Positions 1 to 64,000 of a stretch of DNA of 64,000 nucleotides are shown one piece after another. The DNA lies in NCBI GenBank assembly GCA_038400315.1, contig CP151667.1, positions 6,583,174-6,647,173 of the forward strand. Direction: 5' to 3'. The notes beneath the pieces were generated by a model. The model was not told the origin of the DNA, searched no databases, and saw nothing but the letters and a program-made list of their open reading frames with translations. A program made the translations under genes and the position numbers. This DNA comes from Isosphaeraceae bacterium EP7. GTDB lineage: Bacteria; Planctomycetota; Planctomycetia; Isosphaerales; Isosphaeraceae. The first letter of the stretch is position 1, and every line of letters starts with the position of its first letter.

Positions 1-2668
1 GGCAGGGCTGATGGTAACCCACGCGGGCCCGTACCGGGGTTTCGGGTCTGGGCAATTCGCCCAGCTCGCTCATCTCCCGCAGATAGTCGCCCACGTCGCG
101 AGTGTTCTCGGCGACGAGCGCCGCGTCGAGGTCGTCGGTGAGCTTGAGATACTCGACCTTCAGCATCAGGGCGGCGGTGGGCTCGGAGCAGACGATGGTG
201 TAGCCATCGCGGACGGCATCGCCCAGCACACGCAGGTTGGCCAGGGCCAGGTCGCGTGCGTGCTCAAGGTCTCCGGCCACCAGGGCGGGCATGCCCGAGC
301 CTCGCTGCCCCTTGGGCACGAGCACGTCGACCCCGGCGTGCTGGAGCACCCCGACAACGCTTTCGGCAAGTTCCTGGTCGTAATGGTTGGCGTAGACGTC
401 GACGAAGTAGGCCACACGCCGCCCGCCCGTCACGTTGTCCTTCGATTGGGTCAGGCCCATGCGCTCGGCCCTGCGGACGAATGGCGTCCGATTCGCCCTG
501 GGGAGCCGGCGGTAGCGGGACAGGCCGGTCGCCCGCTCCATGACCCAGCGGGCCGACCGGCGGCCCAGCAAGGCGTTGGCGATCAGCGGGAACCGGCTGG
601 CCAGACTCGACCAGATGTCGATCCGGGCGAGGAACCAGTCGGCGTGGGCCAGCCCGTGGTTCTCGACGTAGGCGGCCTTGGCCTCGAGCATCAGGGTCGA
701 GACGTCGACGCCCGAGGGGCACTCAGTCCGGCATAGGTTGCAGTGGATGCAGAGCCCCGCGTTGCGGCGGAACTCCTCAGTGCCCCACAGTTTAGGATCG
801 ACGGCGCCGGTCGCCACCTGGCGTACTAGGTTGGCCTGCGCACGGGGGCTGGCCGCCTCGTCGCGCGAGGCCCTGAACGTGGGGCACATCCGCATCGTCG
901 GCTCCTGCGTCCGGCAGGTCCCGCAGCCATTGCAGTTCGACGCCGCCTCCAGCATCGAGAGCCCCGCCCAGCGCAGAGCCGAGACCGGCCCCGGGGCGGG
1001 TTCCGCGGGCTCTCCGCCGAAGGCCAGCTCCGGATGGTCGCCCGACGCCCCGGGGGAGTCCGGCGGCCAGAGCACGGTGGGCAGCGCTGCGGGCTGGATC
1101 GGCCGCAAGTGGCGAGTCAGCAGGTGCGGGTCATGGCCGACGACCTTGCCGGGGTTGAGGATATGCGCCGGGTCGAACGCCTCCTTGATCTCGTCATTGA
1201 TCCGGGCCAGGTCCGATGACTGGCGGCGGAGGAACTGGGTGCGCACCAGGCCGCAGCCGTGCTCGCCCGAGACCGTGCCGCCGAACTCCCAGGCGGCCTC
1301 GGACAGGTCGTCGGCCAGGGGCTCGAGCTTGGCGCGATCGGCGACCTCGGCCAGGTCCAGGAACGGCCTGACGTGCAGCTGACCGTCGCCAGCGTGGGCG
1401 TACAGGGTCCAGGGGACCTCATGATGCCGCAGGATGGCCTGGAGCCTCTGGAGGAACCGCGGCAACATCTCGGGGGGGACGGCCAGGTCCTCGACGAACG
1501 GCACCGGCCGCGCACGCCCCGCACGCCGCATCAATTGCGGGACCACCGCCCGTCGTAGCCCGAGCAGCGCCTCGACCCCGGCCTTGCGGTGAACCTCCAC
1601 GGCGTCGGCCACCAGCAGGCCGGAGCCCTCGATGCGTCGCGCCAGCCGGCGGGCGCGTTCGGCCACGAGGTCGGCATCGTCCCCCTCGAACTCGACGACC
1701 AGGGCGGCCTCGGCGGCTTCGGGCACCCAGTTCTTGTAGGGGGCGCCGGCATCGCGGGCCAGGCTCAGGCTCCGCCAGTCGAACAGGTCGCAGGCCGAGG
1801 GGCTCTCGGCCATCACGTCGGCCACCGCCGATGCGGCGTCACTCAACCGGCCGAACGGCAGCAGCAGGGCCGACTGGGCCGCCGGCAGCGGCACGGTCGT
1901 CAGCGTTGCCTCGGCCACCAGGGCCAGCGTCCCCTCCGACCCGACGAGCAGCCGGGCCAGGTCGATCCCGTCGGCTCGCACGGCCGACGCCAGCGCGTAG
2001 CCGGCCCGGTTCCTGGGCGACTTCGGTCCCGAGCGCGACAGCAGGTCGGCGTGGCGGCGGGCCAGCACGGCCAGCTTCCGCAGGATATGCCCCTTCAGGT
2101 CGACCGGCTCCTGTTCGAAGGAGGGCCAGGGCTCGAATCCGAGCTCGGCGGTCTCCGCCCCGGCGAAGACGACCGACAGCCGCTCGACATAGTCGGCCGT
2201 GGTCCCGTAGCGGATCGACCGCGAGCCCGCGGCGTTCACCGCGATCATCCCCCCCACCGTGCGCGACTCGGGCCCGCTCGGGTCGGGGCCGATCTTGCGG
2301 CCCAGGGGGGCCAGGTGGGCGTTCAAGACGTCCAGCACCACGCCGGGCTGAACCACCACGCTCTCCGGCCCGATCGAGATGATCCGCCGGAAGTGGCGGC
2401 TGAAGTCGACGACCAGGCCCGGCCCCAGCGCTCCGCCCGCCAGCCCGGTGCCGGCACCCCGAGCGTGCACGGGGATCCCGTTCTCGGCGGCGTACCTCAC
2501 GGTGGTCGTCAGGTCGTCCAGGGTCCGGGGCACGACCACGCCCAGCGGGTCGATCTCGAAGATGCTGGCGTCGTGCGCGTACGGAGCCCGGCCGATCGCC
2601 TCGAACCGCAGTTCGCCGGCGATCAGCCCGCGCAGGTCGTCGTGGATCCGGGCGCGACGTTCGTCCAC
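1..2668 (-). CDS. FAD-linked oxidase / 4Fe-4S fusion protein (GlcD-GlcF / YdiJ-like), C-terminus missing
   Basis: Probable D-2-hydroxyacid (lactate or glycolate type) dehydrogenase that passes electrons from FAD to Fe-S clusters. Read on the minus strand, about 889 residues lie in the window and the frame runs off the left edge. Residues about 38-76 carry a PP-loop type FAD-binding segment with HARGAGTGLAGG, about 150 has VNAAGSRSIRYG, and about 466-510 has GEHGCG and NPGKV, as in the GlcD family. Two cysteine clusters follow near 579 (CNGCGTCR..) and 635-645 (CIHCNLCRTECP), as in GlcF-type ferredoxin domains. No ATG is available in frame; the GTG at 2668 is the first usable start, so the N-terminus is uncertain. 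Fusion of both parts in one chain is known for YdiJ-like proteins. The exact substrate cannot be told. Confidence 0.85.
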   Translation of the reverse strand, partial: MDERRARIHDDLRGLIAGELRFEAIGRAPYAHDASIFEIDPLGVVVPRTLDDLTTTVRYAAENGIPVHARGAGTGLAGGALGPGLVVDFSRHFRRIISIGPESVVVQPGVVLDVLNAHLAPLGRKIGPDPSGPESRTVGGMIAVNAAGSRSIRYGTTADYVERLSVVFAGAETAELGFEPWPSFEQEPVDLKGHILRKLAVLARRHADLLSRSGPKSPRNRAGYALASAVRADGIDLARLLVGSEGTLALVAEATLTTVPLPAAQSALLLPFGRLSDAASAVADVMAESPSACDLFDWRSLSLARDAGAPYKNWVPEAAEAALVVEFEGDDADLVAERARRLARRIEGSGLLVADAVEVHRKAGVEALLGLRRAVVPQLMRRAGRARPVPFVEDLAVPPEMLPRFLQRLQAILRHHEVPWTLYAHAGDGQLHVRPFLDLAEVADRAKLEPLADDLSEAAWEFGGTVSGEHGCGLVRTQFLRRQSSDLARINDEIKEAFDPAHILNPGKVVGHDPHLLTRHLRPIQPAALPTVLWPPDSPGASGDHPELAFGGEPAEPAPGPVSALRWAGLSMLEAASNCNGCGTCRTQEPTMRMCPTFRASRDEAASPRAQANLVRQVATGAVDPKLWGTEEFRRNAGLCIHCNLCRTECPSGVDVSTLMLEAKAAYVENHGLAHADWFLARIDIWSSLASRFPLIANALLGRRSARWVMERATGLSRYRRLPRANRTPFVRRAERMGLTQSKDNVTGGRRVAYFVDVYANHYDQELAESVVGVLQHAGVDVLVPKGQRGSGMPALVAGDLEHARDLALANLRVLGDAVRDGYTIVCSEPTAALMLKVEYLKLTDDLDAALVAENTRDVGDYLREMSELGELPRPETPVRARVGYHQPC

Positions 2669-2741
2669 CTCGGGGTCGGGCCTCGTCGGGGTCGGGGTCG
2701 TCCGGAATCGTGTCGAACGGGGGAAGTCATGGCGGGGGGGT

Positions 2742-3227
2742 TCAGCGCGAGGTGTTGCGTGCGCGGACCTCCTCGACCCGCAGCCGCTCCTGGCGATAGC
2801 GCTCGCCGACGGCCAGGTCGAAGAACCGGAATTGGCCCGCGGGGTTGGCCCCCGGGCCGCGATGCTGCCCCAGGCAACGATAGCAGATGATGACGTCGGG
2901 CACGAGGTAGTACAGCGCCAGGTCCAGCAGCGCCGAGGCCAGCAAGATCCCGTACGTCCACATGTACATGTCATAGTACCAGAAGACCGAGCTGATGCCG
3001 AACCCGACGAAGACGATCGCCAGGCCCAGGCCCTGCGGGAAGTCCTTCTGGGCGTAGAGCTCCCCCGTCGAGCAGTAGGCGCACGCGTGCAGCCCGCCGT
3101 CGACGATCGAGCCCGCGGCCACCGGCCGGCCCGCGCCGCAGGTCACGCAGGTCAGGTCGGCCTGGGCCTCGACGTGGTCGACCCGTTGGTTCGACTCGCA
3201 GCGGCTGCACTCGTAGGTCAGTTCCAT
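2742..3227 (-). CDS. Zinc-ribbon membrane protein, unknown function
   Basis: A 161-residue protein not assigned to a named family. Four CxxC pairs (near residues 7/10, 27/30, 49/52 and about 114/117) suggest zinc-ribbon or rubredoxin-like metal sites. Two hydrophobic stretches at about 65-85 and 92-110 should be membrane segments, giving a layout of N-terminal ribbons, membrane hairpin and a last CxxC with a charged tail. The ATG has a GGGAG ribosome-binding site. It lies just downstream of another membrane gene on the same strand (20-nt gap) and upstream of the FAD oxidase, so the three may be co-transcribed. Function unknown. Confidence 0.7.
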   Translation of the reverse strand: MELTYECSRCESNQRVDHVEAQADLTCVTCGAGRPVAAGSIVDGGLHACAYCSTGELYAQKDFPQGLGLAIVFVGFGISSVFWYYDMYMWTYGILLASALLDLALYYLVPDVIICYRCLGQHRGPGANPAGQFRFFDLAVGERYRQERLRVEEVRARNTSR

Positions 3228-3247
3228 CGGCCGGACTCCCGTCCCGT

Positions 3248-4012
3248 TCAGAGCAGCACGCCCGCCCGGCGCGACAGGATCAGGGCCGTCAGCTCGCCGA
3301 AGAGGACCAGAGTCATCGCAATATAGAGGATACCGGTGGCCGACTGCGTCGACCGCATCCTCGTCGTCTTCCAGGCCAGGGTCATGGCCAGGATGGGCCC
3401 GGCGACGCCCATTCCCCAGCGAATCGCCAGGAACAGGCCCGAGGCGTCGGCCGTCTGGGCCCCCGCCCTGCCCGACATGTACAGACCCAGGCCCAGCGCC
3501 GCCAGTAGGGTGCGGACGCCCATCGCCGCCACGGCCCAGGCCACCGCGCGTTCCAGGGGGACGATCGACATCGAAGGGGCCGTCAGGTAATAGTGCCCCA
3601 GAAGCATCGCCGTCAGCGTCGAGCCGAGCAACAGAGCCGACGAGATCCGGCCCGCCACGTCCAGCGCCGACAGGGTCGGATCGCCCCCCATCGAGGCCCA
3701 GGCCAGCAACGACGACGCGGCGATCACCGCGGCCGCGTCGGCCGGCAGGCCCACCCTCGGCAGGCCCAGCCCCCAGGCCACCGCCGACACATACCCCAGG
3801 GCCGCCAAGGCCGCCGCGCCGGCGACCGCCGAGGTCGGACCCACCCGCGCCATGTCCAGGGCCGCCAGCACCGCCAGGGCCATCAAAACCTGGCTGTGCG
3901 TCTGGAAGAATTTGGGCGGGACTTGCCGCCAGGGGGTCACCAGCAGCATCGCCGCCAGGCCACCCGAGAGGCGAATCGCGAAGTCGGCCAGCATCGGCAT
4001 CAGGGTCGCCAT
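3248..4012 (-). CDS. Polytopic membrane protein, unknown function
   Basis: About 254 residues, strongly hydrophobic, with six or more likely transmembrane helices rich in Ala, Leu, Gly and Val. I do not recognise the family. I chose the ATG at 4012 (start MATLMPMLADFAIR); a GTG at 4033 in the same frame is an alternative and adds seven residues. The short charged segment TPWRQVPPKFFQTHSQ lies between the first two helices. It is followed after 20 nt by the CxxC membrane protein, which suggests a shared transcript and possibly a shared membrane complex; that is inference only. Confidence 0.65.
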   Translation of the reverse strand: MATLMPMLADFAIRLSGGLAAMLLVTPWRQVPPKFFQTHSQVLMALAVLAALDMARVGPTSAVAGAAALAALGYVSAVAWGLGLPRVGLPADAAAVIAASSLLAWASMGGDPTLSALDVAGRISSALLLGSTLTAMLLGHYYLTAPSMSIVPLERAVAWAVAAMGVRTLLAALGLGLYMSGRAGAQTADASGLFLAIRWGMGVAGPILAMTLAWKTTRMRSTQSATGILYIAMTLVLFGELTALILSRRAGVLL

Positions 4013-4076
4013 CGACGGGCCTCGGTCGCGCACGCTCGCGGTGGAACTGGAGGGTGGGACGGCCGGCGACGGCCGC

Positions 4077-4739
4077 TCACTTGCCGTGGATCAGGGAGAG
4101 GACCTCGGCGCGGGTGGCGAGCCGGTCCTTGCAGATGCCACGCATGGCGCTGGTGATCATCGTGCTGTTGTGCTTGCGCACCCCGCGCATCGTCATGCAG
4201 CTGTGGCTGGCCTCGATGACCACGGCCACCCCCTTGGCCGACAGCTCCTCGACGAGCAGGTCGGCAACCTCCTCGGTCAGCCGCTCCTGCAACTGGGGTC
4301 GCCTCGAGAGGACGTCGATGACCCTGGGGATCTTCGACAGCCCGACGACCCGTCCGTTGGGGACGTAGGCCACGTGCGCCACGCCGACGAACGGCAGCAG
4401 GTGGTGCTCGCAGAAGCTTTCGAACCGGATGTCCTTGACCAGCACCAGCTCGTCGTACTTCTGCGTGAACAGCTTGCGCAGGTGGATCCGGGGGTCCTGG
4501 TGCAGCCCCTGGAAAATCTCGGCATACATGCGGGCGACGCGGTCGGGGGTCTCAAGCAGCCCTTCGCGGTCGGGATCTTCGCCGACGGCGATGAGGATCT
4601 CGCGGACCGCCCTGCGAATGCGGGCCAGGTCGACGGGCCCATCGGCGGCGGGAACGGCCGTCGTCTCGGCCGCGTCTTCGTCGGCGCCGCAGCCGGCCTG
4701 GTCGCGCGGCTGGTCGTCCGACGCGAGGCGGTTCGTCAT
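4077..4739 (-). CDS. folE: GTP cyclohydrolase I
   Basis: Converts GTP to 7,8-dihydroneopterin triphosphate, the first step of folate/pterin or queuosine precursor synthesis, in the cytoplasm as a homodecamer. The 220-residue length matches the family. The zinc and catalytic signature FCEHHLLPF is present with the later SHSCMTMRG motif that supplies the second zinc cysteine. The frame stays open upstream to 4817, but the ATG at 4739 (MTNRLASDDQ) is preceded by GGGGAG at good spacing and is the better start. The first 35 residues are an acidic, poorly conserved extension. It is monocistronic here, with a 93-nt gap to the next gene on the right. Confidence 0.95.
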   Translation of the reverse strand: MTNRLASDDQPRDQAGCGADEDAAETTAVPAADGPVDLARIRRAVREILIAVGEDPDREGLLETPDRVARMYAEIFQGLHQDPRIHLRKLFTQKYDELVLVKDIRFESFCEHHLLPFVGVAHVAYVPNGRVVGLSKIPRVIDVLSRRPQLQERLTEEVADLLVEELSAKGVAVVIEASHSCMTMRGVRKHNSTMITSAMRGICKDRLATRAEVLSLIHGK

Positions 4740-4882
4740 GATCGCTCCCCAGATGGCCCCGCGGAGCGGGACCGGCGGAAAATCTCTAACAGACAACAGG
4801 CTTTGGATTTCCGCCAAGTGCGGATAGGCATTCTAGCGACAGACCCCCTTGAAAGCAAGGGTCCGAGGCCATCCCGAGCGGC

Positions 4883-5581
4883 TCAGTTGACGCTGAAATC
4901 CGGGGGGAACGGCTTCAGGCCGACCGGATCGACGCCGGCGAACTCCTGAAGTCGTCGCAGCAGCCGGTCGGCTCGCTCCTCAACGAGCGGCTCGGCCAGG
5001 AACGACTGCTTCGTCGCCGGCGAGAGCCGCAAGGCGTGCGCCATCATGTCCACCGCCACGCCCAGCGGCAGATCCGCCGCCAGCAACCGTTCCAGGTCGG
5101 GGTCGAGCCCCCTGCCCTTCGAGATCGCGACGCGGAACAGGCCGACGAGGCTCGCCTTGATCTGCCCAGGGTCCATCGCGGCGTCCGGCTCGAGATCCTC
5201 GAGGATCTCGGCCTCGGCGATCCGATAGAGCTTCTCGGAGGGGATCTCGCGAAGCAGGCGCACTCGCTTGCGGCCCAACAGCAGGAAATTGAACCGGCCG
5301 TCGGGCAGGCGCTCGTGCTGAAGGATGCGTCCCAGGCAGGCGACCGGCTCGATCACGGCGCGTCCGTCGGGCATCATCTCCGCGGGCATCGGCACCCGGA
5401 CGACGGTGACCAGGCCGTCGCCGGCCAAGGCGTCCTCGGTCATCTGCCTGTATCGCGGCTCGAAGATGTGCAGCGGCAGGATGCTGTGCGGGAACTGGAC
5501 GACGTCGGGCAGCGGGAACAGCCGGCAGACGCCGTCGAAGCCGCGAAGGTCCAGATCATCCTCGCTCGAAGGTCCCATCAT
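4883..5581 (-). CDS. LON peptidase substrate-binding (LonN) domain protein
   Basis: A 232-residue stand-alone LonN-type protein. The segment FPLPDVVQFPHSILPLHIFE followed by EPRYRQM is the hallmark of the N-terminal domain of Lon, and CLGRILQHERLPDGRFNFLLLG is typical of the same fold. No ATPase or Ser-Lys protease domain follows, so it is not the Lon protease itself. Such stand-alone proteins are widespread and their role is not settled. Two adjacent ATG codons (5581 and 5578) could start it. It is divergent from nth, with about 300 nt between them in which I see no gene. Confidence 0.85.
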   Translation of the reverse strand: MMGPSSEDDLDLRGFDGVCRLFPLPDVVQFPHSILPLHIFEPRYRQMTEDALAGDGLVTVVRVPMPAEMMPDGRAVIEPVACLGRILQHERLPDGRFNFLLLGRKRVRLLREIPSEKLYRIAEAEILEDLEPDAAMDPGQIKASLVGLFRVAISKGRGLDPDLERLLAADLPLGVAVDMMAHALRLSPATKQSFLAEPLVEERADRLLRRLQEFAGVDPVGLKPFPPDFSVN

Positions 5582-5880
5582 CGAGGCGGCTCTTTCACCA
5601 TAGGGCGTGGGGCATCCCTCCCCGGCGAACGCCCGGGCGGGGCGGGGTCATCGGGCGCGGAAAAAGCCCCACGGTACGCCCTGCGGCGTCCAGCGTGGCA
5701 TGCGGCGGGCGAGCCGGCATCGGGCCTCCCAACCACCCGGTTATCTTGGCCCCTGGTGGGCCGTTCGGCAAGGGCGGGCCACGTTGACAGCACCGCCTCG
5801 GCGGTTACGATGTCCGCGCGGGGGGAGGTCGTCTCGCCCCTCGACCCCGAAGTCCGCCAGCCCAAGCGGAGGCCCCCGCG

Positions 5881-6558
5881 TTGCCGCGTCAGGCCCCCAC
5901 CCCCGCAGAGCTCGACCCGAAACGCCAGGCCGGGCGTGTCGTCCGCGCCCTGGTCAAACTCTACCCCGAGCCCCGATGCGCGCTCGTCCACCGCGACGCC
6001 TTCGAGCTGCTCGTCGCCACGATCCTCTCGGCCCAGTGCACCGACGTCCGGGTGAACATGGTGACGCCGGCACTCTTCGCCCTCTATCCCGACGCCCGGG
6101 CCCTGGCCGCCGCCGACCTGGCCGAGGTCGAGCGGCTGGTCCACTCCACCGGCTTCTTCCGTGCCAAGGCCGCGAACCTCGTCGCCATGGCCGGCCGGCT
6201 CGTCGAGTTACACGGTGGCCAGGTCCCGCGCGACCTGGAGGCCCTGACCGCCCTGCCCGGCGTCGGCCGCAAGACCGCGCACGTCGTGATGGGCAACGCC
6301 TTCCGCATCCCCTCGGGCGTCGTCGTCGACACCCACGTCAAACGGCTCTCGATGCGCCTGGGCCTGACAACCAAGACCGATCCCGAGCGCGTGGAACGCG
6401 ACCTGGAGGCGATCGTCCCGAAGTCACACTGGATCGACTTCAGCCACCGCCTCATCGAGCACGGCCGCCGGACCTGCATCGCCCTGAGACCACGCTGCGA
6501 CGCCTGCGAGCTCGCCTCGTTCTGCCCCCAGATCGGAGTCACCACCCGGGGGGTCTGA
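5881..6558 (+). CDS. nth: Endonuclease III (DNA glycosylase/AP lyase)
   Basis: Base excision repair enzyme that removes oxidised pyrimidines and cuts at abasic sites. The helix-hairpin-helix LPGVGRKTAHVV holds the catalytic Lys131, and Asp150 lies in VVVDTHVKRL. The C-terminal [4Fe-4S] loop has the exact family spacing C-X6-C-X2-C-X5-C at Cys199, 206, 209 and 215. The length (225) is normal. The start is a TTG at 5881; no ATG gives a complete N-terminus, so the start is moderately sure. It is convergent with the methyltransferase gene, whose stop lies 16 nt away. Confidence 0.95.
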   Translation: MPRQAPTPAELDPKRQAGRVVRALVKLYPEPRCALVHRDAFELLVATILSAQCTDVRVNMVTPALFALYPDARALAAADLAEVERLVHSTGFFRAKAANLVAMAGRLVELHGGQVPRDLEALTALPGVGRKTAHVVMGNAFRIPSGVVVDTHVKRLSMRLGLTTKTDPERVERDLEAIVPKSHWIDFSHRLIEHGRRTCIALRPRCDACELASFCPQIGVTTRGV

Positions 6559-6573
6559 CGGGTTCGACGTCGA

Positions 6574-7479
6574 TCAGGCCGACAGCGGCTTGCGGAAGAT
6601 GGTCCGCTGCATGTCGCGCATATTCATCGAGAACGTCATCTTGTTCAGGCCGAGCATCGTCGAGAGCTTGGTCAGGCCGGCCTGCACCTTGTCGCTCTTG
6701 GACATCACGCCGATGTTCCAGAGCAGGCGTTCCATGCTGAGCGACCGTCCGACGAGCTGGAGCTTGACCGACTCGAAGCCCGCCTTCTCGGCTTCCTTGC
6801 GCAAGGTGTCGGTGGTGAAGAAGTAGATATGGCCGTTGCAGCTGACGCTCCGCTCGCGACGGCCGAGCATCTTGAACGTCAGCGAGTCGTACCTGGGCGT
6901 CTCCATCAGCAGGTGGCCGCCCGGCTTGAGCACCCGGAAGATCTCGCTCAAGGTTGCCGTCGGGCTGGGGACGTGCTCGATGACGTGCAGCAAGATCACG
7001 ATGTCGGCCGTCGCATCGGGGATGTTGGCCTCCTCGAGGATCTTGGGGACGACGTCGATCTTCATCTCCTCATCGATGTACTGGCAGAATCCTTTATTAG
7101 GCTCGACTCCCCGGACTTCCCAGCCATCCTGCCGGTAGTAGTCCAGCATGAAGCCCATGCCGCAGCCGACCTCGAGCACCACGCCCCGCTTGGGGTAGAT
7201 CTCGTTGAAGTAAGCCTTGGTCGCGGCATAGTCGCGGACCTGGAGCTTCTCCTTCTCATACCTGGGGCGCTGCGATTCGGCGACCTTCCGCGTGAACTCC
7301 GGGTCGTAGTTCTCGATCTCGACGCAGTCCGGGTCTTTCGCACGCGGGTTGGAGTACATCAACCCGCACTTATTGCATTTCACAATCTGACTGTTCTGCG
7401 CCTCTCCGGCCTTGAAGACGACGGTGAAGTCATCGGAGGAACAAAGGTCACAAACCAGGGTGTTGGTGCTAATGCTCAT
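6574..7479 (-). CDS. Class I SAM-dependent methyltransferase with N-terminal zinc ribbon
   Basis: A 301-residue protein. The N-terminus carries two CxxC pairs (CDLC near 10-13, CNKCG near 36-40) that look like a zinc ribbon. The methyltransferase core follows: motif I VLEVGCGMGFMLDYY at about 106-120 and a LLHVIEHV segment near 165 are typical of Methyltransf_23/11 proteins. This arrangement occurs in enzymes acting on nucleotide-linked sugars and in cell-envelope gene sets, but nothing here fixes the substrate. The ATG at 7479 (MSISTN) is preferred over a GTG nine codons upstream because the latter adds a poor-quality extension. It is divergent from metF. Confidence 0.85.
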   Translation of the reverse strand: MSISTNTLVCDLCSSDDFTVVFKAGEAQNSQIVKCNKCGLMYSNPRAKDPDCVEIENYDPEFTRKVAESQRPRYEKEKLQVRDYAATKAYFNEIYPKRGVVLEVGCGMGFMLDYYRQDGWEVRGVEPNKGFCQYIDEEMKIDVVPKILEEANIPDATADIVILLHVIEHVPSPTATLSEIFRVLKPGGHLLMETPRYDSLTFKMLGRRERSVSCNGHIYFFTTDTLRKEAEKAGFESVKLQLVGRSLSMERLLWNIGVMSKSDKVQAGLTKLSTMLGLNKMTFSMNMRDMQRTIFRKPLSA

Positions 7480-7852
7480 GGGGAGTTCTTCGCCCGTGCC
7501 AGGCACTTGAGTCGTGGTAATGACAGGGTGTCACGAGGCTCAGGCCTGGAATCCACAGTACGCGGGCGGCCCGAGGCGGGACTGATTCGTTAGTCGCATT
7601 TTAAAAAAAATTATCCTTCCCACCAGTCCGAAGTAAAGGCCGTTGCCCGAATCCACCTTTTGCCGAAGTTCAGGGTCCCCGGCCCTGCCGTGTCCGGGAT
7701 GATTTGGCATCGCACGGACCTGAGGTGGTCGCGCCGGGCCGGAAGTTTGATAGGATCAACCGGCCCTGGATCCGGGGCGGGTGACAAAGATAACCGCCGG
7801 GATGGCTTCTGTCCGACGATTGGACCATACGACAAGGGGGACGGAGCCAGCG
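7480..7852. other. Divergent intergenic region with an AT-rich stretch
   Basis: This 373-nt gap separates the divergent methyltransferase and metF genes and should hold both promoters. It has an AT-rich island unusual for this genome around 7595-7615 (a run of A residues followed by TTATCC). I looked for a riboswitch upstream of metF and could not fold a convincing SAM- or cobalamin-type aptamer by eye. No further gene is supported. Confidence 0.4.
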
Positions 7853-8764
7853 ATGCACATCCGCGACATCTTCAAGGCCCACGCCACCACCTTCAGCTTC
7901 GAGTTCTTCCCGCCCAAGAATGACGAGGCGTCGGAGGAGCTGTTCGCCAACATCGCCCGTCTCCAGGCCCTCCAGCCCAGCTTCGTCAGCGTGACCTACG
8001 GCGCGGGGGGCTCGACCCGCGAGCGAACCCACGACCTGATCGTGCGGATCCAGCGGGAGACCAGCCTGACGGCCGTCTCGCACCTGACCTGCGTCTGCCA
8101 CAGCCGGGAAGAGCTGTCCTCGCTGCTCGACCGCTACGCCGCCTCGGGCATCGAGAACATCCTGGCCCTCGGCGGCGACCTGCCCCGCGACCGCCCCAAC
8201 TACGACCGCAACGTCGACGCGTTCCAGTACTCCGACGGCCTGGTCAGGTTCATCAAGGAGCACCCCGCCCCGGGTCTCCCCCAGGGCTTCGGCATCGGCG
8301 TGGCGGGCTTCCCCGAAGGGCACCCCGGCACGCCCAATCGCCTGAAGGAGATGGAGTATCTCAAGCGGAAGGTCGACGCCGGCGCGGATTACATCTGCAC
8401 CCAGCTCTTCTTCAGCAATGCAGACTTCTACGACTTCCGCGAGCGCTGCGAGTACGCCGGGATCACCGTGCCCATCATCGCGGGCATCATGCCCGTGGCT
8501 TCCAAGCATGGGATGGCCCGCATGGCCGAGCTCGCCCTGGGCGCCCGCTTCCCGGCGCGGCTGCAGAAGGCCATCGACCGGTGCAGCGACCGCGAGGGCG
8601 AGAGCAAGGTGGGCATCCATTGGGCCACTGAGCAGTGCCGCGACCTGCTGGACAACGACGTCCGCGGCATCCACTTCTACACCCTCAACCGATCCGACGC
8701 CACCCGCTGCATCTACGAGAACCTGGGCGTTCAGAACTCGTTGGCCCTCCGCGCCACCCGCTGA
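7853..8764 (+). CDS. metF: 5,10-methylenetetrahydrofolate reductase
   Basis: FAD enzyme that reduces methylene-THF to methyl-THF for methionine synthesis. The 303-residue length fits the bacterial family. FSFEFFPPK near residues 14-22 and FVSVTYGAGGSTRERT are the classic N-terminal motifs, and ENILALGGD and GVAGFPEGHP are also present. The frame is open upstream to 7781, but the ATG at 7853 (MHIRDIF) starts the conserved region and has purine-rich GGGGGACGGAG before it. queG follows 33 nt downstream, so the two may share a transcript. Confidence 0.95.
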   Translation: MHIRDIFKAHATTFSFEFFPPKNDEASEELFANIARLQALQPSFVSVTYGAGGSTRERTHDLIVRIQRETSLTAVSHLTCVCHSREELSSLLDRYAASGIENILALGGDLPRDRPNYDRNVDAFQYSDGLVRFIKEHPAPGLPQGFGIGVAGFPEGHPGTPNRLKEMEYLKRKVDAGADYICTQLFFSNADFYDFRERCEYAGITVPIIAGIMPVASKHGMARMAELALGARFPARLQKAIDRCSDREGESKVGIHWATEQCRDLLDNDVRGIHFYTLNRSDATRCIYENLGVQNSLALRATR

Positions 8765-8797
8765 CAGGCGGGGCCCACAACGCCCCCGCACCGCACC

Positions 8798-9937
8798 ATG
8801 CACGACGACCTGACCGTGAGGCTCAAGGCCGAGGGGCTGCGGCTGGGGTTCGACCGCCTGGGCGTGGCCCCCGCCGTCGCCCCGCCCGGGCACCCGCGCC
8901 TGCTCGACTGGCTGGACGCCGGCCGCGAGGCGGAAATGGGCTACATGCGTCGCCAGGCCGAGGCCCGGGCGCACCCGTCGAGCGTGCTGCCGGGGGTCCG
9001 CTCCGTCGTCGTCGCGAGCCTCGTTTACGGCCGCCCCGAGCCCAATCCACCCGGGCCGACTCAGGGGAAAATCGCCCGGTACGCACGCGGGGATGACTAT
9101 CACGGGGTCCTCTGGCGGCGGCTGGAGCAGCTCCTCGACTGGCTGAAGGCCGAGTGCCCCGGCGCGACCGGCCGCGCAGTGGCCGACACCGCGCCGCTGG
9201 CCGAGCGCGACTTCGCCAGGCTGGCCGGCATGGGCTGGATCGGCAAGAACACGATGCTCATCGACCGCACGCTGGGCAGCTTCACCGTGCTGGGCGCCCT
9301 GCTCGTCGACGTCGACTTGCGGCCCGACGCCCCCTTCCAGGCCGACCACTGCGGCACCTGCACCCGCTGCCTGGACGCCTGCCCGACCTCGGCCTTCGAC
9401 GCCCCGGGCGTGCTCAACGCGGGCCGCTGCATCAGCTACTGGACAATCGAGCACAAGGGCGCCGTCGACGAGCGCATCGCCGAGCAGATCGACGGCTGGG
9501 CGTTCGGCTGCGATATCTGTCAGGACGTCTGCCCCTGGAACCGCAAGGCAAGCCTCGGGCGCGAGCCCGCGCTGGAGCCGAGCCCCCAGCGAACCAACCC
9601 CGACCTGCTCTCCTGGCTCGACGCCGACCCGGCCGCGCTCCGGGCCGAGATCAAGGGGACGGCCCTGGCCCGCACCAAGCGTGCCGGGCTGGTGCGCAAC
9701 GCTTCGCTCGTGCTGGGCCAGCGTCGCGAGCCCTCGGCCACGCCGGCCCTGGCCCGGCGGCTGGCCGACGCCGATCCCGCCGTACGAGCCGCCGCCGCCT
9801 GGGCCCTCGGGCGCATCGGCGGGCCAGCGGCCCTGTCCTCGCTACGGCAGGCGGAAGTCGACGAGCAGGACCCGGCGACGCTCGAAGCGATCCGCCGGGC
9901 CCTGGATTCCAGTCGATCAAACGATCGGGGCGATTAG
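8798..9937 (+). CDS. queG: Epoxyqueuosine reductase
   Basis: Cobalamin and [4Fe-4S] enzyme that makes the last step of queuosine synthesis in tRNA. The length is 379. Asp130 in DTAPLAERDFA matches the catalytic aspartate segment. Two ferredoxin-like clusters are present: C185-X2-C188-X2-C191-X3-C195 and C238-X2-C241-X3-C245, plus Cys211. The C-terminal third (about 290-370) is Ala-rich and repeats a short helical pattern as in the HEAT-like tail of known QueG proteins. It overlaps the convergent dockerin gene by four nt at the stop codons. The folE product upstream in the window supplies an early queuosine precursor, but the genes are not adjacent. Confidence 0.93.
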   Translation: MHDDLTVRLKAEGLRLGFDRLGVAPAVAPPGHPRLLDWLDAGREAEMGYMRRQAEARAHPSSVLPGVRSVVVASLVYGRPEPNPPGPTQGKIARYARGDDYHGVLWRRLEQLLDWLKAECPGATGRAVADTAPLAERDFARLAGMGWIGKNTMLIDRTLGSFTVLGALLVDVDLRPDAPFQADHCGTCTRCLDACPTSAFDAPGVLNAGRCISYWTIEHKGAVDERIAEQIDGWAFGCDICQDVCPWNRKASLGREPALEPSPQRTNPDLLSWLDADPAALRAEIKGTALARTKRAGLVRNASLVLGQRREPSATPALARRLADADPAVRAAAAWALGRIGGPAALSSLRQAEVDEQDPATLEAIRRALDSSRSNDRGD

Positions 9938-10914
9938 GCCTTGGTCGTGATCGTCTCGGGGGCGTTGGCGTCGTAGGTCACCGGCGAGATGTTGCCGGCG
10001 ATCGACTGGCCAAAGGAGTCGTTGCTGGAAACCCGGAACGTGTTGGCCCCGGCGCCCAGCGGGGTCGTGATCTTGTAGTTGCCGGTCGCGTCGACCGTGG
10101 TGGCCACGACCGGCACACGGCCGGAGATCTCGGTGAACGAGACCAGGGAACCCGGCGATGCGGTGCCGTTGAAGCCGATGGTGGTGGCCTTGGTGACGCG
10201 GTCGGCAAGGCCGGTGTCGCTGGCCTCGTCGAGGTTGGCCGAGACGACCGGCGAGATGGTCGTCGCGGCGCCGACGTTCTGCTTGGCGATCTTCATATCC
10301 TGATTGGTGACTTTGCCGTCGCGGTTGACGTCGGCATCGAAGTTATATTTGGTGGTGCCGGCGACGGCGTTCATGGCCGTCTTGAGGGCCTTGATGTCGG
10401 CCGCATCAACCTTGCCGTCGCCGCTGACGTCGCCGGCCAGGTAGACGCCAAGCAGGGCGGCCCCCTTGGTGGCACCCTTGGCCGAGATGTTCGCCTTGAA
10501 GCTGGCCTCGCCGGCGGCGTTGAGCCGCACCGTCAGCGGGAAGACACTCGCCGACGACTTGTTGCCGGTCGTCGAGGCCTTGCGCTGGGCTGGGGTGGCG
10601 AACTTGGCCTGGGTCGCACGCACCTCGCCCTTGGTGGCCACGTCGGTGACGCTGTCGAGCTTCGCCTGCACGGTCGAGCCCGACTGCGCGACGACGTCGA
10701 TGCCCAGGGTGAGCTTGCCGCTCTTGGGCAGCGTGAACGACTTGCTGCTGATGACGAACGGCACCGCGGTGGTGCCGCCGGCCGTGTCGATGGAGGTCGG
10801 CAGGATGGCGAACGTGCCCCCCGCGCCCCCGGTCAGCAGCCGGCGCCCTTCGAGCATCTCGGGCCCGGTAATGCTCGGCTTGCGGCGACGGTCTCGATTT
10901 TCTGACGTGCTCAT
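9934..10914 (-). CDS. Secreted protein with LEGRRLL signature and type I dockerin domain
   Basis: A 326-residue protein. Residues 21-28 (LEGRRLLT) after a basic N-terminus match the short signature found at the start of many planctomycete exported proteins. A beta-rich region (30-155) is followed by a dockerin-like pair of calcium loops: GDVSGDGKVDAADIKAL (161-177) and DADVNRDGKVTNQDMKIA (193-210). Residues about 220-326 look like an Ig-like or adhesin-type beta-sandwich. The frame is open far upstream, but ATG 10914 has a perfect AGGAGG seven nt upstream, so the longer version is rejected. The likely role is extracellular adhesion or assembly by dockerin binding; no cohesin gene is visible here. 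Confidence 0.8.
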   Translation of the reverse strand: MSTSENRDRRRKPSITGPEMLEGRRLLTGGAGGTFAILPTSIDTAGGTTAVPFVISSKSFTLPKSGKLTLGIDVVAQSGSTVQAKLDSVTDVATKGEVRATQAKFATPAQRKASTTGNKSSASVFPLTVRLNAAGEASFKANISAKGATKGAALLGVYLAGDVSGDGKVDAADIKALKTAMNAVAGTTKYNFDADVNRDGKVTNQDMKIAKQNVGAATTISPVVSANLDEASDTGLADRVTKATTIGFNGTASPGSLVSFTEISGRVPVVATTVDATGNYKITTPLGAGANTFRVSSNDSFGQSIAGNISPVTYDANAPETITTKA

Positions 10915-11137
10915 CGGTCCCTCCTGGACGACGGAGATACGACCCTGGGGCTGATCCGGACGGAGGGGGGCGGCCCCGAGGTTTCGATGTTCGGACGGTC
11001 GGCCAACCTCGGATTCCATCCCAGGCCGGTGGCCGCCTCTGTTATCCATCGAAGATCGGCCGGGCGGGCGTCTCGCCTTGAAGGAAGATTCGGAAAAATC
11101 CCGACAATCCTCAGAGCAATCCCAGTCGACGCAAACA

Positions 11138-11167
11138 CCCCGGAAGGCCGAGTGAGGCCTTCCGGGG
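11138..11167 (-). terminator. Putative rho-independent terminator (12-bp stem)
   Basis: CCCCGGAAGGCC and its exact reverse complement flank a 6-nt loop. It lies 46 nt after the stop of the minus-strand glycosyltransferase gene and before the dockerin gene. In the minus direction the stem is followed by TGTTTGCG, so the U-tract is weak. Confidence 0.6.
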
Positions 11168-11212
11168 CGGAGCGATCGAATCCCGTCGAGATCGAAGCGT
11201 CGGAGCGGCCGT

Positions 11213-12607
11213 CTAGCGGGCGCCGATACTCCGGGCTCGAGCGCCGGCCATGTGGGGCGTGCGGGCCCCGGCCGTCGTGGGAGCCGGTGAAGGGGCCTGG
11301 TCCTCGACGAACGGGGACTCGTTTCGTTCGGCGAGGACACGCCAGGCGACCCCCACATACACTGCGATCCCCGCCCAGAGGAACATCCCGTAGGCCTGGG
11401 CGATCTTGTGCCCCTGGCCACCCAGGAAGAGGCCGCCGAGCTCGCTCGACGTGCTGGCCATCAGCAGTGTGGCCAGCCCCAACAGCGAGGCCAGGCCCCA
11501 TCGCGTGGCCTTCGGCAAGCTTGGCATTCCCACCCGGCAGGCCAGGTAGGTCATCGGCAGCAGCAGCGTCACGTAATGGTGCTTCCAGCTCCGTTCGGAG
11601 ACGAACAGCATCGTCAGCACCACCAGGGAGAACTCGCCGAGCATCCGCGGGTCGACCCTGCGAACGGCCTTGGTCCGACAGAGCAGGGCCAGCACGGCGA
11701 CGAACCCGAGCGAGGAGACCTTGGCCAGGCGGGCCACCATCGCGGGATCCCAGGCCACGAAGTTCACCGGGATCTTCGAGTCGTATCGATCGGGGCCCAC
11801 ACTGTCGGTCAGCAGCCTCGACAGGACGCCGACCATCGACTGGTTGATGTCCCCCTTGCCGATGTTGCCGTCGACCAGGTAGGGGCTCAAAATTCGGTGC
11901 CACCACGACGCCAGGCACTGCATGTTCAGGTGCGGGCCGAGCACGGCGCTGGGGACCACGAAGAAGAACAGGGCCATGCTCAGCATCGTCGCGCCCGCGG
12001 CCCGCCACGACTTCTTGTAGAGGAAGTAGGGGACGAACAGGGCCGGCGTCACCTTGTAGGTGATGGCCAGGCCCAGGGCCAGGCCGGCCCGCACGTCCCA
12101 GCCGCGTCGCCAGCTGGCCAGCGCCAGGACGATCAGGGCCATGATGATGAGATTGTTGTTGCCGTGGTGCAGGTCGCTGAGGATCGGCCGCAGCGTCAGC
12201 AGCAGGATGGCCCCCTCAATCCAGGGCGAGATGCGTCGGCCCTCGGGCACCGCCATCTTCAGCAGCAGCCGGAACGAGAGTGCGGCCAGCCCGACCTTGA
12301 TCATGAAGAACAGGACGGCCCCCACCACCGGGTTCATCGCGGCCAGGGGGGCCAGCGAGATCGCCATGATCGGCGGGTTGGGGTACAGCGTCGTGTCGTA
12401 GATGTTATGCCCGGCCATGAGCTCGAGCACCTGCGGCCGCCAGCGGATGAACGCGCTCCGGTCATCGGCCGCCTTGCCGGCGTACAGCACCGCCGCCACG
12501 GCAAGGATGACGAACACGGTCACGCGAATCCCGCGCCTGACCTTCAGGTCGGCGGCGGGCTGGTCGGGCACGGGCAGGGGTGTGGTCGCCGTGGGGACGG
12601 GCGGCAC
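11213..12607 (-). CDS. GT87/DUF2029-type membrane glycosyltransferase
   Basis: A 464-residue polytopic membrane protein resembling GT-C fold polyprenyl-phosphate-sugar mannosyltransferases (GT87). The pattern is a first helix, then an outer loop with acidic and Arg residues (DDRSAFIRWR), the LYPNPP motif typical of the family, the segment SDLHHGNNNLIIMALI, and a GLALGLAITYKVTPALFV helix. The tail after the last helix is Pro/Ala/Arg-rich. I place the start at GTG 12607 because AAGGAAGGAG lies just upstream; a GTG ten codons earlier is the alternative. It is downstream of another GT-C-like gene with an 88-nt gap. The acceptor is unknown. Confidence 0.8.
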   Translation of the reverse strand: MPPVPTATTPLPVPDQPAADLKVRRGIRVTVFVILAVAAVLYAGKAADDRSAFIRWRPQVLELMAGHNIYDTTLYPNPPIMAISLAPLAAMNPVVGAVLFFMIKVGLAALSFRLLLKMAVPEGRRISPWIEGAILLLTLRPILSDLHHGNNNLIIMALIVLALASWRRGWDVRAGLALGLAITYKVTPALFVPYFLYKKSWRAAGATMLSMALFFFVVPSAVLGPHLNMQCLASWWHRILSPYLVDGNIGKGDINQSMVGVLSRLLTDSVGPDRYDSKIPVNFVAWDPAMVARLAKVSSLGFVAVLALLCRTKAVRRVDPRMLGEFSLVVLTMLFVSERSWKHHYVTLLLPMTYLACRVGMPSLPKATRWGLASLLGLATLLMASTSSELGGLFLGGQGHKIAQAYGMFLWAGIAVYVGVAWRVLAERNESPFVEDQAPSPAPTTAGARTPHMAGARARSIGAR

Positions 12608-12695
12608 GGATCGCTCCTTCCTTGGAGGTACGGCCACGCTGGGGGCGGCCCGTTGCCCGATGGGTTCCGGGCGCCCGGCCGATGCAGGCCCCCCC

Positions 12696-14699
12696 TCATC
12701 CTGGGGGAAAGGCCAGTTCCAGCGTCAGGGGCGCCGGGCCGGTTCCGGGTTCGGGACGGAGCCGGAGGAACGGGACCGGATCCCCTTCCAACGTCACCTC
12801 GTCCCAGCGCGCCGGCGGGTCGCCCCGCAGGCACGGGACGGAGTGATACCGGAGCACGATGGTCCCGTCAATCCCAGGCCGCCCCGGCCGGACCAACAAC
12901 CGCCCGTCGGCGGCCGTGACCTCCGCCTCCCCCTCGATCGCCGCGCCACCAAACCCCTTCACACGCCCGATCAAGAGCGTCCCGTCGTCGTCCTTCACGT
13001 CGACCAGGTCGGGGTTGTCCTTGCAGAACGAACGGGCCCGGGGGCTCCAGCAGACGATCGCCGCCGGTCGGTACAGGCGTGCATACTTGACGAACTGCTC
13101 CCGCGACCATTGCGCGTCGCCGAAGAGCTTCCCCTCGCCCACCTGCGTGAAATTCGTCGCCACAGGGATGTGAAGATAAGGGCCGCCGATGACCTCGACC
13201 CCCGTCCGCTCGGGCAGCAGGCCGCTGTAACGCCGGCCTCGGAACGGGTCGGGGACGCCCGGCACGTCGACCCCGCTCTCCTCGTAATAGAGCCGCTCGC
13301 CCGGCTTCACGTGCTCACGCACCCGGTCCAAAACCCAGTGCAGCCTGGGCGAAGGTCGGCTGGACAGGAACGGCTCGGGTCCGCCGATCCGATACCGGAC
13401 CGAGCCCACCACCGAGGGCCCGAACACGCGGACACCAATCGCCAGAATCGCCAGGGCCGCCAGCCCGTCGGCCCGCCAGCCGCGCCCGCGTGAGCGGTCC
13501 CAGCTCCGGTCACGCAGCCGCCCGGCCACCTCGGACCACCCCAGGCCCAAGGCCACCGCTAGCGCCGTGTAGAACGCGTAGGTGTGCCGGCCGGGCTGCA
13601 AGGAGTCCAGGGCCCGCCAGTAGCCCGCCAGGTAGCCCCAGCCGAATCCGGCCGCCGTGTACCCGGCCAGCGCCGCCGCGGCGACCGGCCGCCGCCGCCA
13701 GAGCGAGAGCAAGCCCAGCGGCGCGGCGCCGATGAGCAAGGCCTGGACCACCGGCTCGCGGTCGACGATCTGGAGCAGGCGGTTGACCACCCCCTCGTCG
13801 TGCTTCATCACGAAGTCGCTGGCCCCCTTCGTCGCCGCCAGCCAGTATCCGGGCAGCCACCAGAACGCATTCAGGGCCAGCACGACCGGCGGCATCAGCC
13901 AGACTCCCGCATGCCGCGCGACCGGGAAGCCCTCCGACCGCCGCCAGGCAACCGCGTACGCCGCCAGGGCCGACGGCACCAGGACCATCGCCACCGTCGG
14001 GTGCACCAGGGCCACCAGCGATGACCCCGCCGCGGCCAGAAGCCAGCGCCCGAGCCCCCCGCGCTCCAGGTATCCGGCGATCATCCCGGCCGTCCAGAGA
14101 CCCAGCGGCACGCCCGTGAAGTAGGCGACCATCCCCAGCGAGGCGTAGTTGATCGGGAAGTCGGTCCAGACGTAAACCAGGTAGACGAGCACCGCCGCGC
14201 ACCGCGCGTGCGGCCCCGCCCCCAGCGACCGCGCCGCCGCCGAGACCACATACGGCACGCACGCCGTGGCCAGCAGGACGAACACGTTATAAGCCCGCGC
14301 CGGATGACTCCCGCCGAAGGCCGCCACGAACAGGCTGACCGCCGTGGCCGACGGATCCGAGACGATGCTCCGCGCATAGCCGGCCATGAAGGCGGGATCG
14401 TACGCGGCGGTGGTCCAACTCGCCTTCAGGGTCGCGCGGGCTTTGGCGGCATGGTGATAGTGCATGCCGTGGTCGTCGCGCAGGATCGGCCAATCGCCGC
14501 CGATCTCGGTCCAGCCTCCCATGCCCAGCCAGATGGCGGCGGCATGCATCAGGCAGAGCACCGGGGTCATGATCAGCGAGATCAAGTGGATGCGCCCGGG
14601 TCCCGGGTCGGCCCCGTCGGCGGGCGCATCGTCGCCGCCCGGCCGGGCCCCGCCGCGCGGGGGGCTCGCCAGGTCGTACACGTCGGTCGTTGCTGCCAC
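12696..14699 (-). CDS. Large polytopic membrane protein, GT-C glycosyltransferase-like
   Basis: About 667 residues with roughly ten to twelve hydrophobic helices in the first 440 and a soluble C-terminal domain in the last 200. An early outer loop holds GGDWPILRDDHGMHYHH; acidic residues in the first loop after helix 1 are the catalytic signature of GT-C enzymes, so a polyprenyl-linked sugar transferase is my best guess. The C-terminal part contains LYRPAAIVCWSPRARSF and small beta-strands. The start is uncertain: the frame is open up to the tRNA at 14779, and I take GTG 14699 to avoid overlap and an Arg/Pro-rich extension. It precedes the GT87 gene on the same strand. Confidence 0.7.
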   Translation of the reverse strand: MAATTDVYDLASPPRGGARPGGDDAPADGADPGPGRIHLISLIMTPVLCLMHAAAIWLGMGGWTEIGGDWPILRDDHGMHYHHAAKARATLKASWTTAAYDPAFMAGYARSIVSDPSATAVSLFVAAFGGSHPARAYNVFVLLATACVPYVVSAAARSLGAGPHARCAAVLVYLVYVWTDFPINYASLGMVAYFTGVPLGLWTAGMIAGYLERGGLGRWLLAAAGSSLVALVHPTVAMVLVPSALAAYAVAWRRSEGFPVARHAGVWLMPPVVLALNAFWWLPGYWLAATKGASDFVMKHDEGVVNRLLQIVDREPVVQALLIGAAPLGLLSLWRRRPVAAAALAGYTAAGFGWGYLAGYWRALDSLQPGRHTYAFYTALAVALGLGWSEVAGRLRDRSWDRSRGRGWRADGLAALAILAIGVRVFGPSVVGSVRYRIGGPEPFLSSRPSPRLHWVLDRVREHVKPGERLYYEESGVDVPGVPDPFRGRRYSGLLPERTGVEVIGGPYLHIPVATNFTQVGEGKLFGDAQWSREQFVKYARLYRPAAIVCWSPRARSFCKDNPDLVDVKDDDGTLLIGRVKGFGGAAIEGEAEVTAADGRLLVRPGRPGIDGTIVLRYHSVPCLRGDPPARWDEVTLEGDPVPFLRLRPEPGTGPAPLTLELAFPPG

Positions 14700-14778
14700 G
14701 CGTCGGCCCGAGTTGAATGGGTGGGGTTGCGGGTGGGTCGGACGGGCCGAGGCGCGTCCGATTCGGCAAAGAGGCAAT

Positions 14779-15162
14779 TGCGGCCCGCAGGATTCGAACC
14801 TGCAACCAAGGGATTCGAGGCATCCCCGCGTTTCCGCGGGGCTCGGACTATCTCACCCTCACCGCGCGCCGCGCCGTTTCTGGTCGCGTCGCGGGGAGGC
14901 CGGGCGCTCGTCGGCGGGGAGTATCGTTCGGGCCTCACCCCGCTAGTCTCTGAACCTTCCTGGCCACCTTTCGCCCGGGCCAGGCTTGGCTGCGGATTGC
15001 CATGCCGCCGGCTGTCTCCGCGCGTCTCCGGAAAGATCCGGGGGCACGCGGGCCGCTCGGTTTAGGTTCCCCGCAATTCACCCGGATCGCGTACGGGGGT
15101 TCCCCCCCGCCGCCACCACTTTGTTTGATGAGTCCCCTGCTCTGCCGTTGAGCTAGGGCCGC
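14779..15162 (-). tRNA. tRNA-Ile(CAU) interrupted by a group I intron
   Basis: The 5' exon is 15162-15128 and the 3' exon 14815-14779, giving a 72-nt mature tRNA without encoded CCA. Acceptor GCGGCCC (15162-15156) pairs fully with GGGCCGC (14786-14780) and the discriminator is A. The D arm is GCTC/GAGC with a 7-nt loop. The anticodon stem is GGGGA/TCCCT and the loop CTCATAA gives anticodon CAU. The T arm is GCAGG-TTCGAAT-CCTGC. The core GACTCATAAT with CTTGGT after it is typical of the minor isoleucine tRNA whose C34 is changed to lysidine by TilS, rather than initiator or elongator Met, but elongator Met is the alternative. A scan that does not allow a long intron would miss it. Confidence 0.93.
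14816..15127 (-). ncRNA. Group I self-splicing intron (IC3-like) in tRNA-Ile(CAU)
   Basis: The 312-nt intron lies right after the anticodon, between U36 and A37. The 5' exon ends in CAU and the intron ends in G, as group I splicing needs. An internal guide GUGG (from 15119) can pair with exon UCAU, with the splice-site U facing G. Conserved core elements are in order on the minus strand: AATTGCGGGGAACCTAAA (15078-15061), GCAGCCAAGCC (14993-14983), GTTCAGAGACTAGC (14955-14942) and AGATAGTCC (14853-14845). GACTA and TAGTC form P7. P9 is CCCCGCG-GAAA-CGCGGGG (14841-14824). These match the tRNA introns of Azoarcus and cyanobacteria from memory. It contains no homing endonuclease gene. Confidence 0.92.
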
Positions 15163-15486
15163 ATGCCGCGCCATCATTGCCATTCGGAGGCGAAACTTCA
15201 AGCCTCGCGACGCCCCGGCGCGCGGATGGCCGTGGGAGTTGACACGGGTGCGTGTTGCGCCCAAGATTCAACGGTGGTCAGGCTCGCGGTGCGAGCGGGC
15301 GCGACCGGCAATGGTCCGATCCGCCCGCGGCCGACTTCGCCGCGAGCCAAGGTGTAGACTGAAGTTAGCAGAGACCGACTGCCGGACGCGTCGACCTTGA
15401 AGTGCGGCCAGACGGCCGCGTCGGCGACGCGCCGTGTCCGGGCGTGCCGGCGCCTAGCGCGCCCCGCGCCGAGGGGAGGATCCGCG
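15163..15486. other. Intergenic region upstream of the ExbB operon
   Basis: This 324-nt gap separates the divergent tRNA-Ile and exbB-like genes. Besides the tRNA promoter, a plus-strand TTGACA at 15239-15244 is followed after 17 nt by CAAGAT (15262-15267), a possible but weak promoter for the ExbB operon with a leader of more than 200 nt. I see no gene in it. Confidence 0.35.
15173..15201 (-). promoter_or_regulatory. Putative sigma-70-type promoter of the tRNA-Ile gene
   Basis: On the minus strand TTGAAG (15201-15196) and AATGAT (15178-15173) are separated by 17 nt. The -10 box ends 10 nt before the mature tRNA 5' end. Both boxes match four of six consensus positions. The tRNA-Arg gene in this window has the same geometry, which strengthens the call. 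Confidence 0.55.
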
Positions 15487-16374
15487 ATGCCGTTGTCGTC
15501 CAGAACTCGGGTGACGCGCAAGGCCCCCGCACGCGCCTGGGCCTTCGCCGTCGCGGCCTGGCTGACCTGCCTGGCCTGGGTCCCCGCCACGGCCCAGGAA
15601 ACGGCCAAGGACGCCCCTAAGGTCGAGGCCCCGGCCGAGCCGGCGCCGCCGGCCGTCGAGGTCGCGCCCGCGGACGCCAACGCGGCACCCGCCGCCACCG
15701 AGGCACCGGCCACGTCGCCCCCCCGAACCAAGAATATGCTCATGTGGGCCATCGAGGCCTCGGGCCTCATGGGCGTCTTCCTCGTCGGCCTCTCCATCTA
15801 CTTCACCGCCCTGGTCATCCGCCTCTTCATGGAGCTGAGGCTCAGCGAGGCCGTCCCCCTGCCGCTCGTCGAGAAGCTGGAGACCGCCATCAAGGACCGC
15901 AAGTTCCAGGAGGCCTACGACGCCTGCCGGGACAACGACTCGTTCCTCGCCAAGCTCGTCCGCACCGGTGTCGCCGCCCTGCCCAACGGCCGAGCCGAGG
16001 CCAAGGAGGCCATGTCCGACGTCTCCGACGAGGTCGTCACCGGCATGGAGACCCGCATCAGCTATCTGGCCATCATCGGCTCCATCGGCCCGATGATCGG
16101 CCTGGTCGGCACCATCTGGGGCATGATCCAGAGCTTCCAGGAGATCGCCACCGCCGCCGGCAGCCAGCCCAAGCCCGAGAAGGTCGCCGAGGGCATCTCC
16201 ACCGCCCTGTTTATCACCCTCGAAGGCGTCAGCCTCGCCGTCCCGGCCATCTTCTTCTTCGGCTTCTTCCGCAACCGGATCGCCCACATGACCGTCGAGG
16301 CCAACAAGGTCGCCGACCGCACCATCGCCGCGCTCCTGGCCGCCTCCAAGCAGCAGGCCAAGCCCGCCGCCTGA
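15487..16374 (+). CDS. MotA/TolQ/ExbB proton channel family protein
   Basis: Inner-membrane subunit that, with ExbD/TolR partners, uses the proton gradient to drive envelope processes. A likely signal peptide spans 1-36 ending at ATAQ, followed by an Ala/Pro/Glu-rich periplasmic linker to about residue 80. The first membrane helix is at about 88-108, then a cytoplasmic region, and two further helices (YLAIIGSIGPMIGLVGTIWG and LEGVSLAVPAIFFFGFF) that form the family core. The long N-terminal extension with signal peptide is seen in a subset of the family. The ATG at 15487 has GGGGAGGA upstream. Two ExbD-like genes follow, so this is the head of the operon. Confidence 0.93.
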   Translation: MPLSSRTRVTRKAPARAWAFAVAAWLTCLAWVPATAQETAKDAPKVEAPAEPAPPAVEVAPADANAAPAATEAPATSPPRTKNMLMWAIEASGLMGVFLVGLSIYFTALVIRLFMELRLSEAVPLPLVEKLETAIKDRKFQEAYDACRDNDSFLAKLVRTGVAALPNGRAEAKEAMSDVSDEVVTGMETRISYLAIIGSIGPMIGLVGTIWGMIQSFQEIATAAGSQPKPEKVAEGISTALFITLEGVSLAVPAIFFFGFFRNRIAHMTVEANKVADRTIAALLAASKQQAKPAA

Positions 16375-16459
16375 GGCCTCCCGAGCCCGCGACAGACGAG
16401 CCGAGTGAGCCCAGATCGAGCCGAGCCGAGTCCCGTCGCCGCGAGCGAGGCCCAAGCCC

Positions 16460-16930
16460 ATGTCCGGATCCGCATCCATCGAGCTCAAGGCCGAGCCCAA
16501 CCTGACCCCGCTGCTGGACATCGTCTTCCAGCTGATCACCTTCTTCATGCTGGTGATCAACTTCAGCAGCGACAACTACGACCAGCGCATCAAGCTCCCC
16601 GTCGCCGGCTCGGCCCGGCCCGTCACCGATCCCGAGCAGGCGGTCGAGGACCGGCTCGTCCTCAACCTCGATTCCGAGGGCCGGGTCCTCTTCAACGGCA
16701 AGGTCCTGACCCTCGGCGAGGGGATCGATAAGATCAAGTTCGAGGCCCAGCTCGCCCGCCTGAACGCCAAGGCGGCCAAGATCAAGCTCAAGGACAACGC
16801 CCTGCCCACCCGCGTCGTCATCCGGGCCGACCGCAACATGCCCTTCGGCCCCCTCCACCAGCTCCTCGCCGCATGCCAGTCTAACGGTTACCAGAAGTTC
16901 GACTTCAAGGCCATGAGCGGCCCGCCTTGA
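16460..16930 (+). CDS. ExbD/TolR family biopolymer transport protein (first copy)
   Basis: A 156-residue protein with one N-terminal membrane helix (about 17-36) and a periplasmic domain. Asp20 in NLTPLLDIVFQLITFFM is the conserved proton-carrying residue of the family. The C-terminal half ends in VVIRADRNMPFG and a short helix, as usual. It lies 86 nt after the ExbB-like gene. A T-rich stretch (ATTTTTATT) follows the stop at about 16951, but I could not find a convincing stem for a terminator before it. The presence of a second ExbD copy at 17572 suggests a hetero-oligomer. Confidence 0.92.
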   Translation: MSGSASIELKAEPNLTPLLDIVFQLITFFMLVINFSSDNYDQRIKLPVAGSARPVTDPEQAVEDRLVLNLDSEGRVLFNGKVLTLGEGIDKIKFEAQLARLNAKAAKIKLKDNALPTRVVIRADRNMPFGPLHQLLAACQSNGYQKFDFKAMSGPP

Positions 16931-16996
16931 TCGGATGACCCGGCCCATCGGATTTTTATTGGGCTTTCGCACGACTCTCTCGCGGTGGCGACCGCC

Positions 16997-17539
16997 ATGA
17001 ACACGACCAGCGGCAAGCAACATCCCGACCACCGACGAGCCGGACCGAACCTCGCCCGAGGCCTCGGCGCCAGCCTCCTCTTCGGACTGATCGGGGCCGC
17101 AATACCAATGATTGTCTTAGCGATCATGATGGTCGGGCGCTGGATGATTTTCGGCGCCAGCGAGTTCGATCGTCGTGCGGACCTCGCAAGATTCATGATC
17201 GAGTTCTCGAGCCCATCAATCGGCATCGGGTGTGTCTTCGCGGCCGCAGGCTGGGCCACTTATGCCCCCGCCAGCCCCCAGCGGTTCGCTCGCACTCTCG
17301 CCATCATTGCCCTAATTTCAATCGTGGCCTGGCCCCTGGTCATTCTTTTTGCGAATAGCTTCTCCCCCAGGTTCAAAAGGTCGCCGCAATCGCCGGTCCC
17401 GATTCTTACCTACCTGCTCTTAGGGACCCCGCCCCTGCTCGCGTCGTATTGGTTGACGAAACTGCGTAACGATTGCTCGAAGAAAGTGGGACTGGGTTCC
17501 TGTCCCCCGTTCCCGGGGTTTAGCCCGACCGATCTTTGA
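16997..17539 (+). CDS. Small polytopic membrane protein inside the ExbB/ExbD operon
   Basis: About 180 residues with four hydrophobic stretches (near 27-52, 68-85, 98-118 and 132-150), so an integral membrane protein. I do not recognise the family. It sits between the two ExbD-like genes. Its base composition and codon use look less GC-rich than both neighbours (many third-position A/T codons), which suggests a later insertion or a gene under weak selection. Start: ATG at 16997, with a GTG four codons upstream as alternative; neither has a clear ribosome-binding site. The end carries GSCPPFPGF, close to the next gene. It may be a real gene but is not proven. Confidence 0.55.
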   Translation: MNTTSGKQHPDHRRAGPNLARGLGASLLFGLIGAAIPMIVLAIMMVGRWMIFGASEFDRRADLARFMIEFSSPSIGIGCVFAAAGWATYAPASPQRFARTLAIIALISIVAWPLVILFANSFSPRFKRSPQSPVPILTYLLLGTPPLLASYWLTKLRNDCSKKVGLGSCPPFPGFSPTDL

Positions 17540-17571
17540 CTCCACCTGACAGCGACCGCCGGGGGTGAGCC

Positions 17572-18096
17572 TTGAGCCGCAGACGCAAGAAGAGTTCGCA
17601 GGGCGATGTCGACGTGCCGATCACGCCCATGCTCGACATGGCCTTCCAGCTCCTCACCTTCTTCGTCCTGACCTATCGGCCGGCGCCCGCCGAGGGGGCG
17701 TTCTCGATGAACCTGCTCCCCGCCGCGCCCGTCGCCCGCATGGACGCCGAGGTCGCGGCCGAGACGAACGAGGCCTCCAGTGAGCTGCCCGCGGCCCTGC
17801 GCACCCTGCCCACCACCCTGCGTGCCGACTCCGCCGGCAATCTCGGCTCCGTCACCATCAATGACCTGCAAGTCGAGGGCATGGACAAGCTCGCCGCCGA
17901 GTTGGCCTCGATCCTGAACGACCCGACGCTGCCGTTCGACCAGGCGCTCATCAAGGTCGACCCCAAGCTGCGGTACGCCGAGCTGATCAAGGTCATCGAT
18001 ATCTACGCCAAGTTGAAGATCACCAAGATCAGCTTTGCCGAGATCGACCCCCGCGAGGGGATGGACCCGGGCGTCGAAGCGGGCGGCCCGCAGTGA
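17572..18096 (+). CDS. ExbD/TolR family biopolymer transport protein (second copy)
   Basis: A 174-residue ExbD-like protein. The basic N-terminus MSRRRKK is followed by DVPITPMLDMAFQLLTFF with the conserved Asp22 at the start of the single membrane helix. The periplasmic domain is longer than in the first copy and contains an acidic linker (about 55-75). The C-terminus ends in KITKISFAEIDPREG. It starts with TTG at 17572 after a GGGGGTGA stretch. It overlaps the next gene by four nt (GTGA), which points to translational coupling. Confidence 0.9.
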   Translation: MSRRRKKSSQGDVDVPITPMLDMAFQLLTFFVLTYRPAPAEGAFSMNLLPAAPVARMDAEVAAETNEASSELPAALRTLPTTLRADSAGNLGSVTINDLQVEGMDKLAAELASILNDPTLPFDQALIKVDPKLRYAELIKVIDIYAKLKITKISFAEIDPREGMDPGVEAGGPQ

Positions 18097-19022
18097 GCGC
18101 CGACCGGCCAGAGCGTGGCTTCTTCCGCGGCGCCGAGCTGACCCGGTTCGCCCTGCTCGCGGGCGTCATGATCGCCGGCTGGGCCTGGTTTCTTAACCGG
18201 CCCACCCCCCCCGCAGCCGGCACGCTCGCGCCCGGCACCACCACCGTCGGGGCCCAGAAGGCCGCCCCTCCCTTGAAGCCCGACACAGGCCCCGAGTTCG
18301 CCGACCTCCGCGACGACACACGCCTCTCCTTCCGCGACAATGCCGCCTACATCGCTCTGCTCGAACGCGTCCGGTCCAAGACACCCGCCGCGCTCGCCGC
18401 CGAAGCCCGTTCCGACATCCTGTTCACCCACCTGAGAGACAACCCCAAGGGCCATCGAGGCGTCCCCGTCCACATCGTCGGTACGGCGCTGCGGATCCTT
18501 AGCTATGAGGTGGAGAAGTCGATCTCACCGTCCGGGCGGATGTACGAGGCCTGGGTCGTCACCCCCGACAGCCAGAAGTACCCCTACCTCTGCGTCTTCG
18601 ACGAAGCCCCCCCCGGCCTGCCCATCGGCCCCAACGTCCACGAACGGATCGCCTTCAACGGCTACTTCCTCAAGTGGATGGCCTATGTGGGCGGTGACAA
18701 AGGGCGGATCGCCCCGATGCTCGTCGGAAGGATCGGCTGGGACGCCAACGCCGCCCGCACCGCCGAGGCCCCTCCGTTCTCTGCCACCAGGACCCCCTGG
18801 TTCGCCCTCGGCATCGGTTTGCTCCTTCTCTACGGCATCGCCCGCTGGTTCGGCCAGATGCGCCGGCTGTCGAACCTCCTGCCATCGGCCAGATCCCGCC
18901 GCCGGACCCTTGACCGGCCCCGAGAACGATCCCCCGAGCCTCCCCTCCCCCCCGAGCAAGTCGGCCAGTGGCTCGCCAACCTAGAAGCCGGCAAGATCCC
19001 CCCCGACGACGAGCCTTCCTGA
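18093..19022 (+). CDS. Membrane-anchored protein of unknown function, end of ExbB/ExbD operon
   Basis: A 309-residue protein starting at the GTG that overlaps the stop of the second ExbD gene. One membrane helix lies near 16-34 and a second near 232-252 (WFALGIGLLLLYGIARWF), leaving a periplasmic domain of about 200 residues between them, with a cytoplasmic Arg/Pro-rich tail. The periplasmic part contains GVPVHIVGTALRIL and YLCVFDEAPPG. I do not recognise the family. Its coupling to the proton-channel genes suggests a structural partner of the complex, by context only. Confidence 0.75.
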   Translation: MSADRPERGFFRGAELTRFALLAGVMIAGWAWFLNRPTPPAAGTLAPGTTTVGAQKAAPPLKPDTGPEFADLRDDTRLSFRDNAAYIALLERVRSKTPAALAAEARSDILFTHLRDNPKGHRGVPVHIVGTALRILSYEVEKSISPSGRMYEAWVVTPDSQKYPYLCVFDEAPPGLPIGPNVHERIAFNGYFLKWMAYVGGDKGRIAPMLVGRIGWDANAARTAEAPPFSATRTPWFALGIGLLLLYGIARWFGQMRRLSNLLPSARSRRRTLDRPRERSPEPPLPPEQVGQWLANLEAGKIPPDDEPS

Positions 19023-19197
19023 ACGCGGCCGAGCCGTCCAAGTCCTCGCCCATCGCCTGCAAGCAGTGAGGGGGACCGCCGGGGCGAGAGTAGGCCCCCG
19101 AGTCCGTCGGAGCATGACCACGGTTCAAGGGGAGCAACCCGGGGCGCGAACCGACGGGAAAAATCGGGCTCTGCATCGAATCGACGCGAGCCTCGGG

Positions 19198-19998
19198 TCA
19201 GTCGGCGAGCTCGAAGACGACGAGGAGGGGGCGGTGGTCGGAGGCGAGCGGTTCTTCGAGGACCCTGGTTTCGACGACCTTCCAGCGGGGAGCGTTGCGA
19301 TAGAGGACGTAGTCGATCTGCCTGATGGGCTTGTCGGAGGGGTAGGTGGGCAGGAAGGTGGAGTCGGAGCGAGTCCAGGTCTTGCCGAAGGCGTCCATGA
19401 CGCGGCTGCCGGGCACGGAGTTCAGGTCGCCGACGAGGAGGGTGGGGAGGGTCGGGGCCTCGGCGGCCAACTCCTCGAGGCGCTTGACCGAGTCCATCCG
19501 CTCGGCGTCTTCGGATCGGTAGTCGATGTGGGTGGCGATGAACCGGATGGGGGTCTGGCGAGGGTCGGGGGCGGTCAAGTCGACGGCCAGGGCCCCTCGC
19601 TGCTCGCCGACGTAGTGGGACGGCAGCTTGATGTTCTGGTGCCCCTTAACGGGGAGGCGGGTCAGCACGGCGTTGCCGTATTCGCCCCCCTGGAAGGGGA
19701 TGTTGCGTTCGAAGAGGGGTGTCATCTTCGTCAGGCGGCCCAGCTCGGCGGGCTCATCGAGTCCGCCCGTTCGTTTGGCACCGCGATCGACCTCCTGGAG
19801 CGAGACGACGTGGGGGTCGACCGACAGGATGACCTTGGCAATGCGTTCAAGGTCGAGCTTGCCGTCGGCCCCCTCGCCGTGGCGGATGTTGTAGCTGAGC
19901 ACCCGCAGGCGGGTCGGCTCGGCGGCGTCGGCGGGCACGAGTGCCGGGGTGAGCAGGAGCGCGAGGGCAACGGGCAGGATCCGGCGAGGGGCATACAT
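19198..19998 (-). CDS. Secreted endonuclease/exonuclease/phosphatase family protein
   Basis: A 266-residue EEP-fold hydrolase. A signal peptide covers residues 1-26 (ending ADAAE). Family motifs are in order: VLSYNIRHGEG (Asn37), VSLQEVD (Glu69, metal ligand), LLVGDLNSVPGS (catalytic Asp/Asn) and the C-terminal LASDHRPLL (catalytic His). Members include nucleases, sphingomyelinases and phosphoinositide phosphatases; the substrate cannot be decided from sequence. Export suggests a role in scavenging. A lipoprotein and a DUF1559 gene follow upstream on the same strand with a 16-nt gap to the former. Confidence 0.87.
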   Translation of the reverse strand: MYAPRRILPVALALLLTPALVPADAAEPTRLRVLSYNIRHGEGADGKLDLERIAKVILSVDPHVVSLQEVDRGAKRTGGLDEPAELGRLTKMTPLFERNIPFQGGEYGNAVLTRLPVKGHQNIKLPSHYVGEQRGALAVDLTAPDPRQTPIRFIATHIDYRSEDAERMDSVKRLEELAAEAPTLPTLLVGDLNSVPGSRVMDAFGKTWTRSDSTFLPTYPSDKPIRQIDYVLYRNAPRWKVVETRVLEEPLASDHRPLLVVFELAD

Positions 19999-20014
19999 CA
20001 GGCGGAGGCTCCGG

Positions 20015-20485
20015 TCATTTCGGGGCGGTGGCGGATGCCGAGGCGGCCGCGACCGAGGCCTTGGGGGCGGCCTTGAATTCTTCGGGGGTCATCCGAATGA
20101 CGGACCGGTTGAGCAAGAGAACAGGGCCCCCCCGCTCGGGGACCGACTTGCCGTAGGCCAGGACTTCCTGGGCGGGGCTGGCGCCGGGCTCTTCCTTGGT
20201 GTCCGGCAGGGCTGCGCCCCAGTTGACGACGACATCGCCGGACTTGACCAGCTCGAAACCGCCGAGGGAGCCGCCCGAGTTGAGGACAAGCTGCTTGATC
20301 GACTTGGGGGGCTTGCCGAGGGAAATCTGATATTCGCGGAGCATCTCGCCGACCTGCTGGAGCTTCACCTCCTCGGCGTGGTCGACGCTGAGCGCAGCGG
20401 CGGTCGGGCCTCCGCAGCCCGGCAGCCCGGCCAGAATCACAAGGCCGGCGATCATGTGGAAAGTCGTTCGGAGCTTGATACTCAT
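20015..20485 (-). CDS. Small lipoprotein paired with a DUF1559 gene
   Basis: A 156-residue protein with a type II signal peptide: basic start, hydrophobic stretch and lipobox LAGLPGC, with the acylated cysteine at about 24. The mature part has helical repeats, and the end is Ala/Ser/Lys-rich. The frame is open upstream to 20740 because of overlap with the DUF1559 gene region, but the ATG at 20485 begins the obvious signal peptide. Small lipoproteins next to DUF1559 genes are common in planctomycetes; function unknown. It lies 106 nt after the DUF1559 gene. Confidence 0.75.
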   Translation of the reverse strand: MSIKLRTTFHMIAGLVILAGLPGCGGPTAAALSVDHAEEVKLQQVGEMLREYQISLGKPPKSIKQLVLNSGGSLGGFELVKSGDVVVNWGAALPDTKEEPGASPAQEVLAYGKSVPERGGPVLLLNRSVIRMTPEEFKAAPKASVAAASASATAPK

Positions 20486-20591
20486 CGGTGTGCTCGCGTG
20501 GAGAGAGTTCGCGGCGCGGGGAGAGTGGAAAGCCGGCCCGGGCGGATTGCTTTGGTCACGATGCCGCGGGCCGGCCGGTCGACCGATGTCG

Positions 20592-21701
20592 TCAGTAGGC
20601 GTCGGCGCTGAGGACCTCGCCGCCGGCGCGGGTGCCCAGGGCGCTCCAGGCCAGCGGGTTGACCGTGTCCTTGATGAACCGGACCGAGCCGTCGGCGAAC
20701 GAGGCGTTGACGCCGCCGGGGTGGTTGCTGCGGGCGGCAATGTGGGCGGCGAAGTAATCGCCGCTATTGGCGCAATCGAAGGTCTTGGAATTGGGGGTCA
20801 GCGTGTGGCTGAAGTAGCCCATCGGGCCGATGCCCCGGTAATACTGCTGGCCGCGGTAGCGCACCCGGGTGCCAGCGGCCGAGCAAGTAGCCGAGGCCGG
20901 GGCGATGCTGGTGGTGAAGGAAGCGCCCGGCATGCCAAAGACGTTGAGAAGGCTGGTGATGGGCACCTCGTCGACGGTGTTTGCCCTTGAAACCGAGCGG
21001 ATCGTCTCGGCGAACATGGTCGTGTTGCTGGTGCCATCGGTGATGGCCGAGATCCCCGTCCTGCCCGTGACCTTCAGATAGTCCGGGTTGTTGGCGCCGT
21101 TGATCTGCGTCGGCTGGCCGTAGTCGAGCGTCACGTTGAAGACGCCGGCCAGGGCCGTGTTCAGCTCAGTCTTGTTGGGGGGGTAGTTGTACGACGAAGG
21201 CGGCGGCGGGCCCAGCTCGGGGCAGGCGGTGGCACCGATCGAGGAGAAGTAATTGTTGTAGCCCACGATTCCGAAGAGGCGGACCGCGGAGGGATCGGAC
21301 GGGCAGACGTAGGCCGAAACGATCTGACAGCAGGCGGTGTAGTTGCTGTCGTTGGCCAGGTTGCTGGTCAGAGTGTTGAAGTTGATCTGAAAGTTGAACG
21401 TGTTGTAGATGTTCGAGTTTTCCAGGAATCCCAGGATCTGCGCCATCGGGGTGGAGCGGGTGTATTGCGGCACGTTGAAAGTCGGGGTCGGCCCGAAGCC
21501 CGGCGGGAAGCTGCCGTTCGTGGACTCGAAGTTGTGGGCGGAGAGGCTAATCTGCTTCAGGTTGTTGACGCACTGCATGCGTCTGGCGGCCTCGCGTGCA
21601 CTTTGCACGGCGGGCAGCAGCAAGGCGATCAAGACGGCGATGATGCTGATGACGACCAGCAGCTCGATGAGCGTGAAGCCTCTGCGCGGTCTGCAAACCA
21701 T
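20592..21701 (-). CDS. DUF1559 protein with prepilin-type N-terminus
   Basis: A 369-residue member of the large planctomycete-expanded DUF1559 family. The N-terminus [20 protein letters not shown] is a type IV prepilin/pseudopilin cleavage and helix motif (Gly at residue 8), followed by [17 protein letters not shown], which is invariant in the family. The C-terminus carries the H-X9-DG motif (H in [14 protein letters not shown]). These proteins are thought to be pseudopilin-like surface or secretion-associated proteins; no function is established. The 235 nt upstream is relatively AT-rich and probably holds its promoter. Confidence 0.95.
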
Positions 21702-21936
21702 GATGGGAATGTCCTTCGAACTCTCCGGAGAGAGTCCCGAGGCCTCTGTAGAATGTGGTCAGGGGCGGCGCAGCAGACCAACGATCCGGGGGATCGGACC
21801 GGCAGCGCCATACCCGGCGACATCGACGGGTCTCAACAGACTCTATCAAGCCTATGTGAAGATTCAACGATCGTCAAACGGTTTCCATGCGAAGAAGCAT
21901 GCAATCAGCGCAAACGTTGTGATTAGGCATCGCGGC

Positions 21937-23067
21937 TTAATTGACGACGCCGCGGGCCATGGGCTGGGCGAAAGCGATGCTCTGGGCGAAGACGGGGTCT
22001 TCCTCGCGATCGGAGAGCTGGCGGCCGATCATCTCGGCGAGGGTGGGCTGGGAGAAGGCGAGCGTCCTGGGCTCGCCGGGGAAGCCGTCGGGACGGACGC
22101 AGAGCCGCTTCTGGTCTTCCAGCGAGACGTCAAGCGCCCCCTGGCAGCCGTCCATCTGGCAAGAGACGCGAACGCGGCGGATCTGCGAGGGGCCTTCGGG
22201 GAGCCTGCGGATGACCAGGCGGATGACCCCTTGGGGTGAGTCGAGCCGCCAGGAGATCTCGTCACCCGGGTGGACCTCGACGGAACGGGGGGTCCACTGG
22301 AGGCGCGAGGCGAGCCAGGAGACGAGCAGCCAGCCGTGAGTGACCGCGTGCGGACCGTGCTCGACGAGGACCTCGGTGATCGACTGAAGCGCGCCGGGCG
22401 CGGAGTCGGGGGCGAGCGCCTGCGAGAGTGCCCGCCGCCAGGGCTTCAGCCGCCGCCAGTTCAGGTCGCTGGCCACGCGCCAGGCGAGGCGGCCGGGTTT
22501 GCGTTCGAAGCGTTCGAGCCAGGCGTGGGTGGCGCCCATGCCGCGATGAGGGTCGAGCCAGCCGCTGCTATCGTAGAGGACCTGCTGAACCGACTCGGCC
22601 AGGTCGTGGAGGATGGGCCCGGCAAACGGAGGAGGCTGGGGCGTGGCCCACCAGAGGTTGGTGGGGAGGTCGCCGATGATATGGCTGCGGACGGCGTAGG
22701 GGAGGTCGCCGACGCCCCGGCCGGCGGACTTGAGCGTGACTTGCTCGCAGTAGAGGTCGTCGCCGGGGCCGGGTCCGACGTCGCGCACCTGAACGAAGGC
22801 GCGGATGGGCGAGTCGGGCTCGTTGGCCATGCCGACGAGCAGGAGGACCCTGGCGGGATGGCCACGGACGATGGCCGGGACGAGCGTGTCGGCCAGGGCG
22901 GCGCGATCATGATCCTGGCAGAAGATGATGAGATTGGACATCTGGGCGCGGCGCATGACGCCCACGCCCTGCCGCTGGGCGTCCCTGCGTCGGCGGGTCA
23001 GCTCGACACCGACGTGGCCGATCGGGACCTCGGCCGGCTCGTCGAAGACCATGATGTTGGTGTCCAT
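21937..23067 (-). CDS. opcA: OpcA-type glucose-6-phosphate dehydrogenase assembly protein
   Basis: A 376-residue OpcA homologue. It starts with ATG inside the TGATG junction with the zwf stop, overlapping by one base. RRRRDAQRQGVGVMRRAQMSN near the N-terminus, LPTNLWWATPQPP in the middle and the C-terminal half with a conserved QMDGCQGALDVSLEDQK fit the family. In cyanobacteria OpcA is an allosteric, redox-linked activator of Zwf. Its position as last gene of gnd-zwf-opcA fits that role. A longer reading frame runs upstream over zwf but is not real because it overlaps it in another phase. Confidence 0.88.
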   Translation of the reverse strand: MDTNIMVFDEPAEVPIGHVGVELTRRRRDAQRQGVGVMRRAQMSNLIIFCQDHDRAALADTLVPAIVRGHPARVLLLVGMANEPDSPIRAFVQVRDVGPGPGDDLYCEQVTLKSAGRGVGDLPYAVRSHIIGDLPTNLWWATPQPPPFAGPILHDLAESVQQVLYDSSGWLDPHRGMGATHAWLERFERKPGRLAWRVASDLNWRRLKPWRRALSQALAPDSAPGALQSITEVLVEHGPHAVTHGWLLVSWLASRLQWTPRSVEVHPGDEISWRLDSPQGVIRLVIRRLPEGPSQIRRVRVSCQMDGCQGALDVSLEDQKRLCVRPDGFPGEPRTLAFSQPTLAEMIGRQLSDREEDPVFAQSIAFAQPMARGVVN

Positions 23068-24686
23068 CAGAGGGTCCTCCACTGACGACCGTCGGCCTCG
23101 ATGAGCCGATCGGCCTCGAGCGGGCCCCAGGTGCCGGCGCGGTACTCGGGCAGGAACCGGACGCCGGACTGCTCCCAGGCCTCGACGATGGGCATGACGA
23201 ACTCCCAGGCGGCCACCACGGCGTCGCGTCGCATGAAGAGGGTTGCATCGCCGGCCATCACGTCCAGGAGCAGGCGTTCGTAGGCCTCGGGGGTGCGGTC
23301 GCCATAGCTGGAGTCGTAGTTGAACTCCATCTTCACCGGGTAGATCCGCACCTTGGGCCCGGGCAGCTTCGACGCGATCCGTAGCGAGAGCCCCTCTTCG
23401 GGCTGGATGCGCAGGGAGAGCACGGTGGGCTCGACGGGGACGTGCGGGTTGGCGTTGAAGAGGACCTGGGGGACATCCTTGAACTGGATGGCGACCTCGC
23501 TGGCCCGCTTGGGGAGACGCTTGCCGGTGCGCAGGTAGAACGGAACCCCCGCCCATCGCCAGTTGTCGATGAACAGCTTCATGGCGACGAAGGTCTCGGT
23601 CGTGCTGTCGTTGGGCACCTGCTGCTTGCGCCTGCGGAAATCGTCGCGCACTTCCTGGCGGTAGCTGGGCACCCCCCGCCCGTCGATCTCGCCGTCGATG
23701 TACTGGGCGCGCACGACCGAGCGAGCGACCTCCTCGCGAGACATCGGCCGCAGGCAGCGGAGGACGCCCATGCGTGCGTCGCGCACCACGTCGGGCTCAA
23801 GCGACCAGGGGGGCTCCATTGCGACCAAGCAGAGAACCTGGAGGATGTGGTTCTGGAGCATGTCCCGCAGGGCGCCGACGCCCTCATAATAGCCCACGCG
23901 GCTGCCGGTCACCTCGCCCTCGGCATCGTACTGGGTGAGGCCCTCTTCCTCGGAGACGGTGATCTGGACGTGGTCGATGTACTTCTGGTTCCAGAGGGGC
24001 TCGAAGATGCTGTTGGCGAAGCGGAGGACGAGGAGGTTCTGGACGGTCTCCTTGCCCAGGTAGTGGTCGATCCGGTAGGTCTGGCCCTCGGAGAACGACC
24101 GGGCGACGGCGGAGTTGACGGCGCGGTCGCTCTCCAGGTCGCGGCCGATCGGCTTCTCGACGATCACACGCGTGAAGACGCGGTCGTCGGCGGGGTCGGC
24201 AATCAGGCCCGAGGCCTTGAGGTGGTCGACGCTCATGGCCACCATCTGCGGCGGCACGGCCAGGTAGAAGACCCGGTTGCCGGGGATGCCGAACTGGCGG
24301 TCGACGGCGTCGAGCCTGGCCTTGAGTGCCTCATAGGCAGAGGCGTCGCTGAAGCTCCCCTCGACGTAGAAGACGCTCCGCTCGAAGTCGTTCCAGGTGC
24401 CGTCGTCGATGGCCTGGCGCGAGAACTTCTGGACGCCTTCGCGGGCGCGGCTGCGGAGCCAGGCGTCGGGTTCTCCCTGCGAGCCGATGCCGAAGCCGAC
24501 GACGGCGAAGTTGGTGGGCAAGACACCGTCGACGTTGAGGTTGTACAGGGCCGGAATCAGCTTGCGCCAGGCCAGGTCGCCGGCCGCGCCGAAGATGACC
24601 AGGATGCATGGCTGGGGCAGGAGCACCTTGGCGGCACCGGCCGTCAGCGGGTTGTTCATCTCGGCCGCGTCGGCGCCGCTCGACAT
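23067..24686 (-). CDS. zwf: Glucose-6-phosphate 1-dehydrogenase
   Basis: First enzyme of the oxidative pentose phosphate pathway (glucose-6-phosphate plus NADP to 6-phosphogluconolactone). The N-terminal dinucleotide motif is GAAGDLAWRKLIPALYNL (GxxGDLxxRKL), and the active-site RIDHYLGKE near residue 210 holds the catalytic His. VIVEKPIGRDLES and the C-terminal GDATLFMRRDAVVAAWEFV are typical. The length (539) is somewhat above average owing to an N-terminal extension of about 20 residues. The ATG at 24686 is used. The gene is translationally coupled to opcA, and gnd lies 93 nt upstream in the same direction. Confidence 0.97.
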   Translation of the reverse strand: MSSGADAAEMNNPLTAGAAKVLLPQPCILVIFGAAGDLAWRKLIPALYNLNVDGVLPTNFAVVGFGIGSQGEPDAWLRSRAREGVQKFSRQAIDDGTWNDFERSVFYVEGSFSDASAYEALKARLDAVDRQFGIPGNRVFYLAVPPQMVAMSVDHLKASGLIADPADDRVFTRVIVEKPIGRDLESDRAVNSAVARSFSEGQTYRIDHYLGKETVQNLLVLRFANSIFEPLWNQKYIDHVQITVSEEEGLTQYDAEGEVTGSRVGYYEGVGALRDMLQNHILQVLCLVAMEPPWSLEPDVVRDARMGVLRCLRPMSREEVARSVVRAQYIDGEIDGRGVPSYRQEVRDDFRRRKQQVPNDSTTETFVAMKLFIDNWRWAGVPFYLRTGKRLPKRASEVAIQFKDVPQVLFNANPHVPVEPTVLSLRIQPEEGLSLRIASKLPGPKVRIYPVKMEFNYDSSYGDRTPEAYERLLLDVMAGDATLFMRRDAVVAAWEFVMPIVEAWEQSGVRFLPEYRAGTWGPLEADRLIEADGRQWRTL

Positions 24687-24779
24687 CGCAGGTCACTCCA
24701 GAGATCAAGGCGCGATCCGTCCGCGCCACCGGGCCCTTGCCGCATCCTTACTGAGGGACATCACTCGAAGGACGTCCGG

Positions 24780-25763
24780 TCAGCCGCCGGTGGGGCGCTC
24801 GATATGCCCGCCGAACTTGTTGCGCATGGCCGAGAGCACCTTCTCGGCGAAGGTGTGGACTTTGCGCGATCGGAATCGGGTGTAAAGCGAGGCGGTAAGC
24901 ACGTCGGCCGGCACGGCCTCCTCGACGGCCGCCATGACCGTCCAGCGACCCTCGCCGGAATCCTCGACGAACCCGGAATATCGCTCGAGGTTGGGGTCCT
25001 CGGCCAGGGCCATCGCGGTGAGGTCGAGCAGCCACGAGCCGACAACGCTGCCGCGGCGCCAGACCTCGGCGATGTCGGCCACGTTCAGGTCGAAGCGATG
25101 CTCCTCGGGAAGCTCCTTGGAGGTCGCGCCCCGGAAGATGTCGAAGCCCTCGGCGTAGGCCTGCATCAGGCCGTACTCGATCCCGTTGTGGATCATCTTG
25201 ACGAAGTGGCCGGCGCCCGAGGGCCCGCAGTGGAGATAGCCCTCCTCGGCGGTGCCTCCCAGTTTCTCGCGGCCGGGGGTGCGCTCGATCTCACCGCGGC
25301 CGGGGGCGAGTGTCTTGAGGATGGGGGCGATGCGCGAAAACGCCTCCTCGGGGCCGCCGACCATCAGGCAGTAGCCGCGTTCCACACCCCAGACACCGCC
25401 GCTGGTGCCCACGTCGACGTAGTGGATCCCCTTGACCTTGAGCGCCTGGGCGCGGCGGACGTCGTCCTTGAAGTAGGAGTTGCCGCCGTCGATGAGGATG
25501 TCGCCGGGGCCGAAGAGCGCGGCCAGGTCGTTGACGGTCTGCTCGGTGGCCGCGCCACTGGGGACCATGACCCAGGCTGCCCTGGGTTCGGTCAGCTTGG
25601 CGGCGAATTCTTCGAGCGAGCGGGCACCGACGGCGCCTTCGGCGACGAGCGTGGCGACGGCCTCGGGGCTGCGGTCGTAGACGACGCAGTCGTGCCCTTG
25701 CTTCATCAGGCGCCTGACCATGTTGGCGCCCATCCGGCCCAGGCCGACCATTCCGAGTTGCAC
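24780..25763 (-). CDS. gnd: 6-phosphogluconate dehydrogenase, short (decarboxylating) type
   Basis: Oxidises 6-phosphogluconate to ribulose-5-phosphate. The Rossmann motif GLGRMG lies at residues 7-12, [10 protein letters not shown] and [10 protein letters not shown] follow, and the active-site [14 protein letters not shown] with catalytic Lys is present. At 327 residues it belongs to the short NAD-type (GndA/YqeC-like) subclass and not the 470-residue dimeric one. I place the start at GTG 25763 because GAGGAGG lies upstream; a TTG six codons earlier is an alternative. It is the first gene of the gnd-zwf-opcA operon. Confidence 0.93.
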
Positions 25764-25854
25764 GAGTCGCCCCCTCCTCAACGCCTTCGACAGTTCGTAA
25801 CGGATTGCTCGACGACAGAGTCCGGGCCGCTCGGGGGGCGACGGCGGCCGGGGC

Positions 25855-27177
25855 TCATCGATGGCCGGCCGCGTCTCGTGTCCCGGCCGGCAACGCCCCG
25901 GGGCTGTCTTGCCCTGCGGGGAACTGGAGCCGACGGTACGCCTCTCGAATCGCCTCGTCCAGCCCTGTCCCTGAATCGACGGGAGCGGCGGCCTTCAACG
26001 CGGCCAGCGCCAGGGCGTCTTGCGCGCGGCCGTCCCAGTCGCGCCGGGCCGCCGATCGTTGCGGGTCGAGGAAGGTTCTTAGCAAAAGTCGGGCCCGACT
26101 CTCACCGGAATTGGGCAAGGCCAGCCAATCGCCCAGCGCCTTCGACGTAAGCCTCGCTCCGGACGCCACCTTGACGGGGTCGGGGACCGGCCGCCGCATC
26201 TCGGCATCCACGGCGCGGAACGTCTCCAGGGAACGGGTTGCCGCGTCCCCCGGCCGGGTGCCCAGTGCCTCGGGGAGCGTGGCATAGGTCCAGGTGCCGA
26301 ACGGAAGTTCGCCGGGCCTTCCCTTGGGGGCTTCCGGGCCCGAGTCACGATACTGGTGGTGGCAGGCGAAGCAGCCATATTCGGAGAACTCGGGCCATGG
26401 GGCCCTCCCCTCGCTCGCGGCGTCAGACCGGGTCGCCAGCAGGTCGAGCGCCGCCTGGGCGGTGGCGACTTGCCCCAAGGCCCAGGTTTCCGTTGCGTCG
26501 GTCCCTGGTTCTTGCCAGTGCCTGGGATAACGCGCCTGGAAGTCTTCAAACACGAAGGCCAGCCGAGGATGCCCGGCGGCGATCAGGTCGTGGTTGACCT
26601 GCCGGGTGGCGTCGCCGACATGACAGCTCGCGCAGCCGCTGGCCCTCGTGCGCAGATCCTTGGTGTCGACCATGCCCGAGGCCAGTGCCTCGGCACGACG
26701 CCCGGGCGCCGTGTGCGATGCCAGCCATCCCCGGGCCGGGCCGTGGCACGACTCGCAGCTGACGGCCGCCGAGGCCACCTCGCCGGCCGTTTCCCCCCCG
26801 GTCGCGTGGCATCCCAGGCAGGCCTTGGCCGACGACGCGGGCCCTTCGAGCCCGAGCGCCCGCACAATCCGCTCGGATCGCGGCTCCTTCAGCACGTCTC
26901 CGGCGTTTGCGTGCGGGTCGTACGCCAGCCAGGTGACGTATTCGCCCCCCTTCGACACCACGTCACCCGCCTCGGGCTTTGTCGGGCCGATCCCGCCGTG
27001 GCAGGCATAGGCCGAGCAGCCGCCGACTCCGACGAACCGGTTGCTCGACGGCTGCGCCGATCGGTCGATCGGCTTTTTAACGCTAGTCAGCGGGCTTGCC
27101 GCCGTGGGCACGCGAACGCCCCTGGTGGCGAGGATCGCCGCCAGAATCAGCAACGAGACGAGCAGGGCGACTCGCAT
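25855..27177 (-). CDS. Multiheme c-type cytochrome (cytochrome c-554-like)
   Basis: A 440-residue exported protein. The N-terminus [17 protein letters not shown] is a signal anchor. Five heme-attachment motifs are present: an unusual CX4CH (CSAYACH, residues 54-60), then CLGCH, CESCH, CASCH and CFACH. The order and the spacing resemble the cytochrome c-554 family found in planctomycetes. A long C-terminal helical part without cysteines follows. The frame is open upstream to 27297, but the ATG at 27177 begins the signal sequence. The gene probably mediates periplasmic electron transfer; no partner enzyme is adjacent. Confidence 0.85.
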
Positions 27178-27229
27178 GGACTTCCGCCTCGACGCGGTCC
27201 CGCCGGCAATAAGGGAATCAAAAGGGGCC

Positions 27230-27278
27230 ACGGGCGACCCGGGAGCCGGCTCAATCTGGCCGCTCCCGGGTCGCCCGT
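27230..27278 (-). terminator. Hairpin with 17-bp stem, probable terminator of the phosphoesterase gene
   Basis: ACGGGCGACCCGGGAGC (27230-27246) and its exact reverse complement (27262-27278) enclose a 15-nt loop. In the minus direction it lies 52 nt after the stop of the phosphoesterase gene and is followed by GGCCCCTTTTGATT, a short U-tract after a spacer. Confidence 0.65.
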
Positions 27279-27330
27279 GACTTGCAGTATGACTCACGTT
27301 CGCCGGCGTTGCACGCTCGGAGACTTCGGT

Positions 27331-29889
27331 TCAGTCGTCGTCCTCGTCGTCATCGTCCTCGAACCTGGGCAGCACGAAGGCGGCGCGAACCGGGGCGGGC
27401 ATGGCGGAGTTCGCCCCCCGGACGGCCTTCCAGATGATCTCGTTGAAGACGAGGTCGTCGGCCTGGTCTTCCTTCGACAGGTCGAGCTTCAAGGAGGCCG
27501 CGGCCCCGGGCGCGTCGCGGGTGTTCCGCTCGTTGAGGTCGACGATCGCCGGCCGGGCCGCGTAGGGGGCGAGGTCGGCGGTGCCGGTGAAGGCCGCCGC
27601 CATCGGCCGGGCCGCGGCGTCGAACTGGCTCATCGGGTCCAGGCCGAGGATCAGCTCCATCGTCCTGAGCATCGACGAGGTGGAGTACATCGTCGAGTCG
27701 ACCGACTTGCGGCGGATGTAGGGGCTGATGGCCAGGGCCACCGTCCGGTGCGCATCGACATGGTCCGATCCGTTTTGCGCATCGTCCTCGACGACGAAGA
27801 TGGCCGTGGTCGGCCAGAACTTGCTCTTGCTCACCCCTTCGACGATGCGGCCCAGCGCCAGGTCATTGTCGGCGACCATCGCCGAGACCGTCGGCTTGCC
27901 TGGGGACGCCCCGGCGGTGTGGTCATTGGGCAGCCTGAGGATGATCAGGCGGGGCATCTCACCGGCCTTCTCGAACCCGGCGAGCTCTTCCAGGAAGCGG
28001 TCGGCCCGCACCTGATCGGTGACGTCCAGGTCGTAGCCGCGGAACTTGGGGTCGAAGTGGCCGATGAGCGCCTTGACGGCCGTGGACGAGGGTTCGCCGG
28101 GGGTCTTGCCGTTGGTGACGAACTCGCCGTAGCTCCGATAGGTGACCCCCTTGGCCGCGGCCCTGTCCCAGAGGTAGCCACCGGCCGGGGTGGCGATGTC
28201 GAATTTGCCCTCGGCCGGATAGGGAACGCGGCGGTCGCCCCGGTAGCCGAGGGGCCAGGTGCGCTCGACGAAGTCGCTGGCGTAGGCACCCATGGTCCAC
28301 TCGTGGCCGTCGGCCGAGACCTCGGACTCCACGTAGAAGTTGTCCAGCAGGACGAACTCACGCGCGAGTGCGTGGTGATTGGGGGTGACCCGATCGGGGA
28401 AGAGGCAGATGGCCGGCTCGCCGTTGCCCTCGGGCATGTCGCCGAAGACCTGGTCGTAGGTCCGGTTCTCCTTGACGATGTAGATGCAGTGGCGGATCGG
28501 CGAGGGCTCACCCACCTTGCGCGGGATGGGATTGTCGGCCGCAAGCTCGGGACCGTTCACGGCAACGGGGGCGTCCTTTTTCAGCGGGCTGCATTCATAG
28601 ACCGTCCGCGAGTAGACGGCCATCTGCTTGGGGGTGGGCATGGCCAGCGTGGTGAGCGTCCCCTGGAAGAGCCCTCCGATGTACTGACGGGTGCGACCGT
28701 CGTCGCCGCCAGGCTTGCTCGGCATGGGGCCGTCGCGGTTTGCCTTGGAGGTCCCTCCCTTGCCGTTCGAAACCCAGAGCGTCTTGCCGTCGCGCCCGAC
28801 GCGGACGCTCGTGGGATACCAGCCCACGGGGATGAAGCCCAGGGGGGTGCTCTCGCCCGGCTCCTTGACGTTGAACGCGGCCAGATCATTCGTGTTGGCG
28901 TTGGCCACGAACAGGACCGACTCGTCGGGCGTCAATGCAAGTGAGCTGGGCGTGCTGCCCGAAGGGGCCAGCGGCGAGATGGCCGTATTGATCGTCTCGA
29001 TGGCCTTGCGCCCCTCGGTGTCGAAGACCGTCACCGTGTTGCGGTTGGCGTTGGCCACGAACAGGATGGCCCCCTTCCCGGCCAGCAGCATCTCGTTGGG
29101 ATGCTCCTCGGACGCCAGGTGGCCGGCGACCTCGAAGGTGCCCGGGTTCACGATGGCCACCTTCGACGCGCCCCAGAGGCTGACATAAAGGCGAGAATGC
29201 CCCTCGTCGAGCGCCAGACCGTAAGGGAATGTGTTGGCGCCGAGCGTGACTTCGCGGCTGAGCGTGCGGGTCGCCACGTCGAAACTCGCCAGCGAGTGGC
29301 CGAATGCGTTGGCGACGTACAGGGTCTTGCCGTCGGCCGAGACCGCCAGGCCCGCCGGCACTCGCTGCGAGGCGCTGGCCACACGGCCCCGGCCCGGCTC
29401 GTCTTCGATCTTGACCGCCGGCCTGGCCGGATAGGCGAAGGTGACCCGACCGGACAGGAAGCCATCCTTGTGATCGAAGCCGTAAATCAGGTCATCGAAG
29501 CCGCCGCCGACGTAGAGCTTCGAGCCGTCGGGCGACCAGCAGAGGCCCGAGAAGCTGGCGGGGATCCCGGCCTTGGAGATCGTCTTTCCGGTCGCGGTGT
29601 CGAGGGTCCAGACCTCGTGATCGCCGTAGCCGGCGTGGAGGACGGCCAGCACAGGCGCGGCCGGATTCTCGGCCAGGATCACCGGCAGGTCGCCCAGCGC
29701 CGACTGCTTACCCGCGGGCTTCAATGACCAGCCGTTCGGCAGGAGCACGGAGCCTGAGCGAGTCAGCCCGGGCCAGGTGGGTGCCTGCCTCGGCGGATCG
29801 TCGGCCCCGAAGGCGACGGTCGAGGCGAGGGTCAGGAATGTCGTCGTGAGCAAGGCCGCGTGCAGCCGCAGGCGATCGCCGTCTCTCAT
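27331..29889 (-). CDS. YVTN beta-propeller / phosphoesterase family protein
   Basis: An 852-residue exported protein. A signal peptide covers about 1-29 (ending VAFGAD). Residues about 60-400 form a YVTN-type beta-propeller with repeated blade motifs (GKTLYVANAFGH, SRLYVSLWGASK, ESVLFVANANTND). The C-terminal half is a phosphoesterase of the PF04185 type (phospholipase C/acid phosphatase superfamily): HCIYIVKENRTYDQVFG near 480, then VLLDNFYVESEVSADGHEW, and IFVVEDDAQNGSDHVDAHR near 710. The tail is very acidic (EDDDDEDDD). Such fusions are frequent in planctomycetes and Bacteroidetes; substrate unknown. It ends before a strong hairpin. Confidence 0.88.
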   Translation of the reverse strand: MRDGDRLRLHAALLTTTFLTLASTVAFGADDPPRQAPTWPGLTRSGSVLLPNGWSLKPAGKQSALGDLPVILAENPAAPVLAVLHAGYGDHEVWTLDTATGKTISKAGIPASFSGLCWSPDGSKLYVGGGFDDLIYGFDHKDGFLSGRVTFAYPARPAVKIEDEPGRGRVASASQRVPAGLAVSADGKTLYVANAFGHSLASFDVATRTLSREVTLGANTFPYGLALDEGHSRLYVSLWGASKVAIVNPGTFEVAGHLASEEHPNEMLLAGKGAILFVANANRNTVTVFDTEGRKAIETINTAISPLAPSGSTPSSLALTPDESVLFVANANTNDLAAFNVKEPGESTPLGFIPVGWYPTSVRVGRDGKTLWVSNGKGGTSKANRDGPMPSKPGGDDGRTRQYIGGLFQGTLTTLAMPTPKQMAVYSRTVYECSPLKKDAPVAVNGPELAADNPIPRKVGEPSPIRHCIYIVKENRTYDQVFGDMPEGNGEPAICLFPDRVTPNHHALAREFVLLDNFYVESEVSADGHEWTMGAYASDFVERTWPLGYRGDRRVPYPAEGKFDIATPAGGYLWDRAAAKGVTYRSYGEFVTNGKTPGEPSSTAVKALIGHFDPKFRGYDLDVTDQVRADRFLEELAGFEKAGEMPRLIILRLPNDHTAGASPGKPTVSAMVADNDLALGRIVEGVSKSKFWPTTAIFVVEDDAQNGSDHVDAHRTVALAISPYIRRKSVDSTMYSTSSMLRTMELILGLDPMSQFDAAARPMAAAFTGTADLAPYAARPAIVDLNERNTRDAPGAAASLKLDLSKEDQADDLVFNEIIWKAVRGANSAMPAPVRAAFVLPRFEDDDDEDDD

Positions 29890-30061
29890 CAGGGACCTCG
29901 CTGAGATGGGCCGTGTGGGGCCGCAAAGGCCCGCGATCCGCCCAGCCTAGCCAACACCGGCCCCCGAAGTAACGCCCGCAGGCCCCTCCTCGGGGAGACT
30001 CCTCGAAAACTTCACGAGAAAGCCCCACCGTCGGCCGACCGCCCCGAGAAGGCCCCCGCGC

Positions 30062-31141
30062 TCAGGACGGGCCGGCCAGGAGCATCAGGCCGCGGCGGAC
30101 CTTCTCCTTGAACGGCTTGGTCGCCATGCATCCGTAGAAACAACCCCGCTGGCATTCGACCGTCCGCTTGCGGGCCTCACGAGTCAAGGCCGAGGTCCAG
30201 ATCTCGCGGGCCGACTGAGTCTTGGCGTCGCCGATCGGCGGAAAATGCGCGCACGACTCGACCAGCCCGGTGGGCAGGATCGTATAGACACGCAAGCCGA
30301 TCCGGCAGGTGCCGACCTCGGGGGCGACCGGATTGCGGAGGAAGTGGTCGGGCATACCCAGGAGGTGATGCTCCGAGGTCTCGATCGGAGCCCCGGCCCG
30401 CTTCATCCGCAGCAGCTCATCGACGACCCCACGCAGCTCGGTCACCTCATCCGGGGTCGGCCAGAGCAAGGTGCGGGCCTCCTCGGTCCACCCCCCCAGC
30501 ACGTTGATGTCAACGGACGACGCCCCGATCGCGGTCGTCCATCGCACAAGGTCGGGCATCGCCCGGAAGTTCAGCGCATTGATCGTCGGCTTGATCCGGA
30601 TCGGGAAGGAAACCCCGGCACGGCCACGCTCCTCGACCAGCGCGCCGATCCCGCGTTCAATGTCGGCCAGCGAGCCGGGAACTCCGCGAATGTGGTCGTG
30701 GATCTCGGCGGTCGGGCCGTCGACGGAGATGTCGACATTCATCGGGCGCGTCGCCACCAGCCGCCGCACCGTCTCGCTCCGAACAAATGCCGATCCGTTG
30801 GTGATCAGTCCGAAGTCGATCTCCCGCGATCGGCACGACTCGAGCAGGTCGAGGAACCCCCGCTTGACGAAAGGCTCTCCGCCGATGAACTGGACGACGA
30901 ACCGGCCGAGAAATTCTTTCAGGCTCGCCATCGCGGCGATCCAGAGGTCGATGCCCATCTCGTCGAACTTGTCGAGCCGCCAGCAACCACAATGCAAGCA
31001 CTTGTAATTACATCGATCATTAAGCACGCCACGAATCGTCGTCGGCTTGGTCAGGTCGAACCCGGTCGCCAGGTAGAGCGATTCCGGCAGCACGGACGCG
31101 GCATGCTTCGCCCCGAGGCGTATGAGAGTCGTCGCATCCAT
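30062..31141 (-). CDS. Radical SAM protein with C-terminal Cys-rich segment
   Basis: A 359-residue radical SAM protein. The [4Fe-4S]-SAM motif is C44-X3-C48-X2-C51 in DRCNYKCLHC. VQFIGGEPFVKRGFLDLLES is the glycine-rich GGEP motif and DISVDGPTAEIHDHIRG resembles the MoaA/PqqE-type subfamily. The C-terminus contains further cysteines (CRIG, ESC, CQRGCFYGC), which look like a SPASM/Twitch-type auxiliary cluster domain. Such enzymes often modify peptides or catalyse sugar changes, but no precursor peptide is visible next to it. The ATG at 31141 is used; a GTG two codons upstream is possible. Confidence 0.85.
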   Translation of the reverse strand: MDATTLIRLGAKHAASVLPESLYLATGFDLTKPTTIRGVLNDRCNYKCLHCGCWRLDKFDEMGIDLWIAAMASLKEFLGRFVVQFIGGEPFVKRGFLDLLESCRSREIDFGLITNGSAFVRSETVRRLVATRPMNVDISVDGPTAEIHDHIRGVPGSLADIERGIGALVEERGRAGVSFPIRIKPTINALNFRAMPDLVRWTTAIGASSVDINVLGGWTEEARTLLWPTPDEVTELRGVVDELLRMKRAGAPIETSEHHLLGMPDHFLRNPVAPEVGTCRIGLRVYTILPTGLVESCAHFPPIGDAKTQSAREIWTSALTREARKRTVECQRGCFYGCMATKPFKEKVRRGLMLLAGPS

Positions 31142-31635
31142 AAACACCGCCTTGCATGCCTTCGGTCGTCGCCGCGTACTTCAGGCGGGCATCCTACGCA
31201 TAGCAAATGAACGGATGAATCCCCATAAGAAAACTTACTTAATTAAACAAAGTGATTAATCAAGCCATCCCAATGATTGCGTCTCATCCTCATCGGTCGC
31301 TGACCCGCGAGCCATGGCGACAACGGATCGAATCCGGTCTTTGTGACTGATCTGTCGCAATTCAAAGCGTGACGATGGCATCGTCGGCCAGAGCAGGAAC
31401 GCCATAGCCAGCAGGACGCGAGTTTCCATCCAGGACGACCCGTGTCGCTTCCCGTCAACATCAAGCCGCGGTCAGGCCACGGCGGACACACGGCCCCCCG
31501 CGAGAGTGGGCTTGTTGCCGATGACCGATCCGGCGGGCAGGCGGCGGTGAATCGGGACCAAGTCGATGACCGGAGGAGTCGGCGGGCCGGATTGGGCCGG
31601 CCCTGGCTTCGCGGACATGCAGGGGCCGCCGGCGT
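31142..31635. other. Intergenic region without a supported gene
   Basis: This stretch of 494 nt lies upstream of the radical SAM gene and downstream of the DUF983 gene. A part at about 31220-31265 is very AT-rich for this genome (CTTACTTAATTAAAC and AGTGATTAATC) and is the best place for the radical SAM promoter. Short open frames here have poor codon character and I do not call them. Confidence 0.4.
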
Positions 31636-31995
31636 TCAGCCTTCGGGGTCGAAGTAGCGGTCGAAGTGCATGAACAGGACGCGGGAGTAGCGGAAGACGA
31701 CGGGGACGAACGGGAGGAACAGGAGCCAGCCACCCAGGAAGAGCCAGTGCAGCGGGATGTCGGGCCGGAACAGGTAGCCGATGCCCATGAAGCCGGCGAT
31801 GAGGGGCATGCCCATGGCGTAGCTGAAGTACATCGCGCCGGTGAAATAGCCCGGGCCGCGTTCGAATTTGTATCCGCAGCGCGGGCAATGCTCGTTCATG
31901 GCGAACGAGCCCTTGAAGACGCGCCCCTCGCCGCAGATCGGGCAGCGAAGGTTCCAGATCGCCCAGGGGCGAATTCGCGGCTCCGTCGCCGACAT
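31636..31995 (-). CDS. DUF983 family membrane protein
   Basis: A 119-residue member of DUF983. The signature is an N-terminal pair of CxxC motifs ([11 protein letters not shown] and [20 protein letters not shown]), followed by two membrane helices. The segment [16 protein letters not shown] is the conserved core. The CxxC pairs suggest metal binding. The function of the family is unknown. The frame is open upstream over the tRNA-Arg region, but the ATG at 31995 begins the family sequence. Confidence 0.88.
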
Positions 31996-32069
31996 CTCGG
32001 CCTCGGGGTGGCTGCGACGTTGCGGGGCACGCCGCCGGAATGGCGACCTTCCGGGGAGGGTCCGCCGCC

Positions 32070-32098
32070 AAAACAAAAACCCCGGCGAGAAGCCAGGG
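32070..32098 (-). terminator. Rho-independent terminator of tRNA-Arg
   Basis: In the minus direction the stem CCCTGGC/GCCGGGG (seven pairs, one G-U) closes a 5-nt loop and is followed directly by TTTTTGTTTT. It lies just downstream of the tRNA-Arg gene and upstream of the DUF983 gene. Confidence 0.85.
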
Positions 32099-32109
32099 TC
32101 CCTGTCGAA

Positions 32110-32183
32110 TGTGCCCGGCAGGGGTCGAACCTGCAACCTTCGGCTTCGGAGGCCGACGCTCTATCCAGTTGAGCTACGAGCAC
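32110..32183 (-). tRNA. tRNA-Arg(CCG)
   Basis: A 74-nt tRNA without encoded CCA. Acceptor GTGCTCG pairs with CGGGCAC (one T-G), the D arm is GCTC/GAGC, the anticodon stem is TCGGC/GCCGA with loop CTCCGAA giving anticodon CCG, and the T arm is GCAGG-TTCGACC-CCTGC. The discriminator is A. It reads CGG codons. It has its own promoter-like boxes and a clear terminator, so it is a single-gene unit. Confidence 0.96.
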
Positions 32184-32193
32184 GTCTGGCCCA

Positions 32194-32222
32194 ATTTCAA
32201 ACGATCGGGGCCGCCTTGTCAA
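32194..32222 (-). promoter_or_regulatory. Putative sigma-70-type promoter of tRNA-Arg
   Basis: On the minus strand a perfect TTGACA (32222-32217) is followed after 17 nt by TGAAAT (32199-32194, four of six consensus positions). The -10 box ends 10 nt before the mature tRNA 5' end, the same spacing as for tRNA-Ile in this window. Confidence 0.7.
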
Positions 32223-32247
32223 GGACGAGGCGGTCCCGATCCGACGG

Positions 32248-33234
32248 TCAGGGGGTTGCCTTGGGCTGCTTGCGCTGGAGGTCGCGCAGCTCGCGGTAGC
32301 TGATGACCCGGATTCCCTTGGCCTTGAGGGCATCGGACCACTTGGGGGAGCAGAAGAAGTCAGTGTCGGCGGCGCGGGTGCGCCAGCTGTTGGCGGTGAA
32401 TTCCATCTCGGGGACCAGCTCGCCGCAGTGGATGAAGATCTCGCTGACCTGTCCTGCGGGGAGGTTGTCGAGCATGGCGAGCCAGAACCGCTCGGTGTCC
32501 TCGACCTTCTCGGGGCCGTCGGTGTAGAGCATGTCTGGGTGGACGATGCCCATCTCGTCGGCCAGGTCGACCATCCGCTCGGCGTTGAAGGTCTTCATCA
32601 GGGCGCGGCCCGCGACGCGGCAGGGAAGGTCGTAGGCCTTGGCAATCTTCAGGTAGAGCTCGTGGTACTTCTGGTCGTACTGGAGCGTGCCCATGTGCGA
32701 GTCGACGTGGGTGACGTCGATCCCTGCCTTCAGGGCGCGGTCGACCTGGGCGCGGACTTCCAGCTCGACCTCGTCGAGCTTGGCGTGCGCGTAGACCTCC
32801 TCGACCCCGTCGTAGAAGTAGCCCAGCTCGTCGACGAGGCTGGGGACGGCGGTGCGGCCCACGACGGGGCCCCACTTGTACCGCTTCCACTCGCTGGTCA
32901 GGGTCAGGTGAAGTCCGAGGTTGGCCTTGGGGTTCTCGCGGGCGTAATTGACGGTCTCGGGGAACCAGGGGCAGGGGACCATGATGGTCGCCGAGCTGAG
33001 CCCGCCAGCCTTGAAAGCCCGGAAGGTCCCCACGTTGGTGGAGTGGTTCATCCCGGTGTCGTCGCCGTTGAGGATCAGGACCTTGGCGTCGGCCGGAAAC
33101 CCCAGGCGCACGACCAAGGGGGGCCTGGCGTCGGCCTTCGGGGCCTTCGCAGGGGCGTCGGCCGCGACAACCGCGAAGGTCAGGGCCAGGGCGATTGCCG
33201 CGGCCCGCTTGATTGACGGCCTCAAAGGGTCCAT
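32248..33234 (-). CDS. ChbG/HpnK (YdjC-like) family deacetylase, exported
   Basis: A 328-residue member of the ChbG/HpnK/YdjC family of carbohydrate deacetylases. A signal peptide covers about 1-30. Metal-binding motifs are visible: [13 protein letters not shown] (Asp-Asp), [18 protein letters not shown] and [11 protein letters not shown] (HxxxH type). Known members remove acetyl groups from chitooligosaccharides or related compounds. The ATG at 33234 overlaps the last 13 nt of the upstream oxidoreductase gene, which indicates co-transcription and possibly coupled translation. The Gfo/Idh/MocA partner and the chitinase gene at 39.8-40.9 kb fit an amino-sugar theme, as inference. Confidence 0.85.
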
Positions 33235-34523
33235 CCCGCGCGATATTCGCGCTTCAGGTACTGGTCGGCGTCGGACGTGTTGGTGGCGTGCAGGGCCTTG
33301 GCATCCCAGTCCAGCTTCTTGCCGGTCCGGTAGGCGACGTTGCCCAGCAGCACCGACTCGGTGAGGGCGCCCGAGTAGTCGAAGTTGCAGGTGGTCGGCC
33401 CGCCGTTCTTGCACGCGTTGATCCACTCGGCGTAGTGGCCGATGGAGTTGGGGATGGACTGGGGGGGCGGGGTGAAGCCCTTGAACTTCTCCTCGGGATA
33501 GAGCTTGTACTGGTCGTAGTCGGCCAGCATCAGGCCCTTCTCGCCGACGAAGAGGACGCCGCTCTCCCAGTCGGGGAGGCCGGCTTCCCTCAGGAGCGCG
33601 GGCTTCTTGCCGCCGTCGTACCAGGTCAGGTCGAGGGCGGGCATGGCGTCGCGGGCGGGAAACTCGAACTTGACGATCATCCAGCGCGGGGTGGTCTCGG
33701 GGTGGACGGGCGGCCCCTGGGACTCGACCGAGGTGGGGTGCCTGAGCTTCAGGGCCCAGAAGGGGAGGTCCATGTAGTGGCAGGCCATGTCGCCCAGCGT
33801 GCCGCAGCCGAAGTCCCACCACCTCCGCCAGTTGGCGGGCAGGTAGGTCGGGTGGTAGGGACGCATCGGTGCGGGCCCGACCCAGAGGTCCCAGTTGATG
33901 TACTTGGGGACCGGCGGGGTCTCTCGCGGTCGGCTCCCCTCCGACCAGGTCTTGCCGACCCAGACGTGGCAGGCATTGACCGGGCCGATGGCGCCGGCCT
34001 GGATGGCCTCGACGACGCGGCGGTAATTGTTGGTGGCGTGAATCTGGGTGCCCATCTGGGTGGCCACCTTGGCCTTGGCCGCCGTCTCGGCGATGACCCG
34101 GGCCTCGTGAACCGAGTGGCTCATCGGCTTCTCGACGTAGACGTGTTTGCCCAGCTTCAGGGCCGCGACGGTGGCCGACGCGTGCACGTGGTCGGCGGTG
34201 CTGATGACCACGGCGTCGAGGTCTTTGCGTTCCAGGAGCTTGCGGAAGTCGTTGTATTTCTCGGCCTTGGGGAAGCGGCCGAAGGCGGCATCGAGGTAGC
34301 GATCGTCGATGTCACACAGCGCGACGATGTTCTCGCCCTGCACCCCTTCGAGATTGGAGGCCGCCCGATTGGCGACTCCGATGATGCCGATGTTAAGCTT
34401 CTCATTGGGCGACCTCTGCGCGGCCAGGGCCCGGCCGAGGTCGAGGCCCCCGAACGTGCCGGCGGCGGCGGTGCCGGCGGCCATGCCTCTGAGGAAGTCG
34501 CGGCGTCTCAGGCGTAAACTCAT
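33222..34523 (-). CDS. Tat-exported Gfo/Idh/MocA family oxidoreductase
   Basis: A 433-residue NAD(P)-dependent sugar oxidoreductase. Residues 5-33 are a Tat signal (RRRDFLRGMAAG with Ala-rich stretch). The Rossmann core starts near 39 with LNIGIIGVANRA, then IVALCDID. The family active-site motif is VYVEKPMSH, and TPRWMIVKFEFPAR lies in the C-terminal domain. Planctomycetes carry many such Tat-exported enzymes; the substrate is unknown. The frame is open upstream, but the ATG at 34523 begins the Tat signal. It is followed, with overlap, by the ChbG-like deacetylase gene. Confidence 0.92.
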   Translation of the reverse strand: MSLRLRRRDFLRGMAAGTAAAGTFGGLDLGRALAAQRSPNEKLNIGIIGVANRAASNLEGVQGENIVALCDIDDRYLDAAFGRFPKAEKYNDFRKLLERKDLDAVVISTADHVHASATVAALKLGKHVYVEKPMSHSVHEARVIAETAAKAKVATQMGTQIHATNNYRRVVEAIQAGAIGPVNACHVWVGKTWSEGSRPRETPPVPKYINWDLWVGPAPMRPYHPTYLPANWRRWWDFGCGTLGDMACHYMDLPFWALKLRHPTSVESQGPPVHPETTPRWMIVKFEFPARDAMPALDLTWYDGGKKPALLREAGLPDWESGVLFVGEKGLMLADYDQYKLYPEEKFKGFTPPPQSIPNSIGHYAEWINACKNGGPTTCNFDYSGALTESVLLGNVAYRTGKKLDWDAKALHATNTSDADQYLKREYRAGWTL

Positions 34524-34643
34524 CGTCTGGCATCTCCTGGAATGTCCGGCAATTGAGTGAGAATCGTAGGCCCCCGCAGCCGGGCGTGCAATTGAGCACC
34601 GGCCCCCTTCCCCCCGAAATTCGCCCCATGGAGCGGTCAACCG

Positions 34644-35846
34644 ATGTTCGATCTCGACGCGATCCAGGCGGCCGTCCGCGATTCCGGGTTCGATGCCTGG
34701 CTGCTCTACGACTTCCGAGGGGCCAATGAGCTGGCCAGGCGCGTGCTGGGCATGCAGGCGATGAAGGCCACCTCACGGCGGTTCTTCTACCTCATCCCGG
34801 CCGATGGCCCGCCGCGCAAGCTGGTCCATCGGATCGAGGCAGGGGTGCTCGACCACCTCCCCGGCGACGCGTCCGTCTATCTGACCTGGCAGGAGCTCGA
34901 GGCCGGGCTCAGGTCGTTCGTGGGCAGGATGCGGCGGGTGGCGATGGAATATTCCCCCAGGGCCTCCAACCCCTACGTCGCGCGGGTCGACGCCGGGACG
35001 GTGGAGCTGATCCACGGCTTCGGGCCCCAGGTCGTCTCGTCGGGCGACCTGATCCAGCGGTTCGAGTCGACCTGGGACGACGACCAGTGGCGGATGCACC
35101 TGGAGGCCGAGGTCCAGACCCGAGCCGCCTTCGACCTCGCCTTCGGCCTGATCGCCGAACGGACTCGCGGCGGAGGCTCGGTGCGCGAGACCGAGGTGCA
35201 GGCGGCGATCATGGACCACTTCGGCCGCAACGGCCTGACCACCTACAGCCCGCCGATCGTCGGCGTGGGCCCGCACAGCGGCGACCCGCATTACGAGCCG
35301 ATCGTGGGCCAGGACTCCGAGATCCGCGAGGGCGACTTCGTCCTGATCGACCTCTGGGCCAAGATGGACCGCCCCCGCTCGGTCTACAGCGACCTGACGC
35401 GAGTCGGCTTCGTCGGCGACTCGGTCCCCGAGGAGTACGACCGAGTCTTCAAGGTCGTGGCCGCAGGCCGTGATGCCGCGATCGCCCTGGTGAAGTCGGC
35501 CTTCGCCACGAGCCGGCCGCTGCGAGGATACCAGGTGGACCGGGCCGCCCGCGACGTGATCGACGCGGCCGGATTCGGCGAGTTCTTCGTGCACCGGACC
35601 GGGCATAACATCGGCCAGGAGGTGCACGGCAACGGCGCGGCGATGGACGACCTGGAGACACACGAGCAGCGCCTCGTCCTGCCCCGGACCTGCTTCTCGG
35701 TCGAGCCAGGGATCTACCAGGAGCGGTTCGGCATCCGCAGCGAGGTGGACGTCTTCGTCGACGCCGACGGTCGGGTCCACGTGACGGGCGGCCTCCAGCA
35801 CAGGGTGTTGCCCATCCTGGGCGACTGGGCCGGCGTGGTCGATTGA
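34644..35846 (+). CDS. M24 family metallopeptidase (Xaa-Pro aminopeptidase-like)
   Basis: A 400-residue peptidase of clan MG (methionine aminopeptidase/Xaa-Pro fold). The five metal ligands can be read: VLIDLWAK and VYSDLTRVG (two Asp), HRTGHNIG (His), FSVEPGIY (Glu) and IRSEVDVFV (Glu). An N-terminal creatinase-type domain of about 145 residues precedes it. The product may be an Xaa-Pro peptidase or a related dipeptidase/amidase; the exact activity is not clear. It is divergent from the oxidoreductase operon. The RAD55-like gene follows after 104 nt. Confidence 0.9.
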   Translation: MFDLDAIQAAVRDSGFDAWLLYDFRGANELARRVLGMQAMKATSRRFFYLIPADGPPRKLVHRIEAGVLDHLPGDASVYLTWQELEAGLRSFVGRMRRVAMEYSPRASNPYVARVDAGTVELIHGFGPQVVSSGDLIQRFESTWDDDQWRMHLEAEVQTRAAFDLAFGLIAERTRGGGSVRETEVQAAIMDHFGRNGLTTYSPPIVGVGPHSGDPHYEPIVGQDSEIREGDFVLIDLWAKMDRPRSVYSDLTRVGFVGDSVPEEYDRVFKVVAAGRDAAIALVKSAFATSRPLRGYQVDRAARDVIDAAGFGEFFVHRTGHNIGQEVHGNGAAMDDLETHEQRLVLPRTCFSVEPGIYQERFGIRSEVDVFVDADGRVHVTGGLQHRVLPILGDWAGVVD

Positions 35847-35950
35847 ACCTGGGGATGCCCGGGGCTGTCCGCCCCGTTCATCCGAGTTCCGATCTGGGAC
35901 GCACCGCGATCGTTCGCGGGGTCCCGTCTTCGTCTGGGAGTGATCCGAGG

Positions 35951-36835
35951 ATGAGCAGCGTTCCACGTCAGTCGTTCGGCATCGAAGCCCTTGATGAGAT
36001 CCTGGGGGGCGGCCTGCTTCCGGGCACTCTGACGGTCCTGGCCGGGGCGACCGGCGTGGGCAAGACCCAGCTCGGGCTGCGATGGGCCGACCGCGGCCTC
36101 GCCGTCGACGGCCGCCGGGGGGTGATCTGCGACCTGACCAGCCGGGGCGACGCCCAGAACCATGCCGATTATGCCAAGACCCAATTCGGCTGGGATCTCG
36201 GCGAGTTTCCCGCCGACGGCGCCCCCGACCTGTCCAACGTCTGGGACTTCGACCGCGACCTGGGCGACTACTTCCACCCCTTCTCCAAGGCCGGCCGCCG
36301 CGTGACCAGGCGCGACCTGGACCCCGACGAGTGGCACATCTGGAAGAAGGACCTGGCCAGGGTCTTGCGCACCACGGCCAACTACTTCTATTCCAACATG
36401 GTCAGGGGCACGCGGCGGATCGTGGTCGACGGCATCGAGCCGACCGAGCGGTTCTCCGAGTCGATCCAGTTCGAGTTCTTCGAGTACCTCTACCACCAGA
36501 TCCTCCGCAAGGAGGACGAGTGGGCCGCCCGCGAGTTGTTCCGTGAGCAGTACCGCGCCAACGAGCCGAAGGTGCTCGCCCACAGATATGACTCGAAGTC
36601 GGTCGGCTGCCTCTATCTGTATACGACCCCGCAGGTGATGCTCGATGAGTTGATCGTCAACCCGATCACCGAGGGCGACATCTTCGCCAACGCCAACACG
36701 ATCATCCTGATGGGCCGGACCCGCCAGGAAGGCCGCCTGGGCCGGTCGCTCTACGTCGCCAAGCACCGCGGAAGCGTCTGCTCCGACGAGATCCACCCCT
36801 ACCGGATCACCGACGAAGGGATCGTCTTCGACTGA
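35951..36835 (+). CDS. RAD55/KaiC-like P-loop ATPase
   Basis: A 294-residue single-domain RecA-fold protein. The segment SFGIEALDEILGGGLLPG followed by Walker A GATGVGKTQ (residues 33-40) is the classic start of the KaiC/RAD55 group, and TRRIVVDGIEP near 155 is a candidate Walker B. The C-terminus contains NTIILMGRTRQEGR and ends in TDEGIVFD. Function in planctomycetes is unknown; RAD55-like proteins act in signalling or DNA recombination. The ATG at 35951 follows CCGAGG directly. A terminator-like hairpin follows it. Confidence 0.82.
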   Translation: MSSVPRQSFGIEALDEILGGGLLPGTLTVLAGATGVGKTQLGLRWADRGLAVDGRRGVICDLTSRGDAQNHADYAKTQFGWDLGEFPADGAPDLSNVWDFDRDLGDYFHPFSKAGRRVTRRDLDPDEWHIWKKDLARVLRTTANYFYSNMVRGTRRIVVDGIEPTERFSESIQFEFFEYLYHQILRKEDEWAARELFREQYRANEPKVLAHRYDSKSVGCLYLYTTPQVMLDELIVNPITEGDIFANANTIILMGRTRQEGRLGRSLYVAKHRGSVCSDEIHPYRITDEGIVFD

Positions 36836-36884
36836 ACTCCCCATCCAGGCCCGCCCGAGACCGGCCCCCCCCGCGCGATTCGTG

Positions 36885-36922
36885 GGGCGTGTCCCCGGCA
36901 CCGCCCCGCCGAGGACACGCCC
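36885..36922 (+). terminator. Hairpin with 10-bp stem after the RAD55-like gene
   Basis: GGGCGTGTCC (36885-36894) and GGACACGCCC (36913-36922) are exact reverse complements around an 18-nt loop, 50 nt after the stop of the RAD55-like gene. No U-tract follows, so termination is only possible. Confidence 0.4.
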
Positions 36923-37027
36923 GTCGGATCGAGTACCTTTCGCCCGTCGGCGGCGCGCGTTAGCGTGACCGCGGGTCGGTTTGCCCGGTGCAAATCGAGA
37001 CCTGGCCTCGGCATGATGGGGTGGGGC

Positions 37028-38398
37028 ATGGACCGACGCGATCTCTTCCGACTACTCCCGGCGGGCGCCGCCCTCGGCGGCTCGGGATTCCTGGGCGGGC
37101 GGGCCTTCGGCGTGGCTCAGGCCGGGCCCGATGAGGCGGAGGGCCGGAAGGGACTCCCCCCGCTGAAGATCACCGACATCAAGACGATCCTCACCGCGCC
37201 AGACCGCATCCGGCTTGTCGTTGTCAAAGTAATGACCAGCGAGCCGGGGCTGTACGGACTCGGCTGCGCCACGTTCACCCAGCGGGCCCTGGTGGTGCAG
37301 ACGGCCGTCGACAAATACCTCAAGCCCTTCCTGATCGGCCGCAATCCCGAGGAGATCGAGGACATCTGGCAGTCGTCCTACGTCAGCTCCTACTGGCGCA
37401 ACGGCCCCGTCCTGTTCAATGCGATGAGCGGCGTCGACATGGCGCTCTGGGACATCAAGGGCAAGCGGGCCAACATGCCGGTCTACCAACTCCTGGGCGG
37501 CAAGTGCCGGTTCGCGGCGCCCCTTTATGCCCACACCAGCGGGCGCGACATGAAGGAAGTGGAGGACAAGGCCCGGGAGGCCATGGAGAAGGGATACAAG
37601 CATGTCCGCGTCCAGATGGGCATCCCCGGCATGGCCACCTACGGCGCCCGACTCAACCGCGAGGTCCCGCTCCCGTCCGGCACGTTCGGCCCGACGGACC
37701 CCTTGAGAGGAGTCTGGGAGCCGGCCGTCTATTGCAGGCAGGTCCCGAAGTTATTCGAGCACCTGAGGTCGAAGCTCGGCGACGAGGTCGAGCTGCTCCA
37801 CGACATCCACGAGCGCGTCTCGCCCAGCCAGGGGGTCCAGCTCTGCAAGGACCTGGAGCAGTATCACCCGTTCTTCATCGAGGACCCCGTCCCGCCCGAG
37901 CAGAACGACCACCTCCGCCTCATCCGCCAGCAGTGCGCCACGCCGATCGCCATGGGCGAGCTGTATAACACGCAGCACGAATATGTGCCGGTGATCACCG
38001 AGAGGCTGATCGATTTCATTCGCATCCACATCTCGCAGATCGGCGGCCTGAGCGTGGCGAGGAAGGTCGCAGCGCTCGCCGAGTTCTTCGGCGTGAGGAC
38101 AGCCTGGCACGGCCCCGGCGACGCCTCGCCCGTGGCGCACGCCGCCGGCCTCGCGCTCGAGCTATCCACCCACAATTTCGGCATCCACGAAGGGGGAACC
38201 TTCCCCGAACGGACCCGAGAAGTCTTCCCCGGATGCCCCGAGACCAAGGACGGATTCCTGTACGCCAACGAGTCGCCCGGCCTCGGCATCGACCTCGACG
38301 AAACGCTCGCCGCCAAGTACCCGCTCCCCGACGAGCCGACCTTCGAGCACAGCTGGGGCACGACGCGTCGCCGCGACGGGACCGTCATCCGCCCCTGA
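37028..38398 (+). CDS. Tat-exported enolase-superfamily dehydratase (mandelate racemase/muconate lactonizing type)
   Basis: A 456-residue member of the MR/MLE family, nearest by motif to sugar-acid dehydratases such as mannonate or galactonate dehydratase. A Tat-like signal starts MDRRDLFRLLPAG. The MR N-terminal domain has AMSGVDMALWDIKGK near 140. Metal ligand segments LHDIHERVSP, FFIEDPVPPEQND and IAMGELYN are visible, and the base region TAWHGPGDASPVAHAA is present, as in RspA/mannonate dehydratase-like proteins. The ATG at 37028 is chosen over a longer in-frame start because it begins the signal. The 192 nt before it hold nothing recognised besides the hairpin. Confidence 0.88.
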   Translation: MDRRDLFRLLPAGAALGGSGFLGGRAFGVAQAGPDEAEGRKGLPPLKITDIKTILTAPDRIRLVVVKVMTSEPGLYGLGCATFTQRALVVQTAVDKYLKPFLIGRNPEEIEDIWQSSYVSSYWRNGPVLFNAMSGVDMALWDIKGKRANMPVYQLLGGKCRFAAPLYAHTSGRDMKEVEDKAREAMEKGYKHVRVQMGIPGMATYGARLNREVPLPSGTFGPTDPLRGVWEPAVYCRQVPKLFEHLRSKLGDEVELLHDIHERVSPSQGVQLCKDLEQYHPFFIEDPVPPEQNDHLRLIRQQCATPIAMGELYNTQHEYVPVITERLIDFIRIHISQIGGLSVARKVAALAEFFGVRTAWHGPGDASPVAHAAGLALELSTHNFGIHEGGTFPERTREVFPGCPETKDGFLYANESPGLGIDLDETLAAKYPLPDEPTFEHSWGTTRRRDGTVIRP

Positions 38399-38617
38399 CC
38401 TCTCTCCGAAAATCTCCGGTCGTCACCGTGAAACCGGAACGCAACACCATCCACTTCAACCCGCACCAAAAAGCCACGGCGCGTGTTGAGGTGGATGTTT
38501 CGTCGGCGGAGGTCAGGGCCGAGGGGTTAGATAAGCAACATCCGGCGTGATCGGATCTGTGTCGATCACAAAATCTGCCACGGCTAGACATGAAATGGCC
38601 AGGATGAGAAACCGTTG

Positions 38618-39541
38618 ATGATGATCGTTACGACCGTTATCGCCCTGCTTTTGACGTTCGCCTCGGCAGAGCCGGAGACCGCGGCCAACGTCCCCCTCGA
38701 ACTCAAGCTCTGGCCCGGCCCCCCACCCGGCGAAGACGGTAAAGCTGTGGGTCCCGAGATGGTGGTGACCGGGAAGCGAAGCGACAAGACGATCGTCAGC
38801 CTGAGGAACGTTACATCGCCGGCGCTGTTCGTTTATCCGGCCCCAGAAGTCTCGGCCACGGGGGCTGCGGCTGTCATCTTCCCCGGCGGCGGATATGACC
38901 ACCTCGACTGGACTGAGGAGGGGGAGGAGGTCGCCGAATGGCTGAACTCGATCGGCATCACGGCAGTCATCTTGAAATACCGAGTGGGATATCGCGAAGG
39001 CCGGTCGCGGTCGGATTATGCGCCTGCCATGGCCTTGATGGACGCCCAGCGGGCGTTGAGCTTCGTCCGAGCCAACGCGAGTGGGTGGAATGTCGATCCT
39101 TCCCGCGTCGGCGTCATCGGCTTCTCGGCCGGGGGCCACCTGGGCGCTTGGGTCTCGACCTCCCTCGGCGAGCGTTCGTACGAACCCGTCGACAAACTCG
39201 ACGAAGCGGGATGTTCGGCCGACTTCGCCGTGATCCTCTACCCTTACGGCATCATCAACTTCGACAGCAAGCGGTACGACGCCAACCTGCCGTTGGTGAA
39301 AAAAGGCGTCCCACCGACCTTCCTCGTCGTGGCCAGCGACGACGATTTTTGCGTCGACAATGCCACAGCCTATTATCGGAGACTCACCCGTAAGGGCATC
39401 CCTGCCGAATTGCACGCCTACGAGACCGGCGGCCACAGCTTCGCACTACGTGCCACCGGCAAGCCTTCGGCCGCGTGGCCGAAACGCTGCGAGGAGTGGA
39501 TGAGGAACCGGGGACTACTCAAAGCCGCTGGCAGCCGTTAG
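38618..39541 (+). CDS. Secreted alpha/beta-hydrolase (BD-FAE/acetyl xylan esterase type)
   Basis: A 307-residue exported esterase. The signal peptide covers about 1-20. Oxyanion motif VIFPGGGYDH is typical of the family that includes acetyl xylan and feruloyl esterases. The nucleophile elbow is VIGFSAGGHLG (GxSxG), the acid is in VVASDDDFCVDN, and the catalytic His in ETGGHSFAL. The ATG at 38618 is used, with another ATG one codon later. The enzyme probably removes acyl groups from polysaccharides outside the cytoplasm. Neighbour genes for an enolase-type dehydratase and chitinase fit polysaccharide use. The gap to the chitinase end holds 252 nt without a gene. Confidence 0.88.
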   Translation: MMIVTTVIALLLTFASAEPETAANVPLELKLWPGPPPGEDGKAVGPEMVVTGKRSDKTIVSLRNVTSPALFVYPAPEVSATGAAAVIFPGGGYDHLDWTEEGEEVAEWLNSIGITAVILKYRVGYREGRSRSDYAPAMALMDAQRALSFVRANASGWNVDPSRVGVIGFSAGGHLGAWVSTSLGERSYEPVDKLDEAGCSADFAVILYPYGIINFDSKRYDANLPLVKKGVPPTFLVVASDDDFCVDNATAYYRRLTRKGIPAELHAYETGGHSFALRATGKPSAAWPKRCEEWMRNRGLLKAAGSR

Positions 39542-39793
39542 GTCATCAGATCAAAATCGCTTCGCTTGAAAGTCAGACCATGACTTCCGACGGGCGGTCG
39601 ATCTCCCTGTAATCGTGCTCATCTTCCGCAAGAGCATGTCACCCTAAGTGGCTTCATTCGTCGCGATTTCTTTCGGATTGCCAAAGAACGGCTGCGGGCG
39701 TCGGGCTCGAGCAGGCCGGCGACGAAGCACGTTCTTTCGGCTGCAATTGGGAGCGATTTTCGGCTGACTCTTTTCGGGCGAGGTGAATTTCCA

Positions 39794-40930
39794 TCACTTT
39801 GATGGCTTGGGGGTTCCGGCCAGCCAGGCCTCGTAGGCGGCGGCCTGGAGGGGGTTGGTGCCGTCTTCGAGACGATCTCCGTTGACCTGCCAGAAGAAGA
39901 CTCCCCGGAAGCCCTTGGACATGGCCCACTCGGTCTTCAGGCGGATGGACTCGGCGTCGTCGTAGCCGATGACGGCGGAGCGGTCGGGGGCGGTGAGCCA
40001 GGGGGTCTTGGTCTCTTCGTCGTAGGTGCGGGTCCAGCCCTGCTTGATGAGCTTGGCGATGTTGCGATAGTCGCCGCCTGGGTCGCGCTTCTTGGCGACG
40101 CCCTTGGTCGAAGCGTAGGGCTCGGAAACGGGAAAGCCCCGGCCGTAGAGGGGGAGTCCCACCGCGAGGTGGTCGGCCGGAATGCCTCGCTCTTCCAGGA
40201 GATACGTCATCGTCTGGGCGGTCGAGCGGGGCGACTTGTCGGGCGCCTTCGAGGAGCCGAAGAGGGGAGCCTGATGGCCGGCGAAGGAGGTCCAGTCGCC
40301 GGCGTAGTCGTAGGTCATCACGTTGACCCAGTCCATGTTCTCCAGCAGGAAGTCCTTGTTCAGACAGCTGAGGGTGCCCTTGTTGGACGAGGCGGCCATA
40401 GTCAGGTCCATGTGGCGATTCTTGGCCTTGCCGACCTCGTCGATTCGCTTGCGCAAGGTGTGGGTCAGGCGTTCGAAACCCTTGACCTCCTCGGCGGTGT
40501 CGGGATATTCCCAGTCGAGGTCCAGGCCGTCGTAGTCGTTCTCGTCCATCATCTTGATGACGGAGTCGACGTACCGCTTCTCCGACTCCGGCTTGGAAAC
40601 GATCTCGCCGAACTGCTTGTCCCAGCCCCAGCCGCCCAGCGAGATCAAGACCTTGACGCCGGCCTTGTGGGCATTGGCGGTGAGCTTGCGGTCGGGGACG
40701 TTGCGCGAGGGCCTCAGCTTGCCGTCGCCGTCGGCGGTGATGAACGCGTGGCAGAGATGGGTGTAGAGCGAGAAGTTCAGGTCGCGTGGGGGGCCGAAGA
40801 GGTAGCCGACGAAGACCTTCTCCTTGGCGGCCTGAGGCGTCTTGGCGTCGTCGGCGGCCCGGGCGAAGGGGGCCATCGCGGCCAGGATGGCCAGCGATGA
40901 GAGGAGGAGGCGCGCGGCGGGGCGAGTCAT
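39794..40930 (-). CDS. Glycoside hydrolase family 18 (chitinase-like), secreted
   Basis: A 378-residue GH18 enzyme with a signal peptide of about 25 residues. The catalytic signature DGLDLDWE has Asp134, Asp137, Asp139 and Glu141 in the DxxDxDxE pattern. VLISLGGWGWD near 94-104 is the second family motif, and VMTYDYAGDW and RGVFFWQVNGD are the later beta-strand motifs. It has no carbohydrate-binding module. It probably cleaves chitin or related beta-1,4-GlcNAc polymers. The stop is 31 nt after the pheA stop region on the same strand, so it may be downstream in the same transcript as pheA or follow it by read-through. Confidence 0.92.
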   Translation of the reverse strand: MTRPAARLLLSSLAILAAMAPFARAADDAKTPQAAKEKVFVGYLFGPPRDLNFSLYTHLCHAFITADGDGKLRPSRNVPDRKLTANAHKAGVKVLISLGGWGWDKQFGEIVSKPESEKRYVDSVIKMMDENDYDGLDLDWEYPDTAEEVKGFERLTHTLRKRIDEVGKAKNRHMDLTMAASSNKGTLSCLNKDFLLENMDWVNVMTYDYAGDWTSFAGHQAPLFGSSKAPDKSPRSTAQTMTYLLEERGIPADHLAVGLPLYGRGFPVSEPYASTKGVAKKRDPGGDYRNIAKLIKQGWTRTYDEETKTPWLTAPDRSAVIGYDDAESIRLKTEWAMSKGFRGVFFWQVNGDRLEDGTNPLQAAAYEAWLAGTPKPSK

Positions 40931-40960
40931 CGGGGGGCCTCTCCGGGGTCGGGGCGGGGC

Positions 40961-42172
40961 TCAGCGTTCGACGCACTCGGCCCTGGGGTAAGAACCCAGG
41001 ATCTCCAGGCGGTCGCACTTCTTCTTGACGGCGTCGAGGGTCCGGCGGACGAGCTCGTCGTCGGCGTGGCCTTCGATGTCGACAAAGAAGAGATAGGTGG
41101 GGTTGACCTCGGCGGGCCCCTCGGAGAAAGGGAACGACTCGATCCAGGTCATGTTGACGCCGTTCTTCTCGAACGGGGCGATGGCCTTGCCCAGGGCTCC
41201 CGCGGAGTTGGGCAGCCTGATCATGAGCGTGGTCTTGTCGCGGCCGGTGCGCTGCTCGGGGCGCTCGGCGATGACGGCGAAGCGGGTGAGGTTGTGGGGC
41301 TGGTCTTCGATGTTGGGCGCGAGCAGTTCCAGGCGGTAGGCCTCGCCGGCCTGGCGGCTGGCGACGGCGGCGGCGCCCTCCTCGTGCTGAGCGATCTCGG
41401 CGGCGTGGGTGGTGCTAACCACCTCGACCAGGGTGGCCTGGGGCAGGTTCTTGCCGAGCCAGTTGCGGCACTGCGAGAGCGCCTGCGCCTTGGAATAGAC
41501 CCGGCGGATCTGGCTGCGTTCCCCTCGCCCGAGCAGGCAGTGGTGGACCCCCAGGCGGACCTCGGCCCGGATCTTCAACCCGGGAAGGCGGACGAACTGG
41601 TCGAGGGTATCGGCGATCCGGCCGTCGGTCGAGTTCTCCAGCGGCACGATGCCGAAGTGGACGTGACGCCGGTTGACCTCCTCGAAGACGGCCGCGATCG
41701 AGCCGACCGGGCAGTGCTCGACCGACTCGCCGAAGCGGGCCACCGAGGCGAGGTGGCTGTAGCTATATTTTGGCCCCAGGAAGGCGACCTTCAGCGGGCG
41801 CTGAAGCGCCCTGGACCCGCTCATCAACTCGCGGAAGACGAGCCGCAAGGTCTCGGGCAGCAACGGACCCTTGCTCAGCGAGAGGGCACGGTTGACGACC
41901 TCTTCCTCGCGGGCGCTCGACCAGACGTCGAGCCCCTGCTTCTGCTTGATCTGGCCAATCTGTACCGAGACCGCCGCGCGACGGTTCAGAAGTTCGACCA
42001 GATCCTTGTCGAGCCGGTCGATCTCGCCGCGTAGCTCGGTCAGGCCCGGGGGCTTCTTGCTGGCCTCGGCGGCGGGCGTTGCCGCGGTCGCTGGTCGGGC
42101 CCTGGCTGCCGCTGCCTTGGTGGTGGCGGGGGGAGCGGCGGGCAGGTCGGCGGGAGGCTTGCGGGGCGGCAT
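40961..42172 (-). CDS. pheA: Bifunctional chorismate mutase / prephenate dehydratase
   Basis: A 403-residue fusion for phenylalanine synthesis. After an Ala/Pro-rich, low-complexity N-terminus (1-42), a chorismate mutase domain spans about 43-125 (LRGEIDRLDKDLVELLNRRA). The prephenate dehydratase domain follows (VAFLGPKYSYSHLA, PLENSTDGRI, VVSTTHAA, NLTRFAVIAE), and a C-terminal ACT domain (NSAGALGKAIAPFEKNGVN) should bind Phe for feedback control. A tentative promoter lies upstream at 42261-42289. The long low-complexity N-terminus is unusual for the family. Confidence 0.95.
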   Translation of the reverse strand: MPPRKPPADLPAAPPATTKAAAARARPATAATPAAEASKKPPGLTELRGEIDRLDKDLVELLNRRAAVSVQIGQIKQKQGLDVWSSAREEEVVNRALSLSKGPLLPETLRLVFRELMSGSRALQRPLKVAFLGPKYSYSHLASVARFGESVEHCPVGSIAAVFEEVNRRHVHFGIVPLENSTDGRIADTLDQFVRLPGLKIRAEVRLGVHHCLLGRGERSQIRRVYSKAQALSQCRNWLGKNLPQATLVEVVSTTHAAEIAQHEEGAAAVASRQAGEAYRLELLAPNIEDQPHNLTRFAVIAERPEQRTGRDKTTLMIRLPNSAGALGKAIAPFEKNGVNMTWIESFPFSEGPAEVNPTYLFFVDIEGHADDELVRRTLDAVKKKCDRLEILGSYPRAECVER

Positions 42173-42655
42173 GGAGTCATCTCGTCCATGGCCGGGCCGC
42201 CATGCGATGCGGGGCGAGCCGAGCCGACGTCAAGGGGACAATCGTCTTGAGATGGACAAATGGATAAAACAACGGCTTGTCCGTGTCAAGCGACTGGTCC
42301 GCCATTGAGGCAGGCGAGACGACGAGGGCATTATGCCCAGTTCACGAGCAGCCCCCAGACTCCAGAGTCGACGATACTCGAAAAAAATTACCCAAAATAC
42401 CCATTCTGTGATTGGCGCCTCCATGACGGCCCTTTATGATCGCATCTGACCGACCCTCACCACCTGCCCGCTCCCTCCGAGCGACGGGCGGGTCGTGCCC
42501 GGCGGAGGTCGGTGGATGTCGGGGCCCGTTGTCTTCCGGGCTCGGGGGCATCAGGCGACGTTTCGACCCGCCCGGCGCGACGCCGGCGCGGGTGTACCGC
42601 CCGGGTGGCCGGGCGGATTCCCTTGAAGCGCACCTTGATTGAGGGTCTGGATCCC
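42173..42655. other. Divergent intergenic region between pheA and the Ala/Pro-rich gene
   Basis: The 483-nt gap should hold promoters for both genes. The part from 42240 to 42430 is clearly more AT-rich than the rest. Beyond the pheA promoter candidate I see no RNA structure or gene that I can support. Confidence 0.4.
42261..42289 (-). promoter_or_regulatory. Putative promoter upstream of pheA
   Basis: On the minus strand TTGACA (42289-42284) is followed after 17 nt by TATCCA (42266-42261, three of six consensus positions). It would give a leader of about 80 nt before the pheA ATG at 42172. The same perfect TTGACA and spacer occur at tRNA-Arg. Confidence 0.45.
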
Positions 42656-43219
42656 ATGCACGAACTGATCTTGTTGACGGCAATGTCGGCCACCGGCGGG
42701 CTCTTCGGCGGCCATAAGGCCAAATGTCCCCCGGCTCCGGTCGCCGTCGCCGCCCCCGTGGCCTGCGTCCCGGCCCCCAAGAAGGCCGGCTGCTTCGGCG
42801 GAATGAAGCTCGGCCTTCCCAAAATGAAGTTAGGCCATTCCGGTAAGAAGTCGGAGACCGTGTACGCCGGAGCCCCCGTGTTCGAGGCTGTCCCGCTCAC
42901 GGCCGCGTCCCCGCAGTACGCGACCAGCCAGGCCGCCCCGATCGTCTCGGGCACCGCCGCTGCCCCGGCACCGGCCGCACCCGCCACGTCGTCGATTCCC
43001 CCCGCCCCTGTCATCCCGGGCGTGACGGACACCCCGGCCGCCCCGGCCCCCGCGACCCCCGACACCCCGGCCCCCGCGACCCCCGACACGCCGGCTGCCC
43101 CGGCCCCGCCGGCGCCCACCGCCACCGAAGTGCCTGCCGCACCGGCCCCGGCCGTCCCGGCCACCCCCGAAGCGTCGATCCCGGCCGTCCCCGCCGTGCC
43201 GGGCGTCGAACCCAAGTAA
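42656..43219 (+). CDS. Ala/Pro-rich low-complexity protein
   Basis: A 187-residue protein. A short N-terminal segment (MHELILLTAMSATGGLFGG) could be a weak signal or anchor. The next part contains KAKCPPAP and AGCFGGMKLGLPKMKLGH, basic and glycine-rich. From about residue 95 it is a Pro/Ala/Thr repeat region with units such as TPDTPAPATPDTPAAPAP. I do not recognise the family; such tails occur in planctomycete envelope proteins. It ends before a strong terminator with U-tract. The ATG at 42656 is preferred over an in-frame start 48 codons earlier because that extension is Arg-rich and poor. Confidence 0.65.
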   Translation: MHELILLTAMSATGGLFGGHKAKCPPAPVAVAAPVACVPAPKKAGCFGGMKLGLPKMKLGHSGKKSETVYAGAPVFEAVPLTAASPQYATSQAAPIVSGTAAAPAPAAPATSSIPPAPVIPGVTDTPAAPAPATPDTPAPATPDTPAAPAPPAPTATEVPAAPAPAVPATPEASIPAVPAVPGVEPK

Positions 43220-43272
43220 TTCTCCTCGCCGGGATGCGTCACACATCCCGGCCGTTTGATCCGCCGGAATTA

Positions 43273-43325
43273 CGAATCGCGACGGCCCGGTCTGCCCCGA
43301 CCGGGCCGTCGCGATTCGCGTTTTT
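43273..43325 (+). terminator. Strong rho-independent terminator (20-bp perfect stem)
   Basis: The 20-bp stem at 43273-43292 and 43299-43318 is an exact inverted repeat around loop TGCCCC, followed by CGTTTTTAT. It lies 53 nt after the stop of the Ala/Pro-rich gene and ends that transcript. Confidence 0.9.
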
Positions 43326-43840
43326 ATGGGCGAATCACCCCATGCACCGGCGGCCGGCGGATTCATTCAGGTCCCAGGGTCGTGCGGGACGGCATTGCAT
43401 GTTTGCACCCTGCACATCGGCGAAGTCGTCCCTGTTTTCGAGCGGATCGTCTCGGCCGGGAACTGAAATCTTCCGAAGTGGCGCCGGATTCGGTACGATT
43501 GATCGTGTTCGAGAGGTCTGACCGGTCGTGCGGCCATTTTGGCAGTCGGCCAATTTGGCATCTTCGGGTCATCCGGCCAATTTGACAGTCCGGGCGATCG
43601 AGCCCGCCGTCAGTGAGCCGAGGAAATTCGCCCAACTCCGTTCCAAGATGAGACTTATTCGGCGATGGCGGGCACCACAAAGTGTCGCGGCATCGCCGTT
43701 GCATAGGACTGTGCGGTAGTGATGCGAGAGTGAGGAGGACGATTCCATCGAGTGCTCTCGGCGGATCTCGGAGGCCGGGCCCTAGAACAGGCGGCCTGAT
43801 CCGGTCTCGTCGCATCTCGGCATCCTAAAGGAGATTGGTC
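43326..43840. other. Long upstream region of dnaK
   Basis: About 515 nt between the terminator and the dnaK start. It holds a set of three direct repeats (43531-43589, listed separately). No classical CIRCE element (GAGTGCTAA with its complement) is found. A clear AAAGGAG lies at 43827-43833, seven nt before the dnaK GTG. No gene is supported. Confidence 0.5.
43531..43589 (+). repeat. Three 16-nt direct repeats upstream of dnaK
   Basis: The units are CGGCCATTTTGGCAGT (43531-43546), CGGCCAATTTGGCATC (43547-43562) and CGGCCAATTTGACAGT (43574-43589). The first two abut; the third starts 27 nt after the second. The shared core is CGGCCAATTTGGCA. They lie about 250-310 nt before the dnaK start and could be binding sites for a regulator or a remnant of a tandem duplication. 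Confidence 0.6.
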
Positions 43841-45769
43841 GTGGCTGAAGGCGAAAAAATCATCGGGATCGACCTGGGGACGACCAACAGCGTCGTCGCG
43901 GTGATGGAAGGCGGCGACGTGACCGTCATCGCCAACCAGGAAGGGAGTCGTTTGACCCCCTCCGTCGTCTCGTTCACGAGCAAGGGCGAAGTGCTCGTCG
44001 GCGACCCGGCGAAGAGGCAGGCGGTGACCAACCCCCGCGGGACGGTCTACTCGATCAAGCGGTTCATGGGCCGCCGCCACGACGAGGTGCGCGGTGAAGA
44101 GAAGATGGTCCCCTACGAGGTCGTCGGCGGCTCGACCGACTTCGTCAAGGTGAACGTCGGCGGCAAGGAGCAGACGCCGCCGGAGATCTCGGCGCTGATC
44201 CTGCGCAAGCTGCGCGAGGCGGCCGAGAGCTACCTGGGCCACAAGGTGCGCAAGGCCGTCATCACGGTGCCGGCGTACTTCAACGACAGCCAGCGACAGG
44301 CGACGAAGGACGCCGGCCTGATCGCGGGCCTGGAAGTGGCCCGGATTATCAATGAGCCGACCGCCGGCGCCCTGGCCTACGGGCTGGACAAGAAGAAGAA
44401 CGAGAAGATCGCCGTCTTCGACCTGGGCGGCGGCACCTTCGACATCTCGATCCTGGACGTGGCCGACGGCGTCTTCGAGGTGCTCTCCACCAACGGTGAC
44501 ACCCATCTGGGCGGCGACGACTGGGACGAGGCGCTGATCAACCACATCGCCGACGAGTTCAAGAAGGAGCAGGGGGTCGACCTGCGCAAGGACCAGATGG
44601 CCCTGCAGCGGCTGAAAGAGGCCGCCGAGAAGGCCAAGAAGGACCTCTCCTTCCAGAGCCAGGCTGACATCAACCTGCCGTTCATCACGGCCGACCAGAC
44701 CGGACCGAAGCACCTGACGATGGCCATCACCCGGGCCCAGTTCGAGAAGCTGACCGACAGCCTCTTCGACCGCTGCCGGGGGCCGGTCCTGAAGGCGCTT
44801 GAGGACTCCAAGCTGAAGGCGGCCGAGATCGACGAGGTCGTGATGGTCGGCGGCTCGACCCGGATGCCCCGGGTCCAGCAGATCGTCAAGGACATCTTCG
44901 GCAAGGAGCCCCACAAGGGGGTCAACCCCGACGAGGTCGTGGCCATCGGGGCGGCCATCCAGGGCGCGGTGCTCACCGGCGAGGTGAAGGACCTGCTGCT
45001 GCTGGACGTCACCCCGCTGTCGCTCGGGCTGGAGACCAAGGGGGGCGTCTTCACCAAGCTGGTGGAGCGCAACACGACGGTCCCGACCGAGAAGAAAGAG
45101 ACGTTCACGACCGCCGAGGACAACCAGACGGCCGTGACGATCAAGGTCTACCAGGGCGAGCGCCCCATGGCCGCGGACAACCGCGCCATCGGTGAGTTCA
45201 ACCTGGAGGGGATCCCGCCCGCGCGGATGGGGACGCCGCAGATCGAGGTCGCCTTCAACATCGACGCCAACGGCATCCTGGCCGTGACGGCGAAGGACAA
45301 GGGGACCGGCAAGGAGCAGCGGATCACCATCCAGTCGTCGGGCGGCCTGAGCAAGGACGAGATCGACCGGATGCAGCGCGATGCCGAGTCGCACGCGGCC
45401 GAGGACAAGGCCAAGCGCGAGCTGGCCGAGGCCAAGAACACCGCCGAGCAGCGGGTCTACCAGCTCCAGAAGCTGATGGACGAGAACCGCGAGAAGCTGT
45501 CCGAGGGTGACCTGACGGCGGTGAAGGCGGCCATCGAGAAGGTGAACGAGGCCCTGAAGGGGACCGACTCCGCGGCCATCAACCGCACCGTCGAGGACCT
45601 GGGCCGAGCCAGCCAGGCGATGACCGAGCACCTCTACTCGTCGGCGGCCGCGGCCGGCGGCCCCGAAGCCGCAGGCGGACCCGACGGCTCGCCGGCGGAC
45701 AGCCAGCCTGGGGCCGGCGCCGGCAAGCCCGATGATGTGATCGACGTCGAGTTCGAAGAGAAAAAGTGA
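43841..45769 (+). CDS. dnaK: Chaperone DnaK (Hsp70)
   Basis: A 642-residue Hsp70. The nucleotide-binding domain begins [15 protein letters not shown] and contains [14 protein letters not shown] and [10 protein letters not shown]. The linker and substrate-binding domain follow ([19 protein letters not shown], then [19 protein letters not shown]). The C-terminus [10 protein letters not shown] is the conserved EEVD-like tail of bacterial DnaK. The start is GTG 43841 because AAAGGAG lies seven nt upstream; a TTG two codons earlier is less likely. No grpE or dnaJ gene is adjacent. A short unknown gene pair and clpB follow on the same strand. Confidence 0.97.
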
Positions 45770-45784
45770 CCCGTCGCCCTGTGT

Positions 45785-45806
45785 CGGGCCCCCAAGCCGG
45801 GGCCCG
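45785..45806 (+). terminator. GC-rich hairpin after dnaK
   Basis: CGGGCCCC (45785-45792) and GGGGCCCG (45799-45806) form an 8-bp stem around CAAGCC, 15 nt after the dnaK stop. There is no U-tract, so it may only stabilise the mRNA end or cause partial termination. Confidence 0.4.
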
Positions 45807-45895
45807 CGCCGGGCTCCCGGACCCATCCCGCGCCGCGGCCCGACCCTGACGGTCGGCCCCGCGGCCGTTTCCTCAAACGCCTCAGGAGCGCGTCG

Positions 45896-46303
45896 ATGTC
45901 GCTCGACAACGCGAGGGTGGCCTATCCGATCCTGGTCCAACTGGCCCACGACCTCGCCGCCGCGGCCCGGGAACGCCGGCCGGCCCAATGGATCTCCTAC
46001 GACGACTTCTGCCAGAGGTGCAAGGACGCCGGCATCAAGGAGACACCGCGGACGATCGCCACGAAGCTCCTCAAGCCGCTCCAGGCCGCCTGCCTGGAGA
46101 ACGAGAAGCCCGATCTAAGCGCCCTGGTCATCGCCAAGCCCAAGCCCCGGGCCGACATGGGCAACCTGCACCGGCCGGTCGACGCCTGGTGGGACGTCTA
46201 CGTCGAGCGGTCCGAGTCGTCGACCGGCGACGTGAACTTCTGGTTCAACCGCTACCGCGCCGCCCGCGACTTCGAGGAGTGGCCCGAGGCCCCATTCTTC
46301 TGA
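45896..46303 (+). CDS. Unknown protein, first of a related pair between dnaK and clpB
   Basis: A 135-residue protein with no family that I can name. The layout is a helical N-terminus (AYPILVQLAHDLAAAARE), a segment WISYDDFCQRCKDAGI, and LLKPLQAACLENEKPDLSALV, then DAWWDVYVERSESS and an aromatic C-terminus (WPEAPFF). The ATG is preceded by AGGAG. It shares positions with the next gene (YPxLV, (I/V)SY, LLxPLxAxC, PDLxALV), so the two are likely paralogous or share a domain. The middle segment (SY..F..R.G) resembles a winged-helix-like small domain; that is a guess. It lies 126 nt after dnaK. Confidence 0.65.
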   Translation: MSLDNARVAYPILVQLAHDLAAAARERRPAQWISYDDFCQRCKDAGIKETPRTIATKLLKPLQAACLENEKPDLSALVIAKPKPRADMGNLHRPVDAWWDVYVERSESSTGDVNFWFNRYRAARDFEEWPEAPFF

Positions 46304-46338
46304 TCCGGGCCTGAGCCGGAGCCCGGAGGCGGAAGTCC

Positions 46339-46713
46339 ATGGCCCCGACGACGTATCCAGAGCTCGTCCGCAAGGCCTGGCCGGTCTTCCTGGAGGCCGT
46401 CCGGATGGGCCGGACCGTCTCCTACTCCGAGCTCGCCGGCCGCGCCGGCCCCCCGCTCCACCACCGCCACATCCATCGCCAACTGCTCGTCCCCCTCTCG
46501 GCCCGTTGCCGCCTCTGTGGCCTGCCCGACCTGGCTGCCCTGGTCGTCCGCAAAGACACCGGCATGCCCGGCGCGGGCTGGTACGTCGACGCCCCCGGGG
46601 GCGACCCCGACGCCGCCTGGGCCGACGCGGTGCTCGCCTGCTTACGACATCAGTGGCCCGGCCGCCCCGCCCCTTGCTTGCTCAAGGCGACGCCGGTTGA
46701 ACTCGCCCCTTGA
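46339..46713 (+). CDS. Unknown protein, second of a related pair between dnaK and clpB
   Basis: A 124-residue protein that aligns by eye with its upstream neighbour: TYPELVRKA, then TVSYSELAGRAG, QLLVPLSARC and LPDLAALVVRK. After this it has a GMPGAGWYVDAPGG turn and a tryptophan-rich helix (DAAWADAVLACLRHQWP). I do not know the family. The pattern of a PDLxALV strand followed by a G-x-P-G-x-G turn recalls small domains that I have seen in proteins of mobile or defence regions, but I cannot name it. The stop is two nt before the anti-Shine-Dalgarno arm of the clpB leader, so the gene may be co-transcribed with clpB. Confidence 0.65.
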   Translation: MAPTTYPELVRKAWPVFLEAVRMGRTVSYSELAGRAGPPLHHRHIHRQLLVPLSARCRLCGLPDLAALVVRKDTGMPGAGWYVDAPGGDPDAAWADAVLACLRHQWPGRPAPCLLKATPVELAP

Positions 46714-46714
46714 T

Positions 46715-46820
46715 CCTCCGGGGCGTGAACTTTCATGCCCAACTCGCCGTAACATCGTCGTCGCGTTTCTCGCGACGGCAACCAACTTTGCGCAGGTGTT
46801 CACGCCCCGTACCCCGGAGG
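46715..46820 (+). promoter_or_regulatory. Candidate clpB leader structure that pairs with the Shine-Dalgarno sequence
   Basis: CCTCCGGGG (46715-46723) is the exact complement of CCCCGGAGG (46812-46820), which contains the clpB ribosome-binding site. The next seven bases CGTGAAC (46724-46730) pair with GTTCACG (46798-46804), leaving a 7-nt bulge on the right side. An inner hairpin CGTCGCG-TTTCT-CGCGACG lies at 46759-46777. The full structure would hide the ribosome-binding site in any transcript that starts upstream of 46715. This fits an RNA thermometer or another translational switch for a heat-shock gene, but function is inferred only. Confidence 0.6.
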
Positions 46821-46827
46821 TGCGCCG

Positions 46828-49491
<2,664 letters not shown>

Positions 49492-49497
49492 TCCCGG

Positions 49498-49533
49498 CCG
49501 TCCGCGTCCCGGCTCGACCCGGGACGCGGACGG
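49498..49533. terminator. Bidirectional hairpin between clpB and a convergent gene
   Basis: CCGTCCGCGTCCCGG (49498-49512) and CCGGGACGCGGACGG (49519-49533) form a 15-bp perfect stem around a 6-nt loop, just after the clpB stop and just after the stop of the convergent gene. No T-tract is present on either side. Confidence 0.6.
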
Positions 49534-49545
49534 CGATATCGGTGT

Positions 49546-50115
49546 TCAGTTCCGGGTCCTGGACGCGACGGACGCCCTGGCGACGGACGTGGTGGACGGT
49601 CGCGTCGACGCGATCGAGGTCGTCGTCGGCACCCCTCGGCGCTTCTTGCGCCGGCGGGCCGGTGGGGCATCGTCGGCGTTGGCCAGGGTCGTCGAGCTGG
49701 CGGTCACGCCGCCGGCCTTCTGGTTCAACTGCGTCTGCATCTGCTGGATCTGCTGCTGCATGGCGTATTGCTGCTGCTGGAGCTGCATGAGCTGCTGGTT
49801 CGACGAATTGGTGTTGCCCATCATGGAATTGGCACCCATCGACGAGGCGCCCAACATCGAATTTCCGCCCATCGACGAGTTGGTCATCATCGAGTTGCCG
49901 CCCATCATCGAGCTTCCGCCGGTCGTCGGGCAACCGGCCATGCCACTCGAAGAGCCGCCGCCCATGCCCATCATGGATGAGCCGCCGCCCATTCCTCCTC
50001 CGCCGCCACCGCCACGCATCCCTCCGCCGCCCGGCCCTTGGGCCCTGGCGACGGCAGGGGCGAGGGCGGAGGCCCCGCAGAGGATGAGGATCACGGCCGA
50101 GAGATGCTTGATCAT
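49546..50115 (-). CDS. Secreted Gly/Met/Ser/Asn-rich low-complexity protein
   Basis: A 189-residue protein with a signal peptide (MIKHLSAVILILCGASALA, ending at AVARAQ). The mature part starts with a glycine stretch (GPGGGGMRGGGGGGGMGGG), then repeats of GGNSMM, SSMG and similar units, then a Gln-rich segment (QQLMQLQQQQYAMQQQIQQ) that could form a coiled coil. The C-terminus is basic (PPARRRKKRRG). I know no such family; it could be an envelope or matrix-forming protein. The ATG at 50115 follows GGGAGAGA. It is divergent from the CPBP protease gene. Confidence 0.65.
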   Translation of the reverse strand: MIKHLSAVILILCGASALAPAVARAQGPGGGGMRGGGGGGGMGGGSSMMGMGGGSSSGMAGCPTTGGSSMMGGNSMMTNSSMGGNSMLGASSMGANSMMGNTNSSNQQLMQLQQQQYAMQQQIQQMQTQLNQKAGGVTASSTTLANADDAPPARRRKKRRGVPTTTSIASTRPSTTSVARASVASRTRN

Positions 50116-50274
50116 CGATGTCTCTCCCTTCGGGTCGAGCGTTCGTTCGGGTCGGGACATCGCCCGGGCGACGCCCCGACGAATATCGTCTATGGTGAGT
50201 AACGCAGGTCGACCGGGCGCGGAGAGCGCACTTCGACGCAATTTTCCCCCAAAGGACGAGGCGAGACCCACCCC

Positions 50275-51360
50275 ATGCCGACGTCCTTGCTCGCCAGATT
50301 GGCCTCTTCCGCCCTCACGATCGTCCTGCTCTCGATGCTCTACGGCATGCTCACGAACTGGGCCTCGGTCCTGAAGAATCGCGGGCGCATCGGCGACTGG
50401 CTGCCGCCGCGCGTACCGCTGAGCCCCCCCTGGGGGGGCGCCGAGGTGGCCATCGCGTTCCTCGCCTGGTTCCTGCTCCAGAACGTGTTCGCGGTCGCGT
50501 ATTTCTACCTGGCGATGCGTCCTGCGGACGGGCCAGGTCTCACGTTCAACGAGATGATCGCCCTCTCGACGTTCTCCAACCTGCTGATCGTGGCCTTCCT
50601 GCTCGATCTGCTGAGGCGGCGGGCGGGGGGCACGCTCGTCGGCACGGTCATGCCGGAGGAGGGCCTAATGGCGCAGGTCCGGCTCGGAGTGCGCACGGCA
50701 TTGCTGATGGCCCCGGTGGTCCTGGCCCTCAATCTCGGGCTGGTCAAGCTCTGGCAACTCGTGGCCCCGGACCAGAACGTCCACCCGCTGGCCAAGATGA
50801 TGCAGTCGGACTCCTCCCCGCTGACCCTTGCGCTCGCTTTCCTCGCGGCCACCATCGCCGCCCCTGCCACCGAGGAATTGATGTTCCGCGTCATCCTGCT
50901 GGGCTGGCTCGTCCGACCTCGGCACGTGTCGGCCCCGGGCGACGAAGACGTCGAGGATCCGCAGCCGACTCCCCGTCCGGGGTGGCTGGCCGACCCGGCC
51001 ACGCGTGCCAATCTGGCGGTATCCCTGGCCTTCGGCCTCATCCATTTCGGCCAGTGGCCTGCGCCCGTGGGGATCTTCGTGCTGTCGATGGCGCTCGGCG
51101 AGCTTTATCTGAGGACGGGCAGCCTGGTGGCCCCGTTCGTGGCCCATGCGACGTTCAACGGCGTCAGCACGGTGGCGCTCTCGCTGGCGCTGCTCAACAC
51201 CCCCGCGGGTGCGGCCAAACCGGGCCCCAAGCCCGCGAAAATCCCCGCCGCCTCGGCCGCGAAGGAGGCCGTCGAGCGGGCGATCCCGGATCCCCTGCCG
51301 GTGACCCCGGGGGTCAACGCAGAGTCACCTCTGAAAAATGGAGATTCCAGCGACTTTTGA
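50275..51360 (+). CDS. CPBP family intramembrane metalloprotease (Abi/CAAX type)
   Basis: A 361-residue polytopic membrane protein. The conserved motifs are visible: ATEELMFRVILLGWL (EExxxR), ALAFGLIHFGQWP-like FGLIHFG (FxxxH) and VAHATFNG (HxxxN/H). The N-terminal third has three helices, and the C-terminal 60 residues are Pro/Ala/Lys-rich. Family members process prenylated proteins in eukaryotes and are linked to bacteriocin immunity or membrane protein turnover in bacteria; function here is unknown. The ATG at 50275 is used. A hairpin about 130 nt after its stop may end the transcript. Confidence 0.9.
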   Translation: MPTSLLARLASSALTIVLLSMLYGMLTNWASVLKNRGRIGDWLPPRVPLSPPWGGAEVAIAFLAWFLLQNVFAVAYFYLAMRPADGPGLTFNEMIALSTFSNLLIVAFLLDLLRRRAGGTLVGTVMPEEGLMAQVRLGVRTALLMAPVVLALNLGLVKLWQLVAPDQNVHPLAKMMQSDSSPLTLALAFLAATIAAPATEELMFRVILLGWLVRPRHVSAPGDEDVEDPQPTPRPGWLADPATRANLAVSLAFGLIHFGQWPAPVGIFVLSMALGELYLRTGSLVAPFVAHATFNGVSTVALSLALLNTPAGAAKPGPKPAKIPAASAAKEAVERAIPDPLPVTPGVNAESPLKNGDSSDF

Positions 51361-51488
51361 GTTGGCGCACTTCGGGGTGCCGAGTATCTTGACAAAACCT
51401 CGCTCGGAGTGTCCTCGTCATCGCCCATTGAAATGATGGAGCGGCGAGGCTGCGTTGTCCGAAGTTCAGGGAACCCAAAGTCTCGGCC

Positions 51489-51522
51489 CGCCCAGGCGCG
51501 ACGCAAGTCGGCCTGGGCGTTT
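51489..51522 (+). terminator. Putative rho-independent terminator after the CPBP gene
   Basis: CGCCCAGGC (51489-51497) and GCCTGGGCG (51511-51519) pair, and inside CGAC/GTCG adds four pairs closing a GCAA tetraloop with one bulged base. TTT follows the stem. The T-tract is short. Confidence 0.6.
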
Positions 51523-51749
51523 CGCGTCGATGGACAGAGATTCCCGACTAAGGAAGTCGAGTTAGGTTGAGTAAGTTGCCTGGCGACGCGCCGGGGCGGA
51601 GTATCGCCCTGGATTCATGTTCGGCCCGCGTGCCCCGACGGGGTTGCGGTCCGCGTCGGACCTGTCCGATGGTCGCCCGGCATCGAGGCCGTCCCCGAAC
51701 TCCCAGCGGGTGTCGTGCCGACCAAGGATCAAGGGGAGATGAGGCCTCG

Positions 51750-51959
51750 ATGAGCGCGTCGAATTCCAGGCGGACGGCCCCGATTCATTCCGGCTTCGAG
51801 TATGCGGGCGTCGTGGCACGGGCCCATCGTGGCACCATGTCCTCCCGCGCCGGACGCCGTTCGGCCCTGCTGGGCGTGCTGACCTCGGTCTACGCCAACG
51901 CGAACCGCGGCCCCCGCACCGCCGCCGAGCCCCAGCGCAGCGGCACCGACCGCGCCTGA
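51750..51959 (+). CDS. Possible small protein of 69 residues
   Basis: A small open frame starting at ATG 51750 after GGGGAG about ten nt upstream. The product is Arg/Ala/Ser-rich (MSASNSRRTAPIHSGFEYAG...) with no known motif. It fits the region but lacks strong evidence. The whole stretch 51361-52241 contains otherwise the terminator and no other gene that I can support. A TTGACA at about 51390 has no -10 partner. Confidence 0.35.
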   Translation: MSASNSRRTAPIHSGFEYAGVVARAHRGTMSSRAGRRSALLGVLTSVYANANRGPRTAAEPQRSGTDRA

Positions 51960-52241
51960 AACCCGGGCCCCGCCTCCTCCCCCGGCGCGACCCCGGACGG
52001 AACCGGACAACACGACCGTCGGCCTCGGCGACCTCCCTTCGCCGCGCCGGCGGTTGCTCATTGAATCCTCCTGCCCCGAACGGACAGGGCCCGGTCCTGC
52101 CGGGTTCGCGGCGGGCACACGCGAGAAATCCGACCCGCTGGGCCTTCCCAACCGGGGGCCTGGGTGGCTAAAGTGGTCGATTCTTCCGCGGGCAATGCAC
52201 CCACGATTTGGCCGCCCGACCTCGCCTCGCCGAGAACGACG

Positions 52242-53279
52242 ATGATCATCGTGCTGAAGCCGAATCCGACCAAAGAAGTGATCGACCATGTCCTCGAGCG
52301 CATCGAGGCCTTGGGGTTCTCGGCGCACCTGAGCCAGGGAGTCTCGCGGACAATCATCGGGGTCATCGGCGATGAAGGCAAACTCCAGGCCGAGCCCCTG
52401 ATGGCCATCCAGGGGGTCGAGCAAGTCGTCCCCATCATGAAGGCCTACAAGCTCGCCAGCCGCGAGTTCCACGCCGACGACACCGTCGTCGAGGTCAAGG
52501 GGATCAAGGTCGGCGGCGGCCACCTCGGCATGATCGCCGGCCCCTGCGCCATCGAGAGCGAAGCCCGACTCGTCGAGATCGCCTCGGCGGTCAAGGACGC
52601 CGGCGCGAACATCCTCCGCGGCGGCGCCTTCAAGCCCCGGACCAGCCCCTACAGCTTCCAGGGGATGGGCGAGGAAGGCCTGAAGGTCTTGAAGGCCACC
52701 GGCGAGCGGTTCGGCATGCCCACCGTCACCGAGGTGATGGACCCGAGGCAGGTCGACCTGGTCGTCAAGTATGCCGACATGATCCAGATTGGCGCCCGGA
52801 ACATGCAGAATTTCGACCTGCTCAAGGAGGTCGGCCGGACCCGCACCCCCGTGCTGCTGAAGCGCGGGCTGAGTGCGACGGTGAAAGACCTCCTGATGTC
52901 GGCCGAGTACGTCCTGTCGATGGGCAACCGCCAGCTCATCCTCTGCGAGCGCGGCGTGCGCAGCTTCGAGGACTCGACGCGCAACATGCTCGACCTGGCC
53001 ATGGTGCCCAACGTCAAGGGGCTGAGCCACCTGCCGGTGATCGTCGACCCGAGCCATGCCACCGGCCGGCCCGACCTGATCCCGGCGATGGCCCGCGCGG
53101 CGGTGGCCGCCGGGGCCGACGGCGTCCACGTCGAAGTGCACACGTGCCCCGAAGAGGCCCTGTCCGACGGCCCCCAGGCACTGCTGCCCCCGCAATATTC
53201 CAAGCTCATGGACGAGTTGCGGCAGCTTGCCGACGTCCTGGGCAAGACCATCGACGTCTGCGAAGGGGTCACCGTCTGA
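52242..53279 (+). CDS. aroF: 3-deoxy-7-phosphoheptulonate synthase (AroF, class I beta)
   Basis: First enzyme of the shikimate pathway (phosphoenolpyruvate plus erythrose-4-phosphate to DAHP). The length is 345. An N-terminal ferredoxin-like regulatory domain (about 1-75) precedes the TIM barrel, as in Thermotoga-type enzymes. Motifs are [55 protein letters not shown] and [12 protein letters not shown]. The start is ATG 52242 (MIIVLKPNP), which begins the regulatory domain; the frame is open 26 codons further upstream. Its stop overlaps tpiA in TGATG. Confidence 0.95.
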
Positions 53280-54061
53280 TGCGATCGCTGTTCATCGCCG
53301 GCAACTGGAAGATGAATCCGAGCACCACCGAGGCGGCCGTCGCCCTGGCCACCGAGGTCAAGGCGGGCGTGGGCCAGGAGGCCTCCGTTCACGTGGCCCT
53401 GGCGCCCCCGTTCGTCTTCCTGGGCGCCGTGGACGAGGTGCTCAATAATACGCCGATCGGCCTGGCCGGGCAGACCATGCACGCCAAGGCCGATGGTGCG
53501 TACACCGGCGAGACCTCCGGCGCCATGCTCGTGGACATCGGCTGCACGCACGTGATCCTAGGACACAGCGAGCGCCGGCACGGGCTGGGCGAGACCGACG
53601 AGCAGGTCAACCAGAAGCTGGTGGCCGCCCTGGCCGCGCAGCTCATCCCGATCGTCTGCGTCGGCGAGACCCGCGAAGAACGCGAGGCGGGGCGGACCGA
53701 GACGGTCATCGGCGTGCAGCTCGACGGGTCGCTGGCCGACATCACGCCCGACCAGATGGTCGGCGTGGTCCTGGCCTACGAGCCGGTCTGGGCGATCGGC
53801 ACCGGGCTGACGGCGACCCCCGCCCAGGCGCAAGAAGTCCACAAATTCATCCGCGAACGGCTGGCCGACCGGTTCGGCCTGGCGACGGCGGCGCGAGTCG
53901 TCGTCCAATATGGCGGGAGCGTCAAGCCCGACAACGCCGCCGAGTTGCTGGCCTGCCACGACATCGACGGGGCTCTGGTCGGCGGCGCGAGCCTGAAGGC
54001 GGGCGATTTCCTCGGCATCATCCAGGCGGCACGCTCCGTCGCGGCGGCCGGCAAAGACTGA
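53279..54061 (+). CDS. tpiA: Triosephosphate isomerase
   Basis: Glycolytic enzyme that interconverts dihydroxyacetone phosphate and glyceraldehyde-3-phosphate. The length is 260. Catalytic residues are visible: Lys in IAGNWKMN (about 12), His in VILGHSERR (about 99) and Glu in VLAYEPVWAIGTG (about 170); VVQYGGSVKPDN is the phosphate loop. The start ATG lies in the TGATG overlap with aroF, so translation is coupled. secG follows after 91 nt, a pair often seen in bacteria. Confidence 0.97.
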   Translation: MRSLFIAGNWKMNPSTTEAAVALATEVKAGVGQEASVHVALAPPFVFLGAVDEVLNNTPIGLAGQTMHAKADGAYTGETSGAMLVDIGCTHVILGHSERRHGLGETDEQVNQKLVAALAAQLIPIVCVGETREEREAGRTETVIGVQLDGSLADITPDQMVGVVLAYEPVWAIGTGLTATPAQAQEVHKFIRERLADRFGLATAARVVVQYGGSVKPDNAAELLACHDIDGALVGGASLKAGDFLGIIQAARSVAAAGKD

Positions 54062-54151
54062 GCCCGTGACTGACGGGGTCGCCCGATGGCGGCCCCTCGC
54101 GGGCAACATCCCCCTGCCCCCGACGGACCCGACCTCGAAAGGACTCCGGCC

Positions 54152-54724
54152 TTGCTCGGCTTCTTGATCGGCCTGTTCAATACCCTGTCGATCGTGACCT
54201 CCGTCTTCCTCATCTGCCTGGTGCTGATCCAGCGCGGCAAGGGGGGCGGACTGGCGGGCGCATTCGGCGGCGTGGGGGGCTCCAGCGCCTTCGGCACCAA
54301 GGCCGGCGACGTGTTCACCCGCGTCACCATCGTGGTCGCCGCCATCTGGATCTCGCTCTACCTGCTGCTGAACATGCTCTCGCACCGCGGCGAGAGCTCG
54401 GCCTGGGAAGACGACGTCCCGGCCGCGTCCAGCTCCACCAGCAAGACCACCCCGCTTGGCACGGCCCCACCGGCCACCGGCACTTCGCCGCTGGGCCCCG
54501 GTGCCGTCCCCCCGGCCGGCACGTCCACCGCTCCGGCACCGGGCAGCAGCTCGACGCTTCCCCCGGCACTGCCCGAGGTCAACGCGGCCCCCAAGGGCTC
54601 TTCGCCCGCGGCGACCAAACCGACCGGGCCGATCTCGGCCACGCCCCCGGGACCGGTCTCGCCCAGCACGCCGGCGCCGGCCCCCACGATCCCCAGCCCG
54701 AGCCCCGTGCCCGTCACTCCCTGA
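54152..54724 (+). CDS. secG: Preprotein translocase subunit SecG with a long C-terminal tail
   Basis: A 190-residue SecG, much longer than the usual 75-110. The first part has two membrane helices ([22 protein letters not shown] and [18 protein letters not shown]) and the central conserved [20 protein letters not shown] loop. After residue 80 there is a tail of about 100 residues rich in Pro, Ala, Ser and Thr with no charge pattern. SecG helps SecA-driven protein export. The start is TTG 54152 after AAAGGA with 8-nt spacing. The tail should lie on the outer or inner membrane face depending on topology and is of unknown use. Confidence 0.9.
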
Positions 54725-54805
54725 CGGGCACGAGCCCCCGGTGCCGGCCCTTGTTTTGTCTTCTCCTAATGCACCGATGAACGCCCCGAGCGAGGTTTAC
54801 GCCCC

Positions 54806-55675
54806 GTGCTGCTGAGCATGACCGGATTCGGCGAGGCCCGGCGGCAAGACGACCGCTGGGCCGTCAGCGTCGAGGTCCGCTCCGTCAATAATCGACATCT
54901 CAAGCTGAACGCCAAGCTGGGCGACCGCTACTCGGCGCTCGAGCCCGACCTGGAACGCCTGGTGCGCGAGACCTTGCGTCGAGGGACCGTGCAGCTCACC
55001 CTGCGGGTCGACCGTCCCCGGAAGACCGAGGACTATCGCCTCAACACCGTCGCCCTGGCCAGTTACCGCGCCCAGTTGCAGGAAGTCTTCGGCCAGGACG
55101 TCAGCCTGCAAGGGCTGCTGCAACTCCCAGGGGTCGTCGAGGAACGTCGCTCGAACCAGGATGACCCGCACGAGGAATGGCCCGAGCTGGCCGAGATCGT
55201 CTCCGAGGCCCTCGCCAAGCTGCAAGCCTCGCGTGCCGAGGAAGGCCGGTCGATGGCCGACGAGTTGACCGCCCTGGGCGACTCGATCGTCGGCCGGCTC
55301 GAAGTCATCGCCGCGCGGGCCCCGCTGGTGGTCGAAGGGTACCAAAAGCGGCTCGAAGAGCGTGTCCGCACGCTGCTCGAGGGCAAGGGGGCGACGCTCC
55401 AGCCGGGCGACCTGATCCGTGAGGTCTCGATCTTCGCCGAGCGGGCCGACATCGCCGAGGAAGTGGTCCGGCTCAGAGCCCACCTCGGCCAGTTCCGGGC
55501 CGTGATCGACGAGCCCGAGAGCGCCGGCCGCAAGCTGGAGTTCGTCGTGCAGGAGATGGGACGCGAGACGAACACGATCGGGTCGAAGGCCAATGACCTC
55601 GAGATCTCCCGCGAGGTGGTCGAGATCAAGGGGGCCCTCGAGAAGATCCGCGAACTGATCCAGAACGTCGAATGA
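54806..55675 (+). CDS. yicC: YicC/YloC family endoribonuclease-type protein
   Basis: A 289-residue member of the YicC/YloC family. The N-terminal signature SMTGFGEARRQ and EVRSVNNRHLKLN is present, and the C-terminal part has QEMGRETNTIGSKANDLEIS followed by VVEIKGALEKIRELIQNVE, which is invariant in the family. Recent work describes the family as RNases that act on small RNAs and on mRNA ends. The start is GTG 54806. It is the first gene of yicC-gmk-rpoZ, a common bacterial order; gmk begins just after its stop. Confidence 0.93.
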   Translation: MLLSMTGFGEARRQDDRWAVSVEVRSVNNRHLKLNAKLGDRYSALEPDLERLVRETLRRGTVQLTLRVDRPRKTEDYRLNTVALASYRAQLQEVFGQDVSLQGLLQLPGVVEERRSNQDDPHEEWPELAEIVSEALAKLQASRAEEGRSMADELTALGDSIVGRLEVIAARAPLVVEGYQKRLEERVRTLLEGKGATLQPGDLIREVSIFAERADIAEEVVRLRAHLGQFRAVIDEPESAGRKLEFVVQEMGRETNTIGSKANDLEISREVVEIKGALEKIRELIQNVE

Positions 55676-55676
55676 C

Positions 55677-56345
55677 GTGCGGACGCACACGGACGGGGAT
55701 GGGATCTTGCGAGAGACCGCATTGACGATCGACGAGCGAACGACGAACGCCCCGGCCTCCGCCCCCGCGGCCTCGGGGCGACTGGTTGTCGTCTCGGGCC
55801 CCTCGGGCACGGGCAAGAGCACGCTCGTGCGCCGGGTCGTCGAGCAATGCGCCCCCGGGGTGGTCCTGTCCATCTCGGCGACGAGCCGGGCCCCTCGCGT
55901 CGGCGAGGTCGACGGCGTCGATTACCTGTTCCTCAGTCGTGAGGACTTCGAGCAGGCGATCGCCCGGGGCGAATTCCTGGAATGGGCCGAAGTGCACGGG
56001 AACCTGTACGGCACGCCCGCGGGCCCCGTGGCCCAGGCCGTGGCCCGCGGCTGCCGGGTGCTGCTGGAGATCGACGTGCAGGGGGGGATGCAGGTGCGCT
56101 CGCGCGTGCCCGATGCCTTCCTGATCTTCGTCCATGCGCCGAGCTTCGAAGTGCTTGAGGCTCGGCTTCGAGCCCGCGGGACCGACGGCGAGGCGACCAT
56201 CCTGCGTCGGCTGGCCAACGCCCGCGCCGAGCTGGAACAGAGCCCTCGCTACGACGTGCAATTAGTCAACGACGACCTGGACCGGGCGGTGGCCGAGCTG
56301 GCCGACGTGCTCGGACGGCTCAGCCCCGGCTCCGGAGGATCCTGA
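55677..56345 (+). CDS. gmk: Guanylate kinase
   Basis: Phosphorylates GMP to GDP. The Walker A motif is [11 protein letters not shown], then [37 protein letters not shown] and [11 protein letters not shown] are typical. The length is 222 from GTG 55677, or 212 from TTG 55707, which has a GGGGATGG stretch upstream; the first 30 residues are not conserved, so the shorter form may be the true one. It overlaps nothing and is followed by rpoZ after two nt. Confidence 0.94.
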
Positions 56346-56347
56346 CC

Positions 56348-56614
56348 ATGCTCGAAGAGTTGAAGGAAGAGAAGATCGTCAACAAGGTCGGCGGGCGCTT
56401 CAAGCTCTCCACCCTGATCCAGAAGCGGATGATCGCCCTGAATCAGGGGGCCCGCCCCCTGGTCGACATCCGCGGCGCCGACAAGATGTACATCGTGATC
56501 CAGGAGATCATGCAGGACAAGATTTACCTGGACCTCACGGGCAACATCCAGACGAGCGAGCCGACGGAAGAGGCCGAAGGCGAGACGGTCGACTTGACCC
56601 AGCCCTCGGAATGA
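56348..56614 (+). CDS. rpoZ: RNA polymerase subunit omega
   Basis: An 88-residue omega-like protein. The core [27 protein letters not shown] is the conserved region that binds beta-prime, and the C-terminal tail is acidic (EPTEEAEGE). The order yicC-gmk-rpoZ supports the call. It starts two nt after the gmk stop. An inverted repeat follows its stop. Confidence 0.93.
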
Positions 56615-56622
56615 TCACGACC

Positions 56623-56645
56623 GGCCCGAGGGTCGTCCTCGGGCC
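56623..56645 (+). terminator. GC-rich hairpin after rpoZ
   Basis: GGCCCGAGG (56623-56631) and CCTCGGGCC (56637-56645) form a 9-bp stem with loop GTCGT, nine nt after the rpoZ stop. No U-tract is seen. Confidence 0.4.
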
Positions 56646-56780
56646 CGGCTGAGGCCGAAGCCCGGCCCCCTCCGCGGTCGATGGAGGACAAGGTCCCGGG
56701 CGCCGTCGCCGGTGGAGCCCGCAATGGCTCCTCCCATGCGAGGCCCGGGCCCCTGCCGCGCGCCGAGGGGACGGTAACTG

Positions 56781-59093
56781 ATGCTGGATCGTCGACAGAT
56801 GGGCCGCCACGCCCGGCAACTCGCTCCCCTGTTCGCCACCGCGTTCGTCGCCCTCTGCCTCGTCGGCTACAACCCGGCGGATGCCCCCGGGTCGTCGACA
56901 TACCCCCCCAACGCGACGCCGACCAACCCGTGCGGGCCCGTGGGCGCGGCGTTCGCATCGCTGATCTTCCGGGGCGTGGGCTATGGCGCATACGTCGGCC
57001 TTGCCGGCCTGGTCGCGGCCAACCTCCTGATCTTCCGGCGGAGGCCCGTGCCGGAGATCGAGCTGCGACTGGCGGGAGTCGGTCTGCTGACGGGGGTGGC
57101 CTCGTGCCTGGTCCAGCGGTTCACGCCGTGGCTGACGCCCACGCCTTCGGTCGGCCCGGGGGGCTACCTGGGGGCCATCGAGCTCGCCTTCCTGGAGGGG
57201 CAATTCGGCCCCGGGGGGATGTTCCTGATCCTGGCCGCCGCGGGCCTGGCGGGCCTTGCGCTCTGCCAGGACGTGCTCTTCGCCTGGCCGGCCCAGGAGC
57301 TGGCGGCCCTGCTCCGCCCTGCCCGGCGAGAGCAGCCCCCCGTCCGCACGGCAGGCGCCGGCGTCGACGCCTCGATTTTCGTCCCCGGGCGGGTCGACTC
57401 GCCCGACGACAACGGCGAGCCCGGCACCCGGCTTGCCCCGCCCCCGCCCAGACCGGCGCTGGCCAGGCCCCAGCCCAACCCCCGTGCGGCCTCGTCGGCC
57501 CTCGTCGACGCCCGGAGCCCGCAGGCCAGGTCGTTTCAAGGCGCGCCGGAGTCCAAGCACTCGGCGCCGTTCGTGCCCCAGAACCCCGACTTCATCCTGC
57601 CGCCCATCGCGCTGCTGGAGCCACCCACCCCGGTGGCCGTGGGCGACCACGAGGCCAAGCTGCACGCCCGCGCCGTGGTGCTGGAGCAGACCCTGCGCGA
57701 CCACGGATGCGAGGTCCGCGTCGTCCAGATCGACACCGGGCCGGTGATCACCCAGTTCGAGATCGAGCTGGTCCCCGGCCTGCGAGTCGCCCGGATCGTC
57801 ACGCTCTCCAATGACCTGGCCATCGCCCTGGCGGTCCCCAGCGTTCGGATCGTGGCGCCGATCCCCAACAAGACGACCGTTGGCATCGAGGTGCCCAATG
57901 AGCGCCGGACGATGGTGCGGCTGGGCGACGTGGTGCACGGCGTGCACACGCAGCTGAACAAGCTGAAGATTCCGCTGTTCCTGGGCAAGGACGTGAAGGG
58001 CAACCCCCTGGCGTTCGACCTGGCCGACATGCCCCACCTGCTCATCGCCGGCCGTACCGGAACCGGCAAATCGGTCTGCCTGAACGCGATGATCCTGTCG
58101 ATCTTGATGACCAAGAGCCCCGAGGAAGTGAAGCTGATCCTCGTCGACCCCAAGATGGTCGAGCTCTCGCAGTTCAAGCGGATCCCGCACCTGATGCACC
58201 CGGTCGTCACCGACATGAAGAAGGCCGAGTCGCTGCTCTCCTGGGCCTGCGACAAGATGGACGAGCGATACGCGTTCCTCGCCAGGGCCGGCGTGCGTAA
58301 CATCCAGACATACAACTCGCTGGGTGCCGACGAGATCTACGCGAGGGTTCAGCCCGAGAGCGACGAGGAACGAGAACGCCTCCCGACGTACATGCCCTAC
58401 ATCGTCATCATCGTCGACGAGATGGCCGACCTGATGATGACGGCGGCCAAGGAGGTCGAGTCGCACATCGTCCGGCTTGCGCAGAAAGCGCGGGCCGTCG
58501 GCATGCACCTGATCGTGGCCACCCAGAAGCCGACGGTCGACGTGATCACCGGCCTGATCAAGGGGAACATGCCCGCCCGGATCGCGTTCCAGGTGACGAG
58601 CAAGGGGGACTCGCGCGTCGTACTCGACGTGATGGGGGCCGACAAGCTGCTGGGCAACGGCGACATGCTCTTCCTGATCCCCGGCACGTCCCACATCGTC
58701 CGGGCACAAGGGACGTACGTGGCCGACGACGAGATCACGCGGGTCACCGAGCACCTGAGCCAGTACCCGGTCGAATTCAGCCGCGAGCTGATGAAGGTCG
58801 GCGTCGGCGGCGTAGGGGGCAAGGACCGTGGGGCGGCGCTGAAAGAGCGCGACGAGATGTACGAGCCGGCCATCGAGGTCGTTATCAGCGAAGGTCGAGG
58901 CTCGACCTCACTGCTGCAACGCGCCCTGGGCATCGGCTACGGCCGGGCGGCCAGGCTGATCGATTTCATGGCCGAGGATGGCATCGTCGGCGAGTTCAAG
59001 AGCGGGTCGGCCCGCGAGGTGCTCTACTCCAGGGAGCAGTGGGATTCGATGAAAGGCGGCGACGATGGGGACGACGACCGCGGCCAAATCTGA
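56781..59093 (+). CDS. ftsK: DNA translocase FtsK/SpoIIIE
   Basis: A 770-residue DNA pump for chromosome segregation at division. The N-terminal 170 residues have about four membrane helices, fewer residues than E. coli FtsK but normal for short forms. A linker rich in Pro and Arg (170-280) leads to the motor. Conserved parts are PGLRVARIVTLSNDLAIALAV, Walker A AGRTGTGKSVCLNAMI, Walker B YIVIIVDEMADLMM, and LIVATQKPTVDVITGLIK. The C-terminal gamma domain RALGIGYGRAARLIDFM is the KOPS-reading winged helix. The P-loop reads GRTGTGKS and not the more common GxTGSGKS. It lies 166 nt after rpoZ. Confidence 0.95.
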   Translation: MLDRRQMGRHARQLAPLFATAFVALCLVGYNPADAPGSSTYPPNATPTNPCGPVGAAFASLIFRGVGYGAYVGLAGLVAANLLIFRRRPVPEIELRLAGVGLLTGVASCLVQRFTPWLTPTPSVGPGGYLGAIELAFLEGQFGPGGMFLILAAAGLAGLALCQDVLFAWPAQELAALLRPARREQPPVRTAGAGVDASIFVPGRVDSPDDNGEPGTRLAPPPPRPALARPQPNPRAASSALVDARSPQARSFQGAPESKHSAPFVPQNPDFILPPIALLEPPTPVAVGDHEAKLHARAVVLEQTLRDHGCEVRVVQIDTGPVITQFEIELVPGLRVARIVTLSNDLAIALAVPSVRIVAPIPNKTTVGIEVPNERRTMVRLGDVVHGVHTQLNKLKIPLFLGKDVKGNPLAFDLADMPHLLIAGRTGTGKSVCLNAMILSILMTKSPEEVKLILVDPKMVELSQFKRIPHLMHPVVTDMKKAESLLSWACDKMDERYAFLARAGVRNIQTYNSLGADEIYARVQPESDEERERLPTYMPYIVIIVDEMADLMMTAAKEVESHIVRLAQKARAVGMHLIVATQKPTVDVITGLIKGNMPARIAFQVTSKGDSRVVLDVMGADKLLGNGDMLFLIPGTSHIVRAQGTYVADDEITRVTEHLSQYPVEFSRELMKVGVGGVGGKDRGAALKERDEMYEPAIEVVISEGRGSTSLLQRALGIGYGRAARLIDFMAEDGIVGEFKSGSAREVLYSREQWDSMKGGDDGDDDRGQI

Positions 59094-59105
59094 AGCCAGG
59101 TCTTT

Positions 59106-59732
59106 CTAGCCCGGTCCGCGCCCGATCTTGAACGGTTCGACCGCGACCTCGGCGAGCCAGAGCCAGCCGATGGCCATGCCGAGCCGATCGATCCAGGTTC
59201 CCTCGGGTTTCCAGCGGCCCCCTGCCCCGAGCACAATCCAGGCACAGAGGACCGCGGGCGGGACGGTGGCGCCCAGCCTGGGGGCGGCGATGTCGCGGAC
59301 CGCGTGGGCATAGGCCGCGAACGCGGCCAGTAGCCAGCCGCCCAGCCCGCCGGCGGACTCTCCCGCAGGTCGTGGGAGCGTCCAGCCGAGTTCGGCGAAC
59401 GACCGGTACGTGCTCCAGGCGAGCACCACCACCGTCGCGGCGGTCGCCGACATGCAGGCGACCGCCCCCGGCTGACGCATCAGGCGATGCATCGGCGGCC
59501 TGGGCCCGCGCAGGCGGATCAGGAGCAGGCCGACCGACCAGCTCGCCAGATAGACGAGGCCCCGCTCCGGCCAGCGGTCCGGGCCCGCCGGCCACCAGGG
59601 TCGTACTGCGCCCGGCCCCAAGGCCTGGTCGAACGCCGACGACCAGGACATCGCGACGGCCGTCGCGGCCACCAGCGTCAGCCAGTCGACCGGCCCCGGG
59701 GGACGTTCGGCGCGTGTGGGCAACTGGGCCAT
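59106..59732 (-). CDS. Polytopic membrane protein, unknown function
   Basis: A 208-residue protein with four or five hydrophobic stretches (near 18-35, 58-75, 90-108, 130-150 and 160-175). I do not recognise the family. It lies convergent with ftsK (13-nt gap) and downstream of the histidine phosphatase gene on the same strand. Arg/Pro-rich loops separate the helices. The start ATG at 59732 has no strong ribosome-binding site. Confidence 0.6.
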   Translation of the reverse strand: MAQLPTRAERPPGPVDWLTLVAATAVAMSWSSAFDQALGPGAVRPWWPAGPDRWPERGLVYLASWSVGLLLIRLRGPRPPMHRLMRQPGAVACMSATAATVVVLAWSTYRSFAELGWTLPRPAGESAGGLGGWLLAAFAAYAHAVRDIAAPRLGATVPPAVLCAWIVLGAGGRWKPEGTWIDRLGMAIGWLWLAEVAVEPFKIGRGPG

Positions 59733-59781
59733 GGGGAATGCTCTCCGGCCCGTGCCAGGTCGGGAGGGGTGACCGCCCTGG

Positions 59782-60396
59782 TCACGCCACGATCCGGTTC
59801 AGGCACTCGGCCCGCCAGCGGCCGCCCACGGAGCGTAAGTCGTTGAGGGCCATGAAATCAATGCCGACGCGGTCGAAACCTTCGACGGGTACCTCGGGCA
59901 GCAGGCTTGTCAGCAGCACGCGGATGACCACGCCGTGACAGACGACCACGACCGTCCCCCCCGCATGGCGTTCCGCCAGCCCCAGGAACGCCGGCAGGGC
60001 CCTGTCGCGGATCTGGGTGTACGACTCCCCTCCGTCGTGGGTGTAGCCCAGGTCGCCGGCCATCCAGCGAGCCATGGTGGACTCGTAGATGGCCCATCCT
60101 TCGTCCCGAGTCGCCCCGCTGAGCGGTCCCATCCGCCGCTCGTGCAGGGCCCCAATTCGCTCGGGGACCAGGCCGCATTCCCCGGCCGCGGGCGACAGGG
60201 TCTCGATCGCCCGGCGCATGGCCGAGCTGGCCAGCGCCCCGGGAGCCAGCGAGGCCAGGTGGCCGGCCATCGCCCGGGCCTGCTCGTGCCCGCGCTCGCC
60301 CAGCCCGACGTCGGATTCCGACCCGTGGAACCGATCCGGCGCGGAGGTCTCGGCGTGTCTCAACAAGACAACGCGAGTTTCAACCTGGCTCTCCAT
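59782..60396 (-). CDS. Histidine phosphatase superfamily protein
   Basis: A 204-residue phosphatase of the phosphoglycerate mutase-like branch. The N-terminal motif LLRHAETS holds the phosphorylated His, LASSAMRRAIETLSP has the paired Arg, and VVVVCHGVVIRVLL supplies the second catalytic His. The substrate is unknown: family members act on sugar phosphates, alpha-ribazole phosphate and others. No cobalamin gene is adjacent. It ends 49 nt before the membrane gene on the same strand. Confidence 0.88.
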   Translation of the reverse strand: MESQVETRVVLLRHAETSAPDRFHGSESDVGLGERGHEQARAMAGHLASLAPGALASSAMRRAIETLSPAAGECGLVPERIGALHERRMGPLSGATRDEGWAIYESTMARWMAGDLGYTHDGGESYTQIRDRALPAFLGLAERHAGGTVVVVCHGVVIRVLLTSLLPEVPVEGFDRVGIDFMALNDLRSVGGRWRAECLNRIVA

Positions 60397-60511
60397 CCGT
60401 TTACCTTCCGTTCGCCAATGCTTTACAATATGGGGCGACCGGGGTCACCCCCCGTTTCCCCCCCGCCGACGTCGCCCGCGCCGCGAGCGCCCGAACGAAC
60501 GAGGCCCCGCC

Positions 60512-61150
60512 ATGTCCGCAACGAATCGCTATCGGACGATCCTCCTCTTCGGCATGCCAGGCAGCGGCAAGGGGACGCAGGGCAATGTGCTCGGCCAGCT
60601 CCCCGACCTGGTGCACATCTCCTGCGGCGACGTGTTCCGCAAGCTTCCCAAGTATGGCACGCTGGGCAAGGAGATCGTCAGGTACACGTCGCAAGGGCTC
60701 CTCGTCCCCGACGACCTGACGGTACGCATCTGGGAACGCCACATCCAGATCCTGGAGATGCAGGAACTGCTGCTGCCCGAGCGGCATATCCTCGTGCTCG
60801 ACGGCCTCCCCCGCAACTACGAGCAGGCCGTGCGGCTCGACGTCATGCTCGACGTGATCCAGATCTTCCACCTGGTCATCACAGACAACGACAAGGCCAC
60901 CGAGCGGTTGAAGGCCAGGGCCCTGCGCGAGAACCGGCTGGATGACATCAATGAGGAGGTCATCGGCCGCCGCCTCCGCCTGTACCAGGAAGAGACGCTC
61001 AACACCCTCTCCTTCTACGATCCCGAGCTGGTTTACGAGGTCGACGCGTCTCACTCCCCCCTGGAAGTCCTCCGGACCATCGTCGACCGAATGGTCGAGC
61101 TTCAGGGGCACCTCGCCGTCGCTCAGGTCGGATCGGTCGGGGCCGACTGA
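60512..61150 (+). CDS. adk: Adenylate kinase family protein
   Basis: A 212-residue nucleoside monophosphate kinase. The P-loop FGMPGSGKGTQ is the family signature, then ISCGDVFRKLPKYGTLGKEI and LDGLPRNYEQA are the AMP-binding segments. The LID region is short and has no CxxC zinc site, as in the short-form enzymes. The VLDGLPRNYEQ version replaces the more usual DGFPRT. I call it Adk, but a divergent second copy is possible. The ATG at 60512 is used. It is divergent from the phosphatase gene. Confidence 0.82.
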   Translation: MSATNRYRTILLFGMPGSGKGTQGNVLGQLPDLVHISCGDVFRKLPKYGTLGKEIVRYTSQGLLVPDDLTVRIWERHIQILEMQELLLPERHILVLDGLPRNYEQAVRLDVMLDVIQIFHLVITDNDKATERLKARALRENRLDDINEEVIGRRLRLYQEETLNTLSFYDPELVYEVDASHSPLEVLRTIVDRMVELQGHLAVAQVGSVGAD

Positions 61151-61170
61151 CGCCCGGCACGTCCTCGTCC

Positions 61171-61192
61171 GCGCCGCATGCGCCTGCGGCGC
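61171..61192 (+). terminator. GC-rich hairpin after adk
   Basis: GCGCCGCA (61171-61178) and TGCGGCGC (61185-61192) form an 8-bp stem around TGCGCC, 20 nt after the adk stop. No U-tract follows directly. Confidence 0.4.
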
Positions 61193-61451
61193 GGAGAGCA
61201 TGCGTGACGCATCTCTTAGAAAATTCGGGGGATCGGCGATCGGGCCGGCCTCCCGGCTCGGATCGTGTAGGCGGGAACCGGGTCCGCGTGAGGGCCGGAA
61301 GATCGGCTTGCGGGTTGCGAGGAAATTGCCGACAGTTTCTTTGGCCTGTCGGTGACCGGCGTGCGTAAACTCGTTAGAGCCTTCGCACACCAAACATCTC
61401 GTCTCGACTCCGGTTTTGGGGCGGATCCTTTTGACCCGAAGACCTCGCCGG

Positions 61452-61838
61452 ATGCGTCTGATCATCGTGCTGCTGGCCGCGGTCGTCGCGGGCCCCTGGT
61501 CGCTCGTCGACCTGGCCCTCGATTCGATCGCGGGCCGCGCGGCCGATTCAGACCCGACGATCGCGACGCAGGCCTCCTTCGAGGCGGGCTCGCCCATCCG
61601 TCCTCGGATCCGCCGGCCGCCGCCCATGGCCCATGGCTGGCAAATCGAGCCGCAGGCAATCGTCGCCGAGCAGGATGAGGCGGATGATCTCGCTCAAGAC
61701 GCGACCGACGGGTGGTGGACCTCGCCGCGTGCGGACCGACCGAGCCTGCAAGGTTGCCACGTCGGGCTGACCCCGACGGTCAATTCCGACGGCCGACGAA
61801 TCCCCCGTGTGCCGACTCGCGTCCCGCTTCGCTGCTGA
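61452..61838 (+). CDS. Possible secreted protein of unknown function
   Basis: A 128-residue reading frame from ATG 61452. The first 35 residues look like a signal peptide (MRLIIVLLAAVVAGPWSLVDL...). The rest is polar with no motif that I know. The TTG further upstream at 61416 is an alternative start. Codon use looks like that of a gene but is not decisive. The region 61193-61451 before it contains no other supported gene. Confidence 0.5.
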   Translation: MRLIIVLLAAVVAGPWSLVDLALDSIAGRAADSDPTIATQASFEAGSPIRPRIRRPPPMAHGWQIEPQAIVAEQDEADDLAQDATDGWWTSPRADRPSLQGCHVGLTPTVNSDGRRIPRVPTRVPLRC

Positions 61839-62105
61839 TCGCGCGCATCCCCCCGATGCAGGCTTGCGATTCGCCCCCACGCCCAGTTCCGATCCCGGGA
61901 CGGCCCGCGGCGGGCCCCACGATTGACTCGGGCCCTCCCCTCTTCGGCCCGCGCTCCGGTCATCGCCCGGCCCCGGCCGGTTCGGGCCGAGTCACCTCAA
62001 CGAACTTCAAATGTGACATTTCCTCGCGCGGAGGTCCCTCGACGGGCCCGCCGATCGATCGAGACGTTGACCCCGCGCACGCGGGGCCTTCGGAGGCCTT
62101 CATCC

Positions 62106-63401
62106 ATGCTTCGTAAGCTCATCGCCGCCCTGATCATCGTCGCCGCAGTCGGCGGGGCCGCCTATTTCGGCCTGGTGACCAAGGCCGACGTTAGCCACGC
62201 CTTTGATTATTTGAAGAACGCCGCCGCAGGTAAGGGGGCCCACGACGACGAGCTCTCCCACAAGCAGGAGGTCGCACCGGCCATCTCCGCGACCTGGGAT
62301 CGCCTGGCCGAAGTCGATGAGGTCCAGCGCAAGGCCATCGGCCTCGACACCGTCAAGGTCCGCAAGCAAACCGAACCCATCAAGCTGGAGCTGCTGGGCA
62401 CCACCGGCTACGACGAGAGCACCCTCGTCCGGATCAGGCCCCGGTTCGACACCCTGGTGCAGAAAGTGAACGTCGTCAGCGGTGGAATCGTCAAGAAGGG
62501 CGACCCGCTCGTCGACCTGTACAGCAACGACCTCTCCCAGGCCAAGAACGACTATCGGGTGGCCTACCTCCAGTGGGTCCTGAAGGACAGGCTCTACCGG
62601 ACCCGCAAGGAGCTGGTGAAGACCGGCGCCGTGTCGCAGCTCCTCTGGGTCGAGACCCAGAATGACGAGAACACGGCGCGGCTCAACCGCGACCTGGCGG
62701 CCAACAAGCTGTACGTCTACGGGATCTCCGACGAGGTGGTCGTCGCGCTGGTGGACGGGCTCAGCGAGGAGAACTTCAAGGAGATCAAGGCCAAGGACGT
62801 CTCGGACCTGGCCAGCATCACCCTGAAGTCGCCCACCGACGGCATCGTCATCTCGCGCGACGTGGTGCCGGGCAACCTCTACGACGAGACGAGCACCCTG
62901 CTGACCATCGCCCCGCTGGACCACCTCTATGTGTGGGGAAACGTCTACGAGAGCGACCAGTCCAAGGTGGACGTCGGTCAGACCTGGGAAATCCATTTCC
63001 CATTCCTGGCCGAGAAGGTCAAGGGGAAGGTCGAATACGTCTCCAACCGCGTGGACCCCGAGACCCACGCGATCCGGATCCGCGCATCGATCCCCAACCC
63101 CGACGGCCGCTTCAAGGCCGACAACATGGTCCGGGCGATCCTGGAGATCCCCCCCGTGGCCGGCCAGACGGTCGTCCCACGCCAGGCGGTCGTCACCATC
63201 CACGGCCAGTACTTCGTCTTCGTCGCCAAGACCCCGTCCAAGTTCGAGCGGCGGGCGATCCGCCCGACCCAGGAGAACAGCGACACGGTCATCGTCGCCT
63301 CGGGCCTGGTCGAGGGGGAGGAGATCGTCTCGCAGGGGAGCCTCCTCGTCGAGCAGATCTACGAGGACCAGAGCACCATCCACGGCCAGCTCGAGGACTG
63401 A
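62106..63401 (+). CDS. Periplasmic adaptor of RND-type efflux (membrane fusion protein)
   Basis: A 431-residue HlyD/MFP protein. The N-terminal hydrophobic segment [22 protein letters not shown] anchors it. Beta-barrel and lipoyl-like halves are present ([24 protein letters not shown] and [21 protein letters not shown]), with an alpha-helical hairpin region between them. The C-terminal motif [20 protein letters not shown] fits CusB-like adaptors. The frame is open upstream, but the ATG at 62106 starts the signal. No RND pump or outer-membrane gene is adjacent within the window; the next gene is glgC. It is probably an orphan adaptor or part of a system elsewhere. Confidence 0.87.
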
Positions 63402-63408
63402 CCCTCGG

Positions 63409-63445
63409 CCAGATCGGGCCCGCCCCGGTGTGGCGGGCCCTCTGG
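63409..63445 (+). terminator. Hairpin after the efflux adaptor gene
   Basis: CCAGA plus GGGCCCGCC (63409-63424, two-nt bulge) pair with GGCGGGCCC plus TCTGG (63432-63445). The stem is 14 bp and the loop seven nt. It starts eight nt after the stop codon. No U-tract follows. Confidence 0.55.
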
Positions 63446-63571
63446 AACGGGGCCGTACCGGCACATCCGGCGCCCCATTCGCGTACTTCACAGGGAACCC
63501 GCCCCCTGGGTCCCGTTACCGGTGATATGGTAATGGGGCGGTTTCCTCTCCCTGACGGTCGGGGCTTCTCC

Positions 63572-64000
63572 ATGCCGAAAGTCATCTGTCTGATCCTGGG
63601 CGGCGGGCGCGGCACGCGCCTCTTCCCGCTGACGAAGTCCAGGAGCAAGCCGGCGGTGCCGATCGGCGGCAAGTACCGCCTCATCGACATCCCGATCTCC
63701 AACTGCCTGCACTCCGGGCTCAATCAGATCTTTGTGCTGACGCAGTTCAACTCGAACAGCCTGCATCGGCACATCAGCCGGACGTACTCGTTCGACACCT
63801 TCAGCGGCGGATTCGTCGAGATCCTCGCCGCGCAGCAGACGATGCAGCACGAGAGCTGGTATCAGGGGACCGCCGACGCCGTCCGCCGCAACATCGCCTC
63901 GTTCAACGAGCCCGGCTGCGACCTGGTCCTGATCCTCTCCGGCGACCAGCTCTACCGGATGGACTTCCGGGACATGATCCGGACCCACCTGGAGAACAAG
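63572..64000 (+). CDS. glgC: Glucose-1-phosphate adenylyltransferase, C-terminus missing
   Basis: First enzyme of glycogen synthesis (ATP plus glucose-1-phosphate to ADP-glucose). Only the first 143 residues lie in the window and the frame is open at the right edge. The N-terminus [21 protein letters not shown] is the nucleotide-binding motif, followed by [29 protein letters not shown] and [12 protein letters not shown], all typical of GlgC. The start ATG 63572 has no strong ribosome-binding site, but the conserved region begins there. Confidence 0.95.

Follow-up and report, generated by a model that had tools for sequence, protein, structure and literature searches.

The minus strand of the window (the whole stretch of 64,000 nucleotides that was analysed) carries, from position 15162 to 14779, a split tRNA-Ile(CAU) gene of 384 nt in total, and its transcript is best read, with a probability that we put at about 0.93, as the genome's sole tRNA-Ile2(CAU) precursor, from which a 312-nt group I ribozyme lying between U36 and A37 would remove itself. 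tRNA-Ile2(CAU) is the lysidine-modified tRNA that reads AUA, and it is a substrate of TilS. The gene consists of the following parts:

15128 to 15162, minus strand: 5' exon of tRNA-Ile(CAU), 35 nt, its last base the anticodon U36; near-identical in 40 family members
14816 to 15127, minus strand: group I intron, 312 nt, recognized by an RF00028 match and by covariation over 40 sequences
14779 to 14815, minus strand: 3' exon of tRNA-Ile(CAU), 37 nt; CCA is not encoded

The first-pass annotation had described a 72-nt tRNA with anticodon CAU, split after the anticodon by a 312-nt intron; its coordinates proved exact, and ARAGORN folds the 72 nt of joined exons into a tRNA with anticodon CAU. The program labels this product Met, as it does not separate Ile2 among CAU tRNAs. 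ARAGORN and the Rfam tRNA model both report tRNA-Arg as the only tRNA in the window, so the split gene is invisible to the two of them, as had been predicted of tRNA finders. Inside the intron, RF00028 gives 31.1 bits (E 3.4e-6), plus a further P9 piece, and with a cutoff of E 0.001 the model matches nowhere else in the 7.2-Mb genome; the group I match that had been anticipated was obtained by E-value, but its score lies under the gathering score of 50, same-site homologues reaching up to 76 bits. Sub-threshold Rfam matches at the locus to AAC_AAD_leader, tRNA-Sec and P17 overlap helices of the tRNA or intron and were judged to be chance, and scans for promoters and terminators found nothing. 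Folded as a single sequence, the intron is mildly better than its shuffles (z -1.99), a weak value that is expected of a GC-rich pseudoknotted RNA, for which the z-score is uninformative.

Comparative analysis provided the secondary structure. Forty Isosphaeraceae sequences were aligned, and the group I helices were positioned manually, guided by the Rfam alignment and our own, before their pairs were counted. Pairing was found in 99.4% of 3240 helix cells, falling to only 47-49% when the partner strand was slid by one base, a comparison that favours the proposed structure because it was derived from the same 40 sequences. Compensatory change was seen at 20 pairs against a shuffled mean of 6.9, with 0 of 500 shuffles as high, where it must be borne in mind that shared ancestry can by itself raise such a count above that of shuffles. 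Even so, compensatory change in P2, P3, P6a, P9.0, P9 and the tRNA stems supports the predicted fold, the elements of which are listed from the 5' end of the intron:

15114 to 15116, minus strand: internal guide sequence GUG, pairing with exon CAU (P1) in 40/40 sequences
15089 to 15113, minus strand: P2 hairpin with GNRA loop L2 (15103-15100, here GGAA); compensatory change at 7/9 pairs
15080 to 15085, minus strand: P3 5' strand, from RF00028; one compensatory pair
15070 to 15075, minus strand: P4 5' strand (3' strand 14996-14991), from RF00028 and pair counts
15000 to 15066, minus strand: P5, with a receptor-like CCUAAA/CAUGG and a variable extension, from the alignment
14954 to 14990, minus strand: P6/P6a hairpin; compensatory change at 4/6 pairs of P6a
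14944 to 14950, minus strand: P7 5' strand with the guanosine-binding G-C pair and a bulged A, invariant in 40/40
14914 to 14943, minus strand: P7.1 hairpin between P7 and P3', with a conserved loop and a 6-bp stem in the family
14900 to 14905, minus strand: P3 3' strand, from RF00028 and pair counts
14857 to 14899, minus strand: P8 hairpin, its four basal pairs invariant
14845 to 14850, minus strand: P7 3' strand, invariant
14824 to 14841, minus strand: P9 hairpin with loop L9 GAAA (14834-14831), GAAA in 40/40; compensatory changes
14816 to 14819, minus strand: P9.0 3' strand and terminal omega-G (14816), omega-G in 40/40

RF00028 and the pair counts over the 40 sequences thus recover the P3-P4-P6-P7-P8 core with the P3/P7 pseudoknot that is required of a group I intron. 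The conserved core segments and the GAAA-capped P9 hairpin, both singled out in the earlier reading, pair across the family, and the final U of the 5' exon and final G of the intron to which it had pointed correspond to a splice-site U.G pair and an omega-G that are each present in 40/40 sequences. Both intron boundaries are likewise kept throughout the alignment. L2 is GNRA in all 40, as GUAA, GCGA, GCAA, GGAA, GUGA or GAGA, and the outer pair of P9.0 is A-U in 30 sequences and G-C in 10, both sides switching in step.

In the scheme that follows, the catalytic steps and their cofactors, the tertiary contacts and the function of P7.1 are inferred. The intron GUG would pair with CAU of the 5' exon to form P1, setting the U.G pair at the splice site, and exogenous guanosine, bound in P7, would attack after U36. 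Omega-G would next occupy the same site in P7, and the exons would be joined. The fold would be held in place by the GNRA loops L2 and L9, as it is in the Azoarcus intron, with P7.1 added, and after splicing CCA would be appended and TilS would convert C34 to lysidine. It is unlikely that the intron splices in the cell only with the aid of a host protein, such as a synthetase- or helicase-like factor: misfolding is conceivable in its long, GC-rich periphery, and protein dependence is documented for some group I introns (PMC3984707), but the conservation of the core, of both GNRA loops and of the P9.0 pairs suits an RNA whose own contacts direct its folding.

That the split gene is the only Ile2 gene of the genome was concluded from several searches. 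A second intact tRNA-Ile(CAU), the finding named beforehand as telling against the proposal, was looked for in the genome and none was found: all of the genome's tRNA-model matches, re-read with ARAGORN, included no intact Ile2 and no Ile(UAU), and a DNA search of the genome with the split gene returned only itself. By reading of their sequences, the other CAU tRNAs are one elongator Met and three initiator copies. The gene was assigned as tRNA-Ile2(CAU) on its CAU anticodon, the presence of tilS in the genome, the lack of another Ile2, and a tRNA body formed by the joined exons that, by comparison with known Ile2 tRNAs, we take to be of Ile2 type. Elsewhere in the same genome, a cluster of low-scoring tRNA genes (L065, G000:C1:5595600-5597500) comprises Cys, Tyr, Ser, Ser and a gene with an AAU anticodon, and a separate AAU-anticodon tRNA-like gene occurs at L078; these are possibly of mobile-element origin or decaying.

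The locus might instead be a pseudogene holding a dead relic of an intron, with AUA read by another tRNA. Such a reading could draw on the low RF00028 score of the window copy, the great rarity of AUA (0.78% of the Ile codons in the long ORFs of the window) and the two odd AAU-anticodon tRNA-like genes. It is nonetheless highly improbable: conservation across the family covers the exons and all catalytic positions while the peripheries diverge, the searches of the genome turned up neither a further Ile2 gene nor an Ile(UAU) gene, and tilS, whose substrate is tRNA-Ile2, has been kept.

The split tRNA-Ile(CAU) gene was found in 41 of 45 Isosphaeraceae genomes, whole in 40 and spread over two contigs in one, while in the remaining four it was either not found or represented by a piece at the edge of a contig; an intronless tRNA-Ile(CAU) was seen in none of the 45. 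RF00028 matches occur in 43 of these genomes, 41 of them in the Ile gene alignments and two solely in a tRNA-Lys gene. The same arrangement thus recurs in independent genomes of more than 20 genera, named isolates included, which leaves an assembly error or contamination in an otherwise intact gene, for which nothing was found in favour, exceedingly improbable. Genomes of other planctomycete families have a tRNA-Ile(CAU) that is uninterrupted across the same exon junction, an exception being one genome of family f4 (G056) with an intron that also occupies the 36/37 site and is devoid of P7.1. On a tree of the Ile introns, many deep branches of which are unresolved, genus labels change 20 times, near the minimum of 19 (shuffled mean 32.3), indicating that the intron follows its hosts. 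Its length ranges across the family from 252 to 416 nt, which leaves no room for the usual endonuclease gene and bears out the earlier remark that such a gene is absent. By these sequence comparisons, the Ile intron is nearly universal in Isosphaeraceae and inherited vertically without an endonuclease.

A second split tRNA gene was recognized in the same genome. An intact tRNA-Lys(UUU) is missing; what scored as a weak tRNA match at G000:C1:5616999 turned out to be the 3' portion of an interrupted gene:

G000:C1:5616658-5617062 (L151:459-863), outside the window: tRNA-Lys(UUU), sole copy, with a 34-nt exon, a 332-nt group I intron and a 39-nt exon

The Lys intron gives no Rfam group I match even at E 1, and ARAGORN also misses the gene; homologues of the intron in G022, G032 and G038 score 54-57 bits with RF00028. 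It occurs in 36 of the 45 Isosphaeraceae genomes and ends in G in each of the 33 copies examined, and on its tree genus labels change 15 times (minimum 15, shuffled 25.3), so that this intron too tracks the host genera. In four genomes of genus g18 the same exons form a continuous tRNA-Lys(UUU), and this establishes 34/35 as the junction. With introns allowed, ARAGORN also read the Lys introns as Asn, Phe, Leu or Arg genes; these readings were discarded because their introns would not end in the base that the omega-G rule demands and because intronless tRNA-Lys(UUU) genes share the Lys exons; a pattern match at L104, considered as a tRNA-Lys(UUU), has no cloverleaf. AAA accounts for 8.5% of Lys codons. 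Isolated 3' fragments of the Lys gene (G042:C14:112777-112821, G003:C272:18984-19033, G028:C1:6131161-6131205 and G040:C2:348656-348699) lie 6 to 74 kb from the split gene, an arrangement that integrated elements with duplicated attachment sites would give. In G015, a second copy of the tRNA-Lys intron (G015:C218:978-1356) is near-identical to that of G016, a member of another genus, which suggests assembly contamination or recent transfer.

Group I matches were found in 84 of 398 genomes of the class. The flanks identified host sites in Ile(CAU) at 36/37, and at 33/34 in other families, in Lys(UUU) and Leu(UAA) at 34/35, in Asn at 35/36, in initiator Met at 33/34, and in 23S rRNA, the sites in less-sampled intron types being a reading by the U and omega-G rules. 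In other families, tRNA-Ile(CAU) (L131, L133-L136, L143, L147, L148) and initiator tRNA-Met (L124, L127, L137, L141, L145) are interrupted between U33 and C34. Those in or at 23S rRNA genes come from several planctomycete families (L111, L112, L116, L118, L119, L126, L142), with L126 and L142 seeming to contain more sequence than the ribozyme alone, and one further intron (L115) appears, from its flank, to lie in 16S rRNA.

P7.1, a 6-bp hairpin with a conserved loop, follows P7 and precedes the P3 3' strand in the Ile intron of every family member, and is lacking in introns of the Azoarcus type. Features of subgroup IC3 are present, namely GNRA loops on P2 and P9 and no P5abc, P5 having a variable arm only; the IC3 introns of Azoarcus and Synechococcus have no extension between P7 and P3, whereas P7.1 is conserved here, and despite its IC3-type tetraloops the intron was not filed under IC3. 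An extension at this place is absent from published IC3 ribozymes, including that of Synechococcus, and is found in td, an IA2 intron (PMC4498298). In the Ile introns of genus g6 (L091, L092, L093), a second hairpin follows P7.1 at the place of the group IA P7.2. A conserved 19-mer was scanned as an exact match over about 85,000 genomes; its matches outside Isosphaeraceae were introns at site 33/34 of tRNA-Leu(UAA) in three MAGs labelled Proteobacteria, Myxococcales and Deltaproteobacteria (L188, L198, L206, L215), which share the 6-bp P7.1 hairpin and its loop, and viral contigs returned no match. Introns of tRNA-Asn from another planctomycete family (L114, L117) have a P7.1 of 5 bp, in which two changes are compensatory. 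A tree of 26 tRNA introns, built on 196 columns only, groups the Isosphaeraceae Ile set with the Leu and Asn sets (99/98) and puts the G056 intron next to that group (99/99).

A rather doubtful proposal, offered tentatively, is that introns with P7.1 form a lineage that has spread across phyla and to different tRNA genes and anticodon-loop sites (36/37 in Ile, 33/34 in Leu, 35/36 in Asn), with no endonuclease and conceivably through reverse splicing. Isosphaeraceae would have retained it because splicing that depends on GTP and magnesium, in two tRNAs that are present as single copies and read codons ending in A, would adjust decoding to cellular conditions.

With an intron in the sole Ile2 gene nearly family-wide, an RNA enzyme appears to be needed to complete the tRNA set, and usually for Lys as well; provided that splicing occurs as proposed, Isosphaeraceae seem to depend on a ribozyme for decoding AUA, and most members on a second for AAA. 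Annotation tools report both tRNAs as missing. The family shows clearly that introns lacking an endonuclease can be maintained by descent, extends the bacterial host genes to tRNA-Lys(UUU), and provides a naturally occurring IC3-like ribozyme bearing P7.1, for which intron-free relatives can serve as controls, making the persistence of such introns testable. The kind of intron is already known; the P7.1 variant and its distribution are new, and splicing is presumed. In the open-access literature, no published description of planctomycete tRNA introns was found, nor any of tRNA-Lys(UUU) as a bacterial group I host gene.

Among known systems, the Azoarcus intron, about 205 nt long against 312 nt here, likewise has its splice position directly after the anticodon. 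It is an IC3 intron of the same tRNA, tRNA-Ile(CAU), with a 3-nt guide that likewise pairs to CAU (PMC6274277), and it too carries GNRA loops on P2 and P9, for which its receptors lie in P8 and P5 (PMC2813881). Unlike it, the window intron has P7.1 between P7 and P3, differs from the Azoarcus CCUAAG/UAUGG in the P5 motif facing L9, and has been retained vertically through a whole family. Group IA td of phage T4 resembles it, by description and not by sequence, in having a P7.1/P7.2 extension between P7 and P3 (PMC4498298), but interrupts a phage protein gene, whereas the present host is a bacterial tRNA and the intron has a 3-nt guide and a GAAA L9. In the survey with tRNAscan-SE 2.0, fMet or Ile2 was hidden by group I introns in 36 genomes, with Acidovorax, Burkholderia and cyanobacteria named (PMC8450103); the tRNA-Ile2 introns of the first two conceal the same host tRNA from gene finders in another phylum. 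Group I tRNA introns have been surveyed in cyanobacteria and in alpha- and betaproteobacteria (PMC4033280). The cyanobacterial introns of tRNA-Leu(UAA) and tRNA-fMet are also group I introns of the anticodon loop, in other tRNAs and at other positions, and that of tRNA-Leu is old and has been kept vertically (PMC4033280).
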